DNA of 64,000 nt. Source: Cyclobacteriaceae bacterium (lineage in GTDB: Bacteria > Bacteroidota > Bacteroidia > Cytophagales > Cyclobacteriaceae). Under the pieces are notes generated by a model, which saw only the letters and a program-made list of their open reading frames with translations, was not told the origin of the DNA and searched no databases. Within the stretch, counting starts at the first letter, position 1. The number at the start of each line of letters is the position of its first letter. Shown one piece after another: positions 1 through 64,000 of the stretch. The position numbers and the translations under genes were made by a program. The stretch covers positions 62,001-126,000 of the forward strand of contig JAPZUF010000010.1 in the NCBI GenBank assembly GCA_027533395.1. The letters are read 5' to 3'.

Positions 1-645
1 ATGCAGTTGTCTTTGTTGAAGTCGCAAATCAATCCACACTTTTTGTTTAATACGTTAAACTCTATAAACACCTTAGTAGGTTCGAGCAAAGAGCAAGCAC
101 GCAAAGTAATTACACAACTCTCGGATATTTTTCGGTATGCGCTCGATTCGCATGGCGACCAAAATGTTAAGCTTTTACAAGAGTTAGATTTTATCGATAA
201 CTACATGCGCATACAACAAGTGCGTTTTGGCGAGCGATTAAAATTTGTGAAGGAAGTGGATGTGTCTTGCTTGGGTGTGTTAATTCCTCCTATGATTCTG
301 CAACCTTTAGTGGAAAACTCTGTGAAGTATGGCATTGCCCCTAAAGATGAAGGCGGCACCATTAAACTTACAGTAAAGCGTTTACAAGATGTTATTTATT
401 TTGAAGTACAAGATGATGGATTGGGAAGCAAAGCCAAACAAGTTTTAGATGGCATTACGCAGCCTGGCACCGGTGTTGGTTTAAAAAATACTGATCAGCG
501 ATTGAGAAGTATTTTTGGTAATTCGGCAGGATTGAAAATTCACTCCAGCGATTTAGGCTATACGGTTAGCTTTTATCTACCTGCTTCTACTCCCACTACC
601 GAAACCATAGAAATTATTCAAGAAGAATTAACCAAAGCCGTATGA
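1..645 (+). CDS. LytS-type sensor histidine kinase, C-terminal part (5' truncated by window)
   Basis: The visible 214 residues are the catalytic part of a His_kinase/HATPase_c protein of the LytS/YehU class. The phospho-acceptor is H13 in SQINPHFLFNTLNS, the N-box is QPLVENS with N106, and DDG (138-140) and GTGVG (156-160) form the ATP lid. The window opens on an ATG, but family members normally carry N-terminal membrane segments, so the real start probably lies upstream. The stop overlaps the next ATG (ATGA at 642-645), which indicates translational coupling to the LytTR regulator that follows. Confidence 0.9.
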   Translation: MQLSLLKSQINPHFLFNTLNSINTLVGSSKEQARKVITQLSDIFRYALDSHGDQNVKLLQELDFIDNYMRIQQVRFGERLKFVKEVDVSCLGVLIPPMILQPLVENSVKYGIAPKDEGGTIKLTVKRLQDVIYFEVQDDGLGSKAKQVLDGITQPGTGVGLKNTDQRLRSIFGNSAGLKIHSSDLGYTVSFYLPASTPTTETIEIIQEELTKAV

Positions 646-1382
646 GCATAACGTGTTTAATAATTGATGATGAGCCCCTCGCCCGCGATTTAGTGCGCGA
701 ATTTTTAGAACAACACAACGATTTAAAATTAATAGGCGAATGCAGCAAAGGAAGTGAGGCCGTAGAAAAAATTGATTCGCTTAGGCCCGATTTAATTTTC
801 TTAGATGTGCAAATGCCGGGCATGACTGGCTTTGATGTGTTGGATAAAATTGAACACGACCCTTTCGTGATTTTTACCACGGCTTATGATCAATATGCAA
901 TTAAAGCTTTCGAAAAAAATGCAGTTGATTATTTATTAAAGCCCATCGACCAAGAGAGATTTAAACTGGCTGTTGATCGCGCACTTGCACGCATGAACAG
1001 CGAAAACAATGTGGGCGAATTATTACGCAGCATTAAAACAGAAAATAAAACAAGCTACGACTCGCACATCTTCGTTCAGAAATCTGAAAAGTTAATTAAC
1101 CTACCAGTGGAGGAAATTGAGCATTTAGAAGCGAGCGGAGATTACACCATACTTACAACGAAGAACGATCAGTTTGTTAGCTCATCTGGTATTGGTAAGC
1201 TAGAGGAAATTTTAAACCCTGAAATTTTTATTCGCGTGCACCGCAGCACGATCATCAACATTAATTCATTAAAGGAGATTGAAAAACATTTTAATGGAGG
1301 CATGGTGGTAAAGATGAACAACGGAAAAACTTTTCCGGTAAGCAGAACCTATGCAAAGTTGATTCGGAAGAAGGTGGTTTGA
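642..1382 (+). CDS. LytTR-family response regulator
   Basis: 246 residues, full length for the family. The receiver domain (about 1-120) has the acidic pair D9/D10, phospho-acceptor D55 in LIFLDVQMPG, T79/T80 and K100 before P101. The C-terminal LytTR DNA-binding domain (about 140-245) starts near HIFVQKSEKL and contains FIRVHRSTIIN, typical of AlgR/LytR proteins. It overlaps the upstream kinase by 4 bp, so the two form one operon and almost certainly a cognate pair. Target genes cannot be inferred from the window. Confidence 0.95.
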   Translation: MSITCLIIDDEPLARDLVREFLEQHNDLKLIGECSKGSEAVEKIDSLRPDLIFLDVQMPGMTGFDVLDKIEHDPFVIFTTAYDQYAIKAFEKNAVDYLLKPIDQERFKLAVDRALARMNSENNVGELLRSIKTENKTSYDSHIFVQKSEKLINLPVEEIEHLEASGDYTILTTKNDQFVSSSGIGKLEEILNPEIFIRVHRSTIININSLKEIEKHFNGGMVVKMNNGKTFPVSRTYAKLIRKKVV

Positions 1383-1756
1383 TTTTAAGTTATGGGTTGT
1401 TGGATAATAGTTGTTTGTTGTTGGAAGATGGTTGTTTGTTGTTCGATGCCAATGGCTGGGCATTAGGCTTGATTTCCGTTGAGCCCTGTCAGGTGTTATC
1501 ACCTGACTGTAATTTGTTAATCATCTAATTTTGTATTGGCACACGTGCGCCAACTGGGGATATGGAAATGAAGAAGCATTATAAATGCTAATTACATGCT
1601 TCCTTGTTACAAACGAGGACGAGTGAAGATTGCAGATATCTTAGAAACTCAGTGTTATCAGTTAAATTGTAAATGGGTCTGTTTATAATAAAAGACAGTG
1701 TACATTTTGAGGACTTTTTTAACTTAGTAAACTTTTCTTAGGTTAAGTTTCTTAGG
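1383..1756. other. Intergenic region with short repeats and a hairpin
   Basis: 374 bp with no supportable gene. It holds an imperfect 21-bp tandem duplication rich in GTTGTTT (1410-1450), a perfect 8-bp inverted repeat with a 4-nt loop (GTCAGGTG-TTAT-CACCTGAC, 1488-1507), and a 9-bp direct repeat just before the TetR start codon (see separate entry). The hairpin lies ~105 bp after the LytTR stop and has no T-run, so I do not call it a terminator. Confidence 0.6.
1734..1756 (+). promoter_or_regulatory. Direct repeat TTTCTTAGG x2 abutting the TetR gene start
   Basis: TTTCTTAGG occurs at 1734-1742 and 1748-1756, a 14-bp period, ending at the base before the ATG of the TetR-family gene. Such a position suits autoregulation, but TetR operators are usually inverted repeats, so the link is inference. 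Confidence 0.3.
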
Positions 1757-2299
1757 ATGTTAATAGCAAACAATAACAAATCTGTTTGGATCAAAGCTGG
1801 TTATGAAATTTTTGCCGCAGCAGGTCAAACTTCTTTAAAAGTAGAACCATTGGCAAAATCAATTAATAAAAGTAAATCATCCTTTTATCATTATTTCGCA
1901 GACATGGAGGTTTTTTCTACTATGTTGCTGGAGCATCATCTCACGCTGTGCTACCTTATGGCTGATCGCGAAAGAAAAGCAACATCCATCGATCCAGAAT
2001 TAATTAATATTTTAATACAACATAAAACGGATCTTCTTTTCAATAGACAATTACGCATTAACCAAAATGTTAGGTCATTTGCCGAAACGCTTTCGCAATC
2101 CAATAAAATTGTTGGCGATGCCTTTACACAAGTTTGGATAAAAGAACTTAACATCAACCTAACAAGAAAACAAGTTGATGATATCTTTTCGTTGGCACTC
2201 GAAAATTTCTTTCTTCAAATAAATCCAGACAACATTAACTATACGTGGCTATCTCAATACTTTAAAAATTTAAAACAAACAGCAAATAGTTTTGCATAA
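1757..2299 (+). CDS. TetR/AcrR-family transcriptional regulator
   Basis: 180 residues. The N-terminal TetR-type helix-turn-helix (about 12-48) includes SLKVEPLAKSINKSKSSFYHYF; the rest is an all-helical ligand or dimer domain of no recognised subfamily. The gene heads a possible unit with a small membrane protein and an exported alpha/beta hydrolase. A paralogue with the same layout, including LLFNRQ and the ALENF..(W)L.QYF tail, occurs at 8336-8880. The ligand is unknown. The direct repeat immediately upstream is a candidate operator. Confidence 0.85.
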   Translation: MLIANNNKSVWIKAGYEIFAAAGQTSLKVEPLAKSINKSKSSFYHYFADMEVFSTMLLEHHLTLCYLMADRERKATSIDPELINILIQHKTDLLFNRQLRINQNVRSFAETLSQSNKIVGDAFTQVWIKELNINLTRKQVDDIFSLALENFFLQINPDNINYTWLSQYFKNLKQTANSFA

Positions 2300-2370
2300 A
2301 CAAGTTTGTACGGTAGCGACTAATTCTTAATTCCAACATAAATTATTTTGGCGTTATAATTAAGTCAAAC

Positions 2371-2793
2371 ATGAACACGCACAAATTCTATAAAGCTTGG
2401 TTAAAAGTAACGGCTATCGCCATCGCAGCTTTTGCTCCTGTTTTCTTTTTTGGTTCTATGGTATCAACAGCCGGTGCAGCCGCATGGACTTTAGATTTTC
2501 TTTCCTTTCCGCTAGACGGGAACCATCAGTTTGTACATCCATCCACTCGTTTTTTATCGGCACTTACAGGTGGTTTTTTACTTGGTTGGGGAGTTATGGT
2601 TTGGTGTTTATCAGTTTGGGTATATGATTACGCTCCTGAGAAAGTGCGTAGAACAGTTTTAGCCGGCATCTTATCTTGGTTTTGTTTAGATAGTTTGGGG
2701 TCATTTTTATCAGGAAATGCCTCGAATGTATTTTTCAATATTCTTGTTTTAATACTTGCGGTAGGCCCACTATGGAAGCCCGCAAAGAACTAA
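2371..2793 (+). CDS. Small polytopic membrane protein, unknown family
   Basis: 140 residues with about four hydrophobic segments (near 12-37, 64-85, 95-112 and 118-135) and few charged residues, so an inner-membrane protein is likely. I do not recognise the family. It sits 71 bp after the TetR gene and 85 bp before an exported hydrolase. In the second cassette the same slot is taken by an unrelated DUF2834-like membrane protein, so the architecture, not the sequence, is shared. Confidence 0.7.
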   Translation: MNTHKFYKAWLKVTAIAIAAFAPVFFFGSMVSTAGAAAWTLDFLSFPLDGNHQFVHPSTRFLSALTGGFLLGWGVMVWCLSVWVYDYAPEKVRRTVLAGILSWFCLDSLGSFLSGNASNVFFNILVLILAVGPLWKPAKN

Positions 2794-2878
2794 GAAGTAA
2801 ATAAGTAGCAACAAACTATAAAACTATTTGGTGTATTACCACTAAACTAAATGCAATAAAATCAATAAAATCATAGCT

Positions 2879-3862
2879 ATGATCAAAGCCATCCTTGTAA
2901 CAGCATCTCTTTTACTTTTTGTTTCGTGCCACGAAGAAACACCAACCCATAGTGAAACAACAGAAAAGGATAAAGTAATAAGCGTTGGAAAAAGCACAGT
3001 TAATTATTTAAACCGAACTGCAACTATTTTACAAGTTGATATTGAATCGGAAGATTTAAAGAGCACAAGGCAAGTAGAGATAAGAATGATGAAACCCGCT
3101 ACTCCATCTAAAGGAGCGTTAATACTTTCTACAGGAGGTTTTGGAACAAATTTTTACGGTATTGGTTTCGAAACAAATACAACACTCGACCACGCTTTAA
3201 AAATTGGATTAGAGACATTCGAAATAAAATGGTTAGGCGAACAAGGATGGGGCACAGGAATAGCGGGTGCAGGATATCCTAGAGCTGTGCGGGCATACGG
3301 TGCTATACTTCGGTACTTAAAAGAAAATGAAGTGCAAAATAAAGCGAAGATAATTTCGCATGGTGGCAGTGGTGGATCATTTCAAATTGCATACGGATTA
3401 ACACGCTTTAACCTAGAGAAAGATATACAACATGCCTTATTAATAGCAGGACCACCAACAGCAGATTTAGTGCAAGCTATTTATGGTGATGAAGATTTAA
3501 AATCATATTGGCCATCGGGCATAGGTGGTTTTAGAACAACAGATTATATACACGGTTGGGATGGCAACGGTAATTATTGCCAGAATAGAATGCAAAACCC
3601 ACCTGATTTTGTACTCGAAAATTTAAATAAATCATCCTTGTTATCAACCCTTATTCCGCCAGACTTATCCTATACATGTTCGATATTATTCGTGAACACA
3701 AACGATGTAACCAATGCTGATGGACAAGGTAAATTATATTTCGATGCCATAGTAAGTGAAAAAGAGTGGCATTACCTTGAGGCTGAAACTTCGCACGATG
3801 TTGGAGGTATTCCAGCGGGGGCTGCTAAAATCAGATTCTTGTTGGAAGAATTGATCAACTAA
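2879..3862 (+). CDS. Exported alpha/beta-hydrolase-like lipoprotein
   Basis: 327 residues. A short hydrophobic leader ends in a lipobox with C17 (LFVSC), indicating a lipoprotein. The body looks like an alpha/beta hydrolase: a nucleophile-elbow-like GGSGG at 162-166 puts the candidate Ser at 164, with an Asp-rich NTNDVTNAD and a late TSHDVGG as plausible acid and His. The GGSGG elbow is less typical than GHSAG. The substrate is unknown. It is the third gene of the first TetR cassette and parallels the esterase-like lipoprotein at 9377-10282. Confidence 0.7.
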   Translation: MIKAILVTASLLLFVSCHEETPTHSETTEKDKVISVGKSTVNYLNRTATILQVDIESEDLKSTRQVEIRMMKPATPSKGALILSTGGFGTNFYGIGFETNTTLDHALKIGLETFEIKWLGEQGWGTGIAGAGYPRAVRAYGAILRYLKENEVQNKAKIISHGGSGGSFQIAYGLTRFNLEKDIQHALLIAGPPTADLVQAIYGDEDLKSYWPSGIGGFRTTDYIHGWDGNGNYCQNRMQNPPDFVLENLNKSSLLSTLIPPDLSYTCSILFVNTNDVTNADGQGKLYFDAIVSEKEWHYLEAETSHDVGGIPAGAAKIRFLLEELIN

Positions 3863-3889
3863 AATGTCACCTACTCAGCATCATCAACT

Positions 3890-3935
3890 GGCGCAAGTCT
3901 TTAGCATGTGGGTTGGCATGTGTGAGACTTGTGCC
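3890..3935. repeat. REP-like imperfect palindrome, upstream flank of transposase
   Basis: 46 bp with 11-bp arms GGCGCAAGTCT (3890-3900) and AGACTTGTGCC (3925-3935) that pair with one G-T wobble. The whole unit is a near copy, in inverted orientation, of 4517-4563 on the other side of the transposase gene. Confidence 0.75.
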
Positions 3936-3953
3936 TTGTTCAATGAGTTTGTA

Positions 3954-3961
3954 TATTTTTG
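3954..3961 (+). promoter_or_regulatory. Candidate -7 box (TATTTTTG) of the transposase gene
   Basis: Matches the Bacteroidota TAnnTTTG consensus and ends 3 bp before the chosen ATG at 3965. No convincing -33 TTTG at normal spacing. If used from here, the transcript would be nearly leaderless. Confidence 0.3.
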
Positions 3962-3964
3962 TTC

Positions 3965-4513
3965 ATGAGCAACAAGTATAAATTTCATAATCCAGAAGGT
4001 TGTTATTTTGTAACTTATTCTGTTGTTGGTTGGGTTGATGTATTCACAAGAAATGTGTATAAAGATATTTTAGTTTCAAGTTGGCGACATTGTCAACAGC
4101 ATAAACAACTCTTTATTCATGCTTATGTAATCATAACTAATCATGTTCATATGATTGTTTCAAGTGGTTCTGATTTTTGTTTACAAAACATTATGCGTGA
4201 TTTAAAAAAATTTACAGCTAATCAAATCTTGAAGACTATACAAAAGGAACCAGAGAGCAGACGTGAATGGATGCTTGAGATTTTTAGAAAGGCTGGTGAA
4301 TTGAATAGCAATAACACACGTTATCAGTTTTGGAAACAAGATAATCATCCCATAGAATGTATTACACCGATAATACTTCAACAGAAAATGGATTACATTC
4401 ATGAAAACCCAGTGCGAGCCGGTTTTGTGGAGAAAGGTGAAGATTGGTTGTATAGTAGTGCAGGTGATTATTTTTTAAACAGAAAAGGACTGATTGAATT
4501 GTCGTATGTTTAG
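3965..4513 (+). CDS. REP-associated tyrosine transposase (RAYT, Y1_Tnp/IS200-like)
   Basis: 182 residues from the ATG; a TTG two codons earlier is also possible. The Y1 transposase core is visible: the HUH metal motif HVH (H60, H62) in ITNHVHMIV, and the helix KMDYIHENPVRAG with catalytic Tyr at about 144, followed by a DWLYSSAGDY tail typical of RAYTs. RAYTs nick and join single strands at REP hairpins and are usually single-copy, vertically kept genes rather than free-moving IS elements. Here REP-like palindromes lie 29 bp before the ATG and 3 bp after the stop, in inverted orientation, as expected for a RAYT with its own REPs. Confidence 0.92.
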   Translation: MSNKYKFHNPEGCYFVTYSVVGWVDVFTRNVYKDILVSSWRHCQQHKQLFIHAYVIITNHVHMIVSSGSDFCLQNIMRDLKKFTANQILKTIQKEPESRREWMLEIFRKAGELNSNNTRYQFWKQDNHPIECITPIILQQKMDYIHENPVRAGFVEKGEDWLYSSAGDYFLNRKGLIELSYV

Positions 4514-4516
4514 CAT

Positions 4517-4563
4517 GGCACAAGTCTCGCGCGTACCCTGGCGCAATGCTGAAGACTTGCGCC
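4517..4563. repeat. REP-like imperfect palindrome, downstream flank of transposase
   Basis: 47 bp with arms GGCACAAGTCT (4517-4527) and AGACTTGCGCC (4553-4563). Its reverse complement matches the upstream flank at both arms exactly and at much of the centre. An alternative perfect 8-bp hairpin CTGGCGCA/TGCGCCAG (4538-4545, 4558-4565) overlaps its right half. Confidence 0.75.
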
Positions 4564-4690
4564 AGTGTGATAATATTAAATTTTCAAATGCTATTTTCAT
4601 TTTGTTCGTTTTTGTCCTCAAGTTTAAGTTTGTAAAATTAATCTTGGCTACAGTTAACTATTCATTTTTTATTGACATTAGTTATTTTTT

Positions 4691-5551
4691 CTAAACTCCC
4701 TTTTGTTTATTTAATTCCTCAAGCCAATCATTAAACATTTTATCAATTCCAAGTTTAATTTCTTTCGGTTGATTTTCAATTATCTTTCGTTCCTCGTCAA
4801 TCATTTCTTGAGTAACCGTCACCTCAACTAATTTCAAAGCACGTGAAAGTTTGTCATTCAAAATAATTTTTCTTTTTTGACTTATTCGTTCCTTAAACTC
4901 GATTTGGAGCCAATCGTTTAAAAACGACTTGTCGTCATAATTGACTCCATAATCACCATCACGTGTAACTATAATTATATCCTTGTCGCAGCTTTTAGCG
5001 CAATGAATTATCCACTCCCAATTTATTGAGTCGCCAATTGAGTTATCTTCCTTTTTTCTTGGGGGATACCCAAGTCCAAATCTTTTTAATGCGAGCTTTC
5101 TAACACTGAATCGATGTTTATTCTTTCTACTTAAATTGAAATCAGTTTCGGTTCTGAAAATCCTCTGAAACGTTTGATATACTTTGTCTTGTGTTATTGG
5201 ATAAGCTAAAATTTTATCTATTCTTTCTTTAATTTTTTTTTGTTGTGTAGTTATTCCCTTTTGTGCCTTTTTAATCATCTCAACGGGTTTTGCATCAAAC
5301 AAGATTGCTGGTACACTTAAATTACCTGCACTGATTTTACCTACTTCATTTATAGATTCGATTATCACCTTCTGTCTATTTTTCTTAAATTCCATTTCAA
5401 CTTGACTTGTTAAAATTAGTCGGTCTGTCAAAGACTCAATTTTCTCGAGATATTTGAGACTTATATCACTTTTTCTAATTCTATAGAAATCAAGATATAT
5501 GTTTGTATCAATGAATATTAATGCATCTAATTTGTCTTTTTTCTTTGACAT
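4691..5551 (-). CDS. PIN-like domain protein (probable ribonuclease; DUF4935 type)
   Basis: 286 residues. The PIN signature begins FIDTNIYLDFYR with D15; a second acidic cluster is GDSINWEWII and a third is VTRDGDYG, giving the acidic residues needed for a metal-dependent nuclease. The C-terminal ~60 residues are lysine/glutamate-rich helix. PIN-like proteins of this size occur alone or in defence loci as RNA-cutting effectors. No antitoxin-like gene precedes it. It lies between the transposase and a DUF4145 gene in an AT-rich accessory stretch. Confidence 0.75.
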   Translation of the reverse strand: MSKKKDKLDALIFIDTNIYLDFYRIRKSDISLKYLEKIESLTDRLILTSQVEMEFKKNRQKVIIESINEVGKISAGNLSVPAILFDAKPVEMIKKAQKGITTQQKKIKERIDKILAYPITQDKVYQTFQRIFRTETDFNLSRKNKHRFSVRKLALKRFGLGYPPRKKEDNSIGDSINWEWIIHCAKSCDKDIIIVTRDGDYGVNYDDKSFLNDWLQIEFKERISQKRKIILNDKLSRALKLVEVTVTQEMIDEERKIIENQPKEIKLGIDKMFNDWLEELNKQKGV

Positions 5552-5620
5552 ATCTTAACTTAATTTTATAACTGCCTGCGACAATAAATCAGCAACTATT
5601 TGATGAGTTGCTTTATGGAA

Positions 5621-5672
5621 CCCTTAATAAAATTAAAAGAACTTTTTCTTTTTTACAAATAGCTGAGAGTTA
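5621..5672. repeat. Imperfect direct repeat copy A flanking the DUF4145 gene
   Basis: About 50 bp. It shares TAATAAAATTAA and then ACAA(A/G)TAGCTGAG(A/G)GTT with copy B at 6534-6584, in the same orientation. Confidence 0.6.
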
Positions 5673-5686
5673 GTTATAAAGAAGAA

Positions 5687-5706
5687 GGTCGGTGATAGTG
5701 CCGACC
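5687..5706 (-). terminator. Candidate terminator of the DUF4145 gene
   Basis: GGTCGG/CCGACC arms (5687-5692, 5701-5706) with an 8-nt loop. On the minus strand the stem is followed by a T-rich but interrupted tract (TTCTTCTTT). It lies 58 bp after the DUF4145 stop. Confidence 0.4.
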
Positions 5707-5763
5707 ATACGCATAATGCTACAGTGTCTAGCAACAATTTTATAAACACATTGTAATGCGCAT

Positions 5764-6462
5764 CTATTTAGCTTTCTTTTTCTTTCTTTTCTGTCGTTGC
5801 CAAACTAACTGGTCAGCTTTGTCACCAATTTCATACAATGCATCTAATGTATGTTCAACAATTTCAATTGCGATATTTAATGAATTTTTTGATGGTGTAT
5901 CCAAGGAGTGTAAAGCATCATTTCCTAAATAACGATGTTCATGCAAGATTTCCGATTGCTTTTTTGTTATCAACCCCTTTTCATGGAGTCCGTTGATTTT
6001 ACCCATTAAGTCTTTACTTCTGACGATTTTATTTGGTCCACCTGGCTTAGTTTTATCGACAGGGCCATCAACAATCCCCTCTGAGTTGCATATGCTCTCA
6101 ATAGTTGCACGCAATCCTCCAGCGCAAAGAAGATAAAGTCCGTTGTTATAAGCATCAATTGTTTCTCTATAAATATTTCTGACATTGAGAGGGGCATAAT
6201 AATATCCCTTTATAGGTAAAATGTCTTCACCACGTTGCGGATACAAGCGAATCGATTCATAAGGAGTTCCGTCTACGGGATCATAGTCATCCGAATTTGA
6301 CGAAGCATGTCTAAACGATATATTTTCGCATCCTTTACATTGAATTATTTGCCATTCATCGTAAAACACCACCTGCACCTCCGCATCATTTATTTTTCGT
6401 TTTTTCTCAAACAAAACTTCATGGTTTGTTTCTCTTTTGCAGAGAGAGCAAAATGCTTTCAT
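5764..6462 (-). CDS. DUF4145-domain protein with N-terminal zinc-ribbon-like cysteines
   Basis: 232 residues. The N-terminus has CSLC (C5, C8) and CKGC (C42, C45), a probable zinc ribbon. The centre has NGLYLLCAGGLRATIE and HEHRYLGNDALH, the usual core of DUF4145, and the C-terminus is a lysine-rich tail. DUF4145 is found alone and fused to restriction or defence proteins; its biochemical role is not settled. Neighbours are a PIN-like gene and imperfect direct repeats on both sides, so it may have arrived as a small insert. Function unassigned. Confidence 0.8.
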   Translation of the reverse strand: MKAFCSLCKRETNHEVLFEKKRKINDAEVQVVFYDEWQIIQCKGCENISFRHASSNSDDYDPVDGTPYESIRLYPQRGEDILPIKGYYYAPLNVRNIYRETIDAYNNGLYLLCAGGLRATIESICNSEGIVDGPVDKTKPGGPNKIVRSKDLMGKINGLHEKGLITKKQSEILHEHRYLGNDALHSLDTPSKNSLNIAIEIVEHTLDALYEIGDKADQLVWQRQKRKKKKAK

Positions 6463-6764
6463 CTTAAACCTGTTAGATTAGTTACGTATAATTTATTTAT
6501 ATAAGCAATTTGTTACTGTTATTTTCATCTGAGCCCTAATAAAATTAACACACACCTCTCACTTTTACAAGTAGCTGAGGGTTGACGATTTGGAAAATTC
6601 CAGATACCAGATTCCAAATTCAAAATTCCAGATTTCAAATTTTGAATAACGAAATGGAGTACCGTAGCCCCGCACAGCCCGGCTGCCGCCCTCATTTTTT
6701 TAGTTTGTGTTTGCGAATTGCTTTTGTCTCGTGTATGTTTATAGCGCAGCAATTTTAAAACACC
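6463..6764. other. Intergenic region with direct repeat B and ATTCCA-rich low-complexity repeats
   Basis: 302 bp. 6534-6584 is copy B of the direct repeat flanking the DUF4145 gene. 6592-6650 consists of short, partly periodic blocks around ATTCCAGAT / ATTCCAAATTC. A GC-rich patch (6663-6692) follows. No gene or clear promoter was found. Confidence 0.6.
6534..6584. repeat. Imperfect direct repeat copy B flanking the DUF4145 gene
   Basis: Partner of 5621-5672 in the same orientation. The best-kept parts are CCC(T)TAATAAAATTAA at one end and ACAAGTAGCTGAGGGTT at the other; the middle is diverged. Confidence 0.6.
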
Positions 6765-8165
6765 ATGCACACACTACTGAAAGGGCTTATGTATCGCACT
6801 CAATTGGTTTTTAATTTCTCTACCTGGTGGTTGGGTTTGTGTTTGTTCGTTTTGCTTTCTTGTACTCAACAAAATACGTGTACCATTACCATTATAAATG
6901 AGCAGGCGCTTAACGATACGCTATACATCCAGGATTTTGTTACTAACAAACGCATGGCGGCTTTTCCGCTGCTTTCTACTTCGGCAACAGTTGCGCTTAC
7001 CGTTAGCCAATCGTTTATTGCTCATGTATATACAAAGAAAGAGCGCGATACAGATGTGATGTTGTTTAGTGCAGCAAGGGATAAACAAATTCGCATTGAT
7101 TCTACTGCTATACGATCTGTTAACAACGTGGCCGATTCGCTTTTGCGATACCAGCGTTTGTCGACTAACCTTATTTTGCGTGATCAATATCATTTCATTG
7201 CTGATTATGCCAAGCCTATGCGGGTGTACCATATTTTTGATAGCGCAAGAATAGCACGCGAAAAACAAATAGAAGAAAGCAAAGCTTTATTGTATGCCGA
7301 TGAAAGGGTGATGCTGAAAAAGCAAAATGCAGACAACGTTTATTCTTTTTTGTTTTTCTATGGCACGCAACTGAATCGTTTGCCGTATGACCATGTGTTT
7401 TTTGATTTTATAAAAGATATAGAAGTATCGAAGGAAAACATCTACACGCCAACCAATGCTTTGCGCAAACTAGAGATTGAGTTTATCCGCGAAAAGGATA
7501 CGCTTCGAACTATACAAGAGTTTATCGAGTATGCTGATGTACAGGTTAAAGAAAAAGGGTTGGCGGATTTTTTAAAATTACATTATGTAAAAGAAATTAT
7601 CGGTAACCCTAACCGTTGGCCTTTGCACAAAACCATTGTTAACACAGATGCTATTAAGGCAGTGTTAGAAAAGGAAAAGAACAACGCCCATAGGTATTTA
7701 ATAGAAGATATTGCTGGGTCTTTTTACGCAACACAAAAAGGTAAAGTGGCCTATAATTTTTCAGCAAGGGATTTTGCGGGTAACACCATACACCTAAGCG
7801 ACTATAAAGGGAAATTTGTTTTACTAGATGTGTGGGCTACCTGGTGTGGCCCGTGTATGGATACTCGCCAAAAACTGTTGGCATGGGCGAAGAAAAACAA
7901 AGAGCAACAAGAGGTTGTGATTCTTTTTGTATCGGTAGATAGTTCGCTTGAGAAATGGAAAAAAGAAGTTGCCCAAACAAAGGCCCATGGCCACATGGTA
8001 GATGTATTGATTGAGGATGAATTTAATGAAAGCTTTGCACAAAACTACCTGATACAGTTTATTCCGAAATATATTTTGATTGATAAGGAGGGGAAGATAG
8101 TGCATGCTAATCTTACCCAACCTATTGAGTGGTTGGAGAAAACAATAGCCTCTAACCCATTGTGA
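6765..8165 (+). CDS. TlpA/ResA-like thioredoxin-fold lipoprotein
   Basis: 466 residues. A hydrophobic leader ends in FVLLSC, so C33 is the likely lipidated residue; a start at M9 (6789) would give a tighter signal peptide. About 300 residues of family-specific region precede a thioredoxin domain (about 335-460) with WATWCGPC, redox cysteines C361 and C364, and a late FIPKYILID cis-Pro region. Such proteins reduce or rearrange disulfides in the periplasm. No cytochrome maturation genes are nearby, so the client is unknown. Confidence 0.85.
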   Translation: MHTLLKGLMYRTQLVFNFSTWWLGLCLFVLLSCTQQNTCTITIINEQALNDTLYIQDFVTNKRMAAFPLLSTSATVALTVSQSFIAHVYTKKERDTDVMLFSAARDKQIRIDSTAIRSVNNVADSLLRYQRLSTNLILRDQYHFIADYAKPMRVYHIFDSARIAREKQIEESKALLYADERVMLKKQNADNVYSFLFFYGTQLNRLPYDHVFFDFIKDIEVSKENIYTPTNALRKLEIEFIREKDTLRTIQEFIEYADVQVKEKGLADFLKLHYVKEIIGNPNRWPLHKTIVNTDAIKAVLEKEKNNAHRYLIEDIAGSFYATQKGKVAYNFSARDFAGNTIHLSDYKGKFVLLDVWATWCGPCMDTRQKLLAWAKKNKEQQEVVILFVSVDSSLEKWKKEVAQTKAHGHMVDVLIEDEFNESFAQNYLIQFIPKYILIDKEGKIVHANLTQPIEWLEKTIASNPL

Positions 8166-8335
8166 TTTTTACCGCATCATTCTGCTAGCATAATTTTTAG
8201 GCATCTTACTGCTTTGTATGTTGTTCTGTTAGAGGGTTTCGCCTACTGGCTCAGAAGTGTTGCGGCTATTCGTTCATTATTTTTTTTCTCTTCTTTAAAC
8301 CTTTTCATTTTATTGCTATCCAAAGCTCATTTACC

Positions 8336-8722
8336 ATGATAAAGAAAGAACACCAAACCTGGATAGAATCTGGCTACTTACTGTTTGCCCAAAAAGGACC
8401 GGATGCCTTAAAGGTAGAAGTGTTGGCTAAAGAAACCGGGGTGAGTAAATCTTCTTTCTATTATCATTTTGTTGATGTGTATACCTTCATCGATAAACTA
8501 CTGGCCTATCATGTTGAACAAGTTAAGCGTTTGTCGGAGGCGGAAAGGGCTTGTGAGCAGTTTGATCCTGCTGTGATTGATGTTATGTTAACGCACAAAG
8601 TTGATTTACTTTTTAACAGACAGGTGCGGGTTAACCGCGGAGAAAAACGTTACGAAGATTGTTTGCAAACGTGTCGCCAAGTGGCAGGTGATTCTTTTTT
8701 ACACTATGGAGTAAGGATTTAA
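8336..8722 (+). CDS. TetR/AcrR-family regulator, frameshifted (N-terminal 128 residues)
   Basis: Paralogue of the regulator at 1757-2299: same HTH (ALKVEVLAKETGVSKSSFYYHF, about 24-46) and same LLFNRQVRVN centre. The frame breaks after GDSF at a run of six T (8695-8700). In the next frame the homologous tail continues (see 8723-8880). One extra T would restore 181 residues against 180 in the intact paralogue. As written, the protein lacks the end of its ligand/dimer domain. An assembly indel, a real mutation or slippage are all possible. Confidence 0.75.
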   Translation: MIKKEHQTWIESGYLLFAQKGPDALKVEVLAKETGVSKSSFYYHFVDVYTFIDKLLAYHVEQVKRLSEAERACEQFDPAVIDVMLTHKVDLLFNRQVRVNRGEKRYEDCLQTCRQVAGDSFLHYGVRI

Positions 8723-8880
8723 ACTTATCCATCGATAAGCAACAATTGGCTTCTATCTATTACCTGGCCTTAGAGAATTTTTACCTGCGCATTACGTTCG
8801 AGAATTTTACCAAAGCGTGGCTTACGCAATACTTTGCAGAACTAAAAAAAGTGTTACACGAAATACAAGGAAGAAAATAA
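8723..8880 (+). pseudogene. Out-of-frame C-terminal remainder of the TetR-family gene
   Basis: Read one frame over from 8701, this encodes LWSKDLN and then YLALENFYLRI and WLTQYFAELK, matching VWIKELN, SLALENFFLQI and WLSQYFKNLK of the intact paralogue, and ends at TAA 8878-8880. No start codon of its own is apparent, so it is the tail of the preceding ORF. Confidence 0.75.
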
Positions 8881-8992
8881 AAACATGAACGCACTTTTTG
8901 CCGAAGATCTTTTTGCTTGTACGCTTCCGACTATAAAAGTGAATTTAAATTCTACATTTTTCAGACAGTTTACCTATTCAACTGTACTGCTA

Positions 8993-9367
8993 ATGGAAAA
9001 TCAGGAAGTAAATCGCTCTACCGCTGTCAGCAACAAATTGCTTTTGTTTAAAGTGCTGATGGTAACGCTTACGCTAATTCTTGCTATTTATACGGGCATG
9101 GTGATACAAAAAGAAGGAATGAACTTCTTTACCATTTTTATAGAAAACATATTGGCTATTACTTGGAATGGTCAATTTCATTTTGATTTTATGTGCTATC
9201 TCTTGCTGTCGGGTGTGTGGATAATGTGGCGAGATAGATTTTCTTTTTCGAGTATGGGCATAGCGTGTGGCGCGATGGTTATAGGATTTATTTTTTTAGC
9301 GCCCTATGTGTTGTATTTAGTGGCGAAAGAAAACGGAAACTTTAAAAAAGTATTAACAGGCGATTAA
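8993..9367 (+). CDS. Small membrane protein, DUF2834-like
   Basis: 124 residues from the internal ATG at 8993; an in-frame ATG at 8885 would add 36 residues that do not look like the family. Three hydrophobic helices; the motif ITWNGQFHFDFMCYLLLSG followed by WIMWR resembles DUF2834-type proteins of Bacteroidota. It is the middle gene of the second TetR cassette, 9 bp before the esterase-like gene, so co-transcription is likely. Role unknown. Confidence 0.75.
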   Translation: MENQEVNRSTAVSNKLLLFKVLMVTLTLILAIYTGMVIQKEGMNFFTIFIENILAITWNGQFHFDFMCYLLLSGVWIMWRDRFSFSSMGIACGAMVIGFIFLAPYVLYLVAKENGNFKKVLTGD

Positions 9368-9376
9368 TATCATTTT

Positions 9377-10282
9377 ATGAAAACAATAAACAGCATTTTT
9401 ATTTTATTTTTTGTTAGTGGGCTTACTCTTTCGTGTTCTAAAGAAGAACAAGCTCCGGTTGTATATAATCAATACACCCCCACTAAAACCATAGCGTACA
9501 AGCAAGTGAGTGGAGTAGATCCTAATTTGTTATCGTTAGATGTGTATCACTTCGAAAACACGAGTATCAAAAAGCCGGTGGTTGTGTATGTGCATGGTGG
9601 GGCGTGGGCCATTGGCGATAAGGCTAACTCGATTGATAACAAAAGAAATTTATTTGAATCGGTTAACTATGTTTTTGTGAGTGTGAACTATAGGCTTAGT
9701 CCGGCTAATGAAGAGTTGGCAGCTGATCGCATTAAATTTCCGGTGCACAACAATGATGTAGCGGATGCAGTGAAATGGATTTTCGATAACATTGGGACAT
9801 ACGGAGGCGATGTGAATAAAATTGTTTTACTCGGCCACAGTGCCGGTGCGCATCTTGTTTCGCTTACAGGATTAAGTCAGCAATTTTTGCCTGCCCGTGG
9901 TATTGCGTTAACGCAACTAAAAGGTGTAGCGAGCATCGATACGGAAGGGTATGATGTGGAAGCACAAGTAAACGATAACAACCTTAACTACATCAATGCT
10001 TTTGGCACCAACGTGAATGATTTAGTGGCTGCCTCACCCGTGCAACAGATTGATAACACTAAAAACTATCCTCCGTTTTTTGTGGCCAAGCGTGGCTCTG
10101 TAACGCGCATTAACATTGCCGAAAATTTTATTGAGACTTTAACAGCTGCGGGTGTTTCGGTAAGCACTGTTACAGCCTCGCAGTACGACCACGAAGGCAT
10201 TAACGATGCCATTGGTGCACCTGGAGAAACAGCAGTAACAGAACCGCTGCTTGAGTTTTTAGAAAGTTGTTTCAACAACTAA
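9377..10282 (+). CDS. Alpha/beta-hydrolase lipoprotein (esterase, HSL/BD-FAE-like)
   Basis: 301 residues. Signal peptide with lipobox Cys at 20 (LTLSC). The oxyanion motif HGGAW is at 73-77 and the nucleophile elbow GHSAG at 153-157 puts catalytic Ser at 155; a late YDHEGIND supplies the candidate His. This pattern fits carboxylesterases and feruloyl-esterase-like enzymes anchored in the envelope. It follows the DUF2834-like gene by 9 bp and parallels the hydrolase at 2879-3862. Substrate unknown. Confidence 0.87.
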   Translation: MKTINSIFILFFVSGLTLSCSKEEQAPVVYNQYTPTKTIAYKQVSGVDPNLLSLDVYHFENTSIKKPVVVYVHGGAWAIGDKANSIDNKRNLFESVNYVFVSVNYRLSPANEELAADRIKFPVHNNDVADAVKWIFDNIGTYGGDVNKIVLLGHSAGAHLVSLTGLSQQFLPARGIALTQLKGVASIDTEGYDVEAQVNDNNLNYINAFGTNVNDLVAASPVQQIDNTKNYPPFFVAKRGSVTRINIAENFIETLTAAGVSVSTVTASQYDHEGINDAIGAPGETAVTEPLLEFLESCFNN

Positions 10283-10348
10283 GCATATAATTATTTTATT
10301 TCCGCCCGTTTTGTGGGGCTTGTTCGTCTAAGCTCAAAACAAAACGAA

Positions 10349-10942
10349 ATGAAAAAAATAATGCTTTTCGCAGGGCTGTTGGTAGCCATCACCTTGCTTT
10401 TCAATTTTACTACTGATCGTCAACCAGAGAAAGGTGCGTTAGAAAAATTATCGGGCACCTATGCCGACCCTGCTCCTTATGCTTATGGCAAGGCGTGGGG
10501 CAAAAGAGTGTTTACCTTCGATAAAGGAAAGTGGACACTTGTATTTACGTTGGGTTTAGATCCTGAACTAAACAACCAAGTGTTTACCTTTCGCACCTTT
10601 GGCACGTATAACGTGCAAGAAAAATCTAGCGTTGTGAAAGATGCTTTTAACGCAGTGTTTTACGAGGAGAAAAAATTTGTAACGCTTAAAACTAATGATG
10701 CAGGTCTGATACAAGCTTTCGGTTTTTCTGCATGCGATTTAACAAAAGATGTTGAGAAAGATATTTCTATAAATGGTTGTTCCGCTTGGAAATCTGTTGC
10801 TGCCTGCCCCGGAGATTACGGCTTGCTTGCGCTAGATAAAGCTGGTAAACTTTACTTTGGTAATCGCCCTGCTGATAACGACATGTGCTCGCCTGAGAAG
10901 AGACCAACGAGTCTTACACCAGCTGTTATCAAACAGAAGTAA
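10349..10942 (+). CDS. Exported protein of unknown family
   Basis: 197 residues from ATG 10349; a GTG at 10313 would add 12 residues ahead of a clear signal peptide, so the later start is preferred. After the leader (about 1-22) comes a soluble domain with YAYGKAWGKRVFTFDKGKWTL and four cysteines in the last third that could pair as disulfides. It looks like a conserved exported family I cannot name. A terminator follows directly. It may be the last gene of the second TetR cassette. Confidence 0.7.
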   Translation: MKKIMLFAGLLVAITLLFNFTTDRQPEKGALEKLSGTYADPAPYAYGKAWGKRVFTFDKGKWTLVFTLGLDPELNNQVFTFRTFGTYNVQEKSSVVKDAFNAVFYEEKKFVTLKTNDAGLIQAFGFSACDLTKDVEKDISINGCSAWKSVAACPGDYGLLALDKAGKLYFGNRPADNDMCSPEKRPTSLTPAVIKQK

Positions 10943-10952
10943 AGCGTACTAG

Positions 10953-10984
10953 AAAACCATCGCGAACGGTGGTTTTCCTTTTAC
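10953..10984 (+). terminator. Rho-independent terminator
   Basis: Stem AAAACCATC / GGTGGTTTT (one T-G pair) with loop GCGAAC, then CCTTTT. It closes the exported-protein gene at 10349-10942. Confidence 0.65.
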
Positions 10985-11020
10985 AACACAATCAATTGAA
11001 TTATTTTAAACACGAGTTAC

Positions 11021-11365
11021 ATGACAACTTCAGCCCTTGCGCATACTCTCATTAACCTTTGTAAAGATTTACAATTTGGTGAAGCGCGAAAAAAATTATT
11101 CAGCAGAAAAATTATTTCTACAGAAGCAGATGGTTCTGTACTAAAAGGTTTACGAGCTTTGAATGCCAAGCAAAAACAATGGCATGGTAGCATAGAAAAA
11201 ATACATGGTGTAAAACTATCGAAGCCGTTAATCAATGGAGATTTTTTTAGCATAGCATTTACCTGGGATGTAACTTACAAAGGCCAGCCAAGAGGAGGAT
11301 GGAAAGAAATAGGCATCTACCGCGTAAAGAAAAGTAAAATAATATCGGAACAATATTTTTATTGA
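11021..11365 (+). CDS. SnoaL-like (NTF2-fold) small protein
   Basis: 114 residues. The alpha+beta cone pattern, with AFTWDVTYKGQPRGGWKEIGIYRVKKSKIISEQYFY at the end (given here in pieces: AFTWDVTY, GGWKEIGIYRV, IISEQYFY), fits SnoaL/NTF2-like proteins. It ends 10 bp before the ECF sigma gene, so the two are likely one transcript. SnoaL domains are fused to the C-terminus of several ECF groups and modulate them; here the domain is a separate protein, which suggests a regulator of the adjacent sigma factor, though this is inference. Confidence 0.7.
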   Translation: MTTSALAHTLINLCKDLQFGEARKKLFSRKIISTEADGSVLKGLRALNAKQKQWHGSIEKIHGVKLSKPLINGDFFSIAFTWDVTYKGQPRGGWKEIGIYRVKKSKIISEQYFY

Positions 11366-11375
11366 GAGAAGCATT

Positions 11376-12218
11376 ATGCAAAACGAGAACGAACAAACAT
11401 TAAAGAGAGCCATGGCTGGCGACATCAATGCTTTTCAACAATTATTTGCTGTGTTTCAACCCCAACTAAAATCGTACTTATACAGATTGGTTACGGATAG
11501 AAACGATGCAGAGGATTTAGCACATGATACCTTTATTCGCGCTTTCGATAAACTATCTGGCTTTAAAGGAAATTCATCTTTTAAAACGTGGGTGTTTCAA
11601 ATTGCTACTAATTTGGCTTTAGATCATCAACGAAAATTTAAGCGGTGGTCTGTCGACACTAAACAAATTGCAAAAGAATTGGTGTTGAATAATAAAACCG
11701 TTCGCGATACACTTTGGCAAGCGGGGCAATCTTCTCCAGAGGGAACTTTTGACATTAACGACCACATCGACCACTGCTTTACTTGCATGGGCAAAACCTT
11801 GGCAATAGAAAAACAAGTTGTGTTGATATTGAAAGACATTTACGATTTCTCTATAAAAGAAATTGCCAGCATCATCGATAAATCGCAGGATGTAAGTAAA
11901 CACTTGTTGCAAGATGCGCGAAACACGATGGTAACTATTTTTGATCATCGCTGTGCGCTCATCAACAAAAACGGCATTTGTAATCAGTGTTCAGAGTTAA
12001 ATGGCATCTTCAACCCAAAGCAGAATCAGCAAGAAGTAATGAACCAACTCGATTTGGTGAAAGGTTCTAAAAAATACAACCGCGAAGAATTATTTGAGTT
12101 GCGTACTAAACTGATTAAAGCGGTAGATCCTGTGCGTGGTAAAGGAGCAGATTTGCAAGACTTGTTAATGAAATGCGACCGCATGGGCATGGGTGAGCTG
12201 CCCATACCACTCAATTAA
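11376..12218 (+). CDS. ECF-type RNA polymerase sigma factor with Cys-containing C-terminal extension
   Basis: 280 residues, about 100 longer than a minimal ECF factor. Sigma region 2 (about 15-85) has DRNDAEDLAHDTFIRAF; region 4 (about 135-190) has DIYDFSIKEIASIIDKSQDVSKHLL. The extension contains HRCALINKNGICNQCSELNG with three Cys and a His, a possible metal or redox site, and a helical end. The preceding SnoaL-like gene is 10 bp upstream. No anti-sigma factor of the FecR or zinc-binding kind is nearby. Confidence 0.9.
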   Translation: MQNENEQTLKRAMAGDINAFQQLFAVFQPQLKSYLYRLVTDRNDAEDLAHDTFIRAFDKLSGFKGNSSFKTWVFQIATNLALDHQRKFKRWSVDTKQIAKELVLNNKTVRDTLWQAGQSSPEGTFDINDHIDHCFTCMGKTLAIEKQVVLILKDIYDFSIKEIASIIDKSQDVSKHLLQDARNTMVTIFDHRCALINKNGICNQCSELNGIFNPKQNQQEVMNQLDLVKGSKKYNREELFELRTKLIKAVDPVRGKGADLQDLLMKCDRMGMGELPIPLN

Positions 12219-12279
12219 ACTAAAGCTGATACTACGTGTTGTAATAAAAGGATTCTGTTTGTTACTAACTACTAAAAGC

Positions 12280-13020
12280 ATGAGGTGTATAAGTACGGTA
12301 ATTTTATTATGGATAATAGCAACATGCTTAAGCACTCAGGCATTCAGTATGGGCGATTCAACCCGAAAGAGTTCGTGGTGGTTTGTGTATAAATACGGTT
12401 CTGTACGCGGTAATCTATCGCATTATAAAAATTGGGCAACAGCGGAAGGATTAAAAAACATTTCATCCTTTAGCAACAACAGAATGATTAGCATCGATAT
12501 CATACACAACAGAAACAAAATGGTGTATGCTATAAATACCGATTTTGAATTACGATCGTTCGGAACATCAGAACCTTATTTCTTTTCATTTACCTTTAGA
12601 AGTGGCTATACTTTTTTTGATAATGATCACGTTCAGATAAAGGCATTGGGCGGGTTAGGTTTAGGCTATGTGTTTATCAGATTTGAAAACGGTATGCCAA
12701 CTTCCTTACAAGATATTGCAACTAATTATACTGATCCTTTTGCAAGAGCTGCATTGTTTGTGTCGAGGTTTGAAGTGTTGACTTCTTATCGCTTAGCAAA
12801 ACTAAATCGACAGAATAGAAACTTTAGAGTAGAAATCAACACGATGCTGAATGCGGGTGTACAACCTGTTCTATCACATGGGGGTTGGAATTTCGGAGAG
12901 AATGAACCGGATATTGATGGCTCAAGGTTTGTTGGTCAGCGAGTTGACCTTCCTCAATTTTATAAAGCAAATTGGTTTATACAAGGGGGGATAAGCATTG
13001 TGTTTGCATCTAAGCAGTAA
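12280..13020 (+). CDS. Exported beta-barrel-like protein of unknown function
   Basis: 246 residues from ATG 12280; the upstream in-frame ATG at 12193 overlaps the sigma gene and precedes a clear signal peptide, so it is rejected. After the leader (to about residue 24) alternating hydrophobic strands with aromatic ends (FSFTFRSGYTFF, FIQGGISIVFA) suggest a small outer-membrane barrel. No family recognised. It begins 61 bp after the sigma factor gene. Confidence 0.65.
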   Translation: MRCISTVILLWIIATCLSTQAFSMGDSTRKSSWWFVYKYGSVRGNLSHYKNWATAEGLKNISSFSNNRMISIDIIHNRNKMVYAINTDFELRSFGTSEPYFFSFTFRSGYTFFDNDHVQIKALGGLGLGYVFIRFENGMPTSLQDIATNYTDPFARAALFVSRFEVLTSYRLAKLNRQNRNFRVEINTMLNAGVQPVLSHGGWNFGENEPDIDGSRFVGQRVDLPQFYKANWFIQGGISIVFASKQ

Positions 13021-13044
13021 AGATGATTCAATAACATATACAAT

Positions 13045-13275
13045 ATGAAAATTAAACAAGTAGTGAAGTCGCGAACTGTTGCTATAGTAGGAGGGATGCT
13101 CGCTGGTTTTGCTGTGTTGATTGTATTTGGAATTTATTTTCTGGAGGATACAACGTCAACAGAGGTACTTACTGCTGTAGCCATATGTTGCTCGCTCATC
13201 GCTATTTTTTTAAGCACAACTGAAAGCAAGCGAGTGAAAAAGGATGGGCGGGAGTGTAAAAGCACAAATAAATAG
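13045..13275 (+). CDS. Small two-helix membrane protein
   Basis: 76 residues with two hydrophobic helices (about 11-32 and 39-57) and a charged tail (KRVKKDGRECKSTNK). Its end overlaps the start of the next gene by 32 bp in another frame. No family recognised; being short, it is moderately supported by the membrane pattern and its position in the run. Confidence 0.5.
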   Translation: MKIKQVVKSRTVAIVGGMLAGFAVLIVFGIYFLEDTTSTEVLTAVAICCSLIAIFLSTTESKRVKKDGRECKSTNK

Positions 13276-13882
13276 GATAATTGTCGGAGCTATCAGCATA
13301 AACAAAGACAAGTTGGATAGTTTAAAAATATTTATTGAAAAATATACTTTTTTGCCCACCGAAGATTGGGCAAGAATTGCAGCATGTTTCGAATTCAAGA
13401 AAATTGAAAAAGAAACTATTCTATTAAAGGAGGGGCAAGTTTGCAGACATCTGTATTTTCTTGAAAAAGGATTGCTTCGCTATTATATAATCAAGGATGG
13501 AACCGAAACAACTAAATTTTTTACAGACGCACCCTATTGTTTTACGTCTCAAGTTTCTTTCACAGGTGAAATTCCTGCTAAAGAAAATATACAGGCCATA
13601 GAAGAATCATACTTGTATCAAATCACACTTTCTCAGGCTAATGAATTATTGCAATTAGATAGTTGGAATACATTTGTCCGCAAGCTGATACAAGAAGTTC
13701 AATTTTATACTGAGCAGATACTAGAAGAAATACAAACAGAAACGGCTGAGTTTAGGTACCTGAAGTTGATTGAGCAGAATCCCAAACTGCTGCAAAGAAT
13801 TCCTCTTAAATACCTTGCATCCTATTATGGTATAGCACCACAATCGTTAAGCAGAATCAGAAAAAAAGTAATGGGTCAATAG
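13244..13882 (+). CDS. Crp/Fnr-family transcriptional regulator
   Basis: 212 residues. A cyclic-nucleotide-binding-type barrel (about 40-130: LLKEGQVCRHLYFLEKGLLRYY) precedes a helical linker and a short HTH end (LKYLASYYGIAPQSLSRIRKK). The nucleotide-contact Arg/Ser pair of true CRP is not evident, and this Bacteroidota class often senses other signals. The start is uncertain: the ATG at 13244 overlaps the previous gene and no later ATG precedes the domain. A paralogue lies at 15335-15904. Confidence 0.85.
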   Translation: MGGSVKAQINRIIVGAISINKDKLDSLKIFIEKYTFLPTEDWARIAACFEFKKIEKETILLKEGQVCRHLYFLEKGLLRYYIIKDGTETTKFFTDAPYCFTSQVSFTGEIPAKENIQAIEESYLYQITLSQANELLQLDSWNTFVRKLIQEVQFYTEQILEEIQTETAEFRYLKLIEQNPKLLQRIPLKYLASYYGIAPQSLSRIRKKVMGQ

Positions 13883-13901
13883 CAGAAATTAACATAGGTG
13901 A

Positions 13902-13918
13902 AGTGTACAAAGTGTACA
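13902..13918 (+). promoter_or_regulatory. Direct repeat AGTGTACA x2 upstream of the SRPBCC gene
   Basis: AGTGTACA at 13902-13909 and 13911-13918, period 9, each containing the self-complementary TGTACA. It lies 38 bp before the next ATG. Candidate regulator site; the binding protein is unknown. Confidence 0.3.
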
Positions 13919-13955
13919 GCCTGATTGTTTTGCATCATCATTAAATAAAAATGAA

Positions 13956-14435
13956 ATGAAACAAAACATTTTGTACCTATTTATGGCAATTTCGATAACC
14001 GTACATGCACAAAAGAACAAGTTTTCTTTTAGCCACACAGAAACAACAACTGCAACTGCAGAGCAGATTTGGCAAATTTGGACAGACGTACCCAACTGGA
14101 AACAATGGGATAATGGTTTGCAAAATGCAGAACTACATGGAGAATTTAGTGTAGGAACAAAAGGTAAGTTAATCCCTGATAAAGGCCCTAAAGCAAGCTT
14201 TGTTATAACTCAATTTGAGCAAAATAAATCCTATACATTTAAAACCCGTATTCCATTTGGTTGGCTTGTGATTGAACGCACGTTAGTTGAAAATGAAGAG
14301 GATGTGAATTTCACCCATCATGTAGCCTTTACCGGATTGTTAAAGAAATTTTTTTACAAAAAATTGGGTAAGCGATATAAAGAGATGCTTCCGCAGGTAA
14401 TGAGAGAAATAAAAATCATCGCAGAAAAGAAGTGA
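13956..14435 (+). CDS. SRPBCC-fold protein with signal peptide
   Basis: 159 residues. The N-terminus is a signal-like leader ending HAQ (about 18). The rest fits a START/SRPBCC ligand-binding fold: ATAEQIWQIWTDVPNWKQWDNGLQ is the classic opening. Most SRPBCC proteins are cytoplasmic, so the leader is unusual. Its stop overlaps the GTG of the next gene (GTGA), implying coupling. Confidence 0.8.
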   Translation: MKQNILYLFMAISITVHAQKNKFSFSHTETTTATAEQIWQIWTDVPNWKQWDNGLQNAELHGEFSVGTKGKLIPDKGPKASFVITQFEQNKSYTFKTRIPFGWLVIERTLVENEEDVNFTHHVAFTGLLKKFFYKKLGKRYKEMLPQVMREIKIIAEKK

Positions 14436-14887
14436 AAGCATTTATAGCCATTCTTTTAACCTTGCTTTTTCATTTAAGTTTCGCACAAACCAACGAAGTT
14501 TTGAGTGCAAGAGGCAATGTAAGAGTAAGTTTTTTATTGTACCCCTTTACGCCACTTGTAACTGTTGAAGCTAGAGTATTTCATAAAGTGACTTTGCAAT
14601 TAGAGAGCAACTTTTCAACAACACATGGCATCAACATTAAGTTTTTTCAAAGTAATGATTTAAAAAAGTATTACTTTTTTACAGGACTTGCATTTGTTGA
14701 GAATAAATTATTGAGAGAAGATTTGCAAAATACTCTGTTGCCTTATGCAGGTGTGGGTTTTGCCAAACGATTCGGGAAAAGCAAGCAATGGACTTTCGAT
14801 AATCGCTTTGGAATAGGCAGAACAATTCAAGCGGATGAAAATGGTTTTTATCCTGTTATCAAATCAGGTGTAGGAAGAGTTTTTTAA
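14432..14887 (+). CDS. Exported protein, unknown, possibly small beta-barrel
   Basis: 151 residues from a GTG that overlaps the upstream stop by 4 bp. Signal peptide to about FAQ (19), then strand-like repeats ending in an aromatic F, as in outer-membrane proteins (FTGLAFVENK, YAGVGFAKRF, IKSGVGRVF). No family recognised. It sits in a tight three-gene unit with the SRPBCC protein and the membrane protein at 14894. Confidence 0.6.
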   Translation: MKAFIAILLTLLFHLSFAQTNEVLSARGNVRVSFLLYPFTPLVTVEARVFHKVTLQLESNFSTTHGINIKFFQSNDLKKYYFFTGLAFVENKLLREDLQNTLLPYAGVGFAKRFGKSKQWTFDNRFGIGRTIQADENGFYPVIKSGVGRVF

Positions 14888-14893
14888 GCAGCA

Positions 14894-15259
14894 ATGATGT
14901 TACTATTTATTTATGCAGCTAACATAATCGTAGCAGGATACATCGGGTTACTATCTTTATTCTTTAAACAAAAAGCATCTGAAACAATTTTTCAGAATGT
15001 TTATAAATCAACAGATGTTATTCGTTTGGTTGGAAGTTTATGGCTGAGCATCGCAATATTATCAGTGTTAGGGTTTTTCAATCCAGAAGTTTTCATACCT
15101 GTTTTGCTTTTGCAGTTTTTGTATAAAGGACTTTGGTTAATGATTGTTGCCTTGCCATGTATCTATTACAAAGAGCCATATCCAAAGGGTATGGCCTTTT
15201 TCTTTTTGGTATGGGTTATTATCATACCTATAGGTATATCTTGGCGATATCTTTTTTAA
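14894..15259 (+). CDS. Four-helix membrane protein of unknown function
   Basis: 121 residues with four hydrophobic segments (about 3-22, 42-60, 63-87 and 96-118). It starts 6 bp after the upstream stop, so it is likely co-transcribed with it. No family recognised. Confidence 0.65.
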   Translation: MMLLFIYAANIIVAGYIGLLSLFFKQKASETIFQNVYKSTDVIRLVGSLWLSIAILSVLGFFNPEVFIPVLLLQFLYKGLWLMIVALPCIYYKEPYPKGMAFFFLVWVIIIPIGISWRYLF

Positions 15260-15263
15260 TTAA

Positions 15264-15333
15264 CTTGAATAAATAGTTATATTCATTTTCTGAAAATCAG
15301 ACATTTAGTAAAAATCTTTTTACTTTATTCAAG
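15264..15333. promoter_or_regulatory. Nested inverted repeats upstream of the second Crp/Fnr-type gene
   Basis: Outer perfect arms CTTGAATAAA (15264-15273) and TTTATTCAAG (15324-15333), the latter ending one base before the ATG. Inside are two more dyads: ATTTTC-T-GAAAAT (15285-15297) and AGTAAAAA-TC-TTTTTACT (15307-15324). Candidate autoregulatory region. Confidence 0.45.
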
Positions 15334-15334
15334 A

Positions 15335-15904
15335 ATGATAGAAACCCTCAAACAGCACATCACGAATCGACTGGGCAAACTACCCGATAATGTAGAATTG
15401 GTTTTACCTCATTTCGAAGAATTAGTCGCTAAGAAAGGAACTCTTCTATTACAACCGGGCGAAGTTTGTAAATATGTTTACTTTATAGTAGAAGGTTGTT
15501 TGCAAGTATATGTGGTTGATAAAAACGGAAACGAATCTACCCGCGAATTTTATGTAGAAGAACAATGGACAACCGATATTTTCGGATTTCAAAATCAAAT
15601 TCCATCATCAGAATACATTCGTTGTGTTGAGTCGTGCAAACTTTTACGCATTCACTTTACTAGTTTTCAACAACTCACTGCTGCTGTTCCGCAGTTTGCT
15701 GCTATCTATAAGCAGATTTTAGAAGTATCGTATAACAACACTGTTTACCGCGTTAACACGTTAACCAGTTTAGATGCATTAGATAGAATTAAATGGCTGA
15801 TGGATCATAAACCAAAAATCATGAGCAGGCTATCGAGCAAACTCATAGCATCCTATCTAGGAATCAGTGCCGAAACACTTACACGATTAAAATCAAAAAT
15901 TTAA
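15335..15904 (+). CDS. Crp/Fnr-family transcriptional regulator
   Basis: 189 residues. cNMP-binding-type domain (about 18-115: LLLQPGEVCKYVYFIVEGCLQVYVV) and C-terminal HTH (KLIASYLGISAETLTRLKSK). Shorter than CRP because the wing is missing, a form common in Bacteroidota. Preceded by nested dyads and followed within 4 bp by an Fnr-box-like palindrome, which hints that it controls itself and the YCII/DoxX genes downstream. The signal is unknown. Confidence 0.88.
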   Translation: MIETLKQHITNRLGKLPDNVELVLPHFEELVAKKGTLLLQPGEVCKYVYFIVEGCLQVYVVDKNGNESTREFYVEEQWTTDIFGFQNQIPSSEYIRCVESCKLLRIHFTSFQQLTAAVPQFAAIYKQILEVSYNNTVYRVNTLTSLDALDRIKWLMDHKPKIMSRLSSKLIASYLGISAETLTRLKSKI

Positions 15905-15907
15905 AGT

Positions 15908-15923
15908 CTTGACATATGTCAAG
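15908..15923. promoter_or_regulatory. Fnr-box-like perfect palindrome
   Basis: CTTGACATATGTCAAG is a perfect 16-bp palindrome containing TTGAC-N4-GTCAA, very close to the Crp/Fnr-type box TTGAT-N4-ATCAA. It lies between the Crp/Fnr gene and the YCII gene, 49 bp before the latter's ATG. Confidence 0.5.
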
Positions 15924-15972
15924 CGTTTTCTTTTTGCCTTGTTAGAATTTTGTCTCAACAAATTCACAAAGC

Positions 15973-16320
15973 ATGAAAGAATATTTATTACTTTTTTGGA
16001 ATGATACCGGAGAAGGAAAGTACTTGGTATCAGCAGAGAAAATGCAAGAGAACATGGCCGCCTGGCAAAACTGGATTGGTAATCTTGCACTCAACGGGCA
16101 TCTTATTGCCACCAAACCCATTACTTGGGAAGGCAGCATGGTAAGCAACAAAGGCATTAAACAGCAACCTGCCATTAAAGAAAAACAAATGGTTACAGGT
16201 TATTTAATCTGCAAAGCAAAAGAACTGGAAGAAGTACAAACATGGGCTAAAACATGTCCAATACTGGCTTACGAAAATGGGTTTACAGAAATAAGAGAAA
16301 TTACAGCCTTCGAAATGTAA
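15973..16320 (+). CDS. YCII-related domain protein
   Basis: 115 residues. EYLLLFWNDTG at the start and ENGFTEIREITAF at the end fit the YCII/DGPF alpha-beta fold (dimeric ferredoxin-like). These proteins often accompany ECF sigma factors and stress genes; no reaction is established for this one. Its stop overlaps the start of the DoxX-like gene (TAATG), so they form an operon behind the Fnr-box-like palindrome. Confidence 0.85.
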   Translation: MKEYLLLFWNDTGEGKYLVSAEKMQENMAAWQNWIGNLALNGHLIATKPITWEGSMVSNKGIKQQPAIKEKQMVTGYLICKAKELEEVQTWAKTCPILAYENGFTEIREITAFEM

Positions 16321-16745
16321 TGGATATGGATAAGATTTTGAACATAGGGAAATATGTATTTCCGCTTTCATTTTTAATGTATGTTGGATTACACGCAGGC
16401 AAGCCTGAAGTAGGCGCATCGTTTGTTCCATCGTTTATTCCTTTTCCATTATTCTGGAATTATTTTACGATGGTTTGTATCCTCTTATTTATTGTTAGTG
16501 CCCTTATTCAAAAATACGATAAGCTTGCGTACTCGCTCATGGCTTTATATGTATTGCTGATGGCGATACTTGTGCACTTGCCCCGTTCGATGGGAGTTGG
16601 ATTAGATGTAAACACGATGACGGATACCTTAGCGCGTGAAAAAGAATTAGAGATGATCAACGTGTTTCGCAACATCATGGTGATGGCTGCGCTGATGACA
16701 TTCGCAAAATTTGTAGCGAAGGATAAGAGATGGACAAAGGGATAG
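16320..16745 (+). CDS. DoxX-like membrane protein
   Basis: 141 residues from the ATG that overlaps the YCII stop; an upstream in-frame ATG at 16254 lies inside the YCII gene and is rejected. Four hydrophobic segments, with GLHAGKPE, FVPSFIPFPLFWNYFTM and a helix before FAKFVAKDK, fit the DoxX/DoxD family of small inner-membrane proteins. Ends in a good terminator. Confidence 0.75.
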   Translation: MDMDKILNIGKYVFPLSFLMYVGLHAGKPEVGASFVPSFIPFPLFWNYFTMVCILLFIVSALIQKYDKLAYSLMALYVLLMAILVHLPRSMGVGLDVNTMTDTLAREKELEMINVFRNIMVMAALMTFAKFVAKDKRWTKG

Positions 16746-16796
16746 CGTCAAGGATACTACTGAATTTATTCTTTAAACAAATTGAGATAATTAACA

Positions 16797-16831
16797 AAAG
16801 TTGGTTGCAGTAGCAATCAACTTTATTTTAA
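16797..16831 (+). terminator. Rho-independent terminator
   Basis: Stem AAAGTTGGTTGC / GCAATCAACTTT (12 bp, one G-T) with loop AGTA, then TATTTTA. It follows the DoxX-like gene by about 50 bp. Confidence 0.75.
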
Positions 16832-16947
16832 AGCATCGAGACCATATTTAAAAGAAATATTTTGCGAAGTCTCTTTCTTGTGAAAATGGTATGAATTGAG
16901 ACAAATAGATAAACTTTCTTTGTAAATTGAATGTTGTACTTGTCAAG

Positions 16948-17526
16948 ATGCAAAAGCTATACATCAAGAACATGGTTTGCAATCGCTGCGTAATGGCAGT
17001 TGAGAATATTTTTAATCAGGCTGAGGTAAAATTCAACAACATAACACTGGGTGAAGCTACACTAACGGAAGAAAACCTAAGCGCAGAAAAACTTAATTTG
17101 ATTGATACTTCTTTATCCAAATTGGGATTCGAAAGAATTGATGATAAAAAAGTACGTACCATTGAAGCCATTAAAAATATAGTTGTAAAAAAAATTCATC
17201 ATACTGATAAAGTAAGTTTAAAAGTAAACTGGTCAACGCTATTAACAGAAGAATTACATTACGATTATAATTATTTAAGCAACTTGTTTTCAAGTGTGGA
17301 AGGAATAACCCTTGAACAATACATCATCAAACAAAAAATTGAAAAAGTAAAAGAGTTGTTATTCTATGATGAACTTAACTTGAGTGAAATTGCCCATCAA
17401 CTTGGTTATAGTAGTGTTGCGCACTTATCAGCTCAGTTTAAAAAGCTAACTGGACTTACACCTTCAGCATTAAAGAAAACCAAAAAACCAGAACAGGTAA
17501 GAAAGCCGCTGGATTCCATTCATTGA
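16948..17526 (+). CDS. AraC-type regulator with N-terminal heavy-metal-associated-like domain
   Basis: 192 residues from ATG 16948; an ATG at 16927 adds seven residues. The first ~70 residues resemble a ferredoxin-like HMA domain with MVCNRC in the metal-loop position. After a linker, residues about 95-180 form an AraC HTH pair (LNLSEIAHQLGYSSVAHLSAQFKKLTG). A metal-binding module on an AraC output points to a one-component copper sensor. The next genes are CopA and an HMA chaperone, its likely targets. No MerR- or CsoR-type copper regulator is visible. Confidence 0.85.
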   Translation: MQKLYIKNMVCNRCVMAVENIFNQAEVKFNNITLGEATLTEENLSAEKLNLIDTSLSKLGFERIDDKKVRTIEAIKNIVVKKIHHTDKVSLKVNWSTLLTEELHYDYNYLSNLFSSVEGITLEQYIIKQKIEKVKELLFYDELNLSEIAHQLGYSSVAHLSAQFKKLTGLTPSALKKTKKPEQVRKPLDSIH

Positions 17527-17716
17527 GTGTTCCATCAATGATGAATTAATTTTCTATTTAATCTGCCTGCTATGCCAGTATATTGGTGTATTAAGGTAAG
17601 GTCTGATGCCAATATTCAGGCAATCCAATAATCATATAAATCCATTCTGCTATTGTGTAAACCCAAATTGATGGAAAAGCAGTTAATTTGTTTTATCAAT
17701 AAAGCTTAGATTTTCA

Positions 17717-17730
17717 CATTTTCGAAAATG
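17717..17730. promoter_or_regulatory. Perfect 14-bp palindrome spanning the copA start codon
   Basis: CATTTTCGAAAATG is self-complementary and includes the ATG of copA at its right end. Possible operator, or chance in AT-rich DNA. Confidence 0.25.
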
Positions 17731-19953
17731 AAAAAATCAGATACCCTAAAGCAAGAAACCTTCCCTGTTTTAGAAATGACTTGTGCAGCCTGTGCAGTTA
17801 GCGTTGAGTCAACATTAAATGCAACTGCAGGTGTACAAAATGCCACTGTAAATTTTGCCAATCAAACAGCAATCGTTTCGTACGATACACAAGCTGTGAA
17901 CACGAAGCAATTACAAGATGCTGTTCGCTCTATTGGTTACGATATTATTATAGATGAAGCAGATCCTTTCGCTGCACAAGAAGAAGCCCAGCGTAAACAT
18001 TACGAGGCAATTAAAACGAGAACCATTTGGTCTGTCGCATTATCGATTCCGGTTGTTGTCATCGGTATGTTTTACATGGATATGCCTTATGGCAATATAG
18101 TTTCAATGATTCTATCAGCACCGGTTGTGTTTTACTTTGGCCGAAACTTTTTTATTCACGCCTGGAAGCAAGCTCTGCATGGAAAAGCGAACATGGATAC
18201 TTTGGTGGCGCTTTCAACCAGTATTGCATTTATCTTTAGCACTTTCAATACATTCTTTCCGGATTTTTGGCATCAGCGAGGATTACACGCACATGTTTAC
18301 TTTGAAGCAGCAGCAGTTGTCGTAGCCTTTGTATCCTTAGGTAAATTATTAGAAGAGAAAGCGAAATCGGGCACATCAACAGCTTTAAAAAAGTTAATGG
18401 GTTTGCAAGCTAAAGGTGTTCACCTTATCGAAGATGGAGAAGAAAAAGAATGGCCTATTGCTTTAGTAAGACCCAATCATTTATTAGTGGTAAAACCGGG
18501 AGAAAAAATTCCTGTAGATGGTGTTGTAGTATCTGGTGAATCTTTTGTTGACGAAAGCATGATTACGGGTGAACCTGTTCCAGTTCATAAAAAAAATAAC
18601 GATCTTGTATACGCAGGAACCATCAATCAAAAAGGAAGCTTTCAATTTTTAGCCCAAAAAGTAGGAGGAGAAACTTTATTAGCCAGCATCATTAAAATGG
18701 TGCAACAAGCACAAGGTAGCAAAGCACCTGTGCAAAAATTAGTAGATAAAATAGCAGGAATATTTGTTCCGGTGGTGATAACCATTTCAATTTTAACTTT
18801 TGTAGCCTGGTTAATTTTAGGAGGAGAAAATGGTTTCACTTACGGCTTGCTAAATGCTGTAACCGTATTAGTTATTGCATGTCCTTGTGCATTAGGCTTG
18901 GCCACGCCCACAGCTATTATGGTTGGTGTAGGCAAAGGAGCTGAACATAATATTTTGATTAAGGATGCAGAGAGTTTAGAAATTGCCCATCGTGTTACAA
19001 CAGTTGTGTTAGATAAAACTGGAACCATTACGGAAGGCAAGCCAGTTGTAACAGATGTTATTTGGTATGTCAATGAAAATCAACATCACCTGAAACAAAT
19101 AGTTGCAGCTATAGAAGCACAATCTGAACATCCCTTAGCTGAAGCGGTTGTTAATCATTTCAAAAATCAAATTACTGTTCCGGTAACTATTCAACAATTT
19201 CAAAGTATCACTGCGCAAGGTGTAAGTGCTAATTTTGAAAATGTTCATTATCATGTAGGAAATATGCGCATGGTAAATGAGAAGAAAGTAAACATCAGTC
19301 GACCTATTGCAGAAACCGTTTCTCAATTACAACAAGAAGCGAAAACAGTAGTTTACTTTTTTGACGACAAAAATATTTTGGCTGTAATAGCCATTGCAGA
19401 TAAATTAAAAGAAACATCAACTCATGCTATACAATCGCTGTTTAAAATGAATATCAAAGTTTTTATGCTAACAGGAGATAACAAACAAACAGCAAAAAGT
19501 GTAGCTCAACAAACAGGCATTCAATCTTATCTCGCTGAAGTTTTACCAAGCGACAAAGCTAACTTTATAAAAGAACTGCAAGAGAAAGGAGAAGTAGTAG
19601 CCATGGTAGGAGATGGCATCAACGATTCGCAAGCCTTGGCTCAGGCTGATATCAGCATAGCTATGGGAAAAGGATCAGACATTGCTATGGATGTAGCTAA
19701 GATAACTTTGATTACTTCTGATTTACAATTGGTTCCTAAAGCTTTGTATTTATCTTCTAAAACGGTTGTCGGAATCAAACAAAATTTATTCTGGGCATTT
19801 ATCTACAACGTTATTGGTATTCCTTTAGCTGCGGGTATTTTATATCCTATCAATGGCTTTTTACTCGACCCTGTGTTAGCTGGCGCGGCTATGGCTTTAA
19901 GTTCTGTTAGTGTAGTAGGCAATAGTCTTAGATTAAAAGCAATTAAACTGTAA
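17728..19953 (+). CDS. copA: Copper-exporting P1B-type ATPase
   Basis: 741 residues. One N-terminal HMA domain with MTCAAC (C19, C22), eight expected membrane helices, TGEP in the actuator domain, transport motif CPC (385-387), phosphorylation motif DKTGT with D429, HP motif SEHPLAEA, and the hinge [11 protein letters not shown]. These are the marks of a P1B-1 Cu(+) exporter in the inner membrane. It lies between the HMA-AraC regulator and a small HMA protein, a complete copper-tolerance set. The 200-bp upstream gap holds its own regulatory DNA. Confidence 0.95.
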
Positions 19954-19976
19954 TTAAAAATTTATTTATATACTTT

Positions 19977-20183
19977 ATGAAAGCACATACTTTTAAAACC
20001 AACATTAAATGTACTGGCTGTGTAGCCAAAGTAACCCCTTTTTTGAATGAAGCCATTGGCGACAAAAACTGGCAAGTAGATTACAACAATCCACAGAAAA
20101 TTTTAAGTGTGGAAACAGACATACAGGTCGATGAAATTATAAAAGTGGTAGAAAGAGCAGGATTTAAAGCTGAGAAATTGTAA
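19977..20183 (+). CDS. Small HMA-domain copper chaperone (CopZ-like)
   Basis: 68 residues, a single ferredoxin-like HMA domain. The metal loop reads IKCTGC rather than the usual MxCxxC, with Cys 12 and 15 kept. It starts 23 bp after copA and is probably co-transcribed, handing Cu(+) to the ATPase. Confidence 0.85.
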   Translation: MKAHTFKTNIKCTGCVAKVTPFLNEAIGDKNWQVDYNNPQKILSVETDIQVDEIIKVVERAGFKAEKL

Positions 20184-20360
20184 AGAAGATGGATTGATTC
20201 CGGGTTTTATCATAGAAATAGATTAGAAATAATGCAAAAAACAATGATTTACTACATTAAATATTCTATTGAAATGGTCAATTAAAAACATTTTTTAGAC
20301 TTTTTATAAATATCTTAGTCCTAAATCACCTAATTTTGGGTTAAAATATTACATCTGTCT

Positions 20361-20783
20361 ATGAACTACAAGTCCACCCTCATCAATCTATACTATTTAT
20401 TAATTCTGGCAGATGGAAATGTAAATGAACGAGAATTGGCACTTGGCAAAAAAATGATAGTTGCCGAAAAAATAGATGAAGCTCTTTTCGATGCACAACT
20501 CAAGCAATTGCAGGAGATTACTGACCATACAGGTACTTTAAAGCAAGTAATCACAGAGCTTAAAAAATTAGATCTTAAATCACAAATTAGAAGCATTGCG
20601 TGGATGTGTGTAATTGCTAACTCTGATGGTTTTATGGCCAAAGACGAATGGATATTGATTTATAAAATTTACCACACTGAATTAAAGTTATCACTTGATG
20701 AAATCATGAAAACCCAAAAAGAACTGAACCAAATCTTGCATGGTCGTTCTTTTAGCACTTTAGGAGTGAGGGTTGCAGATTAA
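20361..20783 (+). CDS. TerB-like (tellurite-resistance fold) helical protein
   Basis: 140 residues, all-helical. LYYLLILADGNVNERELALGKKM and a second IANSDGFMAKDEWILIYKI repeat the acidic helix pair of TerB/DjlA-type domains. Function in such proteins is poorly known; binding of metal by the acidic turns is possible. It stands alone between the copper module and the DUF4476 gene and ends in a two-way terminator. Confidence 0.65.
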   Translation: MNYKSTLINLYYLLILADGNVNERELALGKKMIVAEKIDEALFDAQLKQLQEITDHTGTLKQVITELKKLDLKSQIRSIAWMCVIANSDGFMAKDEWILIYKIYHTELKLSLDEIMKTQKELNQILHGRSFSTLGVRVAD

Positions 20784-20784
20784 A

Positions 20785-20820
20785 AAAGGTTGTTCGGAGG
20801 AACAACCTTTATTTATTTTT
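20785..20820. terminator. Bidirectional Rho-independent terminator
   Basis: Perfect 11-bp stem AAAGGTTGTTC / GAACAACCTTT with loop GGAG, flanked by A-run and T-rich tract. It serves the TerB-like gene (+) and the converging DUF4476 gene (-). Confidence 0.85.
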
Positions 20821-21596
20821 TATCGCTGCGATTTCACATAATCAGTTAATTCTCGAACACGTAACTCACTGATAAAAGCCTTGTTTAATCTGAAGTATTT
20901 ATCTTTTTCAGAACAGAATTTGTAAGCGAATTTGGCAAACTCCAGTTTCTTCATTTCGCTTATAAAAATTTCCATGACCTGTATGATTTGAGCAGTGGTT
21001 AAACACTCTTTGTTAAAAACTTCTTTTGCAACCTTCATTTTAGTTTCTTCACTGATAGGGTCATCAGCCGCTTCTAAAGCTTCTTCAAAATCACTCTCTT
21101 CCATCGGATAACAATTGCTAGATGAATTACTCCAATTATTTTGTGTGTTTTGGTTATTGGTAGACTTTGTACTGGAAATTTCTTCAATAACATCCTCATC
21201 ATTATTCATGTTAACAGTAATAGTATGTTTTTGCGTATTAGAAGAAGTTGTGGTTTGTATAGTTCCATTTTGTATCGTAGTGTTTTGCGTAGCAATAGTT
21301 TGACTATTCGCATTTATAAAGTTTAAAAGTTCTTCTTGCGAAATTTCATTAGATAACGCTTGGACAACTAACCCATAATTGGCTTGATCAAAAGTGTGCA
21401 AATACCCGTACTTAGCTAAATCTAATTGTAAAATACTGTTTTTAATTACTTTTAATAATTCTGCAACTTCAGATGCTAACATGCAATGGTTGTCCATAAA
21501 TTTTTTTGCTTGCATAGAAGTCACTGATCCTAATAAATCTGAAGATGCATCATATTTCAACTTGAGAAAGGCTTGTTTGTTGTTAATTGAGCACAC
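20820..21596 (-). CDS. DUF4476 repeat protein, C-terminal part (separated by frameshift)
   Basis: 258 codons from a GTG (21594-21596), but this start is probably artificial. Two DUF4476-like units are visible: about 1-95 (CSINNKQAFLKLKYD, CMLASEVAELLKVI, LDLAKYGYLHT) and about 165-258 (MEESDFEEALEAADD, CLTTAQIIQVMEIF, LEFAKFAYKFC). An Asn/Thr/Ser-rich linker joins them. No signal peptide. It overlaps the preceding ORF by 40 bp in another frame; that ORF has the signal peptide and linker DUF4476 proteins normally begin with. Removing one TG from CACACA (21592-21597, plus strand) joins both into about 447 residues. Confidence 0.75.
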   Translation of the reverse strand: MCSINNKQAFLKLKYDASSDLLGSVTSMQAKKFMDNHCMLASEVAELLKVIKNSILQLDLAKYGYLHTFDQANYGLVVQALSNEISQEELLNFINANSQTIATQNTTIQNGTIQTTTSSNTQKHTITVNMNNDEDVIEEISSTKSTNNQNTQNNWSNSSSNCYPMEESDFEEALEAADDPISEETKMKVAKEVFNKECLTTAQIIQVMEIFISEMKKLEFAKFAYKFCSEKDKYFRLNKAFISELRVRELTDYVKSQR

Positions 21597-22165
21597 ATTA
21601 ATCCATTTACGACTTGTGGCACTTGATAGCTTGAGCTTTCATTAACTTGCAATACCTTATTAATAGAAGGCAAAGTTCCATTTACTTGAACGACAACACC
21701 AGGATTACCATTTTCATTTGCAACAGCTTTATTGTTGACTGGCTTTTCAGGTTTTGTTGCGTTTGGTAGGGGCTTGTCTTTGCTTGTGCCAATGGAATTT
21801 TCTATATCTTCTATAACAACGGGCGATAAAGTTAGATCGCCAACTTTTTCAAATTTGTAAGGACCTTTAGGCGTTTTTACAATGCGATAAGTAAGTTCAT
21901 GATCAAAACCATCATTAGGTAAAATAACCTCAGCAGTTAGTTCGGGCACACCTTTTTTAACGAAAGAGATCCGAACACGATTTTTTCCTATTTGTAAATT
22001 ATCAGCTCTAACTAAAGCTGCTGCAATATCATTTGCTTTTTGACTGTTAAGGAATAAAATGAAATTTTCTCCACCCGAAGAAACAATTAAACCAGAACCT
22101 GAGTCTTGAGCAGAACTTAAAAAATAGAAGAAGGAGAGAATAAGTGTTAATAGAGTTTTTTGCAT
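21557..22165 (-). CDS. DUF4476 repeat protein, N-terminal part (signal peptide and beta domain)
   Basis: 202 codons; the natural protein likely continues in the next frame into 20820-21596. Signal peptide to about SSAQ (19), a beta-rich domain of about 90 residues with FKK/ITYRIV-like strands, then a low-complexity linker. The frame leaves the family at VNGLMC and ends after 15 unrelated residues. R1, a terminator-ended RNA element, lies upstream at 22337-22467 on the same strand. Confidence 0.75.
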   Translation of the reverse strand: MQKTLLTLILSFFYFLSSAQDSGSGLIVSSGGENFILFLNSQKANDIAAALVRADNLQIGKNRVRISFVKKGVPELTAEVILPNDGFDHELTYRIVKTPKGPYKFEKVGDLTLSPVVIEDIENSIGTSKDKPLPNATKPEKPVNNKAVANENGNPGVVVQVNGTLPSINKVLQVNESSSYQVPQVVNGLMCAQLTTNKPFSS

Positions 22166-22332
22166 ATGATTTTTATTTATTAAAAGATTACAAAATGTAT
22201 TCCAATTTATAAAAGCTAAAGAGTCTAACGAGGAGCATCATTGAAATAAATTAAATTATAACATATATAGGTAAGTTATTATGATTTAAACTTCATCGAT
22301 TTATTTTACCAAGTAAGAAGTAAGAAACTTTC

Positions 22333-22393
22333 AATTAAAAACCCGAGCCGGCACTATGCCAACCCGGGCCTTCCTCCCTTATAACTTCTATGT
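22333..22393 (-). ncRNA. Predicted small RNA or attenuator R1
   Basis: A minus-strand -7 box TAAATTTG (22400-22407) is followed by ~25 nt shared with R2 and by an 11-bp GC-rich hairpin with loop ATAGT (22342-22368) and five T. The hairpin pairs fully only on the minus strand, where three positions are G-U; on the plus strand these are A-C clashes. No conserved ORF. Could be a free RNA or a leader attenuator of the DUF4476 gene. Confidence 0.45.
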
Positions 22394-22467
22394 TATAAAC
22401 AAATTTAATTTGAGAATACCTTATGTGTGTATCAATAGAAATTCTTTTTATATAAACTTTCGGTCAA
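22337..22467 (-). repeat. ~130-bp duplicated element, copy R1
   Basis: Strongly similar to 22952-23080 in the same orientation. Both the hairpin end and a ~45-bp far end (ending CTTTCGGTCAA on the plus strand) are conserved, while ~30 bp in the middle are diverged but keep a TAnnTTTG box. Confidence 0.85.
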
Positions 22468-22506
22468 AGCTTTATTATATACATTAGTTTCGACTAATGG
22501 ACCCGC

Positions 22507-22881
22507 TTAATATATTTTTAAAATGTCATGATGATTTACTTTCACTTTTTCGATTTCATCAATACAAGCAAAATAATTAATACAAACTTCTGTTGTAGCG
22601 TTTGTTAAAGCATTGTCGGCATCAGCTTTAGAGTCCCATTCAATTATGTCAATGTATGTTTGATTATCTTTCTTTAAAAGATATCTTTTTTTAAATCCTT
22701 TTCGATTTTGTAAGAATTCTTTTTGTAATCGGTCTGACATCTCAAGAAAGAAAGTTTCATTAATTTCTGTTTTGATGTTAAATTCTGTAATCTCTAAGAT
22801 ACTTGATTGAGATGTTTCGATTTTGTTTTGTTGACATGCACCCAGGCATATCAGCAAGGAAAATAGTGTTATGCTTTTCAT
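22507..22881 (-). CDS. Small lipoprotein with dimeric alpha/beta-barrel-like domain
   Basis: 124 residues. Lipobox ICLGAC gives C16 as the lipidated Cys. The body (ITEFNIKTEINETFFLEMSDRLQKEF split here, then GFKKRYLLKKDN and IIEWDSKADADNAL) follows the ABM-type ferredoxin-like pattern. Most such domains are cytoplasmic monooxygenase-like proteins, so an exported form is odd. The gene lies between R2 upstream and R1 downstream; no promoter box was found between R2 and its start, so it may depend on read-through from R2. Confidence 0.7.
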   Translation of the reverse strand: MKSITLFSLLICLGACQQNKIETSQSSILEITEFNIKTEINETFFLEMSDRLQKEFLQNRKGFKKRYLLKKDNQTYIDIIEWDSKADADNALTNATTEVCINYFACIDEIEKVKVNHHDILKIY

Positions 22882-22947
22882 ATAAAACCGAAATTCTAAT
22901 CACAGAGTGACAATAGTATGTCAGTAATAATATTTAGCATCTACAAA

Positions 22948-23006
22948 ACTTAAAAACCCGAGCCAGCACCATGCCGACCCGGGTTTTCCTCCCTTATAAC
23001 TTCTAT
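22948..23006 (-). ncRNA. Predicted small RNA or attenuator R2
   Basis: Minus-strand box TACCTTTG (23013-23020), then a ~58-nt transcript ending in a 15-bp hairpin with loop ATGGT (22953-22987) and a T-run. Compared with R1, two neighbouring stem pairs differ but stay paired (C-G for U-G, G-U for G-C), which supports a real RNA structure. It lies 67 bp before the small lipoprotein gene on the same strand. Confidence 0.45.
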
Positions 23007-23080
23007 GTGATACAAAGGTAAAGTATCAATATGCCAAGTGTGTATCAATAAAAATTCTTTTTATATAAACTTTCGGTCAA
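22952..23080 (-). repeat. ~130-bp duplicated element, copy R2
   Basis: Direct-orientation partner of R1 (22337-22467); together they bracket the small lipoprotein gene. Confidence 0.85.
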
Positions 23081-23085
23081 TCATA

Positions 23086-23116
23086 AAAAACCCGGCACTT
23101 TTCAGTAACCGGGCAA
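23086..23116 (-). terminator. Terminator of murF-alr
   Basis: CCCGG / CCGGG arms (about 23090-23094 and 23107-23111) around a 12-nt loop; on the minus strand the stem runs into TTTTTT. It lies ~85 bp after the murF-alr stop. Confidence 0.65.
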
Positions 23117-23197
23117 AAAATATGCTAGAAATAGTGCAAAATAAATTATTTAATAGATATAAAATTATATTTAACGTTTAGTATATATGTTCATAAG

Positions 23198-25633
23198 TTA
23201 AATACCTGCTGAAACAAAAATCCTTTTAACCCTGTCACTGGTATTTGTTAAAATTTCGTAAGGAATGGTATGGATGCTTTTAGCAACTTTTTCAATAGGA
23301 AAGTTTTTACCATAGATTTCAACTTCATCTCCTTCTTTAATTGCAATTCCCGTTGCATCAATCATCATCATATCCATGCAAACATTTCCAACTACTTTCG
23401 CAGTTTTTCCATTTATCCATACCTCACCAACTCCTTTGCTGAAGGCGCGGCTGTAACCATCTGCGTAACCAATGGCTAAAGTTGCAGTAACTGTTTCTTT
23501 TTCAACTTTACCATGCCTGCCATATCCGACTGTTTCGCCTGATTGTAAATGATGAACTTGAGAGACTACTGTTTTTAATGTGGCAACTGGCTGAATGTTC
23601 GGATTTTTATTTTCTGTTGGATCAATTCCATATAAACCGATACCAAGTCGAATCATGTCAAATTGATATTCAGGAAAGCGAAGAAGACCTGGCGAGTTTA
23701 GTAAATGGAACAAAGGTTTGTATCCAATTTTTTCACTTAATTGGTGGGCAGCAGTAATAAACTGTTTGGCTTGTTGATGACTAAAAGCATCGTGCTTACT
23801 TTCATCAGAGCCTGCTAAATGACTAAAAATACTAAGCACTTCAACTTCAGTATGTTTATTTAAAATATCGGCCAATGCATTTATTTCTTGTGGAGCGAAA
23901 CCCAAACGATGCATGCCAGTATCTATTTTAATATGAATTCTTCCTTTTCTTCCATTTAAAAACTGAATGTATTCGTTTAATATTTTAAAGCTGTACATTT
24001 CTGGTTCTAGCTGGTTATCCAACATGCTTTGAAAACTTTCTGCTGCTGGATTTAAAACCATTATGGGTAAGTGTATATTATTTTTTCTTAACTGTACGCC
24101 TTCATCTGCGTAAGCAACACCTAAATAATCTGCGCGATGGTATTGCAACACATTGGCAACTTCAATGCTTCCACTTCCATATGCAAATGCTTTTACCATT
24201 ACCATCATTTTGGTTTCGGGTTTCAACAAAGATTTAAAATAGTTGTAATTATCAACTAAAGCATTCAAATCTATTTCTAATACAGTTCCATGAATTTTTT
24301 GCTCAAATCGTTTTACAATTTTCTCGAACTGATAATTTCTTGCTCCTTTGATTAATACAATACGGTTGGCAAAATCATCTTCATTTAATTGATTTAAAAA
24401 TTCTTCTGTAGATGTATAAACTTTACTTTGTGTTGGCAAAAGATTTTTATAAGCGTTCCATTCCTCTCCGATAAAAGTGATATGATTAACTGTAAAAGAT
24501 TGGATAATGCGTACAGCTTCGCTTATCCATTGTTCTGTTTCGCGACTAGCTTGAATTAGAGAAGATAAAATCAAGTGTTTTGTTTTTCTTTGATTTTGAT
24601 GCATTAAGAAATCCAAACTTATGGCTAATCCACCTAAATCATTATTGTAAGAATCATCTACTAGAATGCTGTTATTAATGCCTGATTTTACTTGCAGACG
24701 CATAGGCACCGTTCTCAGTTGTTGTACATAATGCTGTAATTCTGCTATAGGCGTGTTTAGCAAAAGCAAAGTTGCAATAACATGTCCTGTATTTTCCAAA
24801 GACGCAGCATCTTGATAAGGTAACTGAAGTGAAACTTTTTGATTTGAATATGAAATAGAGAAACCATTTTCTGTTCTTTGGATGACAACATCATTCTCAT
24901 TTTCACTTCCCCACGAAAATTTTTTGCACTGGAGTTGTTCAATAGCTTGTCTACCAAAACTTTGGTCTTTACAATAAATAAGTGTTTCGCAATGTTGAAA
25001 GAGTTTAAGTTTCTCATGTAACTTTTCTTCACGAGAAGTAAATCCTTCATCGTGAGCAGAACCTAAGTTTGTAAATATGCCAATAGTTGGCTGTATTATT
25101 TTTTCAAGTAGCTGCATTTCTGCTGGCTGAGAAATGCCGGCTTCGAAAATTCCTAAGGTGTGTTGTTCTTGTATTTGCCAAACCGATAAAGGAACACCTA
25201 ATTGTGAATTATAACTACCGGGATTTTTTACAATGCTGTACTTATCCAATAATACTTGATACAACCATTCTTTAATAATAGTTTTCCCATTACTACCTGT
25301 AATGCCGATAACAGGTAAAGTAAATTTTTGTCGATGGTAGGATGCTAAAGTTTGTAAGGCTTGTAATGTGTTCTCAACAAAAAGTATGGAAGCATCGGCA
25401 GGGGAAAATTCAGTTTCTTCTTCAATAACAAAAACACGAATGCCTTTGGCATACACATCTTTAAGATGATGATGAGCATTGTGCTTAACACCACGAATAG
25501 CAAAAAAGGCAGCATCAGAAACGCCATATGTTTTTCGACTATCTGTAAAAAGATATCGAATGGTTTGGCTTTCATGAGGTGCTGCAATCCACTTACCTCC
25601 CGTTATTTTTTGTAGTTCACTAATAGTAACCAT
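23198..25633 (-). CDS. murF-alr: Bifunctional MurF / alanine racemase
   Basis: 811 residues. Residues 1-450 are a Mur ligase: P-loop GITGSNGKT at 110-118, and GTVPMRLQV-like region near 308. Residues about 451-811 are a fold-III PLP alanine racemase with VKAFAYGSG and PLP-Lys K481, and GYADGYSRAF with a late Tyr. The two make D-Ala and add D-Ala-D-Ala to the peptidoglycan precursor. This fusion is typical of Bacteroidota. Some Mur-ligase details are divergent: TTTTKE is replaced by TIIKEW, so its ligase activity should not be assumed. Confidence 0.93.
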   Translation of the reverse strand: MVTISELQKITGGKWIAAPHESQTIRYLFTDSRKTYGVSDAAFFAIRGVKHNAHHHLKDVYAKGIRVFVIEEETEFSPADASILFVENTLQALQTLASYHRQKFTLPVIGITGSNGKTIIKEWLYQVLLDKYSIVKNPGSYNSQLGVPLSVWQIQEQHTLGIFEAGISQPAEMQLLEKIIQPTIGIFTNLGSAHDEGFTSREEKLHEKLKLFQHCETLIYCKDQSFGRQAIEQLQCKKFSWGSENENDVVIQRTENGFSISYSNQKVSLQLPYQDAASLENTGHVIATLLLLNTPIAELQHYVQQLRTVPMRLQVKSGINNSILVDDSYNNDLGGLAISLDFLMHQNQRKTKHLILSSLIQASRETEQWISEAVRIIQSFTVNHITFIGEEWNAYKNLLPTQSKVYTSTEEFLNQLNEDDFANRIVLIKGARNYQFEKIVKRFEQKIHGTVLEIDLNALVDNYNYFKSLLKPETKMMVMVKAFAYGSGSIEVANVLQYHRADYLGVAYADEGVQLRKNNIHLPIMVLNPAAESFQSMLDNQLEPEMYSFKILNEYIQFLNGRKGRIHIKIDTGMHRLGFAPQEINALADILNKHTEVEVLSIFSHLAGSDESKHDAFSHQQAKQFITAAHQLSEKIGYKPLFHLLNSPGLLRFPEYQFDMIRLGIGLYGIDPTENKNPNIQPVATLKTVVSQVHHLQSGETVGYGRHGKVEKETVTATLAIGYADGYSRAFSKGVGEVWINGKTAKVVGNVCMDMMMIDATGIAIKEGDEVEIYGKNFPIEKVAKSIHTIPYEILTNTSDRVKRIFVSAGI

Positions 25634-25689
25634 GCCAAATATTTAGTTTCGAAAGTAAACAGAAGGAGTCGATAAGTAAGAATCGATCA

Positions 25690-26022
25690 TCAAATTAACC
25701 TTGCTCCATTTGGCACCTGTAAATCGGGTTTAGCTAACACGATGTTTCCATCAGCATTTGCAAAACCTGTTACCAGAATTTCAAACATGAAATTACCAAT
25801 TTGTTTGGGTGGAAAATTGGTAACAGCTATTACTTGTTGGCCAACTAACTGTTCAGGCTGATACAAGGCAGTGATTTGGGCGCTGGATTTTTTTATACCG
25901 AGTTTTCCTAAGTCAACCCAAAGTTGATAAGCTGGTTTTCTAGCTCCTTCAAAAACCTGCGCTTTGATGATTGTTCCAACCCGAATCTCTATTTTTTCGA
26001 ATTCTGACCAGAGAATTTGCAT
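25690..26022 (-). CDS. csaA: CsaA-type tRNA-binding protein
   Basis: 110 residues, full length for CsaA. EIRVGTIIKAQVFEGARKPAYQLWVDLG and VTNFPPKQIGNFMFEILVTGF (quoted in part: IRVGTI, ARKPAYQL, NFPPKQIG) are diagnostic of the OB-fold EMAP/tRNA-binding family. Proposed chaperone and secretion helper; acts as a dimer in the cytoplasm. It lies 56 bp upstream of murF-alr on the same strand. Confidence 0.92.
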   Translation of the reverse strand: MQILWSEFEKIEIRVGTIIKAQVFEGARKPAYQLWVDLGKLGIKKSSAQITALYQPEQLVGQQVIAVTNFPPKQIGNFMFEILVTGFANADGNIVLAKPDLQVPNGARLI

Positions 26023-26062
26023 ATCAAATTGTTAAAATTGTTTAATCTATTTCGTTATTGGT

Positions 26063-26084
26063 TCGAAAAATGAAACATTTTCGA
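26063..26084. promoter_or_regulatory. Inverted repeat in the csaA / 26152 divergent gap
   Basis: TCGAAAA (26063-26069) and TTTTCGA (26078-26084) with 8 nt between. Candidate shared operator in a 129-bp divergent region; AT-rich, so weak. Confidence 0.25.
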
Positions 26085-26151
26085 TGTTAAACACTATTTT
26101 TACGAAACAAAATCTGCTTTTCAATCGTTTTAATTGAGTTAAAACCAATCT

Positions 26152-26466
26152 ATGCGGAAGTTTTTACAATTAATATTTTCTGCTTTACTCTTATGCTGCG
26201 CTAGCCAATTGCACGCGCAAGAGGCAGAACCGCACAATAGAGGTACATTAGAAGGTCAAAATTCTGAAAATTCATCCAATACAGATACTGAAATCTCACC
26301 AAGAATAAGCAAGCCAGACTCTGTTGCAACTGTCTCAAAACCGGTTTTAGTAAAACCTAAAGTACAATCAGATAAAACCTCCGAGAAAAAGAGCGAAGAA
26401 AGCACCTTCAATTTTCTATATTTCATTATTCAAAAGTTTAAATCTTCCGATATCATCGAGGATTAA
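26152..26466 (+). CDS. Small secreted low-complexity protein
   Basis: 104 residues. Signal peptide to about LHAQ (23), then a Ser/Lys/Glu-rich disordered stretch and a short hydrophobic patch (FNFLYFIIQKF, about 89-99). No family recognised. It lies just upstream of the TonB-receptor gene but is separated from it by that gene's own promoter. Confidence 0.55.
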   Translation: MRKFLQLIFSALLLCCASQLHAQEAEPHNRGTLEGQNSENSSNTDTEISPRISKPDSVATVSKPVLVKPKVQSDKTSEKKSEESTFNFLYFIIQKFKSSDIIED

Positions 26467-26508
26467 TAGCCGTCTGTAAAATTTAGACGAGAATTATTAT
26501 TTCTAACC

Positions 26509-26533
26509 TATATTTGCAACGCTGTTGCAAATA
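26509..26533 (+). promoter_or_regulatory. TonB-receptor promoter with overlapping perfect dyad operator
   Basis: The -7 box TATATTTG (26509-26516) lies inside a perfect palindrome TATTTGCAAC-GCT-GTTGCAAATA (26511-26533), whose last A is the first base of the ATG. Transcription would start about 10 nt before the ATG. A bound protein would block both polymerase and the start codon. The 10-3-10 form recalls Fur-family metal-regulator sites, but the regulator cannot be named. Confidence 0.6.
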
Positions 26534-28905
26534 TGAAGCGCCTTTTAACCATTTTTCTATTGCTTTCTTTCGGATTGGCTTATAGTCAAAGCTGCCTTTA
26601 TTCATTGAAAGGAAGAATTTTAGCAGAGAACAAGGCTTTACCTGGCGCAACGATTTTTATAAAAGATACAAATAGCAGCAGAATAGCTGATGAACAAGGC
26701 AATTTTTCATTCGACAATCTTTGCGCCAGAACATACGAAATCGAAATCAGGTTTTTAGGATATGAAACGATAACCAAAAAAGTTTCTCTCCCGCAAAATG
26801 AAGTTCTTGAAATTGAATTACTAGAAGATAAAACACAACTTAGCGAAGTAGTTGTAACAGGTAATAGCATAGCTCGTTCAACCACTCAAATTTCATCAGC
26901 ATTAGAAGAAGAAGCACTTCAACAATTGCATGGCAAACCTTTGGGAGAATCCTTACAAAGAATAGCCGGAGTTGGGGCACTCCAAACTGGTCCTGCTATT
27001 TTTAAGCCGGTTATTCATGGTTTGCACAGCCAACGGATTTTAATTTTAAACAATGGCATAAGGCAGGAAGGCCAACAATGGGGAACAGAACATGCGCCCG
27101 AAATAGATCCTTTTGTAGCCAAACAAATTGAAGTAATTAAAGGTGCAGAAGCAGTTCGGTACGGTGCCGATGCAATGGGTGGTGTGATTATTGTTTCTCC
27201 ACCACCTATACACGACACTGGAGGTTTTGGTGGTGCTATTAACACAAGTTACCAAAGCAATAGCAAAACATCTACAGTATCTATTGCTACAGAAGGCTTA
27301 TTGGCAGCAAAGAATTGGTCGTGGAGAATGCAAGCCTCTGGCAAATATGGTGGAGATTACCACACACCAGATTATACACTCAGTAACACAGGACAGAGAG
27401 AAGTTAATTTTTCAGGTGGTCTTGGCTACCGTAATAGTAATAGTGAATTAGAATTTTATTTCAGCTCTTTTAATGCACGCATTGGGATTTTAAGAGCAGC
27501 ACATGCAGGAAATTTAACAGACCTGAATAATTCAATCATCAGTCAGAAACCTTGGTATATCAAAGATTTTTCTTTCGATATAGAAAATCCTTATCAAGCC
27601 ATCAATCATCATCTTTTTAAAACATCTTATAAAAAGAATTTATCTGGCAATAATTCTATTAAAGCAATTTATGGTTTACAGATAAACAACAGAAAGGAAT
27701 TTGATATCAGAAGAGCTAACAGAAGCGATAGACCTGCCATATCTATGCAACTGCTTAGTCAGGTGTTTGATTTTTCCTTCGATCACCTTGCTGATTCGCA
27801 TCAAGGTAGTTATGGTTTAACAACAACCATCAAAATCAATAACAACGATACTGAAACAACAGGCATACAACCTTTAATTCCGGATTACCGACAAGTTGCA
27901 GCAGGTTTATTTGCATTGGAAAAAATTAAGTGGAGAGCCTTTACTTTTGAAGCAGGTGCTCGCGCAGATTACCAATATTTGCAAGCCTTAACGTTCATCA
28001 ACAACGATGAATTGATAAAACCGGATTATCATTTCTTTTACTTATCCGCTAATGCGGGTTTGCGTTATACAATTAACTCACAATCCAATTTATCTAGTAA
28101 TATTTCATTTAGTAATAGGCCGCCACACATTAGCGAATTATTCAGCCAAGGTTTGCATCACGGCACAGCTACCATCGAAGAAGGTTTACTTTTACCAAAT
28201 GGTACCTTAGAAATAGACGAATCTCTTTTTAAAAATGAACGATCTATTAAATGGTTGAATAGTTTTGCCAAACAAAGTAAGAATTTTTCGTTCGAGGCAT
28301 CCGTCTATGCTAATCTTATCGATAATTATATTTTTCTTCAGCCAAAGGAAACGCGATTAACTATAAGAGGCTACTTTCCTGTTTTTGCTTACAAACAAAC
28401 ACAAGCATTACTTACAGGAGCAGACATAACGTTTAACTATACTTTTTTAAAAGATTTTACGCTGACCGGAAAATACAGTTACCTCTACGGTCAAGATTTA
28501 ACTGCGCAACAACCTTTGATTTATATGCCACCACCCCAATTTGATACAGAATTGAATTGGTTGATTCCTACTTTAAATCAGTATAAAGCATTTTTAAAAG
28601 CAAGAGTATTGCATGTAACCCAACAAGTAAGAACGCCCATTACGATTAACCCAATTGATTTGGAAGGAAGTCCAGCTCCAAACGAAACATTCGATTTTAT
28701 GGATGCACCCAATGCTTATACTTTATTAAATATTGAAACAGGATTTACCCTGCCAATTAATGAACATGATTTGATTTTAACCTTGGCATGCGAAAACTTA
28801 ACCAATCAACGGTACAGAAATTACATGAATCGATTAAGATATTTTGCTGATGATATTGGCAGAAATTTTATTATAAGACTTTCCTATAACTTTTATTCAC
28901 ACTAA
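26533..28905 (+). CDS. TonB-dependent outer-membrane receptor with CarboxypepD-like N-terminal domain
   Basis: 790 residues. Signal peptide to about AYSQ (19), a CarboxypepD_reg-like domain (about 22-105; GATIFIKDTNSSRIADEQGNF quoted in part: GATIFIKD), a plug domain (about 125-225; GPAIFKPVIHGLHSQRI part, QQWGTEHAPEIDPF) and a ~550-residue 22-strand barrel ending in aromatic F-Y. The ligand is not evident. The gene is followed at 13 bp by a small lipoprotein. The operator over its promoter suggests tight repression, as for metal or haem receptors. Confidence 0.93.
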   Translation: MKRLLTIFLLLSFGLAYSQSCLYSLKGRILAENKALPGATIFIKDTNSSRIADEQGNFSFDNLCARTYEIEIRFLGYETITKKVSLPQNEVLEIELLEDKTQLSEVVVTGNSIARSTTQISSALEEEALQQLHGKPLGESLQRIAGVGALQTGPAIFKPVIHGLHSQRILILNNGIRQEGQQWGTEHAPEIDPFVAKQIEVIKGAEAVRYGADAMGGVIIVSPPPIHDTGGFGGAINTSYQSNSKTSTVSIATEGLLAAKNWSWRMQASGKYGGDYHTPDYTLSNTGQREVNFSGGLGYRNSNSELEFYFSSFNARIGILRAAHAGNLTDLNNSIISQKPWYIKDFSFDIENPYQAINHHLFKTSYKKNLSGNNSIKAIYGLQINNRKEFDIRRANRSDRPAISMQLLSQVFDFSFDHLADSHQGSYGLTTTIKINNNDTETTGIQPLIPDYRQVAAGLFALEKIKWRAFTFEAGARADYQYLQALTFINNDELIKPDYHFFYLSANAGLRYTINSQSNLSSNISFSNRPPHISELFSQGLHHGTATIEEGLLLPNGTLEIDESLFKNERSIKWLNSFAKQSKNFSFEASVYANLIDNYIFLQPKETRLTIRGYFPVFAYKQTQALLTGADITFNYTFLKDFTLTGKYSYLYGQDLTAQQPLIYMPPPQFDTELNWLIPTLNQYKAFLKARVLHVTQQVRTPITINPIDLEGSPAPNETFDFMDAPNAYTLLNIETGFTLPINEHDLILTLACENLTNQRYRNYMNRLRYFADDIGRNFIIRLSYNFYSH

Positions 28906-28918
28906 ACAATTAACAATT

Positions 28919-29503
28919 ATGAAGATGAATCCCGTACAAAACCTGTCGAGAATGATGAACTGGAGCAAATTAAGCGTAGTAGCATTTGCAGCTTTATTGA
29001 TAGCTTGTGATGACGACCCTGAAGCAGTTAATGAAGAAGAACTAATAACAACCGTACAAGTAGATTTATTCTTTGGCGATAGCGATACGCCATCAGCGAC
29101 ATTAAAGTTTTATGATGAGGATGGTGATGGATCAATTGCTCCTGAGTTTACACAAGAAGGTGAAATTTATACTGGTGTTGAATATTTAGCAGTAACAACT
29201 TTCTTAAATGAAGAAGAAACACCAGTTGAAGATGTAACGGCTGAAATTGAAGAAGAACAGAATGATCATCTTATCTGCTTTACCAGAACAGGAGCTGTTA
29301 CATCTGCCGTTGCCTTTGATGAAGATGACAACGAAATTCCTGTTGGGTTGGTAAGTATTTGGGAAACTTCGAATACACCTGGTGCAGCAACAGTTAAACT
29401 TACTTTAAAACACCAACCTGGTATTAAAACCGGTAGCTGCGATATTGGAGAAACTGATATTGAGGTAACCTTTTCATTTGATGTAATTCAACAGCCTCTA
29501 TAA
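28919..29503 (+). CDS. Acidic lipoprotein partner of the TonB receptor
   Basis: 194 residues. Leader LLIACDDDP gives lipobox Cys near 30. The mature part is very acidic and strand-rich, with two cysteines late (HLICF and GSCDIG). It lies 13 bp after the TonB-receptor gene, in the place where surface substrate-capture lipoproteins usually sit. No family named with confidence. Confidence 0.72.
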   Translation: MKMNPVQNLSRMMNWSKLSVVAFAALLIACDDDPEAVNEEELITTVQVDLFFGDSDTPSATLKFYDEDGDGSIAPEFTQEGEIYTGVEYLAVTTFLNEEETPVEDVTAEIEEEQNDHLICFTRTGAVTSAVAFDEDDNEIPVGLVSIWETSNTPGAATVKLTLKHQPGIKTGSCDIGETDIEVTFSFDVIQQPL

Positions 29504-29530
29504 TCTCTTATAAAATATTTCACTTCTAAA

Positions 29531-29557
29531 GCCTTTGCCAAAAGCAAAGGCATTTTT
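29531..29557 (+). terminator. Rho-independent terminator
   Basis: GCCTTTGC / GCAAAGGC stem with 5-nt loop, followed by ATTTTTAAT. It closes the receptor-lipoprotein operon ahead of radA. Confidence 0.75.
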
Positions 29558-29645
29558 AATGCTTAGTTAGTTGAAATTCGATAGTAATTTTTGAGTCATG
29601 GATTGTCTGGATTAACGTTTACATTTACAAGGAAAATCAACATGC

Positions 29646-31022
29646 ATGGCTAAAACTAAATCCTCTTTTTTCTGCCAGAACTGTGGACACGAGTCAACTA
29701 AATGGTTAGGCAAATGTCCATCATGTGACCAATGGAATACTTTTGTTGAAGAGTTAACCCAAACCGAAAGCAAGAACGATTGGAAAACCGAAACAACGAG
29801 AAGCAAAATCAATAAACCGAAAAACTTAAGTGAAGTACAAAGTGGAAATGAATGGCGCTTGGTTAGTCCCAACCAAGAGTTAAATAGAGTATTAGGAGGA
29901 GGTATTGTGCCAGGATCTTTGATTTTAATTGGCGGTGAACCTGGTATTGGTAAATCAACATTAATGTTACAACTCGGTTTACAGTTAAAGAAAATTAAAA
30001 TCTTGTATGTAACAGGAGAAGAAAGTGAGCAACAAGTAAAAATGCGCGCACAACGCATCGAACAAAATAAAATTGAGCAAGATGATTTTTACATATTAAC
30101 TGAAACAAATACAAAAAATATTTTCTTAGCTATCGAACAATTGCAACCACAGTTGGTGATTGTAGATTCTATTCAAACACTTTATTCTCCGATGTTAGAT
30201 TCGGCAGCAGGTTCAATTGCACAAGTGCGTCAATGTGCAGGTGAGATGATGAAGTTTGCTAAGGAAACAGACACTCCTGTTTTCCTAGTCGGACATATTA
30301 CAAAAGATGGAACGCTAGCCGGTCCAAAAGTTTTAGAACACATGGTAGATACTGTTTTACAATTTGAAGGCGACAGACATCTTACTTATAGAATTCTACG
30401 GACTACAAAAAACAGATTTGGTTCAACTTCTGAAATTGGCATTTACGAAATGTTAGGTAATGGCTTGCGCGAAGTAAGCAATCCATCAGAAATATTGATT
30501 TCTCAAAAAGAACAACCGCAAAGTGGAACAACCATAGGTGCAACCATAGAAGGCAACCGTCCGCTGTTGATTGAAATTCAATCGTTGGTTAGCCCGGCAT
30601 CTTATGGAACTCCACAACGTACCCCTACAGGTTTTGATCACAAAAGATTGAACATGTTGTTAGCTGTATTAGAAAAAAGATGTGGCTTTCGATTAGGACA
30701 GCAAGATGTATTTGTAAACATGGCCGGAGGAATTTTTGTAGAAGATCCTGCAATCGACTTAGCACTATGTGTATCGATAGTTTCGTCTTTAGAGGAAATA
30801 GTTGTTTCAGACAAAGTTTGTTTTGCAGCAGAGATTGGCTTAGGTGGAGAATTAAGAGCAGTAAACCGCATCGACCAAAGAATTTCCGAAGCCGAGAAAC
30901 TCGGCTTCGAGGAAATTTATGTTTCTAAGTTTAGTGTAAAATCTGTTGATGTTAACAGATTGAATATTAAAGTAAAATCCTTTAGCAACTTGCGGGAAGT
31001 TTTTTCGGATTTGATGGGTTAA
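29646..31022 (+). CDS. radA: DNA repair protein RadA
   Basis: 458 residues, normal length. C4 zinc finger at C10, C13, C24, C27; RecA-like ATPase with Walker A GGEPGIGKST near 95; RadA signature KNRFG near 257; C-terminal Lon-like domain (GFDHKRLNMLLAVLEKR part, then FVNMAGGIFVEDPAIDLA part). It is a branch-migration helicase acting in homologous recombination. It converges on a lipoprotein gene with overlapping stops (31019-31022). Confidence 0.97.
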   Translation: MAKTKSSFFCQNCGHESTKWLGKCPSCDQWNTFVEELTQTESKNDWKTETTRSKINKPKNLSEVQSGNEWRLVSPNQELNRVLGGGIVPGSLILIGGEPGIGKSTLMLQLGLQLKKIKILYVTGEESEQQVKMRAQRIEQNKIEQDDFYILTETNTKNIFLAIEQLQPQLVIVDSIQTLYSPMLDSAAGSIAQVRQCAGEMMKFAKETDTPVFLVGHITKDGTLAGPKVLEHMVDTVLQFEGDRHLTYRILRTTKNRFGSTSEIGIYEMLGNGLREVSNPSEILISQKEQPQSGTTIGATIEGNRPLLIEIQSLVSPASYGTPQRTPTGFDHKRLNMLLAVLEKRCGFRLGQQDVFVNMAGGIFVEDPAIDLALCVSIVSSLEEIVVSDKVCFAAEIGLGGELRAVNRIDQRISEAEKLGFEEIYVSKFSVKSVDVNRLNIKVKSFSNLREVFSDLMG

Positions 31023-31696
31023 TTATAGAGATTAAGACAAAAATCAGCATTAAAGCTCACATTAACTGGGAAGGTATTATTATTATTATAGAAAAAGCTG
31101 TTGACTAACTGTAACCTATTACTTTTTAAATTAACATGAATTAAATTATCAGAATCAGTTGAGATAGTTGTAATAACATTTACATATACAAATACTTCGT
31201 AATGCCCAGTTAATTTATTATAAACAAAAACTTCAAGGCTGTTAGCATAGCTACAGTAAAATTGACCAACGGCACAACCACGAATAAGGGGTTCATACGT
31301 CCCATTCAATAACCTGAAATTATCAACAAAAAGCACTAAGTTGAAAAAATAAGTGTATTGTGAATTACTAAATGCAACAAACGTGATGTCATGAAAAAAA
31401 CGATCATCGCTATCAAAATATTCTAAGTTAACGCTGTGGTTAATAAATTCCGAAGTGATAATTGCATCTGAAAGTTTAATCTCAAAAGGATGACATGCTT
31501 TATTTTGTGAATTATTAAAATAGATGCCATCGTTAGCAGCAATAAATTTTTGTATGTTTTCTGCAAATTGTATGCTTAAAAAAGGGGCATTATCAGAAAC
31601 TGAAGATGAACCTGAATTAGGTAATGAACTGCTATTTTCATCGCTGCATCCGATAATAGCAACTAAGGTGAAAATAAAAATTTTGTTAAACTTCAT
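31019..31696 (-). CDS. Lipoprotein of unknown function
   Basis: 225 residues. Lipobox IIGC gives Cys 17, followed by a Ser-rich linker. The rest is strand-rich with several aromatics and four cysteines. No family recognised. Its stop shares the TTAA at 31019-31022 with radA. The next minus-strand gene, a barrel protein, is 2 bp upstream, so they are one operon. Confidence 0.7.
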   Translation of the reverse strand: MKFNKIFIFTLVAIIGCSDENSSSLPNSGSSSVSDNAPFLSIQFAENIQKFIAANDGIYFNNSQNKACHPFEIKLSDAIITSEFINHSVNLEYFDSDDRFFHDITFVAFSNSQYTYFFNLVLFVDNFRLLNGTYEPLIRGCAVGQFYCSYANSLEVFVYNKLTGHYEVFVYVNVITTISTDSDNLIHVNLKSNRLQLVNSFFYNNNNTFPVNVSFNADFCLNLYN

Positions 31697-31698
31697 TT

Positions 31699-32346
31699 TT
31701 AAAAAATATAGCCAAGCCTTATGGCTGAATTAAAATTTAAACCAAAATCTTTAGTGATAGATTCAGGGGCCTCAATTGTATTTGCGTTTGAAGTTTGAAT
31801 AATTTTTAAAAAGTTTGTTTGCTGAAACCCATACCCAAACTCGGTTCCAAAGTAAATTTTTGGGGCTATATAAAAATCTGCACCTAAAACAAAGTTGAAT
31901 CCAATACGATTAAAAGCGCGGTTAGAACCATTAGTATCTGTTGCATTATCTACAGTAATTGGATTTGAAATAGGTCCTGAGATTTCAAACTTGCTTGTTC
32001 TTGTTGCAAAATCTAATTCAAAACCTATGTAAGGAGAAAGCTTGTTACTGCCTTTATAATGATACTCTATACCAGGTCTAAAATTAAAAAAGCTTGTCTT
32101 AGATTTTGTACTCTCGTCCGGTTCATTTGTATTACTAGTATATAATCCTCCAATTCTAACGGCCAAGTTATCAGCAAAGAAGTATCTAAATCGTAAATAA
32201 CTTAAACTAATAGGATTACTGCCAAAAGGTTTAAAATTAACTTCTGTATTAAAGTCACCTTTAGATGGCTTAAAATTTTTTGTGCTATCTTGAGCAGACG
32301 CACTTAGGGCAAAAGCCACAACAACGAGTGATAAAAAGTATTTCAT
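31699..32346 (-). CDS. Outer-membrane beta-barrel protein
   Basis: 215 residues. Signal peptide to SASAQ (19), then amphipathic strands: LRFRYFFADNLAVRIG, FRPGIEYHYKG, NFVLGADFYIAPKIYFGTE (part), ending in LGYIF with terminal Phe. Eight-strand OMP_b-brl type. First gene of a two-gene operon with the lipoprotein at 31019. Confidence 0.78.
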   Translation of the reverse strand: MKYFLSLVVVAFALSASAQDSTKNFKPSKGDFNTEVNFKPFGSNPISLSYLRFRYFFADNLAVRIGGLYTSNTNEPDESTKSKTSFFNFRPGIEYHYKGSNKLSPYIGFELDFATRTSKFEISGPISNPITVDNATDTNGSNRAFNRIGFNFVLGADFYIAPKIYFGTEFGYGFQQTNFLKIIQTSNANTIEAPESITKDFGLNFNSAIRLGYIF

Positions 32347-32439
32347 ACAATTATTTAATAAAACTAAATTAATAAAATTGTTTGAATATTTGAGAATCTC
32401 GTTAATTATTCTTTTAGAAACCTTTAGTAAAACAGCATC

Positions 32440-33030
32440 ATGTCTGAAACAGTATACAACAACGATATTTTCAGTTTTATCATATTACCATTGCTTATTT
32501 TTCTGGCTCGAATTTTTGATGTATCCATCAATACCATTCGCATTATTTATGTTTTAGGCGGACGAAGATTAACTGCAACCTTACTCGGTTTCTTCGAGTC
32601 ATTTATTTGGTTAATGGCAATCAGGCAAATTTTTGAGCATCTTGATAATTGGTTGTGGTACATTGCTTATCCTGCAGGTTTTGCATGTGGTATTTTAGTG
32701 GGCATGTTGATTGAAGAACGCATTGCCTATGGCAAAGTAATCGTAAGAATCATTACGAGAAAGGATACACAAACTTTACAATCCTTTTTAATAGATCAAG
32801 GCTTCAGATTTACAGTTGTAAATGGAATAGGTGCAGAAGGCCCGGAGCATGTTGTGTTTACTGTTTTAGAAAGACAACAATTAGATAATCTCTTAGTAAA
32901 ATTGAAAGAAATTATTCCTTCAGCATTTTTCACTGTTGAAAAAGTAAATCGCGCAGCTGAAAACAATATTGAGACCAATACAGAATCTAAGCGCAACTAT
33001 TGGTCGTGGTTAAAAAGAAGCACATCTTAA
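32440..33030 (+). CDS. DUF2179/UPF0316 membrane protein (YebE-like)
   Basis: 196 residues. Three N-terminal helices with RIFDVSINTIRIIYVLGGRR, then a cytoplasmic DUF2179 domain (about 105-170) and a charged tail. The tail and fold match UPF0316; the family's job is not firmly established. Confidence 0.85.
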   Translation: MSETVYNNDIFSFIILPLLIFLARIFDVSINTIRIIYVLGGRRLTATLLGFFESFIWLMAIRQIFEHLDNWLWYIAYPAGFACGILVGMLIEERIAYGKVIVRIITRKDTQTLQSFLIDQGFRFTVVNGIGAEGPEHVVFTVLERQQLDNLLVKLKEIIPSAFFTVEKVNRAAENNIETNTESKRNYWSWLKRSTS

Positions 33031-33032
33031 GT

Positions 33033-33335
33033 TTATACTTCTTGCAATAAGGTACGGAAAGCTGCAAAGCGATTTGGAAATTTTTTGTTTGATTCCTCTC
33101 GTAACTTAGGCGCAAATTCTTCCAGATATTTTTCTACATCATTCAAATTCTCAGCAAAATATTGAACAGAGTAAGAAATTGTTGGCTCATCGGTTTCATG
33201 AAGTATCTGATAGATTTTGGCTGTTTTGAACATACCTGTATTTAATACATCTAACATGTGTTCAGACTTCATCCATTGCAACCATTCGTAGGCAATTTCT
33301 TTATCTACACCGACTGTAACGTTATACAACAACAT
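33033..33335 (-). CDS. DUF4286-family protein
   Basis: 100 residues. VTVGVDKEIAYEWLQWMKSEH and the late FAPKLREESNKKFPNRFAAFRTLL (parts: WLQWMKSEH, FPNRFAAFRT) fit the small DUF4286 dimeric alpha/beta proteins of Bacteroidota. Function unknown. Converges with the DUF2179 gene, 2 bp between stops. Confidence 0.8.
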   Translation of the reverse strand: MLLYNVTVGVDKEIAYEWLQWMKSEHMLDVLNTGMFKTAKIYQILHETDEPTISYSVQYFAENLNDVEKYLEEFAPKLREESNKKFPNRFAAFRTLLQEV

Positions 33336-33404
33336 TTTTATGAATTAAGAATACCCAAATTAGTAATTAAAAAGTAACTTCGTACATAACTAAAAATTAA
33401 ACTT

Positions 33405-33665
33405 ATGGGCTATTACAGAACTGTAGAAGGAAAGAAAATGGATGCGTATCTGTTAACCATGGCAGACAAAGCGGTTCAAGGTGCAGGTGATGGGAGAATA
33501 TCTAAAAAGGATGCAGAGGCCATTATCAAGTTGGTAGTAGATGGGGGCACCTACACTGAAGTTGAAAAAAACACGATGGAATACATCCGCGATAACTATA
33601 AATGGACAGAAGGTGCCAATGAATGGTTTCGTTCTCAGATAGCCAGTTGGGCAGCAGGTAAATAA
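33405..33665 (+). CDS. Small conserved helical protein, EF-hand-like loop
   Basis: 86 residues with MGYYRTVEGKKMD at the start and GAGDGRISKKDAEAII, a loop similar to half an EF-hand, near 27-42. The end NYKWTEGANEWF is Trp-rich. It looks like a conserved family without a name I can give. It stops one base before the converging transporter gene. Confidence 0.7.
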   Translation: MGYYRTVEGKKMDAYLLTMADKAVQGAGDGRISKKDAEAIIKLVVDGGTYTEVEKNTMEYIRDNYKWTEGANEWFRSQIASWAAGK

Positions 33666-35264
33666 CTAATCTTTTTTAAATGAAGTTATTTTTAGAACAG
33701 TTTCACTTTGTAAAGAATCAATAACACTTTTCTGTAATACCAACGGATGAAGACTTGAAACCCATACTCGCTGATTAGGGTTGCTCAAATCCTCATACAC
33801 ATATTGAATAACAAACACAGAATCGATCTTATCGCCTGTTGGTAAAGTAAAGGTTGATAAAGTTTCTTCAATGCAAGCCTTATATCTACCTTGTTTATTT
33901 TCGCCATCCCAACAAAAACCGGGTTTGGAAAACAACACTACTTCGTTGTTATAAAACAAAACATTGTTCTTTAAATAAATCGGTAATATCGTTATTGGTT
34001 GTTCTGTTGCCGAATCAGCATAACTAATCCAATCTCCACTTTTGGTAGTTTTGTTAAATCGCGAAACAAATTTATAATTTGATACACTAAAAAGTTCAGG
34101 ATTTAATTTTTCATATTGAACAGTTAGCGTTTCTACTGCATTGCGATTAAAATAAATCAGTGAAAAGGGAATGAAAAAGAATGTTAGTAATAAATAAACC
34201 AAGCCAGAAAGCCTATATCTCAACGTTAACTTACCCAAACCATTCGCTAAATCAAGTGGTATTTTCTTGAGCACAGGTACAGGTAAAAACAGAATAACAC
34301 CTATTGCGTTAAATAGAAAATGTGAAGTTGCTATAACAATTGCACTCTCGTTATTGGCATACAGAATTGCAGCGATAAAGGCTGTAATGGTTGTGCCAAT
34401 ATTAGCACCCAAAATAAAAGGGGCAGCTTTGTTGAGCTTCACTACTTTTTTAGCAACTAGCGGCACAACAAGTGAAGTAGTTACTGTGCTTGAGCGAATA
34501 GCAGCTGTTATACCCATACCCCAAGCAAAAGACTTGAAGGCACTTTTGAAAAAGAAAGAGCCAAAAAAATCTTGCGAACGAATGCGCATCCACTCCGAAA
34601 TCAACTTTCTGAAAATAAGGATAGAACCAAACAATAATAGAATAGCAAACAAGGCTAATACAAAACCATTATTAATGGTGCCGACTAAAAAATTTATCAA
34701 CCCATCGAATATGGAAAAAGATGCTGTACCTACAGAGCTATTTTCAACATTAGTTCCAGTGTAAATCCAAGAAGTAAGAGCAATTGATAATTGAGATAAG
34801 AAACCATAATAATATTCCAACGGAAATAGAATGATTGCAGTTAAAATATTAAAAAAGTCATGGTACGTTCCTGCCGATACAGCTCTTTGAAATTCTTTTT
34901 TCTTATTGATAAACCCTAAGGATACAATTGTGCTTGTAATGGTTGTACCAATATTCGCCCCCATGATAATAGGCACTGCACTTTCTATCGATAAAGAACC
35001 GGATGCTACCATGGCCACTACTAAGGCAGTAGTGGTAGAGCTACTTTGAATGATAGCTGTAACCAATAAACCAATAAAAAAGCCGGTGAAAGGATTTGAT
35101 GTAGCCAATAAAATTGTTTCGGTAGCACTTTGCCCTAGGCCTTTTAATGCAGCAACTAGTAACTCAATGGCAATGAGAAACAATAAAAAAGCACCCAATG
35201 CAGCTAAACCTGGCACAAATTTATTTAGGTAATTTCTCCAAGATATGGGTACGTTTTCTTCCAC
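33666..35264 (-). CDS. Na+/phosphate cotransporter (PNaS/NptA type)
   Basis: 532 residues. About nine hydrophobic segments in two inverted halves, each with the family motif: IIQSSSTTTALVV (QSSS at 73-76) and AIRSSTVTTSLVV (near 258). The C-terminal ~130 residues are soluble and unlike the usual PhoU tail; they may be periplasmic. Takes up phosphate with sodium at the inner membrane. No PhoU gene nearby. Confidence 0.9.
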   Translation of the reverse strand: MEENVPISWRNYLNKFVPGLAALGAFLLFLIAIELLVAALKGLGQSATETILLATSNPFTGFFIGLLVTAIIQSSSTTTALVVAMVASGSLSIESAVPIIMGANIGTTITSTIVSLGFINKKKEFQRAVSAGTYHDFFNILTAIILFPLEYYYGFLSQLSIALTSWIYTGTNVENSSVGTASFSIFDGLINFLVGTINNGFVLALFAILLLFGSILIFRKLISEWMRIRSQDFFGSFFFKSAFKSFAWGMGITAAIRSSTVTTSLVVPLVAKKVVKLNKAAPFILGANIGTTITAFIAAILYANNESAIVIATSHFLFNAIGVILFLPVPVLKKIPLDLANGLGKLTLRYRLSGLVYLLLTFFFIPFSLIYFNRNAVETLTVQYEKLNPELFSVSNYKFVSRFNKTTKSGDWISYADSATEQPITILPIYLKNNVLFYNNEVVLFSKPGFCWDGENKQGRYKACIEETLSTFTLPTGDKIDSVFVIQYVYEDLSNPNQRVWVSSLHPLVLQKSVIDSLQSETVLKITSFKKD

Positions 35265-35411
35265 TAATCTTTTTTATGACAATAAACAAACAAACTGGCC
35301 GATACGAAAATGTTTATGCCGAAATAAGTTTAATATAGAATAATACAACCTAAAGCTTAATATTCTATTAACCTTACAGGCACACAACCCTCGCACATTA
35401 GCAATAATTAT

Positions 35412-35419
35412 TATCTTTG
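35412..35419 (+). promoter_or_regulatory. Candidate metK -7 box
   Basis: TATCTTTG, a TAnnTTTG match, 25 bp before the metK ATG. It leaves a 5' leader of about 20 nt, too short for a SAM riboswitch. Confidence 0.45.
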
Positions 35420-35443
35420 CCCGCTGAATTTTAACACAATTTT

Positions 35444-36700
35444 ATGCCATATCTATTCACCTCAGAGTCTGTATCAGAAGGTCACCCCGATAAAGTGGCA
35501 GACCAAATTTCAGATGCCCTTATCGACTACTTTTTGGCCTATGATGCCAACTCTAAAGTTGCCTGCGAAACTTTAGTTACTACCGGACAAGTAGTATTAG
35601 CCGGAGAAGTAAAATCTGAGGCTTATTTAGATGTACAAGAAATTACCCGCGAGGTTATTAAGAAAATAGGCTACACTAAAAGTGAATACATGTTCGAAGC
35701 TAACTCTTGCGGTGTGTTTTCAGCCATACACGAACAATCTCCTGATATTAACCAAGGTGTAGAAAGAAAGAAGAAAGAAGACCAAGGAGCGGGCGACCAA
35801 GGTATGATGTTCGGTTACGCAACCAACGAAACCGATAGCTACATGCCATTGCCATTAGAACTGGCTCACCTATTGTTACGCGAACTTGCAGCCTTGCGCA
35901 AAGAAGGCAAGCAAATGACTTACCTTCGCCCCGATGCTAAATCACAAGTAACCATCGAGTATAGCGATGATAACAAACCACAACGCATCGATACCATTGT
36001 AATATCTACACAACATGATGATTTCGCAAAAGATGCCATCATGTTAAAACAAATCAAAGAAGATGTCATCAACATCTTAATTCCTCGTGTAAAAAAGAAA
36101 TTACCAAAACGCATTCAAAATCTTTTCGATACGCAAATACAATATCACGTTAACCCAACCGGTAAATTCGTAATCGGGGGGCCACATGGCGATACAGGTT
36201 TAACCGGTAGAAAAATTATTGTTGATACCTATGGTGGAAAGGGCGCACACGGTGGTGGTGCATTTTCAGGTAAAGATCCTTCTAAGGTAGACCGTTCGGC
36301 TGCCTATGCCACTCGCCACATTGCTAAAAACTTAGTAGCAGCTGGTGTTGCCGATGAAGTATTGGTACAAGTGGCTTACGCGATTGGTGTAGCCAAACCA
36401 GTTGGTTTATACGTAAACACATACGGTACTTCTAAAGTGAATTTAACCGATGGCGAAATCGCGAAAAAGATTGAGAAAATCTTCGATATGCGTCCTTACT
36501 TTATTGAGCAGCGATTCAATCTAAGAACGCCCATCTATTCTGAAACTGCTTCTTATGGTCATATGGGAAGAGAATCTAAAGTGGTAGAGAAAGTTTTCAA
36601 TAAAGGAAAAAGAAACGAGCTAAAGTTAAAGGTTGAACTTTTCCCTTGGGAAAAACTCGACCATGTTGAAGCTGTTAAAAAAGCCTTTAAACTAGCTTAA
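35444..36700 (+). CDS. metK: S-adenosylmethionine synthetase
   Basis: 418 residues, close to the Bacteroidota form. Opening [21 protein letters not shown] (part: [11 protein letters not shown]), ATP site [13 protein letters not shown]-loop-like [14 protein letters not shown] and metal site [14 protein letters not shown] are all intact. Makes SAM from methionine and ATP in the cytoplasm. Ends with a strong terminator. Confidence 0.98.
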
Positions 36701-36724
36701 AAGCTAAATCGATACATACTGTAG

Positions 36725-36757
36725 AAGAAGGAGAATGAAAGTTCTCCTTCTTTTATT
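36725..36757 (+). terminator. Rho-independent terminator of metK
   Basis: AAGAAGGAGAA / TTCTCCTTCTT, 11 bp, loop TGAAAG, then TTATTT. Confidence 0.8.
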
Positions 36758-36810
36758 TCGGGCATAGGGGTAAGTAAAAAGTTGATTGTCTTAGTTGCAA
36801 ATCAACTGAT

Positions 36811-37434
36811 ATGAAAACAATCATTTTAACCTCAATCCTAATCACCTTATCGCTTACGGCAAGCGCGCAAACAAAGGAAGAAAACAACATCCGCACTATT
36901 TTCACCCACGGAAAATCGGGAGGATACGGAGCCATCAATAATAAATTTACCTCAATCCATGGCGAGTTTGCCAACATAGTAGAAGTATATGGCGGCTGGT
37001 ACATCAACCAAAAGTTTTTGCTAGGTGTTGGAGGTGGGGCTACAACCAACTTTATTAAAGTTCCGGCTAGCGAAAGCATCGCCCCTAACGAACGCATGAG
37101 CTATTTATATGGCCAAGCCGGTATGGTAAATGAATATGTGTTAGGTTCTAACGCTCCCGTACATGCTGTCATCCACTGGTTTAATGGTGGAGGTTTCGAA
37201 TTGCAATACAACCGACCGACTTATTATAATGATAACAATTACCGTGACATCCATTCCGATACTAATTGGTTTTATGTTACAGAACCAGGTATACAAGTGG
37301 AGTTAAATTTATTTAAATGGATGAGAGTTAGCCCTGGCGTTTCGTATCGTTTTGCCTTCGAAGATGGAGGAAAACTGAACAATGACATCAGCGGATTTAA
37401 TGCATCGTTAGCTTTTAAATTCGGAAAGTTCTAA
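36811..37434 (+). CDS. Outer-membrane beta-barrel-like exported protein
   Basis: 207 residues. Signal peptide to TASAQ (20). Strands such as FANIVEVYGGWYINQKFLLGVGGG (part: EVYGGWYINQ), GGFELQYNRPTYY and MRVSPGVSYRFAF end in FKFGKF with terminal Phe, the mark of small OM barrels. No specific family. A two-way terminator follows. Confidence 0.75.
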   Translation: MKTIILTSILITLSLTASAQTKEENNIRTIFTHGKSGGYGAINNKFTSIHGEFANIVEVYGGWYINQKFLLGVGGGATTNFIKVPASESIAPNERMSYLYGQAGMVNEYVLGSNAPVHAVIHWFNGGGFELQYNRPTYYNDNNYRDIHSDTNWFYVTEPGIQVELNLFKWMRVSPGVSYRFAFEDGGKLNNDISGFNASLAFKFGKF

Positions 37435-37446
37435 TATCATCTAACT

Positions 37447-37473
37447 AAAAAGCCGTTTACAAAACGGCTTTTT
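37447..37473. terminator. Bidirectional Rho-independent terminator
   Basis: Perfect 12-bp stem AAAAAGCCGTTT / AAACGGCTTTTT with loop ACA, between converging genes. Confidence 0.85.
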
Positions 37474-37727
37474 TATGCATATATGTTAGGCAATTGTATC
37501 TGGTCGCAATAAAAAGAAAGCCTTTTGTTATCTTCCTCTAGTCGAGAAATCTTACAAATGGTTGAGTCTTTATGGTAAACAAACACTTCAACTAAACTCC
37601 CATCAAACTCAAATAAATTTACTTTAAACTGATAATACCTTATCGACACAATAAATTCCCCTCGCTCATACAGCGTTTGTATTCTACTTTCCATCGGCAA
37701 TTGTGTAAAGGCTTGCCAGCTTTTCAT
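37473..37727 (-). CDS. Small hypothetical protein
   Basis: 84 residues, cytoplasmic by composition: ESRIQTLYERGEFIVSIRYY and YHKDSTICKISRLEED (parts). No motif or family recognised. Its strand and end fit the shared terminator, which supports it as a real gene. Confidence 0.55.
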   Translation of the reverse strand: MKSWQAFTQLPMESRIQTLYERGEFIVSIRYYQFKVNLFEFDGSLVEVFVYHKDSTICKISRLEEDNKRLSFYCDQIQLPNIYA

Positions 37728-37826
37728 GGTGTAAATGACAACTTATCTTTTTAAACAAGCAAGTTTGACTATGCATTAAATTTTAGATGGATGTTTTAAT
37801 CTTTATTTATTCATTTCGGACTAATT

Positions 37827-37855
37827 TTTGCTATCGCACCGATTACCTACCTTTG
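37827..37855 (+). promoter_or_regulatory. lptB promoter
   Basis: -33 TTTG (37827-37830) and -7 TACCTTTG (37848-37855) with a 17-bp spacer; the ATG follows at 37868. Best two-part Bacteroidota promoter in the window. It supports the start chosen for lptB. Confidence 0.55.
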
Positions 37856-37867
37856 TATGCTAACATT

Positions 37868-38641
37868 ATGAAATTAAAAGCTGAGAATCTTGTTAAAAAA
37901 TATAAAAGCCGCACAGTAGTAAACCATGTTTCGGTAGAAGTAAACCAAGGTGAAATAGTTGGTTTATTAGGCCCGAATGGCGCTGGTAAAACCACTACCT
38001 TTTATATGACTGTGGGTTTAATAAAGCCGAACGATGGACATATATACCTTGATCAACAAGATATCACAGCGTTACCTATGTTTGAGAGAGCTAAGTTAGG
38101 TATCGGTTATTTAGCACAAGAAGCTTCAGTTTTCAGAAAACTTACAGTTGAAGAAAACATACTATCTGTTTTAGAAATGCGCGATTACACGAAACAACAG
38201 CGCAAAGATAAAGTAGAAGAAATGCTGGAAGAGTTTAGCTTAACGAAAGTGCGCAAAAATATGGGCATGTCTTTATCTGGCGGAGAAAGACGAAGAACTG
38301 AAATTGCACGCGCCTTAGCTGTTGACCCCAAATTTGTTTTGCTAGACGAACCTTTCGCAGGTGTAGACCCCATAGCTGTAGAAGAAATTCAAGGCATTGT
38401 GGCTAAACTGAAAAATAAAAATATCGGTATCTTAATTACCGACCACAATGTAGATGAAACACTTTCTATCACCGATAGAGCCTATTTAATGGTAGATGGT
38501 AAATTATTTAAATCAGGTACGGCAGAAGAGCTAGCCAGCGACCCACAAGTGCGTAAAGTATACCTCGGTCAAAACTTTGAATTGCGTAGAGCGAAAGTTG
38601 TGGCACCAACTGATGATTGGAAAGACGCAGCCGGCAACTAA
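37868..38641 (+). CDS. lptB: LPS export ABC transporter ATPase LptB
   Basis: 257 residues from ATG 37868; an upstream in-frame ATG (37787) precedes the promoter and is rejected. Walker [10 protein letters not shown] (K41), Q-loop [16 protein letters not shown] (part), signature [15 protein letters not shown], Walker [14 protein letters not shown]-loop [10 protein letters not shown]. The [17 protein letters not shown] and DHNV patterns are diagnostic of LptB, which powers LPS extraction with LptFG. Confidence 0.96.
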
Positions 38642-38691
38642 AGAAAGCACGCGGCAATTTTTGCCGTTAGCAGGATATCTTTATTTTTGAG

Positions 38692-38699
38692 GCTACCTG
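38692..38699 (+). promoter_or_regulatory. Candidate -7 box of the GH3-like gene
   Basis: TATTTTTG, 11 bp before the ATG at 38710. It follows a CGGCAA-TTT-TTGCCG hairpin (38652-38666) that may end the lptB transcript. Confidence 0.35.
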
Positions 38700-38709
38700 T
38701 TTCCAAACC

Positions 38710-40230
38710 ATGGGGTTATTTAATTCAATTGTTTCTTGGGCCATGAAATATCGCTTCTCACAAATGGAGCGTTTCATGTACAACCCACACGAAGTACAAG
38801 CCGATGTACTCGAACAACTTTTGCTCTCTGCCCGCCATACTGCGTTTGGTAAGCAATACGATTTTAAAACCATTGAGAATTATAAAACCTACAGCGAACG
38901 AGTGCCCGTGCATTCGTACGAAAAGTTTTATCCATACATAGAGCGCCTTATGCGGGGCGAACAAAATATTTTGTGGCCGAGTGAAGTAAAATGGTTTTCT
39001 AAATCATCGGGCACAACCAATGCACGAAGTAAATTCATTCCTGTTACAACCGAAGCATTAGAAAATTGTCATTTTAAAGGCGGTAAGGATTTATTATCCA
39101 TCTATATCAACAATCATCCTGATACAAAAATATTTGATGGCAAAGGATTAGGTGTGGGCGGCAGCCATCAACTCAACGAACTTGATCCTACTGCCACTTC
39201 TTACTACGGAGATGTATCAGCAGTAATTATGCAAAACTTACCTGTGTGGGCCGAGTTTATTCGCACACCAAGTTTGCAAACTGCACTCATGAACAACTGG
39301 GAAGAAAAGTTGGAGAAGATGGCAGAAGAAACAGCCAAAGTTAACGTCACGCAAATTGCAGGGGTACCAACTTGGACAATCCTACTCATTCAGCGTATTG
39401 TGGAATTATCGGGTAAGAAAAATATTTTAGAAGTATGGCCATCGCTCGAAGTATTTTTTCATGGCGCAGTAGCCTTTGGCCCTTATCGCACTTTATTTAA
39501 ATCGCTCATACCAAGCGATAGAATGAATTACTACGAAACATACAATGCGAGTGAAGGGTTTTTCGGTTTACAAGACCAAAAAAATTCTGAAGAATTATTG
39601 TTGATGCTTGACTATGGCATTTACTACGAATTTATTCCGGCAGAACATGTAGATGATGAAAATCCGAAAGCAAAAAGTTTGGATGAAGTTGAACTGGGTA
39701 AAAATTATGCCATGCTCATTACTACCAACGCTGGTTTATGGCGATACAACATTGGCGATACTGTTAAGTTTACTTCCAAGAATCCCTATCGCATAAAAAT
39801 CTCTGGTCGCACCAAACATTTTATCAATGCGTTTGGCGAAGAATTAATTGTAGAAAATGCCGAACATGCCATTGCTAAAGCTTGTGAAGCAACTAATTCT
39901 ATTATCAGCAACTTTACTGCCGGCCCTGTTTATTTGCAAGAAGGAAAAAAAGGCGGCCACGAATGGATCATTGAATTTACGCGTAAACCCGATGATGCAA
40001 GTCGATTTACTGAATTACTGGATAAGGCATTGCGCAGTGTAAATTCGGATTATGATGCCAAACGGGTTGGCGACCTAGCATTGATTGCACCACAAATACA
40101 TATTGTAGAAGAAGGAACTTTTTATCAATGGATGAAAAGCAGAGGAAAACTTGGTGGACAAAACAAAGTGCCGAGGTTATCTAACACAAGAGAATACATC
40201 GATGAATTATTGAAGCAGATAAGGAATTGA
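38710..40230 (+). CDS. GH3-family acyl-adenylate enzyme
   Basis: 506 residues. ATP-motif SSGTTNARSKFIPV near 99-112, FHGAVAFGPYRTLF and YNASEGFFGLQ in the middle, and a C-terminal cap domain with GGHEWIIEF. Matches the bacterial relatives of plant GH3 auxin-conjugating enzymes. These adenylate a carboxylate and join it to an amine; the bacterial substrate is not known. Confidence 0.92.
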   Translation: MGLFNSIVSWAMKYRFSQMERFMYNPHEVQADVLEQLLLSARHTAFGKQYDFKTIENYKTYSERVPVHSYEKFYPYIERLMRGEQNILWPSEVKWFSKSSGTTNARSKFIPVTTEALENCHFKGGKDLLSIYINNHPDTKIFDGKGLGVGGSHQLNELDPTATSYYGDVSAVIMQNLPVWAEFIRTPSLQTALMNNWEEKLEKMAEETAKVNVTQIAGVPTWTILLIQRIVELSGKKNILEVWPSLEVFFHGAVAFGPYRTLFKSLIPSDRMNYYETYNASEGFFGLQDQKNSEELLLMLDYGIYYEFIPAEHVDDENPKAKSLDEVELGKNYAMLITTNAGLWRYNIGDTVKFTSKNPYRIKISGRTKHFINAFGEELIVENAEHAIAKACEATNSIISNFTAGPVYLQEGKKGGHEWIIEFTRKPDDASRFTELLDKALRSVNSDYDAKRVGDLALIAPQIHIVEEGTFYQWMKSRGKLGGQNKVPRLSNTREYIDELLKQIRN

Positions 40231-40307
40231 TAACCTATTGTTTAAAATGTAAAAAATTGCAGATTATACCTACTCCACAATTTAAACCGTGCATTATTAT
40301 AATGAAA

Positions 40308-40718
40308 TCAAAAATCCACTGAACGATTTCTTTTCTTCTCGCTGTTGCGCTTTTTACTTTCTAATCTTTTCTGTTGCGATGCTTTAGTTGCTTTCGTAGC
40401 GATTCTCTTCTTCTTGCGGATATAACATTTGTCTATCAGCTTTTGAAGTTTAGCCATCGCCAGTCTTTTATTTTCGAGTTGGGTTCGTTTCTCTTGCGCA
40501 ATAATCAGCAATTCACCTGCGTCTGTCAGATTTTTTTGGAGATGATGTTTTAACAATTCCTTTTCTTCATCCGAAAGCAATTGAGAATTTTCAATTGAAA
40601 ATCGCAAAGTGATTTTAGTATTGACCTTATTTACATTTTGTCCTCCTGCACCACCACTGCGTGATGCACTGAAAACAATTTCGGGTAAAATCTGCTGTAC
40701 GGTTATTTTGTTTTGCAT
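40308..40718 (-). CDS. arfB: Peptidyl-tRNA hydrolase ArfB (ribosome rescue)
   Basis: 136 residues. SASRSGGAGGQNVNKVNTKI carries the GGQ at 25-27, and the C-terminal tail is strongly basic, as needed to enter the empty mRNA channel. Frees nascent chains on stalled ribosomes. A minus-strand TAATTTTG box at 40735-40742 precedes it; ridA diverges from the same gap. Confidence 0.93.
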   Translation of the reverse strand: MQNKITVQQILPEIVFSASRSGGAGGQNVNKVNTKITLRFSIENSQLLSDEEKELLKHHLQKNLTDAGELLIIAQEKRTQLENKRLAMAKLQKLIDKCYIRKKKRIATKATKASQQKRLESKKRNSEKKRNRSVDF

Positions 40719-40734
40719 CCGTTACAAAATTACT

Positions 40735-40742
40735 TAATTAGC
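40735..40742 (-). promoter_or_regulatory. Candidate arfB -7 box
   Basis: TAATTTTG on the minus strand, 17 bp before the arfB start, in the 34-bp divergent gap to ridA. Confidence 0.4.
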
Positions 40743-40752
40743 TTAAAAAGAG

Positions 40753-41130
40753 ATGAAAATAATCCATACCCCACAGGCACCAGCTGCTATTGGTCCTTAT
40801 GTGCAGGCGATACAAGCCGGTGATTTTTTGTTTTGCTCCGGGCAAACGCCTCTACATCCTGCCACCATGAAAATCGAAACTACGACTATTGAAGAACAAA
40901 CAGAAGTTGTTTTGCAAAACTTGCGCACAGTAATTGAAGCCGCTGGTGCCAAGATGAACCAGGTAGTAAAAACCAGTGTGTTCTTAAAAAACTTTGCAGA
41001 TTTTGAACGCATGAATAAAACTTACGAAGCATTTTTTGCCGGTCATAAACCAGCCCGCACAACGGTTGAAGTTAGTCGCTTGCCAAAAGATGCTTTAGTT
41101 GAAATTGAATGTGTGGTTTATGTCAAATAA
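40753..41130 (+). CDS. ridA: RidA-family reactive enamine/imine deaminase
   Basis: 125 residues. Opening HTPQAPAAIGPYVQAIQAGDF (part: APAAIGPYVQA), FCSGQTP, and the end PARTTVEVSRLPKDALVEIE (part: RTTVEVSRLPKDALVE) with the conserved Arg. Trimeric enzyme that clears 2-aminoacrylate and similar imines in the cytoplasm. Confidence 0.96.
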   Translation: MKIIHTPQAPAAIGPYVQAIQAGDFLFCSGQTPLHPATMKIETTTIEEQTEVVLQNLRTVIEAAGAKMNQVVKTSVFLKNFADFERMNKTYEAFFAGHKPARTTVEVSRLPKDALVEIECVVYVK

Positions 41131-41131
41131 A

Positions 41132-41160
41132 AAAAGCGTAGGGTTACTACGCTTTTCTCT
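41132..41160 (+). terminator. Rho-independent terminator of ridA
   Basis: AAAAGCGTAG / CTACGCTTTT stem with loop GGTTA. Symmetric A and T runs also suit the converging SWIB gene. Confidence 0.8.
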
Positions 41161-41183
41161 CTCTAACAGTGTAAAGCAATTAA

Positions 41184-41552
41184 TTACTTTACATTCTTGT
41201 TCACAACCTTTGCAAGGTCGAACATTGAAATTTGTTTCTTACCATCGAACAACACTTTCAATTTTTCATCAGCATTGATCATACGCTTGTTCTTAGCGTC
41301 TTGAAGTTTGTTCTTTTTGATGTACTCCCAAATCTTCTTAATGATTTGTGTTCTTGGAGTTGGCTTGTTGCCAATTACAGCAGCAAGATTAGCACTTGGA
41401 GTTAGTGCTGCCATGAACGCAGCATTAGGCTTACGTGCTACTTTTTTCTTTGCTACTTTTTTAGCAGCCTTCTTAGCTACTTTCTTCGCAGCTTTCTTTG
41501 CTACTTTTTTGGCTGCTTTTTTAGCAACCTTTTTACTTGTCTTTTTTGCCAT
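41184..41552 (-). CDS. SWIB/MDM2-domain protein with histone-H1-like basic tail
   Basis: 122 residues. Residues 1-42 are a Lys/Ala repeat (KKVAKKAAKK units), as in bacterial histone-H1-like proteins. Residues about 45-122 fit a SWIB domain (LAAVIGNKPTPRTQIIKKIW part, ending KKQISMFDLAKVVNKNVK part). Probable nucleoid-associated DNA-binding protein. The upstream gap has repeated TTCTCATAGGG motifs. Confidence 0.9.
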   Translation of the reverse strand: MAKKTSKKVAKKAAKKVAKKAAKKVAKKAAKKVAKKKVARKPNAAFMAALTPSANLAAVIGNKPTPRTQIIKKIWEYIKKNKLQDAKNKRMINADEKLKVLFDGKKQISMFDLAKVVNKNVK

Positions 41553-42007
41553 AGCGCAAGTGGTTTGTTTTTGTGTTTAGTTTAAAAAGCGTTTACTAAA
41601 AGTTGGTGAGTGAAGGACTAATTATTGTCGAGCAAACATTTTTCTCTGAGTAAAACGTCTTAAAAATAAACGCACTTTATCAAATATCCTAATTTCTCAT
41701 AGGGAAAGTGATGATTCTCATAGGGGAGCGAGTGCTTTAAAAGTTATTTCATAACTGTTTTTCTCTAGACAAATCTCTTTTTTACCAAGGAGAATTAGGG
41801 AAAGTACAGTGAGTTTTTTCTTTTTACTCCTACGAAAATTTAGATGATGATGATAAGTAAAATTACTTTGTTCAGATGTGAGTCATTGTCATTTCCCTAT
41901 GAAAATCTCGAATTTATTCTAAAAAATTCATTGTAGTAATTATTGAAAGAAGAGTGAAATTAAATATTTACCTCAAGTAATAGTTTAAGTAGAACATGAA
42001 TCAAATT
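41553..42007. other. Long intergenic leader of the SWIB gene with repeated motifs
   Basis: 455 bp with no supportable gene. TTCTCATAGGG occurs at 41694-41704 and 41715-41725, 21 bp apart (two helical turns); related motifs are TAGGGAAAGT at 41796-41805 and an inverted form TTTCCCTATGA at 41892-41902. Probably the control region of the SWIB gene. Confidence 0.5.
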
Positions 42008-43579
42008 CTACTTCAGATTAACTTTTACTAACAGTCTTCTTCTCTCAGGAATTGCCTCAGGTCTTGCGCTGTATTTCATCATTAAAGAGGATGGATTACA
42101 CCCTAATGCAACCAACTTATCTACAATTGCCTTTGCTTGCTTGGGTGTTCTATCGTTATGATAACGGTATTCGGCAATTAAGGTATCGCGTTGGTAGAGT
42201 TGTCCGAGAGAATCTATATCTTCATAATAATATTCTACGCTATCAACTGCAAGCTCAGTTAAGTCTGGTGTTCTGCGAATGCTATCTTCTTCATAGCCGG
42301 ATAAACTCACTTCTATCTCTGCTTTTATCTGTGAATTACTTTTTAAAAGGCGACTCAATCTTCGTAATTCATTGTTTGCAGTTGGTGCTAGGTTGGCTGT
42401 GTAATCGATAAAGGTTACAGGCGCTAACACTATTTCATCTCCCGGTTTTACTTGTTGCAACGCAACTGAATATCTCTCGAAAAATTTTGAGAAGGGTTTG
42501 GTTAAATCGAAAAATCGCGAGGCAAAAGTTACTGCATTATTCTCCGGGTCTATCGCTACTTCATATATGCTTCCTTCAGTAAGAAAAACAGTAAAGCTTC
42601 CATCAGCTAATGGTCTTCCATTATAAATTGTTTTATTAGAACTAAGATTAGTGGCAGACACATAGGCTGCAAATTCAGTTGTCGATAGTTTTCCATCTAC
42701 CCGCACAACTGCCTTAGGTTTTAAGGATGGTGTAAAAAGATACTCCGTTAATTCATACTTCTTATCAGTTTTTGCATCTCGCAATAAATACTGGCTTTGC
42801 GAGGTAACAGAAATATATTGGTCATCTTCAACCGTATTTACAAAATCCAAAGGTATAGGATCAGTCCAGTTACCATCAACAAGTTTGCATTCATACAAAT
42901 CCATTCCGCCTTTGTTGGGTTGTATTTGATTGGAAGAAAATATCAATGTTTCACCATCGGCCATTATGCGGGGTGTTTGCGAATTACCGGTATTGATGTT
43001 AGCAGGAAGCTCAACAGGTTCTTGCCATCTTCCATTAGCTGCTTTTTTGCTCACCAAAATTTTACACTTATCTGCTTTTTGCACCGACATGCTTTCGCAT
43101 CGCATGAAATACATCGTTTGTCCATCTGCAGAAAAAGTAGGTGCGGCATCATGTAATTTACTGTTGATAGGTGCTCCAAGATTTTGCGCTTCGCCAAATG
43201 TATTGCCTTTGATGCTCACAGCACAAATATCAAATCCGCCAACTCCGTTAGAATGATCGCGCGTAACATATAAAGTTTGCGCATCGGCACTCAGCGTATA
43301 TCCTTTTTGATGATGCGTAGCATTGTATAAAACCCTAGGTAAAGGCATAGGATTGCTCCAATCAGCTCCAGTTTTTCTGGCATAATTCAAAACCAACTGA
43401 CCGTCATCTGTGTAATCATTTAAAAACAAAAGGAAAGAGCCATCTAAACTGATAAAAGGCGCATATTGATTAAACGAAGGTTGGTTGATAGGAGCTTGTA
43501 ATTTTCTGATGGCTTTAGGTTGTGCTATGCTGGCAAGAGCAGAGACAAACACGAGGAAAAAAATTGCGAATCTTTTCAT
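42008..43579 (-). CDS. PD40 beta-propeller exported protein with OmpA-like tail
   Basis: 523 residues from ATG 43579; the longer frame from 43660 adds 27 residues ahead of a clear signal peptide and of the promoter. Signal peptide to SIAQ (20). At least four PD40/TolB-type blades: YAPFISLDGSFLLF, GYTLSADAQTLYVT, AAPTFSADGQTMYF, QTPRIMADGETLIFSS. The C-terminal ~150 residues, with ANNELRRLSRLLK and ERRRLLVKVNL, resemble a degraded OmpA peptidoglycan-binding domain. Such proteins are periplasmic or outer-membrane associated, often near gliding/T9SS factors; none is adjacent here. Confidence 0.8.
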   Translation of the reverse strand: MKRFAIFFLVFVSALASIAQPKAIRKLQAPINQPSFNQYAPFISLDGSFLLFLNDYTDDGQLVLNYARKTGADWSNPMPLPRVLYNATHHQKGYTLSADAQTLYVTRDHSNGVGGFDICAVSIKGNTFGEAQNLGAPINSKLHDAAPTFSADGQTMYFMRCESMSVQKADKCKILVSKKAANGRWQEPVELPANINTGNSQTPRIMADGETLIFSSNQIQPNKGGMDLYECKLVDGNWTDPIPLDFVNTVEDDQYISVTSQSQYLLRDAKTDKKYELTEYLFTPSLKPKAVVRVDGKLSTTEFAAYVSATNLSSNKTIYNGRPLADGSFTVFLTEGSIYEVAIDPENNAVTFASRFFDLTKPFSKFFERYSVALQQVKPGDEIVLAPVTFIDYTANLAPTANNELRRLSRLLKSNSQIKAEIEVSLSGYEEDSIRRTPDLTELAVDSVEYYYEDIDSLGQLYQRDTLIAEYRYHNDRTPKQAKAIVDKLVALGCNPSSLMMKYSARPEAIPERRRLLVKVNLK

Positions 43580-43599
43580 AGTTTTACTGGCTGGTATTT

Positions 43600-43607
43600 C
43601 AAAAATA
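43600..43607 (-). promoter_or_regulatory. Candidate -7 box of the PD40 gene
   Basis: TATTTTTG on the minus strand, 20 bp before ATG 43579. It falls inside the longer ORF, which is why the inner start was chosen. Confidence 0.45.
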
Positions 43608-43651
43608 CTTATTTCTTTTGTCGTACCTTCATAAAAATCAAATAGCAAAAC

Positions 43652-44395
43652 ATGATCCAAGTAATTCCATCTATCGCCATTCGCAAAGGCAGAGTTGTAA
43701 AAATGAGAAAGGGAGATCCCACAAGCGAAAAAGCTTATGACGAAAACCCATTGGATTTAGCCAAAAGATTTGAAGATCACGGCATTGAGGTGGTGCATTT
43801 GGTTGACCTAGACGGAGCTGAAAAAGGCACACCTAAAAACTTCCATGTAGTAGAAGCCATTGCAGGACATACCGATTTAAAAATAGATGTTACAGGAGGT
43901 ATTGCTACCGATGGCGATATCGCGAAAGCTTACGAAGCCGGAGCGGATTATATCACAGCATCTTCTATTGCCATTACCGACCCTGAGTTGTTTGCAGAAT
44001 GGGTTGTTACCTACGGTCGCGAGAAGATTACTTTAGGTGCAGATGTAACAGACATCAAAAGCAAAGAATTGGCTTTCAGAGGTTGGCAAAATATTGCGCA
44101 TAAAGGCTTATACGAACATGTAGCCTACTTTTATAACAGAGGATTGAAGTATGTTAAATCAACCGATATTTCCAGAGATGGTGTCCTAGAAGGACCAGCA
44201 TTCGATTTTTATGCCGACATCATCAAAACCTTTCCGGAAATCTGCGTGTTGGCCAGTGGCGGTGTGCGTGGTGTAGACGACATTAAGAAATTAAATGAGT
44301 TGGGTGTTTTCGCAGTAATCTTCGGGAAAGCTTATTACGAAGGTATTTTAAAACTAAAAGACTTAGAACAATTTTTAATAAAGAAAGAGGCGTAA
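43652..44395 (+). CDS. HisA-like TIM-barrel protein lacking the N-terminal catalytic Asp
   Basis: 247 residues, full-length HisA-type barrel: VVHLVDLDGAEKG, IDVTGGI, ITLGADVTD, STDISRDGVLEGP, LASGGVRGVDD. In HisA the first strand reads PA(I/L)DL with a catalytic Asp; here it is PSIAI, with Ala9 in that place. The second catalytic Asp (GADV, near 130) and both phosphate-binding glycine loops are kept. No other histidine genes are near. It may be a divergent isomerase or a HisA paralogue with a new role. Confidence 0.85.
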   Translation: MIQVIPSIAIRKGRVVKMRKGDPTSEKAYDENPLDLAKRFEDHGIEVVHLVDLDGAEKGTPKNFHVVEAIAGHTDLKIDVTGGIATDGDIAKAYEAGADYITASSIAITDPELFAEWVVTYGREKITLGADVTDIKSKELAFRGWQNIAHKGLYEHVAYFYNRGLKYVKSTDISRDGVLEGPAFDFYADIIKTFPEICVLASGGVRGVDDIKKLNELGVFAVIFGKAYYEGILKLKDLEQFLIKKEA

Positions 44396-44406
44396 GCCTC
44401 TTTTTT
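44384..44406 (+). terminator. Rho-independent terminator overlapping the HisA-like stop codon
   Basis: AAAGAGGC / GCCTCTTT with loop GTAA, which contains part of the TAA stop; then TTT. Confidence 0.75.
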
Positions 44407-44479
44407 GTTTCCCCTCATCACAAATTATTTGTGATTTAAAAGAATTAAGCCGTACTTCTAATTCCTTAATCTGAAACCT

Positions 44480-47400
44480 ATGAAGTATGTCTTACTTACA
44501 ACTGCTATTGTAATAAGCAGTTTTGCTCTCGCACAGAAAAAAAAATCTAGCCCCATAACACCTGCCGAAACATTTCAACACGAAATGTATAAAGGTTTGA
44601 AATGGAGAAACATTGGTCCATTACGTGGCGGGCGCTCCAACGCGGTAGCGGGGGTACCCAATAACGATCAGCTATATTATGTGGGCTATACCGGAGGAGG
44701 TTTATGGAAAACCGAAGACGGAGGCTTAAGCTGGAAAAGCATCGGTGATGCCTTTCTTAAAACGGGTTCAGTAGGCGATATCGCTGTGGCACCCAGCGAC
44801 CCCAACGTAATTGTAGTGGGCATGGGCGAGCATGCAGTGCGTGGTGTAATGACAACCTATGGCGATGGAGTTTACCTATCTACCGATGCAGGTAAAACCT
44901 GGAAAAATATTGGCTTAGAAAAAACAAGACACATCAGCGATGTTATCATTCATCCTGATAATCCGGAAATTATTTGGGTGGCAGCTCAGGGAACTGTACA
45001 CGGACCCAATACAGAACGAGGTATTTTTAAAACAACCGATGGCGGTAAAAACTGGAAAAAAACTTTATATGTAGATGAAAATACAGGAGCATCTTCTATA
45101 AGCATAGATCCCACAAACTCAAGAATTTTGTTTGCTGCAACCTGGCAACACAGACGCTACCCGTGGAAAGTTGAAAGTGGAGGTACCGGATGTGGTTTAT
45201 GGAAATCAGTTGATGGTGGAGAAACCTGGCAAAGACTAAGCGAAGGCTTACCAAAAGAAATGGGAAAAATTGGCGTTAGTGTTTCAGCTGCTAATCCGCA
45301 ACGGGTGTTTGCCATTGTTGAAGCAGAAAAATCAAAAGCAGGATTATATCGATCTGATGATGGTGGTAAAAAATGGAATCTTCTTTCTAACGATGCTAAC
45401 ATTACCTCGCGTTCGTGGTATTACATGGAAGTAGCAGCCGACCCCAAAAATGCTGATGTCGTGTATGTGTTAAACTCTCCATTAACAAAATCTATTGATG
45501 GGGGTAAAACATTTCAAACCATTCGTGTTGGGCATATCGACACACACGATTTGTGGATTAATCCCAACAACCCACAAAACATGATTTTAGGTGATGATGG
45601 AGGCGCAGAGATTACCTATAACGGAGGCAAAACATGGTCTACACAAATGAACCAACCTACTTCACAACTATATAGAGTAAACGTTGACAATCAATTTCCA
45701 TTTAATGTTTACGGAGGTCAGCAAGACAATTCATCAGTGGTTACCAAAAGCAGAAACAATGGTTTTAGTTTAACAGAACGCGATTGGTTTGAAGGACCAG
45801 GCTGCGAAAGCGCCACCATCGCTTTCAATCCTAACAATCCGCAATTGTTATACGGTGGTTGTTACCAGGGTATTATCAGTGTCTTAGATATTAAAACAGG
45901 GGAGCAAAAAGACATTATGCAATATCCTGCCACCAACTTGGCTTTCAAAGCCAAGGATATGAAACATCGTTTCAATTGGAATGCACCTATTTTGGCATCA
46001 CCTCACAATCCTAAAGTGATTTACCATGCGGGCAATGTTGTGTTTAAATCAACAAACGGTGGAATTAACTGGGAAAAAATTTCTCCTGACCTTACCCGAA
46101 ATGATACTACAAAACAACAAGTAGGTGGCGGACCTTTAACAAACGAAGGTGCCGGTGGGGAAAACTATAATACCATCTATTACCTAATAGAATCTCCACA
46201 TCAACAAGGTGTATTGTATGCAGGAAGCGATTGTGGTCTCATCCATGTAACTATGGATGGCGGCAAAAATTGGCAAAACATTACACCTAAAGATTTGCCT
46301 GAGTCGAGTGTGCACGCTATTGAAGTTTCGCCTCACGACCCGGCAACTGTTTATGTGGCTGCCACCCGTTATAAGTTTAGCGATTACACCAGTTATACCT
46401 ATCGCTCTTCTGATTATGGCAAGACCTGGACAAAAATTAACAATGGCATAGAGGCAGATGATTTTATCAAAGTGATTCGGGAGGATAGAAAAACCAAAGG
46501 CTTATTATATGCAGGCGCTGAAAGAGGATTTTATGTTTCATTTAACGGAGGTAATCAATGGCATAAACTGATGTTGAATTTGCCTGTAGTACCCATTACC
46601 GATTTAGCCATTCAAGGAAATGATTTAGTTGCCTCAACAGCTGGGCGTGCGTTTTGGATTTTAGATGACCTTAGCGCCTTACAACAATCTCAAGGTAAGT
46701 TTACTGAAAGCGTAAAATTATTTTCACCAAAAACCACTGTTCGTTATCCTGGGGTGACTGTTCCCGCAGAAGCACAGCCGATAGCTGGACAAAATCCAAT
46801 GGATGGTGTAATCCTAGATTATTATATCAAAGATAAAGCAGACACAGCGAATCTAACGTTAGAGATATATAATCAGGAAGGAAAATTGATAAGAAAATAC
46901 AGCAATAAAAAAGATGAAAACTTCAAAGGATTTCCGGGTGGACCGCCAGCACCACAACTTTTACCGGCTGAAGCGGGCATTAATCGTTTTGCGTGGGATC
47001 TGAGAAGTGAAACATTGTTACCTATCAACAATGCATTCGTCTATGGCGATTATCGTGGACATAGAGTTGCGCCTGGCAAATACAGAGCTGTACTAAAACA
47101 CAAAGGAATAACAAGCGAAGTAATGTGCGAATTAATAGCAGACCCCAACTTAAAAGTAACAGCTAGCGACTGGAATGAACAACAGCAATTTTTAAATGAC
47201 GTTGCACAACAGATTGAAAAAATTCATCAAGCTGTTAACAACATGCGTCAGGTGAAAAAACAAATTGAAGCTCAACAAGAAGTATTGAAACAAAGTAAAG
47301 AAGCTGCAACCTTATTGGATGCAGGAAAAGCATTGATAAAAAAGATTGATAGTTGGGAAAGTGAAGTAGTAGAAAGCAGACAGAAGAATTTTCAGGATGT

Positions 47401-47626
47401 AATTAATTATGCCAGCAAACTAAATGTAGAATTTTTTGCACTCCGTGGCGCTGCCGATGTGCACGACCCACGCCTCACGCAAGGTGTAAAAGATCGCTAC
47501 GCTGATTTGCTGACGCAATGGCAAAAGGCAGAAACCAAACAAAAACAAATTGTTAAAGAAGATATAAAAGCTTATAACGATTTGTTTAAAAAATTAAACT
47601 TAGATGCCTTAGTGGTGAAAGAATAA
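44480..47626 (+). CDS. VPS10/BNR-repeat (sortilin-like) exported protein
   Basis: 1048 residues. Signal peptide to FALAQ (19). The first ~700 residues hold many Asp-box turns of the form SxDGGxTW: KTEDGGLSW, STDAGKTW, KTTDGGKNW, KSVDGGETW, RSDDGGKKW, TMDGGKNW, RSSDYGKTW. This is the ten-bladed VPS10/sortilin propeller. A C-terminal ~300 residues includes a helical coiled stretch (about 905-960). Bacterial members are called glycosyl hydrolases or sortilin-like proteins without a proven reaction. Confidence 0.9.
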   Translation: MKYVLLTTAIVISSFALAQKKKSSPITPAETFQHEMYKGLKWRNIGPLRGGRSNAVAGVPNNDQLYYVGYTGGGLWKTEDGGLSWKSIGDAFLKTGSVGDIAVAPSDPNVIVVGMGEHAVRGVMTTYGDGVYLSTDAGKTWKNIGLEKTRHISDVIIHPDNPEIIWVAAQGTVHGPNTERGIFKTTDGGKNWKKTLYVDENTGASSISIDPTNSRILFAATWQHRRYPWKVESGGTGCGLWKSVDGGETWQRLSEGLPKEMGKIGVSVSAANPQRVFAIVEAEKSKAGLYRSDDGGKKWNLLSNDANITSRSWYYMEVAADPKNADVVYVLNSPLTKSIDGGKTFQTIRVGHIDTHDLWINPNNPQNMILGDDGGAEITYNGGKTWSTQMNQPTSQLYRVNVDNQFPFNVYGGQQDNSSVVTKSRNNGFSLTERDWFEGPGCESATIAFNPNNPQLLYGGCYQGIISVLDIKTGEQKDIMQYPATNLAFKAKDMKHRFNWNAPILASPHNPKVIYHAGNVVFKSTNGGINWEKISPDLTRNDTTKQQVGGGPLTNEGAGGENYNTIYYLIESPHQQGVLYAGSDCGLIHVTMDGGKNWQNITPKDLPESSVHAIEVSPHDPATVYVAATRYKFSDYTSYTYRSSDYGKTWTKINNGIEADDFIKVIREDRKTKGLLYAGAERGFYVSFNGGNQWHKLMLNLPVVPITDLAIQGNDLVASTAGRAFWILDDLSALQQSQGKFTESVKLFSPKTTVRYPGVTVPAEAQPIAGQNPMDGVILDYYIKDKADTANLTLEIYNQEGKLIRKYSNKKDENFKGFPGGPPAPQLLPAEAGINRFAWDLRSETLLPINNAFVYGDYRGHRVAPGKYRAVLKHKGITSEVMCELIADPNLKVTASDWNEQQQFLNDVAQQIEKIHQAVNNMRQVKKQIEAQQEVLKQSKEAATLLDAGKALIKKIDSWESEVVESRQKNFQDVINYASKLNVEFFALRGAADVHDPRLTQGVKDRYADLLTQWQKAETKQKQIVKEDIKAYNDLFKKLNLDALVVKE

Positions 47627-47651
47627 AGTACAACGCAATAAGAAATAGAAG

Positions 47652-47681
47652 AACCAGCGAAATCATCGCTGGTTTTTTTGT
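47652..47681 (+). terminator. Rho-independent terminator
   Basis: AACCAGCGA / TCGCTGGTT stem with loop AATCA, then TTTTTGTTT. Confidence 0.85.
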
Positions 47682-47854
47682 TTGGGTAAGTTTGAACTTT
47701 TACAGACACAGAAATTAATCTCTGATGAGTTTATTTGCTGCCAGCAAAATAACTTTTAAGCCCTTATTTAAATAAGACAATCGAAAATGTTTATCATTAA
47801 AAAGGCAAACTATTCGCCATTATTTTAATACTAACAATATCTATTGTTGCTTAT

Positions 47855-48376
47855 TTGGCTTTATGGTTTGGACTTTATCTTGTTGATTTATTCTCAATGA
47901 CGTTAACATTGACAGTAACTTTGATTAGTTTATCGGATTCATTTGTACAAGCTTACTTCAGAAGAAATTCTATGAAAGCATTCTTGAGTTTAAAGCATTT
48001 GTTTTTAATTCCGCTTTTTTCTCTTGTGTTAACCATGGGAAATGATAACGCATGTTGGTTTGCTTTAACAATTTATTTTTTAATTCTAACTTTTAAAATT
48101 CTGATCTTAACAATTTATCTGAAAGATGATTTTATCTATGCATTGTTGGCGCCTATAAATTTAAAGTTTGGATTGCCCTTTCATCATTATATCTTTAATG
48201 ATGCGCTTGATTGGGAATATTTTTTTAAAAGAAAAATAAAACCCGAAATAGTTAAATTGTTTCATCAGGCAATTTTCTATTATGAAGAAAATCAGTTCGA
48301 GGTAAGTAAAAAACTTAAAAAGAATATAAATAATTATCACTCAACCTTAAATAATATTCGACAAATTGAATCATGA
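47855..48376 (+). CDS. Membrane protein of unknown function, probably frameshifted near its start
   Basis: 173 codons from a weak TTG start. In-frame codons upstream to 47801 still encode a good membrane helix (FAIILILTISIVAYLALW) but run into TAA at 47798. An ATG at 47787 reads MFIIKK in the next frame; one added A in the A5 run at 47799-47803 would join it to that helix and give 196 residues. Four hydrophobic segments then a charged helical tail. Overlaps the next gene by ATGA. No family known. Confidence 0.6.
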   Translation: MALWFGLYLVDLFSMTLTLTVTLISLSDSFVQAYFRRNSMKAFLSLKHLFLIPLFSLVLTMGNDNACWFALTIYFLILTFKILILTIYLKDDFIYALLAPINLKFGLPFHHYIFNDALDWEYFFKRKIKPEIVKLFHQAIFYYEENQFEVSKKLKKNINNYHSTLNNIRQIES

Positions 48377-48828
48377 TTTTAGCAATAGTATTAATTGTTG
48401 TAGTTTTTTTATTTATCGGATTGCTGTTTTTTACAGTTTATACCGAGAGTAAAGATTTTTATATCACATTTTTTATTGAAGATTTTAATCGTACACCCAT
48501 TTCTGATTTTGAAATTGAAATTGTGGAGTTAATTAGTCAAATCAGAAAGTATCATACTTCAGGTAGCGGACAAACACAAAGGCTGCGAATAAACGCGCAA
48601 GCTGTAAAAACAATTTATACTATGCGCGTGCCCACTATTTTATACTTTAAACTTGTCTTTAGGATTCCACATGTTGGTCAACAATATTTTGAAATACAAT
48701 TTAAAAGGAAGAAGAAAGAAGTTTTTTTATATAATAATGAGAAGAGTTTGATTTTAAAGAAAGGAAAACTATTTCAGATTATAGATGATAAAGTTTCCTC
48801 AACAAAAAATATCTCCTATTTATTTTGA
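48373..48828 (+). CDS. Single-pass membrane protein of unknown function
   Basis: 151 residues. One N-terminal helix (about 2-22) and a soluble basic domain with strand-like segments. Starts within the stop of the upstream gene (ATGA), so the two are coupled. No family recognised. Confidence 0.65.
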   Translation: MILAIVLIVVVFLFIGLLFFTVYTESKDFYITFFIEDFNRTPISDFEIEIVELISQIRKYHTSGSGQTQRLRINAQAVKTIYTMRVPTILYFKLVFRIPHVGQQYFEIQFKRKKKEVFLYNNEKSLILKKGKLFQIIDDKVSSTKNISYLF

Positions 48829-48887
48829 CCGAATAGAGGTTAAAGATGTTGATATTTATGTTTACCTCTCAGTAAATCGGAATGAAG

Positions 48888-48920
48888 AAAGCCAGTGAGA
48901 TTCACTGGCTTTTGTGCTTT
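48888..48920 (+). terminator. Rho-independent terminator
   Basis: AAAGCCAGTGA / TCACTGGCTTT with loop GAT; weak T tract after. Confidence 0.75.
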
Positions 48921-49082
48921 TTGCTTTTATTATAGATTCATTTAAAATGATTAATTGTAACACATGGTTCTACCACCATACTCGATTCTAATTTAGTTAC
49001 GTCAACAAATAATTGTACTGAAGTTTTTAATTGTGATAAATTCTAATGGCTATCAATAATTTTTATTTTGAAAATGTTTCAT

Positions 49083-49113
49083 AAAAAAAGTCCACGTTTT
49101 ATTACGCGGACTT
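49083..49113 (-). terminator. Rho-independent terminator of the AsmA-like gene
   Basis: On the minus strand AAGTCCGCG / CGTGGACTT pair fully (one G-U) and are followed by seven T. On the plus strand the same pair is A-C, so the direction is clear. Confidence 0.8.
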
Positions 49114-49142
49114 CTTTGAAATTAATTTTAATTGCTATTACT

Positions 49143-52112
49143 CTAATTATTTTTCTTTTTAAACAAACTCTGAATTTTCTTCGCAGCTTCTTCTTTTACT
49201 TTAGTGGCTGGATCAGCTTTTTTCGTTGTATCTCCAGGTTTCTTCTCTCCGCCTAAAACATTGTTGATTAGTTTTTCTGCTTCTTTGCTCTTAACTAACT
49301 CAGTAGCTTTTTTCGCAGCTTCATCTTTAATGGCATTTGTGGCTGCCTCTTTTACTTGTTGTTTTTGTTCGCTCATTAACAATTTTGTTTGTGGGTTGGC
49401 ATAATTGCCACCAATGCCAATAGTAACAGGAACCGGTTTGTTAGGATCTGTATTGCTGCCTGTATATTGATTCACAAAACCTGTTAATTGAGAACTAACT
49501 TTATTGGCAGGCACATTCATTTTTAATTGATAATCCAGCGAGCCATCTAATCCACTAGAACCCGCTACAGTTGTTTTGTAACTTCCGATGCTTACATCAA
49601 ATGGTTTAACTGTAAGTTTTCCATCTTTAATAGTAGCCGACATGATAACATCTTTTAATGTTACTTCGCTGGTGTTATCTAGTTTTGTAAGGGAGGTAAC
49701 GCCTGCGATAATTTTCGAATCTTTCAAGGCAGCTTGCGCCACTTTAATTAATCCGGCTGCATTAACGGTAGCCATGTTGGGCATCATTTGTTGGGTAAGC
49801 TCTCCATTAATTTTAAAATCGGTTGAGAAATTTCCATTTACCAAGCCTGCAATTGGTGCATACGTTTTAATGATGCTGAAGGAATTAGCCGCTTGTTGAA
49901 TGTTTAGTTTATCAATCTTTAAGGCAAGATCATATTTAGGATGTTTGATATCTTTTGCAGAGTAGGCGCCATCTACACCAAACTGTCCGCCTAATAAATT
50001 AAATCCTACACCTTTTAAATTGGCAACACCATCTTTCAGCACCACATCACCTTTTGCATTGCTTAGTGTATAATCCATCATTTTTACAGTCTTTATATTG
50101 GAGCGTAAAATGAAATCTATATTTTCAGGAATAGGAATCACACCAAAAGATGCAGTATCTATTTCTGTTGCTGTGCTTTCTGTTTCCGTCATAAATTCAT
50201 TTAAGTCGAGTAAATTCGAATTAAAATCAAGTGAACCTTTGATTACTTCTTTCTCGCTTAGTACATAACCTAGGTAGTTGCTTACATTTCCTTTTACACT
50301 GAAATCACTTTTGCCAATCGTTCCGCTCGTATTGCTTAATTCAATCTGTTTAGGATTAAATGTTAATGTTGATTGTGCGATTGTAACTTGATAAGGCAAA
50401 TCTTTGGAAGCAAAACTAAAGTTGGCGAGCGAAGCATTACCAGACGTTGGCAGTTTATCGTATCTACCGGCTTCCAAATCGCTCATCTTACCTTGAGTGC
50501 GTACATCTGCTTTTACTTTTCCTGCAAGTGTCATGCCTTCTAAAGGAAATATTTTCGTGATCTTTTCTAAATCGATACCACCTTTTGCAGCTACATCCCA
50601 GGTATAATTTTCAAGGTTTTGAAGGAGCATATTGGCGGTAAAAGTTTCGCCATCCATTTTTAAATTCAAATCGTTTACTTTAATGGTGGTTTCGGCCATT
50701 TTACCTGAGGTATTAACAACACCTGCTTGTAATTTCAAATCTTCAATAGGTATCGGAAATTCGGCCGACTTAACATATCCATTGCTAAGTGCCATTTGTG
50801 CATCAATGGCAGGAATTATATTCTTAACGCTATCATATATGCCTTTGGCTTTTAGATTAAGCGAATACAAACCTTTCAATTCTAATCCATCTATCGGAAA
50901 CATTTTGGTGAGTTCTCCTAGATTCAATTTGGCCGCAACGTTAGCATCAATCGGATAATTGCGCAGGTTTTCAACTAACAAAGTGGCATCGAAAGGATTC
51001 GAACCAAAATCCATGTGAAACTTTTTAATGTTGATGAGTGTGTTTTCAATTACGCCATCTTTGTTATCGACCAACATATCTACATTAATGTTATTGACAG
51101 CCGTTGGTAAATCAGGATATTTAAACATAGCGTCTTTCACCAATAAGTTGACTTGGTAGGCTGGCATTTGTGTATCGCTGAATGTTCCTTTTACAAAACC
51201 ATTAAATGCTAAATCTCCGTTTGTTTCAATGTTGGAGAAAGAAGAAGAATACATACCCGGCACAAGCGACAACAAACTTTTAAATGAGTTATCCGGACTG
51301 CTGAATGAAATATCCATTCCGAAATCATTTTCATTCATCTTAAACCAACCATCAAAAGCCATAGCGAAGTCGTTTACTTTCGCTTTGTTTTCTTTAAAAG
51401 TATATTTGGTATAACCTTCACTAATCTGAATGATGGCATCGATTTCAACTTGCTTGTTTGTCAGCAACTCCATACCATCGAACGAAGTTGTAACGGTATC
51501 TGCTTTGGTGTAGGTTTTTAAATCAAATACATCCTGATTAAAATTTCCGCTTCCGTTGTGGTTTAATCCTTTTAACGTTAAGGTATAAGGCAAAGTAGCA
51601 TCGTTGTATGTTACTTCTCCATCAGAAACTTCCCAACTATCAATACCAAAAGAAAAAGCGGTGGCTTCTTCGGTTGTTTGCGTTGTGGTATCCGTTGATG
51701 GCATGGCGATGTCGTAATTAGCACGACCATCAGCTAAAACCTGAACATTAACGATAGGGTGAACTACACTTATGCTTTTTACTTTTAGCTGGTCGCCAAA
51801 AATAAGGTCTCCTAGGTTTACAGCTACACCAATTTTTTCGGTAGCGAATAAAACAGTTCCAGCAAAGGGCTCGCGGTTGATTACACCTAACTCTCCTAAT
51901 TCGACTGTCAGGTTAGGGAAGTTTTTAAATAAACTAATATTAAGTTGATCGATGTTGTAGGTAACATCGGCATTAACGGCATTGGCTAATTCTTTATCAA
52001 TAGCGGCTTTAATATCATCTTTAAAAACAATAGGAATGATGATAGCAGCGGCAACGATGAGTGCTAAAAGACTACCCAAAACGATGAGCGTCCATTTGAT
52101 CATTTTTTTCAT
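49143..52112 (-). CDS. AsmA-family envelope protein
   Basis: 989 residues. One N-terminal membrane helix (about 5-30) and a very long periplasmic beta-rich body: early ELANAVNADVTYNIDQLNIS (AsmA opening) and late AGLIKVAQAALKDSKIIAG, typical of AsmA/TamB relatives that form hydrophobic grooves for lipid transfer between membranes. The tail (about 925-989) is Lys/Glu-rich and helical. Role in outer-membrane lipid supply is inferred from the family. Confidence 0.88.
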   Translation of the reverse strand: MKKMIKWTLIVLGSLLALIVAAAIIIPIVFKDDIKAAIDKELANAVNADVTYNIDQLNISLFKNFPNLTVELGELGVINREPFAGTVLFATEKIGVAVNLGDLIFGDQLKVKSISVVHPIVNVQVLADGRANYDIAMPSTDTTTQTTEEATAFSFGIDSWEVSDGEVTYNDATLPYTLTLKGLNHNGSGNFNQDVFDLKTYTKADTVTTSFDGMELLTNKQVEIDAIIQISEGYTKYTFKENKAKVNDFAMAFDGWFKMNENDFGMDISFSSPDNSFKSLLSLVPGMYSSSFSNIETNGDLAFNGFVKGTFSDTQMPAYQVNLLVKDAMFKYPDLPTAVNNINVDMLVDNKDGVIENTLINIKKFHMDFGSNPFDATLLVENLRNYPIDANVAAKLNLGELTKMFPIDGLELKGLYSLNLKAKGIYDSVKNIIPAIDAQMALSNGYVKSAEFPIPIEDLKLQAGVVNTSGKMAETTIKVNDLNLKMDGETFTANMLLQNLENYTWDVAAKGGIDLEKITKIFPLEGMTLAGKVKADVRTQGKMSDLEAGRYDKLPTSGNASLANFSFASKDLPYQVTIAQSTLTFNPKQIELSNTSGTIGKSDFSVKGNVSNYLGYVLSEKEVIKGSLDFNSNLLDLNEFMTETESTATEIDTASFGVIPIPENIDFILRSNIKTVKMMDYTLSNAKGDVVLKDGVANLKGVGFNLLGGQFGVDGAYSAKDIKHPKYDLALKIDKLNIQQAANSFSIIKTYAPIAGLVNGNFSTDFKINGELTQQMMPNMATVNAAGLIKVAQAALKDSKIIAGVTSLTKLDNTSEVTLKDVIMSATIKDGKLTVKPFDVSIGSYKTTVAGSSGLDGSLDYQLKMNVPANKVSSQLTGFVNQYTGSNTDPNKPVPVTIGIGGNYANPQTKLLMSEQKQQVKEAATNAIKDEAAKKATELVKSKEAEKLINNVLGGEKKPGDTTKKADPATKVKEEAAKKIQSLFKKKNN

Positions 52113-52136
52113 GATAGAAATGAATTTTTAGAGATA

Positions 52137-52144
52137 CAAAGTTA
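52137..52144 (-). promoter_or_regulatory. Candidate -7 box of the AsmA-like gene
   Basis: TAACTTTG on the minus strand, 24 bp before the start; a TTG lies 16 bp further upstream. Confidence 0.45.
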
Positions 52145-52283
52145 CAACGTTAATAAGCAACAATGTGCATACCAGAACGTACGTTTTTCTACACAATTAT
52201 TATTTCTGGCGAAGAAATTTAAAATTATAGTGAAGTTGATAGCACGTAAGTAAAAATGAAAGTAATACTATTTCAAAAACAAT

Positions 52284-53732
52284 TTAATGTAATTGTAAAA
52301 GCCAATTCATAGCTCGCTTTACAAAATTGGTATAAGGTGGATACAAAGGTTTGATGGTCGTTAACCCATTGCGCTGTTTCATAACTGGCTTTACATGAGA
52401 AAAAGCTAAAAATCCATAATAACCATGTGTGCTACCCATACCCGAATTGTTTACACCTCCAAAAGGTAAATGATTGTTTAAGAAATGCACGGCACTATCG
52501 TTGATACAAACCGCGCCTGAGGATGTTTGCTGAATGATGCTGTTTTGTTCTGCTTTATTTTGTGCATATATGTAAAGCGATAATGGTTTGGGCTTAGCAT
52601 TCACAAAAGCAATAGCTTCCTCTAATTTCTTGTAGGTAAAAATGGGAAGAATAGGTCCAAAAATTTCTTCCTTAGCCAGGCGTGCATTTTCGCTAACGTT
52701 GGTGATAATGGTTGGCTCGAAGAATAAATCGCTTTCGCGCACATTGCCACCATAAACAAGTTGTGCGCCTTTATCTAAGGCATCTTGTAACAATTCATTT
52801 AAACGCAGCCAATGTTTTTTGCTTACAATGCGTGTGTAGTGTTGGCTATCTTGTAAACTTTCGTTAGACGAAGTAAATCTTTTTTGAATATGATTGGCCA
52901 AAGCTTTTGTAAAATCAGCTGTTATTTTTTCTTCTACTAGTATGTAATCGGGGGCGATGCAGGTTTGTCCGCAATTGATGAATTTTGCTACCGCGATGCG
53001 TTCTGCTGCTTCTTGTAGGCGAGCGTTGTTTGTAACAAATGCAGGAGATTTCCCGCCTAATTCTAACGTAACGGAAGTAAGGTTTTCGGCTGCGGCTTTC
53101 ATAACTAATTTTCCTACCGTTGGGCTACCGGTAAAAAAGATATGATCGAAAGGTAAACTCGTTAAGTGTTGCGAAACAGACGCATCGCCTTCGGCAACAA
53201 AAACTTCATTTGGTGTAAAAAGCGATTCAACCATTTTCTTAATTAACGCTGAGGTATGTGGCGTAAACTCCGATGGTTTTACGATGGCCGTATTACCGGC
53301 AGCCAAAGCCGAAACCAATGGTCCGGCAGCCAGACTAAAGGGATAATTCCACGGTGAAATGATAAGACAAGTTCCTTTAGGTTCGGCTTTTACATAAGAG
53401 CGCGTGCCTAAAAAAGTAATAGGAGCATCGATTTTTTTTGGCGCAGCCCACGTATCTAAATTGACTAATGCATTTTTTATCTCAGCTAATACATGAAAAA
53501 TTTCGGTGCCATCTACTTCTCCGGCAGGTTTTTTAAAGTCGGAATAAATGGCTTGTTGTATCGCTTCTCTATTGGTGTGAATCCAACTTCTTAGTTTTCT
53601 AAGATTAGATTTTCTATCGGCTAAATTGCCTTTGCGCAATTTCAATGCTGTGGCTTGTTGCGAAGTAAAGATGGTGACTAAGTCTGTTGCCTGTTTTGTT
53701 GCCGTTCCATTTTCCATGTAAGCAAGGTACAA
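52284..53732 (-). CDS. Aldehyde dehydrogenase family protein
   Basis: 482 residues; start M6 (53717) is equally possible. ISPWNYPFSLAAGPLVSALAAGN (part) binds NAD(P), VTLELGGKSPAFV holds the general base Glu, and FINCGQTCIAPDY carries catalytic Cys. The form without an N-terminal extension and the hydrophobic C-terminal tail (NFVKRAMNWLLQLH) resemble class-3 fatty aldehyde dehydrogenases, which attach to membranes. Confidence 0.93.
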   Translation of the reverse strand: MYLAYMENGTATKQATDLVTIFTSQQATALKLRKGNLADRKSNLRKLRSWIHTNREAIQQAIYSDFKKPAGEVDGTEIFHVLAEIKNALVNLDTWAAPKKIDAPITFLGTRSYVKAEPKGTCLIISPWNYPFSLAAGPLVSALAAGNTAIVKPSEFTPHTSALIKKMVESLFTPNEVFVAEGDASVSQHLTSLPFDHIFFTGSPTVGKLVMKAAAENLTSVTLELGGKSPAFVTNNARLQEAAERIAVAKFINCGQTCIAPDYILVEEKITADFTKALANHIQKRFTSSNESLQDSQHYTRIVSKKHWLRLNELLQDALDKGAQLVYGGNVRESDLFFEPTIITNVSENARLAKEEIFGPILPIFTYKKLEEAIAFVNAKPKPLSLYIYAQNKAEQNSIIQQTSSGAVCINDSAVHFLNNHLPFGGVNNSGMGSTHGYYGFLAFSHVKPVMKQRNGLTTIKPLYPPYTNFVKRAMNWLLQLH

Positions 53733-53824
53733 AAGGTTTAGGGCAAAAACTTAACACAACATTTACTTGACTTGTATTACCGAAATGTTAATTTTGATAA
53801 CAATAAATTAACATTGGCTTAACA

Positions 53825-54655
53825 GTGAAGTTGAAAACCGCATTTTTGTTGATTTTTTGGGCTTTTTTAAAGCCTGTAGATGCACAATCTTTAACGGATT
53901 TAAGATTGGTCTGGACGGATTTTGCCCAAACTTCCGGCTATTCTGGTGTTCAAATCGGTGAGGTTAATCGATTTTTTAATCGTTTAGCGAAACATCAAAA
54001 TCGATTACGTGAAAAATCGGAAATTGAGCGTGCAAAGTGGTTGTTTGTGCAGGCGAAGGCTAAATTTTTTGTTTCGTATGAGGACGAAGCCAATTTCTCC
54101 ACTACTATTCAATCCGGAACATTCAATTGTTTAACAGGTACAACTTTGCTTGCCTCGCTTTTTAGTCATTTCGAAATTCCGCATCAAATCATTGAAACCA
54201 ATCATCATATTTTTATTTTGATCGATACACCGGAAAAAGTGTTGGTAGAAGTTACCGATCCAAACGGTTTTATCGCGAATAAAAAAGAAATAGAAATGCG
54301 TTTAGAACGCTACCAACAAAACACACAGTTTGCAGGCGCCAATGACGATGATAAAAAAATGTATCGTTATACGTTTAATCTGTGGGAAAGCATTTCGCTT
54401 ACAGATTTAAAAGGAAGATTATTTTACAACGAATCCGTAAAATCGTTTAACCATAAAAATCTGGGGTTATCTATAAATCAATTGGCTCAAGCCGAAGCGT
54501 GTAGTTATTCGGAGCGCTACAGCGAGCTTGCTCAGATTTTAAGTTTATCTGTAAAACTCAATGAAACTTTAGAAGAAGAGAAAAAATTTCAACTCTTGCT
54601 TCAGCTTAAAAATATTTGCAGAAAGAATGCTGCGTATGCTCTATCTGCTAACTAA
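53825..54655 (+). CDS. Exported transglutaminase-like protein
   Basis: 276 residues from a GTG; signal peptide to PVDAQ (21). GTFNCLTGTTLLASLF carries a Cys at a helix start and ETNHHIFILIDT a His on a strand, followed by VEVTDPNG with Asp: the Cys-His-Asp order of transglutaminase-like peptidases. Target unknown. It faces the dienelactone hydrolase gene with 1 bp between stops. Confidence 0.7.
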   Translation: MKLKTAFLLIFWAFLKPVDAQSLTDLRLVWTDFAQTSGYSGVQIGEVNRFFNRLAKHQNRLREKSEIERAKWLFVQAKAKFFVSYEDEANFSTTIQSGTFNCLTGTTLLASLFSHFEIPHQIIETNHHIFILIDTPEKVLVEVTDPNGFIANKKEIEMRLERYQQNTQFAGANDDDKKMYRYTFNLWESISLTDLKGRLFYNESVKSFNHKNLGLSINQLAQAEACSYSERYSELAQILSLSVKLNETLEEEKKFQLLLQLKNICRKNAAYALSAN

Positions 54656-54656
54656 A

Positions 54657-55514
54657 TCAACTTAAATATTTTTTAAAAAATTCGATGGTTCTTTGCCAGG
54701 CTAATTTGGCTGCGGCCTCATTATATCGCGTTGACGCAGTATCGTTATGGAAGGCATGTTGTGCACCGGCATACACATGTTGTTCATATTTTATGCCAGC
54801 CTCTTGTAGAGCTTTTTCATAGGCATCTTTTTCGGCATTAACTCTTTCGTCCATTTCGGCATAATGAATGCACAAAGCAGCTTTGATATTTTTAACCATA
54901 CTCAAATCGGGTTGCCGGCCATAAAAAGGAGCAGAAGCTTTTAACTTAGGTTCATAAACCGCTAAATTATTTGCCATTGCGCCACCCCAACAAAAACCGA
55001 TACAACCGAATTGTTCGTTGCAATCTTTCTCTTTCTCCAAAAAGCGGAAGGCTCCTCTAAAATTTTCGATGGTTTGCTGGGCATCAAGTTTCTGAAACAG
55101 CTCACGTGCTTCATCGGCATTAGTGGGTGTACCGCCAACAGGAGATAAACCATCCGGAGCCAAAGCAACAAAACCTTCTAAGGCCATTCTTCGGGTTACG
55201 TCTTCGATGTGTGGGTTCAATCCTCTGTTTTCGTGCACAACTACAATACCCGGAAACTTCCCTTTTTTCTTTGGCTTTGCCAGATAGCCCCGCATGGTAA
55301 CCGTGCCAACTTGGTATTGGATGTAGGCAGTTTCTAGCCTTTCATCTTGTTGCGGAATAGTTGCTGCGTGCGCATAATTAACTTCCAGAAAAGGCAAGAC
55401 AGAAAGTGCTGCGGCTGTGCTTCCTGTTAGGACAGCTAGTTTTTTTAAAAATTCCTCGCGGGATAAAGGTTTGTGTGTGTATTCGTCAAAGAGGTTGATG
55501 ATGCGTTGATCCAT
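54657..55514 (-). CDS. Dienelactone hydrolase family protein
   Basis: 285 residues. A long N-terminal part with LKKLAVLTGSTAAALSVLPFLE looks like a Tat/Sec-type or membrane-anchoring leader, but a twin Arg is absent. The catalytic domain has VVVHENRGLNPHIEDV (oxyanion/Glu), GFCWGG with nucleophile Cys in place of Ser, and AQHAFHN with His: the DLH Cys-His-Asp triad. Substrate unknown; no catechol pathway genes nearby. Confidence 0.9.
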   Translation of the reverse strand: MDQRIINLFDEYTHKPLSREEFLKKLAVLTGSTAAALSVLPFLEVNYAHAATIPQQDERLETAYIQYQVGTVTMRGYLAKPKKKGKFPGIVVVHENRGLNPHIEDVTRRMALEGFVALAPDGLSPVGGTPTNADEARELFQKLDAQQTIENFRGAFRFLEKEKDCNEQFGCIGFCWGGAMANNLAVYEPKLKASAPFYGRQPDLSMVKNIKAALCIHYAEMDERVNAEKDAYEKALQEAGIKYEQHVYAGAQHAFHNDTASTRYNEAAAKLAWQRTIEFFKKYLS

Positions 55515-55607
55515 TCATTATAAATTTTAATGATGATAGGCATTTCTTGTTGAATGATTTCAACTTATATGATTAGCGGAAAGAAATGATGGAAAATGGC
55601 GAAAAAT

Positions 55608-55635
55608 AAAAATCCCTGCCTCGGCAGGGATTTTT
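55608..55635 (-). terminator. Rho-independent terminator after tRNA-His
   Basis: AAAAATCCCTGCC / GGCAGGGATTTTT, 13-bp stem; 1 bp after the tRNA end on the minus strand. Confidence 0.8.
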
Positions 55636-55636
55636 G

Positions 55637-55711
55637 GGTGAATGATGGGATTCGAACCCACGACCCTCAGAATCACAATCTGATGTTCTAACCAACTGAA
55701 CTACATCCACC
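55637..55711 (-). tRNA. tRNA-His (anticodon GTG)
   Basis: Cloverleaf on the minus strand: acceptor GTGGATG / CATTCAC, anticodon arm TCAGA-TTGTGAT-TCTGA with anticodon GTG, T-arm GTGGGTTCGAATCCCAT. C73 with an encoded extra G at position -1 (55711) is the tRNA-His identity pair. CCA is not encoded. Confidence 0.96.
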
Positions 55712-55773
55712 GTAAACGCGGCATTTACCGCGAAAGGATGGCAAAGGTAGGCACTAGGTAGAAAATTGCCAAA

Positions 55774-57114
55774 TCAAGCTCTGCTAAACTTTAATCTTTG
55801 TCCCATTTGTTCGTTTTGCAACATACCATTGGCGTAAGCCAAATATCCAGAAACAAATGTGTGTGTTACTTTGTGCGAAAAGGTTTGTCCTTCGAATGGC
55901 GACCAACCGCATTTGGCTAAAATGTTTTTCTTTTCTACCTGCCAGTTTTCGTTAGGGTTTACCAAAACTAAATCGGCAAAATAACCTTCGCGGATAAAAC
56001 CTCTTTCTTGCATTCGATACAACGTTGCCACGTGGTGACTCATTTTTTCTACTACTTTTTCGATAGTGATTTTTCCTTGCTTTACCATTTCTAGCATGGC
56101 CACAACACTATGCTGTACCAATGGCCCACCACTAGGCGCTTTAAAATAGGGGTTTTGTTTTTCTTCTAACAAATGAGGCGCGTGGTCGGTAGCAATAACA
56201 TCAATTGTATTGTTCAAAACAGCTTGTAAAATGGCTTGTTGATCACTCGCACTTTTAACAGCCGGATTCCACTTAATGAGAGAACCTTTTGTAACATAGT
56301 CGCTATCATTAAACCACAAATGGTGAATGCATGCTTCGGCAGTAATTTTCTTTTTTTCTAAGGGAATGCTGTTATCGAATAAACTTAATTCTTTAGCGGT
56401 AGATATATGGAGGACATGCAAATGAGTACCGAATTTTTTGGCAAGCTCAACCGCCATAGAAGATGAAAGGTAGCATACTTCTTCATCTCTGATGATGGGG
56501 TGATACGATACGGGAACATCTTCACCAAATTTTTGGCGGGCTGCTTCTGTATTTCTTCTGATGCTTTGTTCGTCTTCGCAATGGGTGGCAATTAACCCTT
56601 GAAATTTAGAAAAGAAAGTTTCTAATGTTTTAGGATTATCTACTAATAAATTTCCGGTGCTGGAGCCCATGAAAATTTTTAGTCCACATACTTTGGTTAA
56701 ATCTGTCTTTAGTACTTCTTCAATATTTTCATTAGATGCACCGATGTAAAAAGAATAATTAGCCAGCGAAGCATGAGCTGCAATTTTGTATTTATCTTCT
56801 AACAAACTTTGTGTAAAAGTAGGTGGAGAGGTATTGGGCATTTCCATATAGGTTGTTACACCTCCGGCAACAGCGGCTCTCGATTCAGTAAAAATATTGG
56901 CTTTATGCGTTAAACCAGGCTCACGAAAATGAACTTGATCGTCAATGGCACCAGGTAGTAAATAACTTCCCTTAGCATCGATTACTGTGTGTTGCTCTGT
57001 TAACTGTTGCACATTTCCTATCTTTTCGATGCGTTCGCCTTTTATCAGCAAGTCGCCTTCGGTAACCTTGCCTTCGTTTACTATCTTTGCATTAACAATC
57101 AATGTTGTTTTCAT
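55774..57114 (-). CDS. pyrC: Dihydroorotase (class I type)
   Basis: 446 residues. AVAGGVTTYMEMPNTSP, GLKIFMGSSTGN (carboxylated Lys), HVLHIST, and IATDHAPH mark a dihydroorotase of pyrimidine synthesis. The first metal motif reads DQVHFREPG: Gln replaces the first His of the usual HxH. I recall this form from other Bacteroidota, so it is probably a family variant, not damage. Confidence 0.92.
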   Translation of the reverse strand: MKTTLIVNAKIVNEGKVTEGDLLIKGERIEKIGNVQQLTEQHTVIDAKGSYLLPGAIDDQVHFREPGLTHKANIFTESRAAVAGGVTTYMEMPNTSPPTFTQSLLEDKYKIAAHASLANYSFYIGASNENIEEVLKTDLTKVCGLKIFMGSSTGNLLVDNPKTLETFFSKFQGLIATHCEDEQSIRRNTEAARQKFGEDVPVSYHPIIRDEEVCYLSSSMAVELAKKFGTHLHVLHISTAKELSLFDNSIPLEKKKITAEACIHHLWFNDSDYVTKGSLIKWNPAVKSASDQQAILQAVLNNTIDVIATDHAPHLLEEKQNPYFKAPSGGPLVQHSVVAMLEMVKQGKITIEKVVEKMSHHVATLYRMQERGFIREGYFADLVLVNPNENWQVEKKNILAKCGWSPFEGQTFSHKVTHTFVSGYLAYANGMLQNEQMGQRLKFSRA

Positions 57115-57176
57115 ATCGAATTCAATAATTTACAATGTTGATTTAATTTTCTATTAGTAAAGGTAAACAGCAAAAC

Positions 57177-58424
57177 GTGTCCGCCACTCAAACATTCGAA
57201 GATTTTAAGTTGAATAAACAACTGTTGATGGCTATCGAAGAAGCCGGATTTACGCAACCTACTGAAATACAACAGAAAGCTATACCAGCCGTGCTTGGTG
57301 GCCAGGCGGTAATTGGCATTGCCCAAACCGGAACAGGCAAAACAGCTGCTTATGTATTGCCTTTGTTGATGAAAGTAAAATATGCACAAGGCACAGAACC
57401 ACGCGCGCTTATTTTAGCACCCACCAAAGAATTGGTGGTGCAATTAGCCGAACATACCAAGCGATTAGCCAAATACACTGATTTACGCATTGCGGCCATA
57501 TATGGTGGCGTTGGTGTGAAGGCACATAGCGATTTGATCAAAGCTGGAGTAGATATTATTGTAGCTACACCGGGAAGATTCATGGAAATTTATTTGCGGA
57601 AAGAATTGCCTGTTAAGCAAATTAAAACATTGGTATTAGATGAGGCTGATCGCATGATGGACATGGGTTTTATGCCACAACTCCGCAAAATTTTTGAAGT
57701 GTTACCGGTAAAAAGACAAAACCTTTTGTTCTCTGCTACCTTTGGCGAACGTGTAGAACGTTTGTCGCAAGATTTTCTAGAATTCCCGCTACGCATTGAA
57801 GTTACTCCGCAAGCAACGGCTGCTACACAAGTGGCGCAAGCTTTGTATCGTGTGCCGAACTTAAAAACAAAAATCGATTTGCTTTTGCATTTGCTTGCTG
57901 ATGAAAGCTGGCAGCGCGTCATGATCTTTACTAAAACAAAAGATACAGCCAACAACATCTATAAATTTCTGGAGCGAAAAAATATTGGTTTGGTGCGGGT
58001 CATTCATTCCAACAAAGGACAGAACACACGCATCAATGCGATGCAAGAATTTAAAGATGGGAATTTGCGCATTTTAGTTTCTACTGATGTATCTGCCAGA
58101 GGAATTGATGTGAAAGGAGTAAGCCATGTTTTAAACTTCGATGTGCCGATTTTATATGATGATTATGTACATAGAATAGGCAGAACAGGTCGCGCATTCG
58201 AAACCGGCTCTGCTGTAACTTTTGTAAACCCTGCCGAAGAATACCACATCGCGAAGATTGAAAAACTAATCAGAGAAGAAATTCCGGTAATGATCTTACC
58301 AAAAGAAATAATACCAGAGGAAACTCCGTTTGAAGAGAAGCAAGAAATGGCAAGAGAAATTGACAGACAAAAGAGAAAAGAAGACCCTACTTATCAAGGT
58401 GCATTCCATGAACGCAAGCGTTAG
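57177..58424 (+). CDS. DEAD-box RNA helicase
   Basis: 415 residues from a GTG. Q motif FTQPTEIQQKAIP, motif I AQTGTGKT, motif II DEAD (LDEADRMMDMGF), motif III SAT, motif V STDVSARGID, motif VI HRIGRTGR. Short, charged C-terminus without an extra RNA-binding domain, as in RhlE-type proteins. Likely in ribosome assembly or RNA turnover. Confidence 0.95.
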   Translation: MSATQTFEDFKLNKQLLMAIEEAGFTQPTEIQQKAIPAVLGGQAVIGIAQTGTGKTAAYVLPLLMKVKYAQGTEPRALILAPTKELVVQLAEHTKRLAKYTDLRIAAIYGGVGVKAHSDLIKAGVDIIVATPGRFMEIYLRKELPVKQIKTLVLDEADRMMDMGFMPQLRKIFEVLPVKRQNLLFSATFGERVERLSQDFLEFPLRIEVTPQATAATQVAQALYRVPNLKTKIDLLLHLLADESWQRVMIFTKTKDTANNIYKFLERKNIGLVRVIHSNKGQNTRINAMQEFKDGNLRILVSTDVSARGIDVKGVSHVLNFDVPILYDDYVHRIGRTGRAFETGSAVTFVNPAEEYHIAKIEKLIREEIPVMILPKEIIPEETPFEEKQEMAREIDRQKRKEDPTYQGAFHERKR

Positions 58425-59505
58425 TTTTTGTTTAGCTTTCTTATTTTCTTCAATCGTTTTACAAGCACAGGTAAGCAACAATAACATTTCGAGTTTAATC
58501 AAGCTGGAGCTTCATGCACCACCCTTCGCATCGCATACACAACATAATACAGTAGAGTGGAACTGCATCAATAAAAAATTAACAGAAAAGTGTTTGGTAT
58601 ACCACAACGACCAGTGGTTTTCTTTCTCTCCTAAAGATGATAAAACCGTATACTTAAACGTTGGCAAACAAGTATGTAAGAATAAATATGGCGTTCAAGT
58701 ATTGGTGTTAAGGGGTAATCCATGCGAGAAATTAAGTTATGAACTTATCCATTGCGAATCGTTCACGAATCAATCAGACACTTTTATAGCATTAAAAAAT
58801 TTAAATGTAAATGAAACGTACTTAATTAACATTGATGGTTTTTTAGGTGATCTATGCAGTTTCGAAATAGCAATAAGCGATAAGCCGGAAGGTTTACCGA
58901 TTGCTTCAAAAATCAAATATGTAAACACGCAAGTTAAAATCGAAAATCACCAAGGAATTGTTGAGATTAGGTGGAGCTTACCAGAATTGTTGCAAGATTC
59001 TGTAGCATCTTTTGAAATTGTAAGAATGAAAACTGGTGATAAAAGACCAACAGAAATTAAGAGAGTAAGTGCGCTTGGTAATGCAGCAGGTACCTATCAA
59101 AGTCAATATGTTGTGAATGATTCCCTTCCTGAATTTGGAAGATACCAATACAAAATTTATGCGGTATCGCCAGAAGAAAATCAATTTTGGTTACTGGCAG
59201 ATGAACAATTCTATTATAAAGATGAAAGAGAATTTATCCCTTTAATAATCAGCAATGTGTTTAAAGATAAAGATCATGTAACACTTACCATTTACGATGA
59301 AACAAGTGGCAAATTATTGAAATATAATAATTGCGTACGTTGTATCGAGAAAAAGTTTATTATTAACGCTACCAGTTGGCTTCAACAAGATAGCTATCGT
59401 TTTAAAGTAATAATAGCCAATCAAGATTCAGGTTTGGTGAAAGAGGAGCTTTGGATTTATGATTCACATTCAGGTTCGTTTTCAAGATCGCAGCAGAAAA
59501 AATGA
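58408..59505 (+). CDS. Exported protein with possible fibronectin-III-like domain
   Basis: 365 residues from ATG 58408, which lies inside the end of the helicase gene (17-bp overlap); a longer frame from 58330 precedes the signal peptide and is rejected. Signal peptide to VLQAQ (20). The middle (VEIRWSLPELLQDSVASFEIVRM part, then FGRYQYKIYAVSPE) reads as a FnIII-type strand set. Function unknown. Confidence 0.7.
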   Translation: MNASVSFCLAFLFSSIVLQAQVSNNNISSLIKLELHAPPFASHTQHNTVEWNCINKKLTEKCLVYHNDQWFSFSPKDDKTVYLNVGKQVCKNKYGVQVLVLRGNPCEKLSYELIHCESFTNQSDTFIALKNLNVNETYLINIDGFLGDLCSFEIAISDKPEGLPIASKIKYVNTQVKIENHQGIVEIRWSLPELLQDSVASFEIVRMKTGDKRPTEIKRVSALGNAAGTYQSQYVVNDSLPEFGRYQYKIYAVSPEENQFWLLADEQFYYKDEREFIPLIISNVFKDKDHVTLTIYDETSGKLLKYNNCVRCIEKKFIINATSWLQQDSYRFKVIIANQDSGLVKEELWIYDSHSGSFSRSQQKK

Positions 59506-59551
59506 AGAACGATATATACTTAGATATTGAAAGATCCACTTTGATTCAAGA

Positions 59552-61543
59552 TTAATTTAAAGGAACTGTTATTGTAAATATGCTTCCTTTACCTACTTCA
59601 GTTTGTAAATCAATACTCGCATTTAACTTTTGAGCAATCAAGGCAACTGTAGCTAATCCAAGACCATTCGAGCTTTCTCCACCGGTTGGTTGCGCACTAA
59701 GTTTTTGAAATTTGCCATATAGCTTAGGTAAATCGTCTTTGCTAAAACCTTGACCTTCATCAGCAATGATAAATACTGCGGCACTGTTTTCTTTCTTTGC
59801 CTTAATTTGAACGGATTTTCCGAATGACGAGAATTTGATTGCATTGGAAACAAGATTGCGTAAAATTCGCTTAGTGAGGTCCTCATCAATTATAATTTCT
59901 TCGTTTACAAAATCTGTTTCTAATTGAATATTTTTCTTTAGTGCACTCGGGCTAAATTCTTCCTTCAAAGTTTCAAGTAGGTCGTGGATTGACACCTTTT
60001 TAAGTTCTATAGACTTATTTCCTTGTTCTAATTCTCTTAATTCTAATAACTGTTTTACAATCTCTTGGCCATGTTTAATTACTTTATTACCGTGGTTAAT
60101 TAGTTCTTTTGCTGGTGGATTTTGAGACACTTCACTATCTAACAAATACAAAATTCCTTGCATATTATTAAGTGGTGATTTTAAATCATGTACAATGGTA
60201 TTAATCAGTCCATTTACTTCCAGATTTAGTCTACTCAATTCCTCGTTTTTCTTTGCTAAGATTTCGTTGCTTTTTTTGCGCTGCATAGATGCTCTACGCA
60301 GTATGAAAAAGAAAATCAGCAAACTAAAGAGAATCACACTTACAAGAATTAAAGCAGATTGTTGTACGGCTACTTTTTCTTCTTGCTCATCTAATTTTAT
60401 GCGGGTGAGTTGTTTGTCTTGCTTTTCTTTTTCTAAGCTTACATCGTAAATGTGCGCTTGTATACTCCCACGGACCGACTGATCCAAAATAGAATCTTGA
60501 TAGGCATGAGCTATATTAAAATATAGGATGGCTTCCTCATCAATATTTTGCTTATCTAAGATGGTAGCAAGCAAGTAAGAAGATTTTTGAGCTAAAGCTT
60601 TGTTTTTTATTTTGCGCGATCCAATTAAGGCTTCTTTGGCAAATCCCTCAGCTTTTTTCAATTGCTTCAATTGCATTTGAAGTTTTGCCATTTGAATCAA
60701 AGTCGGCAAATAAATGTCTGCATAGTTCTGTGTTTTACTAGCAGCAATTACTTGGGTAAAATTAAATAAGGCACTATCAATTTGGTTTTGCAAACTGTAT
60801 AGTTTTCCCAAATGACTCATGCAACGATTGTATATATAAACGTTATTATTGCGCAGAGCAAGTTTTTTAGTTTCCATTAAGAGTTTCTTAGCGGAATCTA
60901 ATCTGCCTAATTCAATCAAAATTAAGCCAACACTTTCTGCGGCATATGGTTTGGCATTCTTATCATTAACAGCATCTAGAAATTGATAGGCCATGCTTCC
61001 GTAAGTATAAGCTGCTTGAAAATTATTTGCGTAATAATAAGATTCGGCTAAATTGATGTAATCATACCCTAGAGCGAGAGTATCATTTCTTTTTTCATCC
61101 AATTGTATGGCTTTCAACAAATGGTAAACTGCTAAGGCATAATCACCCATTTGGTTATAGGTAATACCCATGTTGTTGTATACTGTTGTGATAGAAACTG
61201 AATCGTTAGACTCTTTGGCTAGCGCTAATGCCTTTAAATTATAAATAATGGATTCTTCATAAAGACCAAGTGATTCACAAGTATTGGCTTTATCTTGATA
61301 AGCCCTTTCAAGAAACTTTTTGTTTGGATTTTTTTTTGAGAGCTCGATGGCAATATCACTGTAATTGGTTGCTTTAGGAGGATTGTTATCTTGATAATAC
61401 CAAACCAGTTTACTTAGTATTTTAATGCGCGAACTATCAACAAGATCTTGTTTCAATAATAATTCAAGACTATCAGGGTTTACCTGACTAAAAGTAAGTT
61501 GAGATAGACTCAATAAAACAATGAAAGAAAATAATCTTTTCAC
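59552..61543 (-). CDS. TPR-domain sensor histidine kinase
   Basis: 663 residues. Signal peptide to LTFSQ (20), about six TPR-like helix pairs (about 35-380) in the periplasm, one transmembrane helix (about 398-418), a coiled coil, HisKA with VHDLKSPLNN (His near 453), and HATPase_c with N-box RNLVSNAIKFSS, DEGQGF and GLGLA. Full kinase with no response regulator next to it. Confidence 0.93.
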   Translation of the reverse strand: MKRLFSFIVLLSLSQLTFSQVNPDSLELLLKQDLVDSSRIKILSKLVWYYQDNNPPKATNYSDIAIELSKKNPNKKFLERAYQDKANTCESLGLYEESIIYNLKALALAKESNDSVSITTVYNNMGITYNQMGDYALAVYHLLKAIQLDEKRNDTLALGYDYINLAESYYYANNFQAAYTYGSMAYQFLDAVNDKNAKPYAAESVGLILIELGRLDSAKKLLMETKKLALRNNNVYIYNRCMSHLGKLYSLQNQIDSALFNFTQVIAASKTQNYADIYLPTLIQMAKLQMQLKQLKKAEGFAKEALIGSRKIKNKALAQKSSYLLATILDKQNIDEEAILYFNIAHAYQDSILDQSVRGSIQAHIYDVSLEKEKQDKQLTRIKLDEQEEKVAVQQSALILVSVILFSLLIFFFILRRASMQRKKSNEILAKKNEELSRLNLEVNGLINTIVHDLKSPLNNMQGILYLLDSEVSQNPPAKELINHGNKVIKHGQEIVKQLLELRELEQGNKSIELKKVSIHDLLETLKEEFSPSALKKNIQLETDFVNEEIIIDEDLTKRILRNLVSNAIKFSSFGKSVQIKAKKENSAAVFIIADEGQGFSKDDLPKLYGKFQKLSAQPTGGESSNGLGLATVALIAQKLNASIDLQTEVGKGSIFTITVPLN

Positions 61544-61603
61544 AGGTTGTTAATAGGGATTCTAAGATAAGCATATTATAAAGAAAGTGATGAAGAGTGG
61601 AAA

Positions 61604-61630
61604 CAAAAAAAGCGCAAATCTCTTTGCGCT
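61604..61630 (-). terminator. Rho-independent terminator of rho
   Basis: AGCGCAAA / TTTGCGCT with loop GAGA; on the minus strand followed by TTTTTTT. Confidence 0.8.
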
Positions 61631-61658
61631 CTATGGTTATTTGTTCTAAAGAATTGAA

Positions 61659-63266
61659 TTATCCATTCATCGAAAGTAAAAACTCTTCGTTGTTACGTGT
61701 TCCTTTCATTTTGCTTTGTAAGAATTCCATGGCTTCCACCGAGTTCATATCACTCATGAACTTGCGTAATATCCAAACACGTTGTAGTTCTTCTTCTTTC
61801 ATCAACAAATCTTCGCGTCTGGTTCCCGATGCAGGCACATCTATAGCAGGATAAACCCTTCTGTTCGAAAGCTTGCGATCGAGTTGCAGTTCCATGTTAC
61901 CGGTTCCTTTAAATTCTTCGAAGATCACTTCATCCATTTTAGAACCTGTTTCAATTAGAGCAGTGGCAATGATGGTAAGCGAACCACCATTTTCAATTTT
62001 ACGCGCTGCACCAAAGAAACGTTTAGGTTTGTGCAAAGCATTGGCATCAACACCACCCGATAAAATTTTACCTGATGAAGGAACAACAGTGTTGTAAGCG
62101 CGAGCTAAACGCGTAATGGAATCTAACAAGATTACCACATCGTGTCCGCACTCTACCATGCGTTTAGCTTTTTCTAAAACAATAGAAGCAACTTTTACAT
62201 GTCGTTCGGCTTGTTCATCGAAAGTAGAAGCCACAACTTCTGCTTTCACACTGCGCGCCATGTCCGTTACTTCTTCCGGTCTTTCATCAATCAATAAAAT
62301 AATTAGATAAACTTCCGGATGATTTTCTGCAATGGCATTGGCAATATTTTTTAACAAAACAGTTTTACCTGTTTTAGGCTGGGCTACAATCATACCGCGT
62401 TGTCCTTTACCGATTGGAGAGAACAAATCTAATATGCGCGTGCTCATATTATCGGGGGTTGTACTTAACTTTAATTTTTCCTCAGGGAAAAGTGGCGTTA
62501 AGTATTCGAAGGCAACACGGTCGCGAATTTCTTCTAATGATTTTCCGTTAACTGTTTCTACTTTATGTAATGCAAAATATTTTTCACCTTCTTTTGGCGG
62601 ACGAATGCTACCGCGAATGGTATCGCCAACTCTTAAACCAAAAGATTTGATTTGTGCAGGAGAAACATAAATATCATCAGGGCTGGCTAGGTAATTGTAA
62701 TCGCTTGAACGTAAAAAGCCGTAACCATCTTGCATAATTTCCAATACGCCTTCGTTGGTTATAGCACCTTCGAACTCGCGGATGGCATTGCGCAGTTGTG
62801 CAGCTTTCTCATCGCGTAATTCACGTTCACGTTCACGTTGTGCGCGTTCCTCACGGAAACGATCATCACGGCTGCGATCTTCTTTATTTTGATTTTGCTC
62901 TGCTTCTGTTTGTGGCGCTTGTTGTACTTCTGGAGTTGGAGCAATTGATTCTTGTGGTTTTACTTCTTCTTCAAACTCAGAAATAGCGGGAGACAACAAC
63001 TCGACATCGATAGATTGTAACAACTCATCAGCAGATAATTCTTCTGCCTCTGCTTTAGGTGTAACGTTTTCTCTTCTGCGAGGTCTTTTTTCGCGTTCGC
63101 CTTCAGGTTTTTTGGTATTAGTGTCCGGAGCTTTAGCTTGCTCATCTAGAATTTTGTAAACTAATTCTTGTTTGGCCAGCTTCTTGGCATTTTTTACGCC
63201 TAAGTTTTCTGCAATTTCTCTTAACTCGGATAAGAGTCTGACATTGAGATCGTCAATTGTGTACAT
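61659..63266 (-). CDS. rho: Transcription termination factor Rho with N-terminal insertion
   Basis: 535 residues, over 100 more than E. coli Rho. N-terminal helical domain (1-45), then an acidic and then Arg-rich low-complexity insertion (about 48-165, with [18 protein letters not shown]), the RNA-binding cold-shock-like domain (about 168-240; DGYGFLRS), Walker A QPKTGKT and the C-terminal ATPase with [16 protein letters not shown] (part). The insertion is likely disordered and may affect RNA contact or phase behaviour, as seen in other insertion-bearing Rho proteins. Confidence 0.97.
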
Positions 63267-63441
63267 GGGTTGATTAAAAAGTTTTGATGACTGTTAAGAA
63301 CAGATTTTCAATAATTGGATTGAGAAATCGGGGTTAATAGATAGTTGATTTATTTTAATAGAGGCCAGAAACCGACCTACTTGATGCTGCAAGTATAGGT
63401 GATTTTATACGCAAAACAAATTTTGCAGCCTTTTTTTAGTG

Positions 63442-63449
63442 TATTTTTG
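63442..63449 (+). promoter_or_regulatory. Candidate serS -7 box
   Basis: TATTTTTG, 20 bp before the serS ATG, with TTTG at 63422-63425 upstream (16-bp spacer). Confidence 0.4.
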
Positions 63450-63469
63450 TCGTCCTAAAATTTACTATC

Positions 63470-64000
63470 ATGTTACAAGTGCAGGTTATCCGCGAGCAAA
63501 AGCAGGCCGTAATCAACGGTTTACAAAAAAGAGGTTTAAAAGAAATTGAAGCATCCTTAGATACGATTATCAACCTGGATAACAAAAGAAAAGAGACACA
63601 AAGAAAACAAGACGACTTACAGGCCGAAAGCAACACCTTAGCGCGCGAAATAGGAAACCTGATGAAATCGGGTAACAAAGAAGAGGCAGAAAAACTGAAG
63701 AAAAGAACCAGTGAAATAAAAGAAACTGTGGCTTCGCTCAATGCTGATCTCACCCAAATCGAAGTCGACTTACAAAAAGAGTTATATGCCTTACCAAATG
63801 TACCTACAGAAAAAGTTCCGGCAGGAAAATCGGCTGATGATAACATCACGGTTCATACTTTTGGTAGCATTCCTGAGTTGGCAGAAAATGCGTTGCCACA
63901 TTGGGACCTAATTAAAAAATACGACATCATCGATTTTGATTTAGGTATAAAAATTTCCGGTGCAGGTTTTCCGGTTTACAAAGGAAAGGGTGCAAAACTA
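63470..64000 (+). CDS. serS: Seryl-tRNA synthetase, N-terminal part (3' truncated by window)
   Basis: 177 codons, open to the window end. Start MLQVQVIREQKQAVINGLQKRG, then the antiparallel coiled-coil arm that clamps tRNA-Ser (about 25-105, with LDNKRKETQRKQDDLQAE part and LKKRTSEIKETVASLN part), and ALPNVPTEKVPAGKSADDN (part) leading into the catalytic domain. An antisense reading frame at 63436-63849 is a shadow. Confidence 0.93.
   Translation, partial: MLQVQVIREQKQAVINGLQKRGLKEIEASLDTIINLDNKRKETQRKQDDLQAESNTLAREIGNLMKSGNKEEAEKLKKRTSEIKETVASLNADLTQIEVDLQKELYALPNVPTEKVPAGKSADDNITVHTFGSIPELAENALPHWDLIKKYDIIDFDLGIKISGAGFPVYKGKGAKL

Follow-up and report, generated by a model that had tools for sequence, protein, structure and literature searches.

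Good maps of the small RNAs of Bacteroidota exist, to our knowledge, for just a small number of genera, e.g. Bacteroides and Flavobacterium. The FopS family of B. thetaiotaomicron comprises 14 paralogues with a single-stranded conserved 5' seed, a Rho-independent terminator and a canonical promoter, which repress translation near start codons and bind an RRM-1 protein (PMC11697453). In the FopS/GibS family, the RRM-1 protein bound is RbpB, and susC-like mRNAs are repressed (PMC11697453). GibS of Bacteroides thetaiotaomicron is 145 nt long, contains two middle hairpins and has a non-canonical promoter, PM2 (PMC7366714). Rfp18 of Flavobacterium psychrophilum is described as strongly folded and pairs via its third stem-loop (PMC9723704).

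Here, we analysed 64,000 nucleotides from a Cyclobacteriaceae bacterium (assembly GCA_027533395.1, contig JAPZUF010000010.1, positions 62,001 to 126,000), a stretch referred to as the window, which contains two copies of an intergenic element, R1 and R2. Judged from their sequence, R1 and R2 are probably paralogous genes for one trans-acting, base-pairing small RNA (sRNA). The predicted RNA resembles FopS in having a conserved single-stranded 5' seed followed by a terminator and in occurring as several paralogues, but there are 2 copies rather than 14 and no Rfam match. Homology to FopS was dismissed, as the seed matched the published R1/R1' consensus GTGTTTTTCATAGTATTAGATTTAAGGTTAACAAA no better than shuffled sequences (fractions of 0.67 and 0.10 of the shuffles reached the same match). 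With GibS, the RNA shares the unstructured conserved 5' seed, the intrinsic terminator and the intergenic location, while its length of ~57-60 nt and its TAnnTTTG box set it apart. Rfp18 is comparable as an independent intergenic sRNA of Bacteroidota with conservation at the genus level; in the R1/R2 RNA, however, it is the 5' end, which is unfolded, that is conserved. The candidate thus comes from another branch of the Bacteroidota, the Cytophagales, where the paralogous design of a 5' seed plus a terminator would have been reached independently. The genome also codes for an RRM_1 protein of 84 aa (PF00076, E 3.1e-21; L212:12578-12832, plus strand, contig C32), a protein of the same kind as the sRNA-binding RbpB of Bacteroides; a link of it to the R1/R2 RNA would be hypothetical.

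Organisation of the two copies

R1 and R2 lie on the minus strand in direct orientation and are 84% identical over 131 bp (E 3.4e-34), at the coordinates given in the preliminary description of this DNA, and a whole-genome search returned these two copies and no others. The units, their parts and their neighbours, all on the minus strand, are as follows.

22952..23080, minus strand: R2, whole promoter-sRNA-terminator unit; one of the two genome copies, with ends taken from the three-copy alignment
23039..23080, minus strand: conserved upstream block of R2, 42 bp, AT-rich, with the palindrome ATAAAAA-GAA-TTTTTAT; 40-41/42 identical to the other copies; candidate activator site or UP element
23013..23020, minus strand: -7 box of R2, TACCTTTG (TAnnTTTG); 6/6 fixed letters shared by the three copies, next to a spacer that has diverged
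22986..23012, minus strand: 5' part of the R2 RNA, single-stranded, presumed pairing region; 26-27/27 identical in three copies and unpaired in the ensemble
22952..22988, minus strand: intrinsic terminator hairpin and T-run of R2, from folding, a terminator scan and stem-pair comparison
22337..22467, minus strand: R1, whole promoter-sRNA-terminator unit; second copy, 84% identity
22426..22467, minus strand: conserved upstream block of R1; 41/42 identical to R2
22400..22407, minus strand: -7 box of R1, TAAATTTG, from the three-copy alignment
22371..22397, minus strand: 5' part of the R1 RNA, presumed pairing region, from conservation; GGGAG free of pairing, beginning of the stretch folded into a hairpin of R1 only
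22337..22373, minus strand: intrinsic terminator hairpin and T-run of R1, from folding and stem-pair comparison
23091..23114, minus strand: hairpin resembling a terminator, located between murF-alr and R2; seen by reading the sequence, unlisted in the consensus scan
22507..22881, minus strand: gene of a 124-aa lipoprotein after R2, a neighbour outside the unit; not found after murF-alr in genome G001 (see below)
20820..22165, minus strand: DUF4476-type gene after R1, in two frames by frame comparison, a neighbour outside the unit

The boxes (22407-22400 in R1 and 23020-23013 in R2), the shared stretch ending GGGAGGAA (26/27 identical between R1 and R2) and the near-identical region upstream of the box (41/42 bp) are thus present as originally noted. 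Each copy appears to carry its own sigma-A promoter of the TAnnTTTG type, from which we infer a transcription start ~5 nt past the box in R2. The upstream block had been proposed as an activator site; this may be so, although its sequence agrees equally well with an AT-rich, UP-like element. In either case, this partly palindromic block would set or control the strength of the sigma-A promoter. The block was rejected as a regulon motif, since the own genome holds no other site with up to 2 mismatches and sites with 3 mismatches occur at about the frequency of the backward control. The only other near match, with 2 mismatches to GAAAGTTTATATAAAAAGA of the block, lies at G001:C25:84146-84164 and may reflect the same control or chance.

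Distribution and conservation

A third copy (L003; 88% identity to R2) was found in a genome of the same genus (G001) and was the only true further copy in 59 related genomes. An exact 16-mer scan of ~85,000 species genomes returned one true copy (L059, JAJTEH010000030.1, Flammeovirgaceae bacterium isolate 49625_E12), which is identical to the copy of G001 across 1560 bp and represents the same contig; 55 further 16-mer matches in this pattern scan were set aside as chance. A covariance search with a copy count, the check suggested in the preliminary description, was run over 391 family genomes with a model of the RNA part and added the G001 copy and no others; the three copies scored 95-97 bits, and nothing else exceeded 36 bits. 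Weak matches occurred in G268 (36 bits), G137 and G074 (32 bits) and G238 (30 bits), and at lower scores; the ones we inspected were either terminators that follow other genes or stretches lacking the promoter and the seed. The element is missing from 3 of the 5 genomes examined in the genus, and no copy was found in plasmid, phage and viral collections. No family of Rfam 15 reached its gathering cut-off, in agreement with the initial failure to recognise a named RNA class. Judged from these searches, the distribution is narrow and lineage-restricted.

The alignment of the three copies (R1, R2 and L003, from two species) revealed a marked alternation of conserved and diverged segments. The upstream block is identical at 39-41/42 positions, the RNA 5' part at 26-27/27 and the hairpin at 24-27/29, and the six fixed letters of the TAnnTTTG box are kept in all three copies, whereas only 4-8/18 positions (22-44%) are identical in the promoter spacer between block and box; the similarity stops at the T-run. 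Between R2 and the G001 copy, the conserved parts are identical at 94/98 positions and the spacer at 5/18. As an approximate baseline, since R2 and L003 are unproven orthologues, four-fold sites of the two genomes are 40% identical in murF-alr (87/217) and the adjacent gene (13/32), i.e. at about the level of the spacer, and ~72% identical in two other genes, a baseline that fails to explain 94/98 (binomial 3e-9). Since the spacer has diverged while block, box, RNA and terminator were kept, the copies are, on the evidence of this alignment, old and held by selection as one unit. The preliminary description had left the choice between a duplicated small RNA and a transcription attenuator; the third copy, in which block, box, RNA and terminator are retained and the spacer is randomised, comes from a related species and speaks for the former.

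Fold of the predicted RNA

On the minus strand, hairpin and T-run fold with -31.0 kcal/mol (z -7.2) in R1 and -25.8 kcal/mol (z -5.0) in R2, compared to -16.1 and -12.4 kcal/mol, respectively, and no T-run on the plus strand, which bears out that the hairpin is readable only on the minus strand. The terminator of R2 has the longest stem in the region according to the terminator scan. The G-U pairs noted in the stem are present. Over the three copies, 12/16 stem pairs are invariant, 4/16 vary on one side and none on both; the varying pairs between R1 and R2 are two central stem pairs and two at the A/G-U base, and all of them remain paired. The observation that two stem pairs differ between the copies and stay paired therefore stands, but the changes are not compensatory, as all are one-sided G-U/G-C exchanges. 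Homologues without compensatory changes, named beforehand as an argument against the element, are formally what we found, in a comparison that has no power with three near-identical RNAs.

The terminator is preceded by the invariant, purine-rich 5' stretch ACAUAGAAGUUAUAAGGGAGGAA, which is mostly unstructured and, in the ensemble fold, single-stranded in R2 and L003. A 5' hairpin in R1 was rejected as a conserved feature because it needs an A replacing a C and is broken in R2 and L003. A conserved small open reading frame was likewise rejected, as the ATG in the loop of R2 is absent from R1 and L003. We propose that an RNA of ~57-60 nt is transcribed from the minus strand and ends at the intrinsic terminator, the hairpin of which would protect the 3' end, and that ACAUAGAAGUUAUAAGGGAGGAA pairs with mRNAs, probably near start codons, so that their translation or stability would be altered. 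The transcription, the start site and the base-pairing mechanism are what we infer from these parts. With a 23-nt invariant seed and a 42-bp promoter block, both the targets and the regulator of the sRNA are directly testable.

Gene neighbourhood and the attenuator alternative

The order of genes in the window is murF-alr, R2, lipoprotein gene, R1, DUF4476 gene, and the element of G001 is flanked by a sortilin/VPS10-like gene and the gene of a T9SS-sorted BNR-like protein. In all three cases, a co-directional exported-protein gene begins 70-170 nt downstream. This arrangement, with promoter and terminator in the right order, could also be that of a cis-acting leader, i.e. a promoter with a transcription attenuator that allows read-through into the exported-protein gene upon a signal. 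We regard this alternative as unlikely. An attenuator calls for an antiterminator, and the best pairing of the 5' stretch with the stem arms has -7 kcal/mol, whereas the terminator reaches -26 to -31 kcal/mol. The three downstream genes (lipoprotein, DUF4476-type and T9SS-sorted BNR-like) are unrelated and non-orthologous, and R2 is cut off from the upstream gene by the hairpin at 23091..23114, which makes it an independent unit. In addition, a promoter-like box, TACTATTG, with 5/6 of the fixed TAnnTTTG letters, precedes the ATG of the lipoprotein gene by 30 nt, so that the initial statement that no other promoter is visible for this gene was too strong. Leader RNAs such as the L20_leader of Rfam are similar in that a gene is preceded by a promoter, a short leader and an intrinsic terminator, but R1 and R2 have neither an alternative fold nor a constant downstream gene, and their L20_leader score of 18.4 bits is below the cut-off (58.7); the riboswitch and leader families of Rfam gave no match at gathering score. 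Judged by sequence, the three copies, beside three gene sets, are independent of their neighbours in having their own promoter and terminator, and an element that is constant next to neighbours that are not favours a trans-acting RNA.

With regard to the neighbouring genes themselves, R1 does precede the DUF4476 gene as reported, but this gene is broken, with halves in different frames (21557-22165 and 20820-21596) and a frameshift or assembly error near 21515-21596. A homologue in the same-genus genome G004 is a single uninterrupted frame of 449 codons. The lipoprotein encoded at 22507-22881 (minus strand) gave a weak Pfam match (E 1.6e-4, below the cut-off) to CTD10 of ABC-three-component systems; its only relative within the genus is found in G004 (27% identity).

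Candidate targets and the decoy alternative

For the preferred reading of a base-pairing sRNA, potential targets were searched in 57% of the genome (2.05 Mb, window included), which provided 1630 start-codon windows. The best 50 duplexes were somewhat stronger than those of shuffled sequences, their strength being reached by 1/38 mononucleotide and 3/90 dinucleotide shuffles. A search for near-perfect targets, with up to 3 mismatches over 22 nt, returned none. Genes with hydrophobic N-termini were over-represented among the best duplexes, an effect for which dinucleotide shuffles account in large part; accordingly, a seed preference for signal-peptide genes, reached by 0/38 mononucleotide but 13/90 dinucleotide shuffles, was dropped as mostly explained. 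The most attractive single site, 13 nt complementary to the seed within codons 4-8 of a DacB-like lipoprotein gene of the own genome, was also discarded, as the orthologue in G001 has lost this pairing (-17.5 vs -8.4 kcal/mol). Overall, target prediction yielded weak, non-conserved leads. It is conceivable, if quite improbable, that the purine-rich seed AAGGGAGGAAA complements the first codons of signal-peptide genes, which are rich in pyrimidines, and that the sRNA acts as a broad translation regulator of exported proteins, analogous to but independent of FopS.

In G001, 13 nt near the start of the gene of an exported Kre9/KNH-like protein (MRLFSSLILL...; about codons 3-8; L138, C3:103076-103088) are an exact complement of the sRNA stretch, which makes this gene a possible target; a counterpart of it was not found in the searched 57% of the own genome.

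The stretch ending GGGAGGAA might act without pairing to mRNAs, as a decoy that captures, for example, an RNA-binding protein (with an RRM or of another type) or the anti-Shine-Dalgarno end of 16S rRNA. We consider this very unlikely: the invariant stretch leaves a GGAGG core single-stranded and the genome does encode an RRM_1 protein, but each RNA has one short motif, whereas known sponge RNAs carry several, and the 23 invariant nucleotides exceed the length that such a motif needs.

Synteny and divergence between the two species

Neither the element nor the lipoprotein gene is found after murF-alr in G001, and no element is found in the window after the VPS10-like gene, which ends near 47620; synteny breaks at both places. 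As a further alternative, the element might be a small repeat, mobile or recombinational in nature, with promoter and terminator on it by chance; this is very unlikely. Direct copies with sharp ends, at different sites in two species and with synteny breaks at both, would suit it, but MITE-like repeats are recognised by terminal inverted repeats, target-site duplications and multiple near-identical copies, whereas no such inverted repeats or duplications were seen in the three copies and their flanks, there are only 1 or 2 copies per genome, and a recent hop would not yield a randomised spacer between functional parts that are kept.

Apart from the element, the window differs in its divergence from G001 along its length. 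The AsmA-like (49146-52112) and VPS10-like (45260-47620) genes have 95-98% protein identity to G001 and ~72% identity at four-fold sites, compared to 77% and 40%, respectively, for murF-alr. This mosaic pattern suggests gene exchange between the two species.
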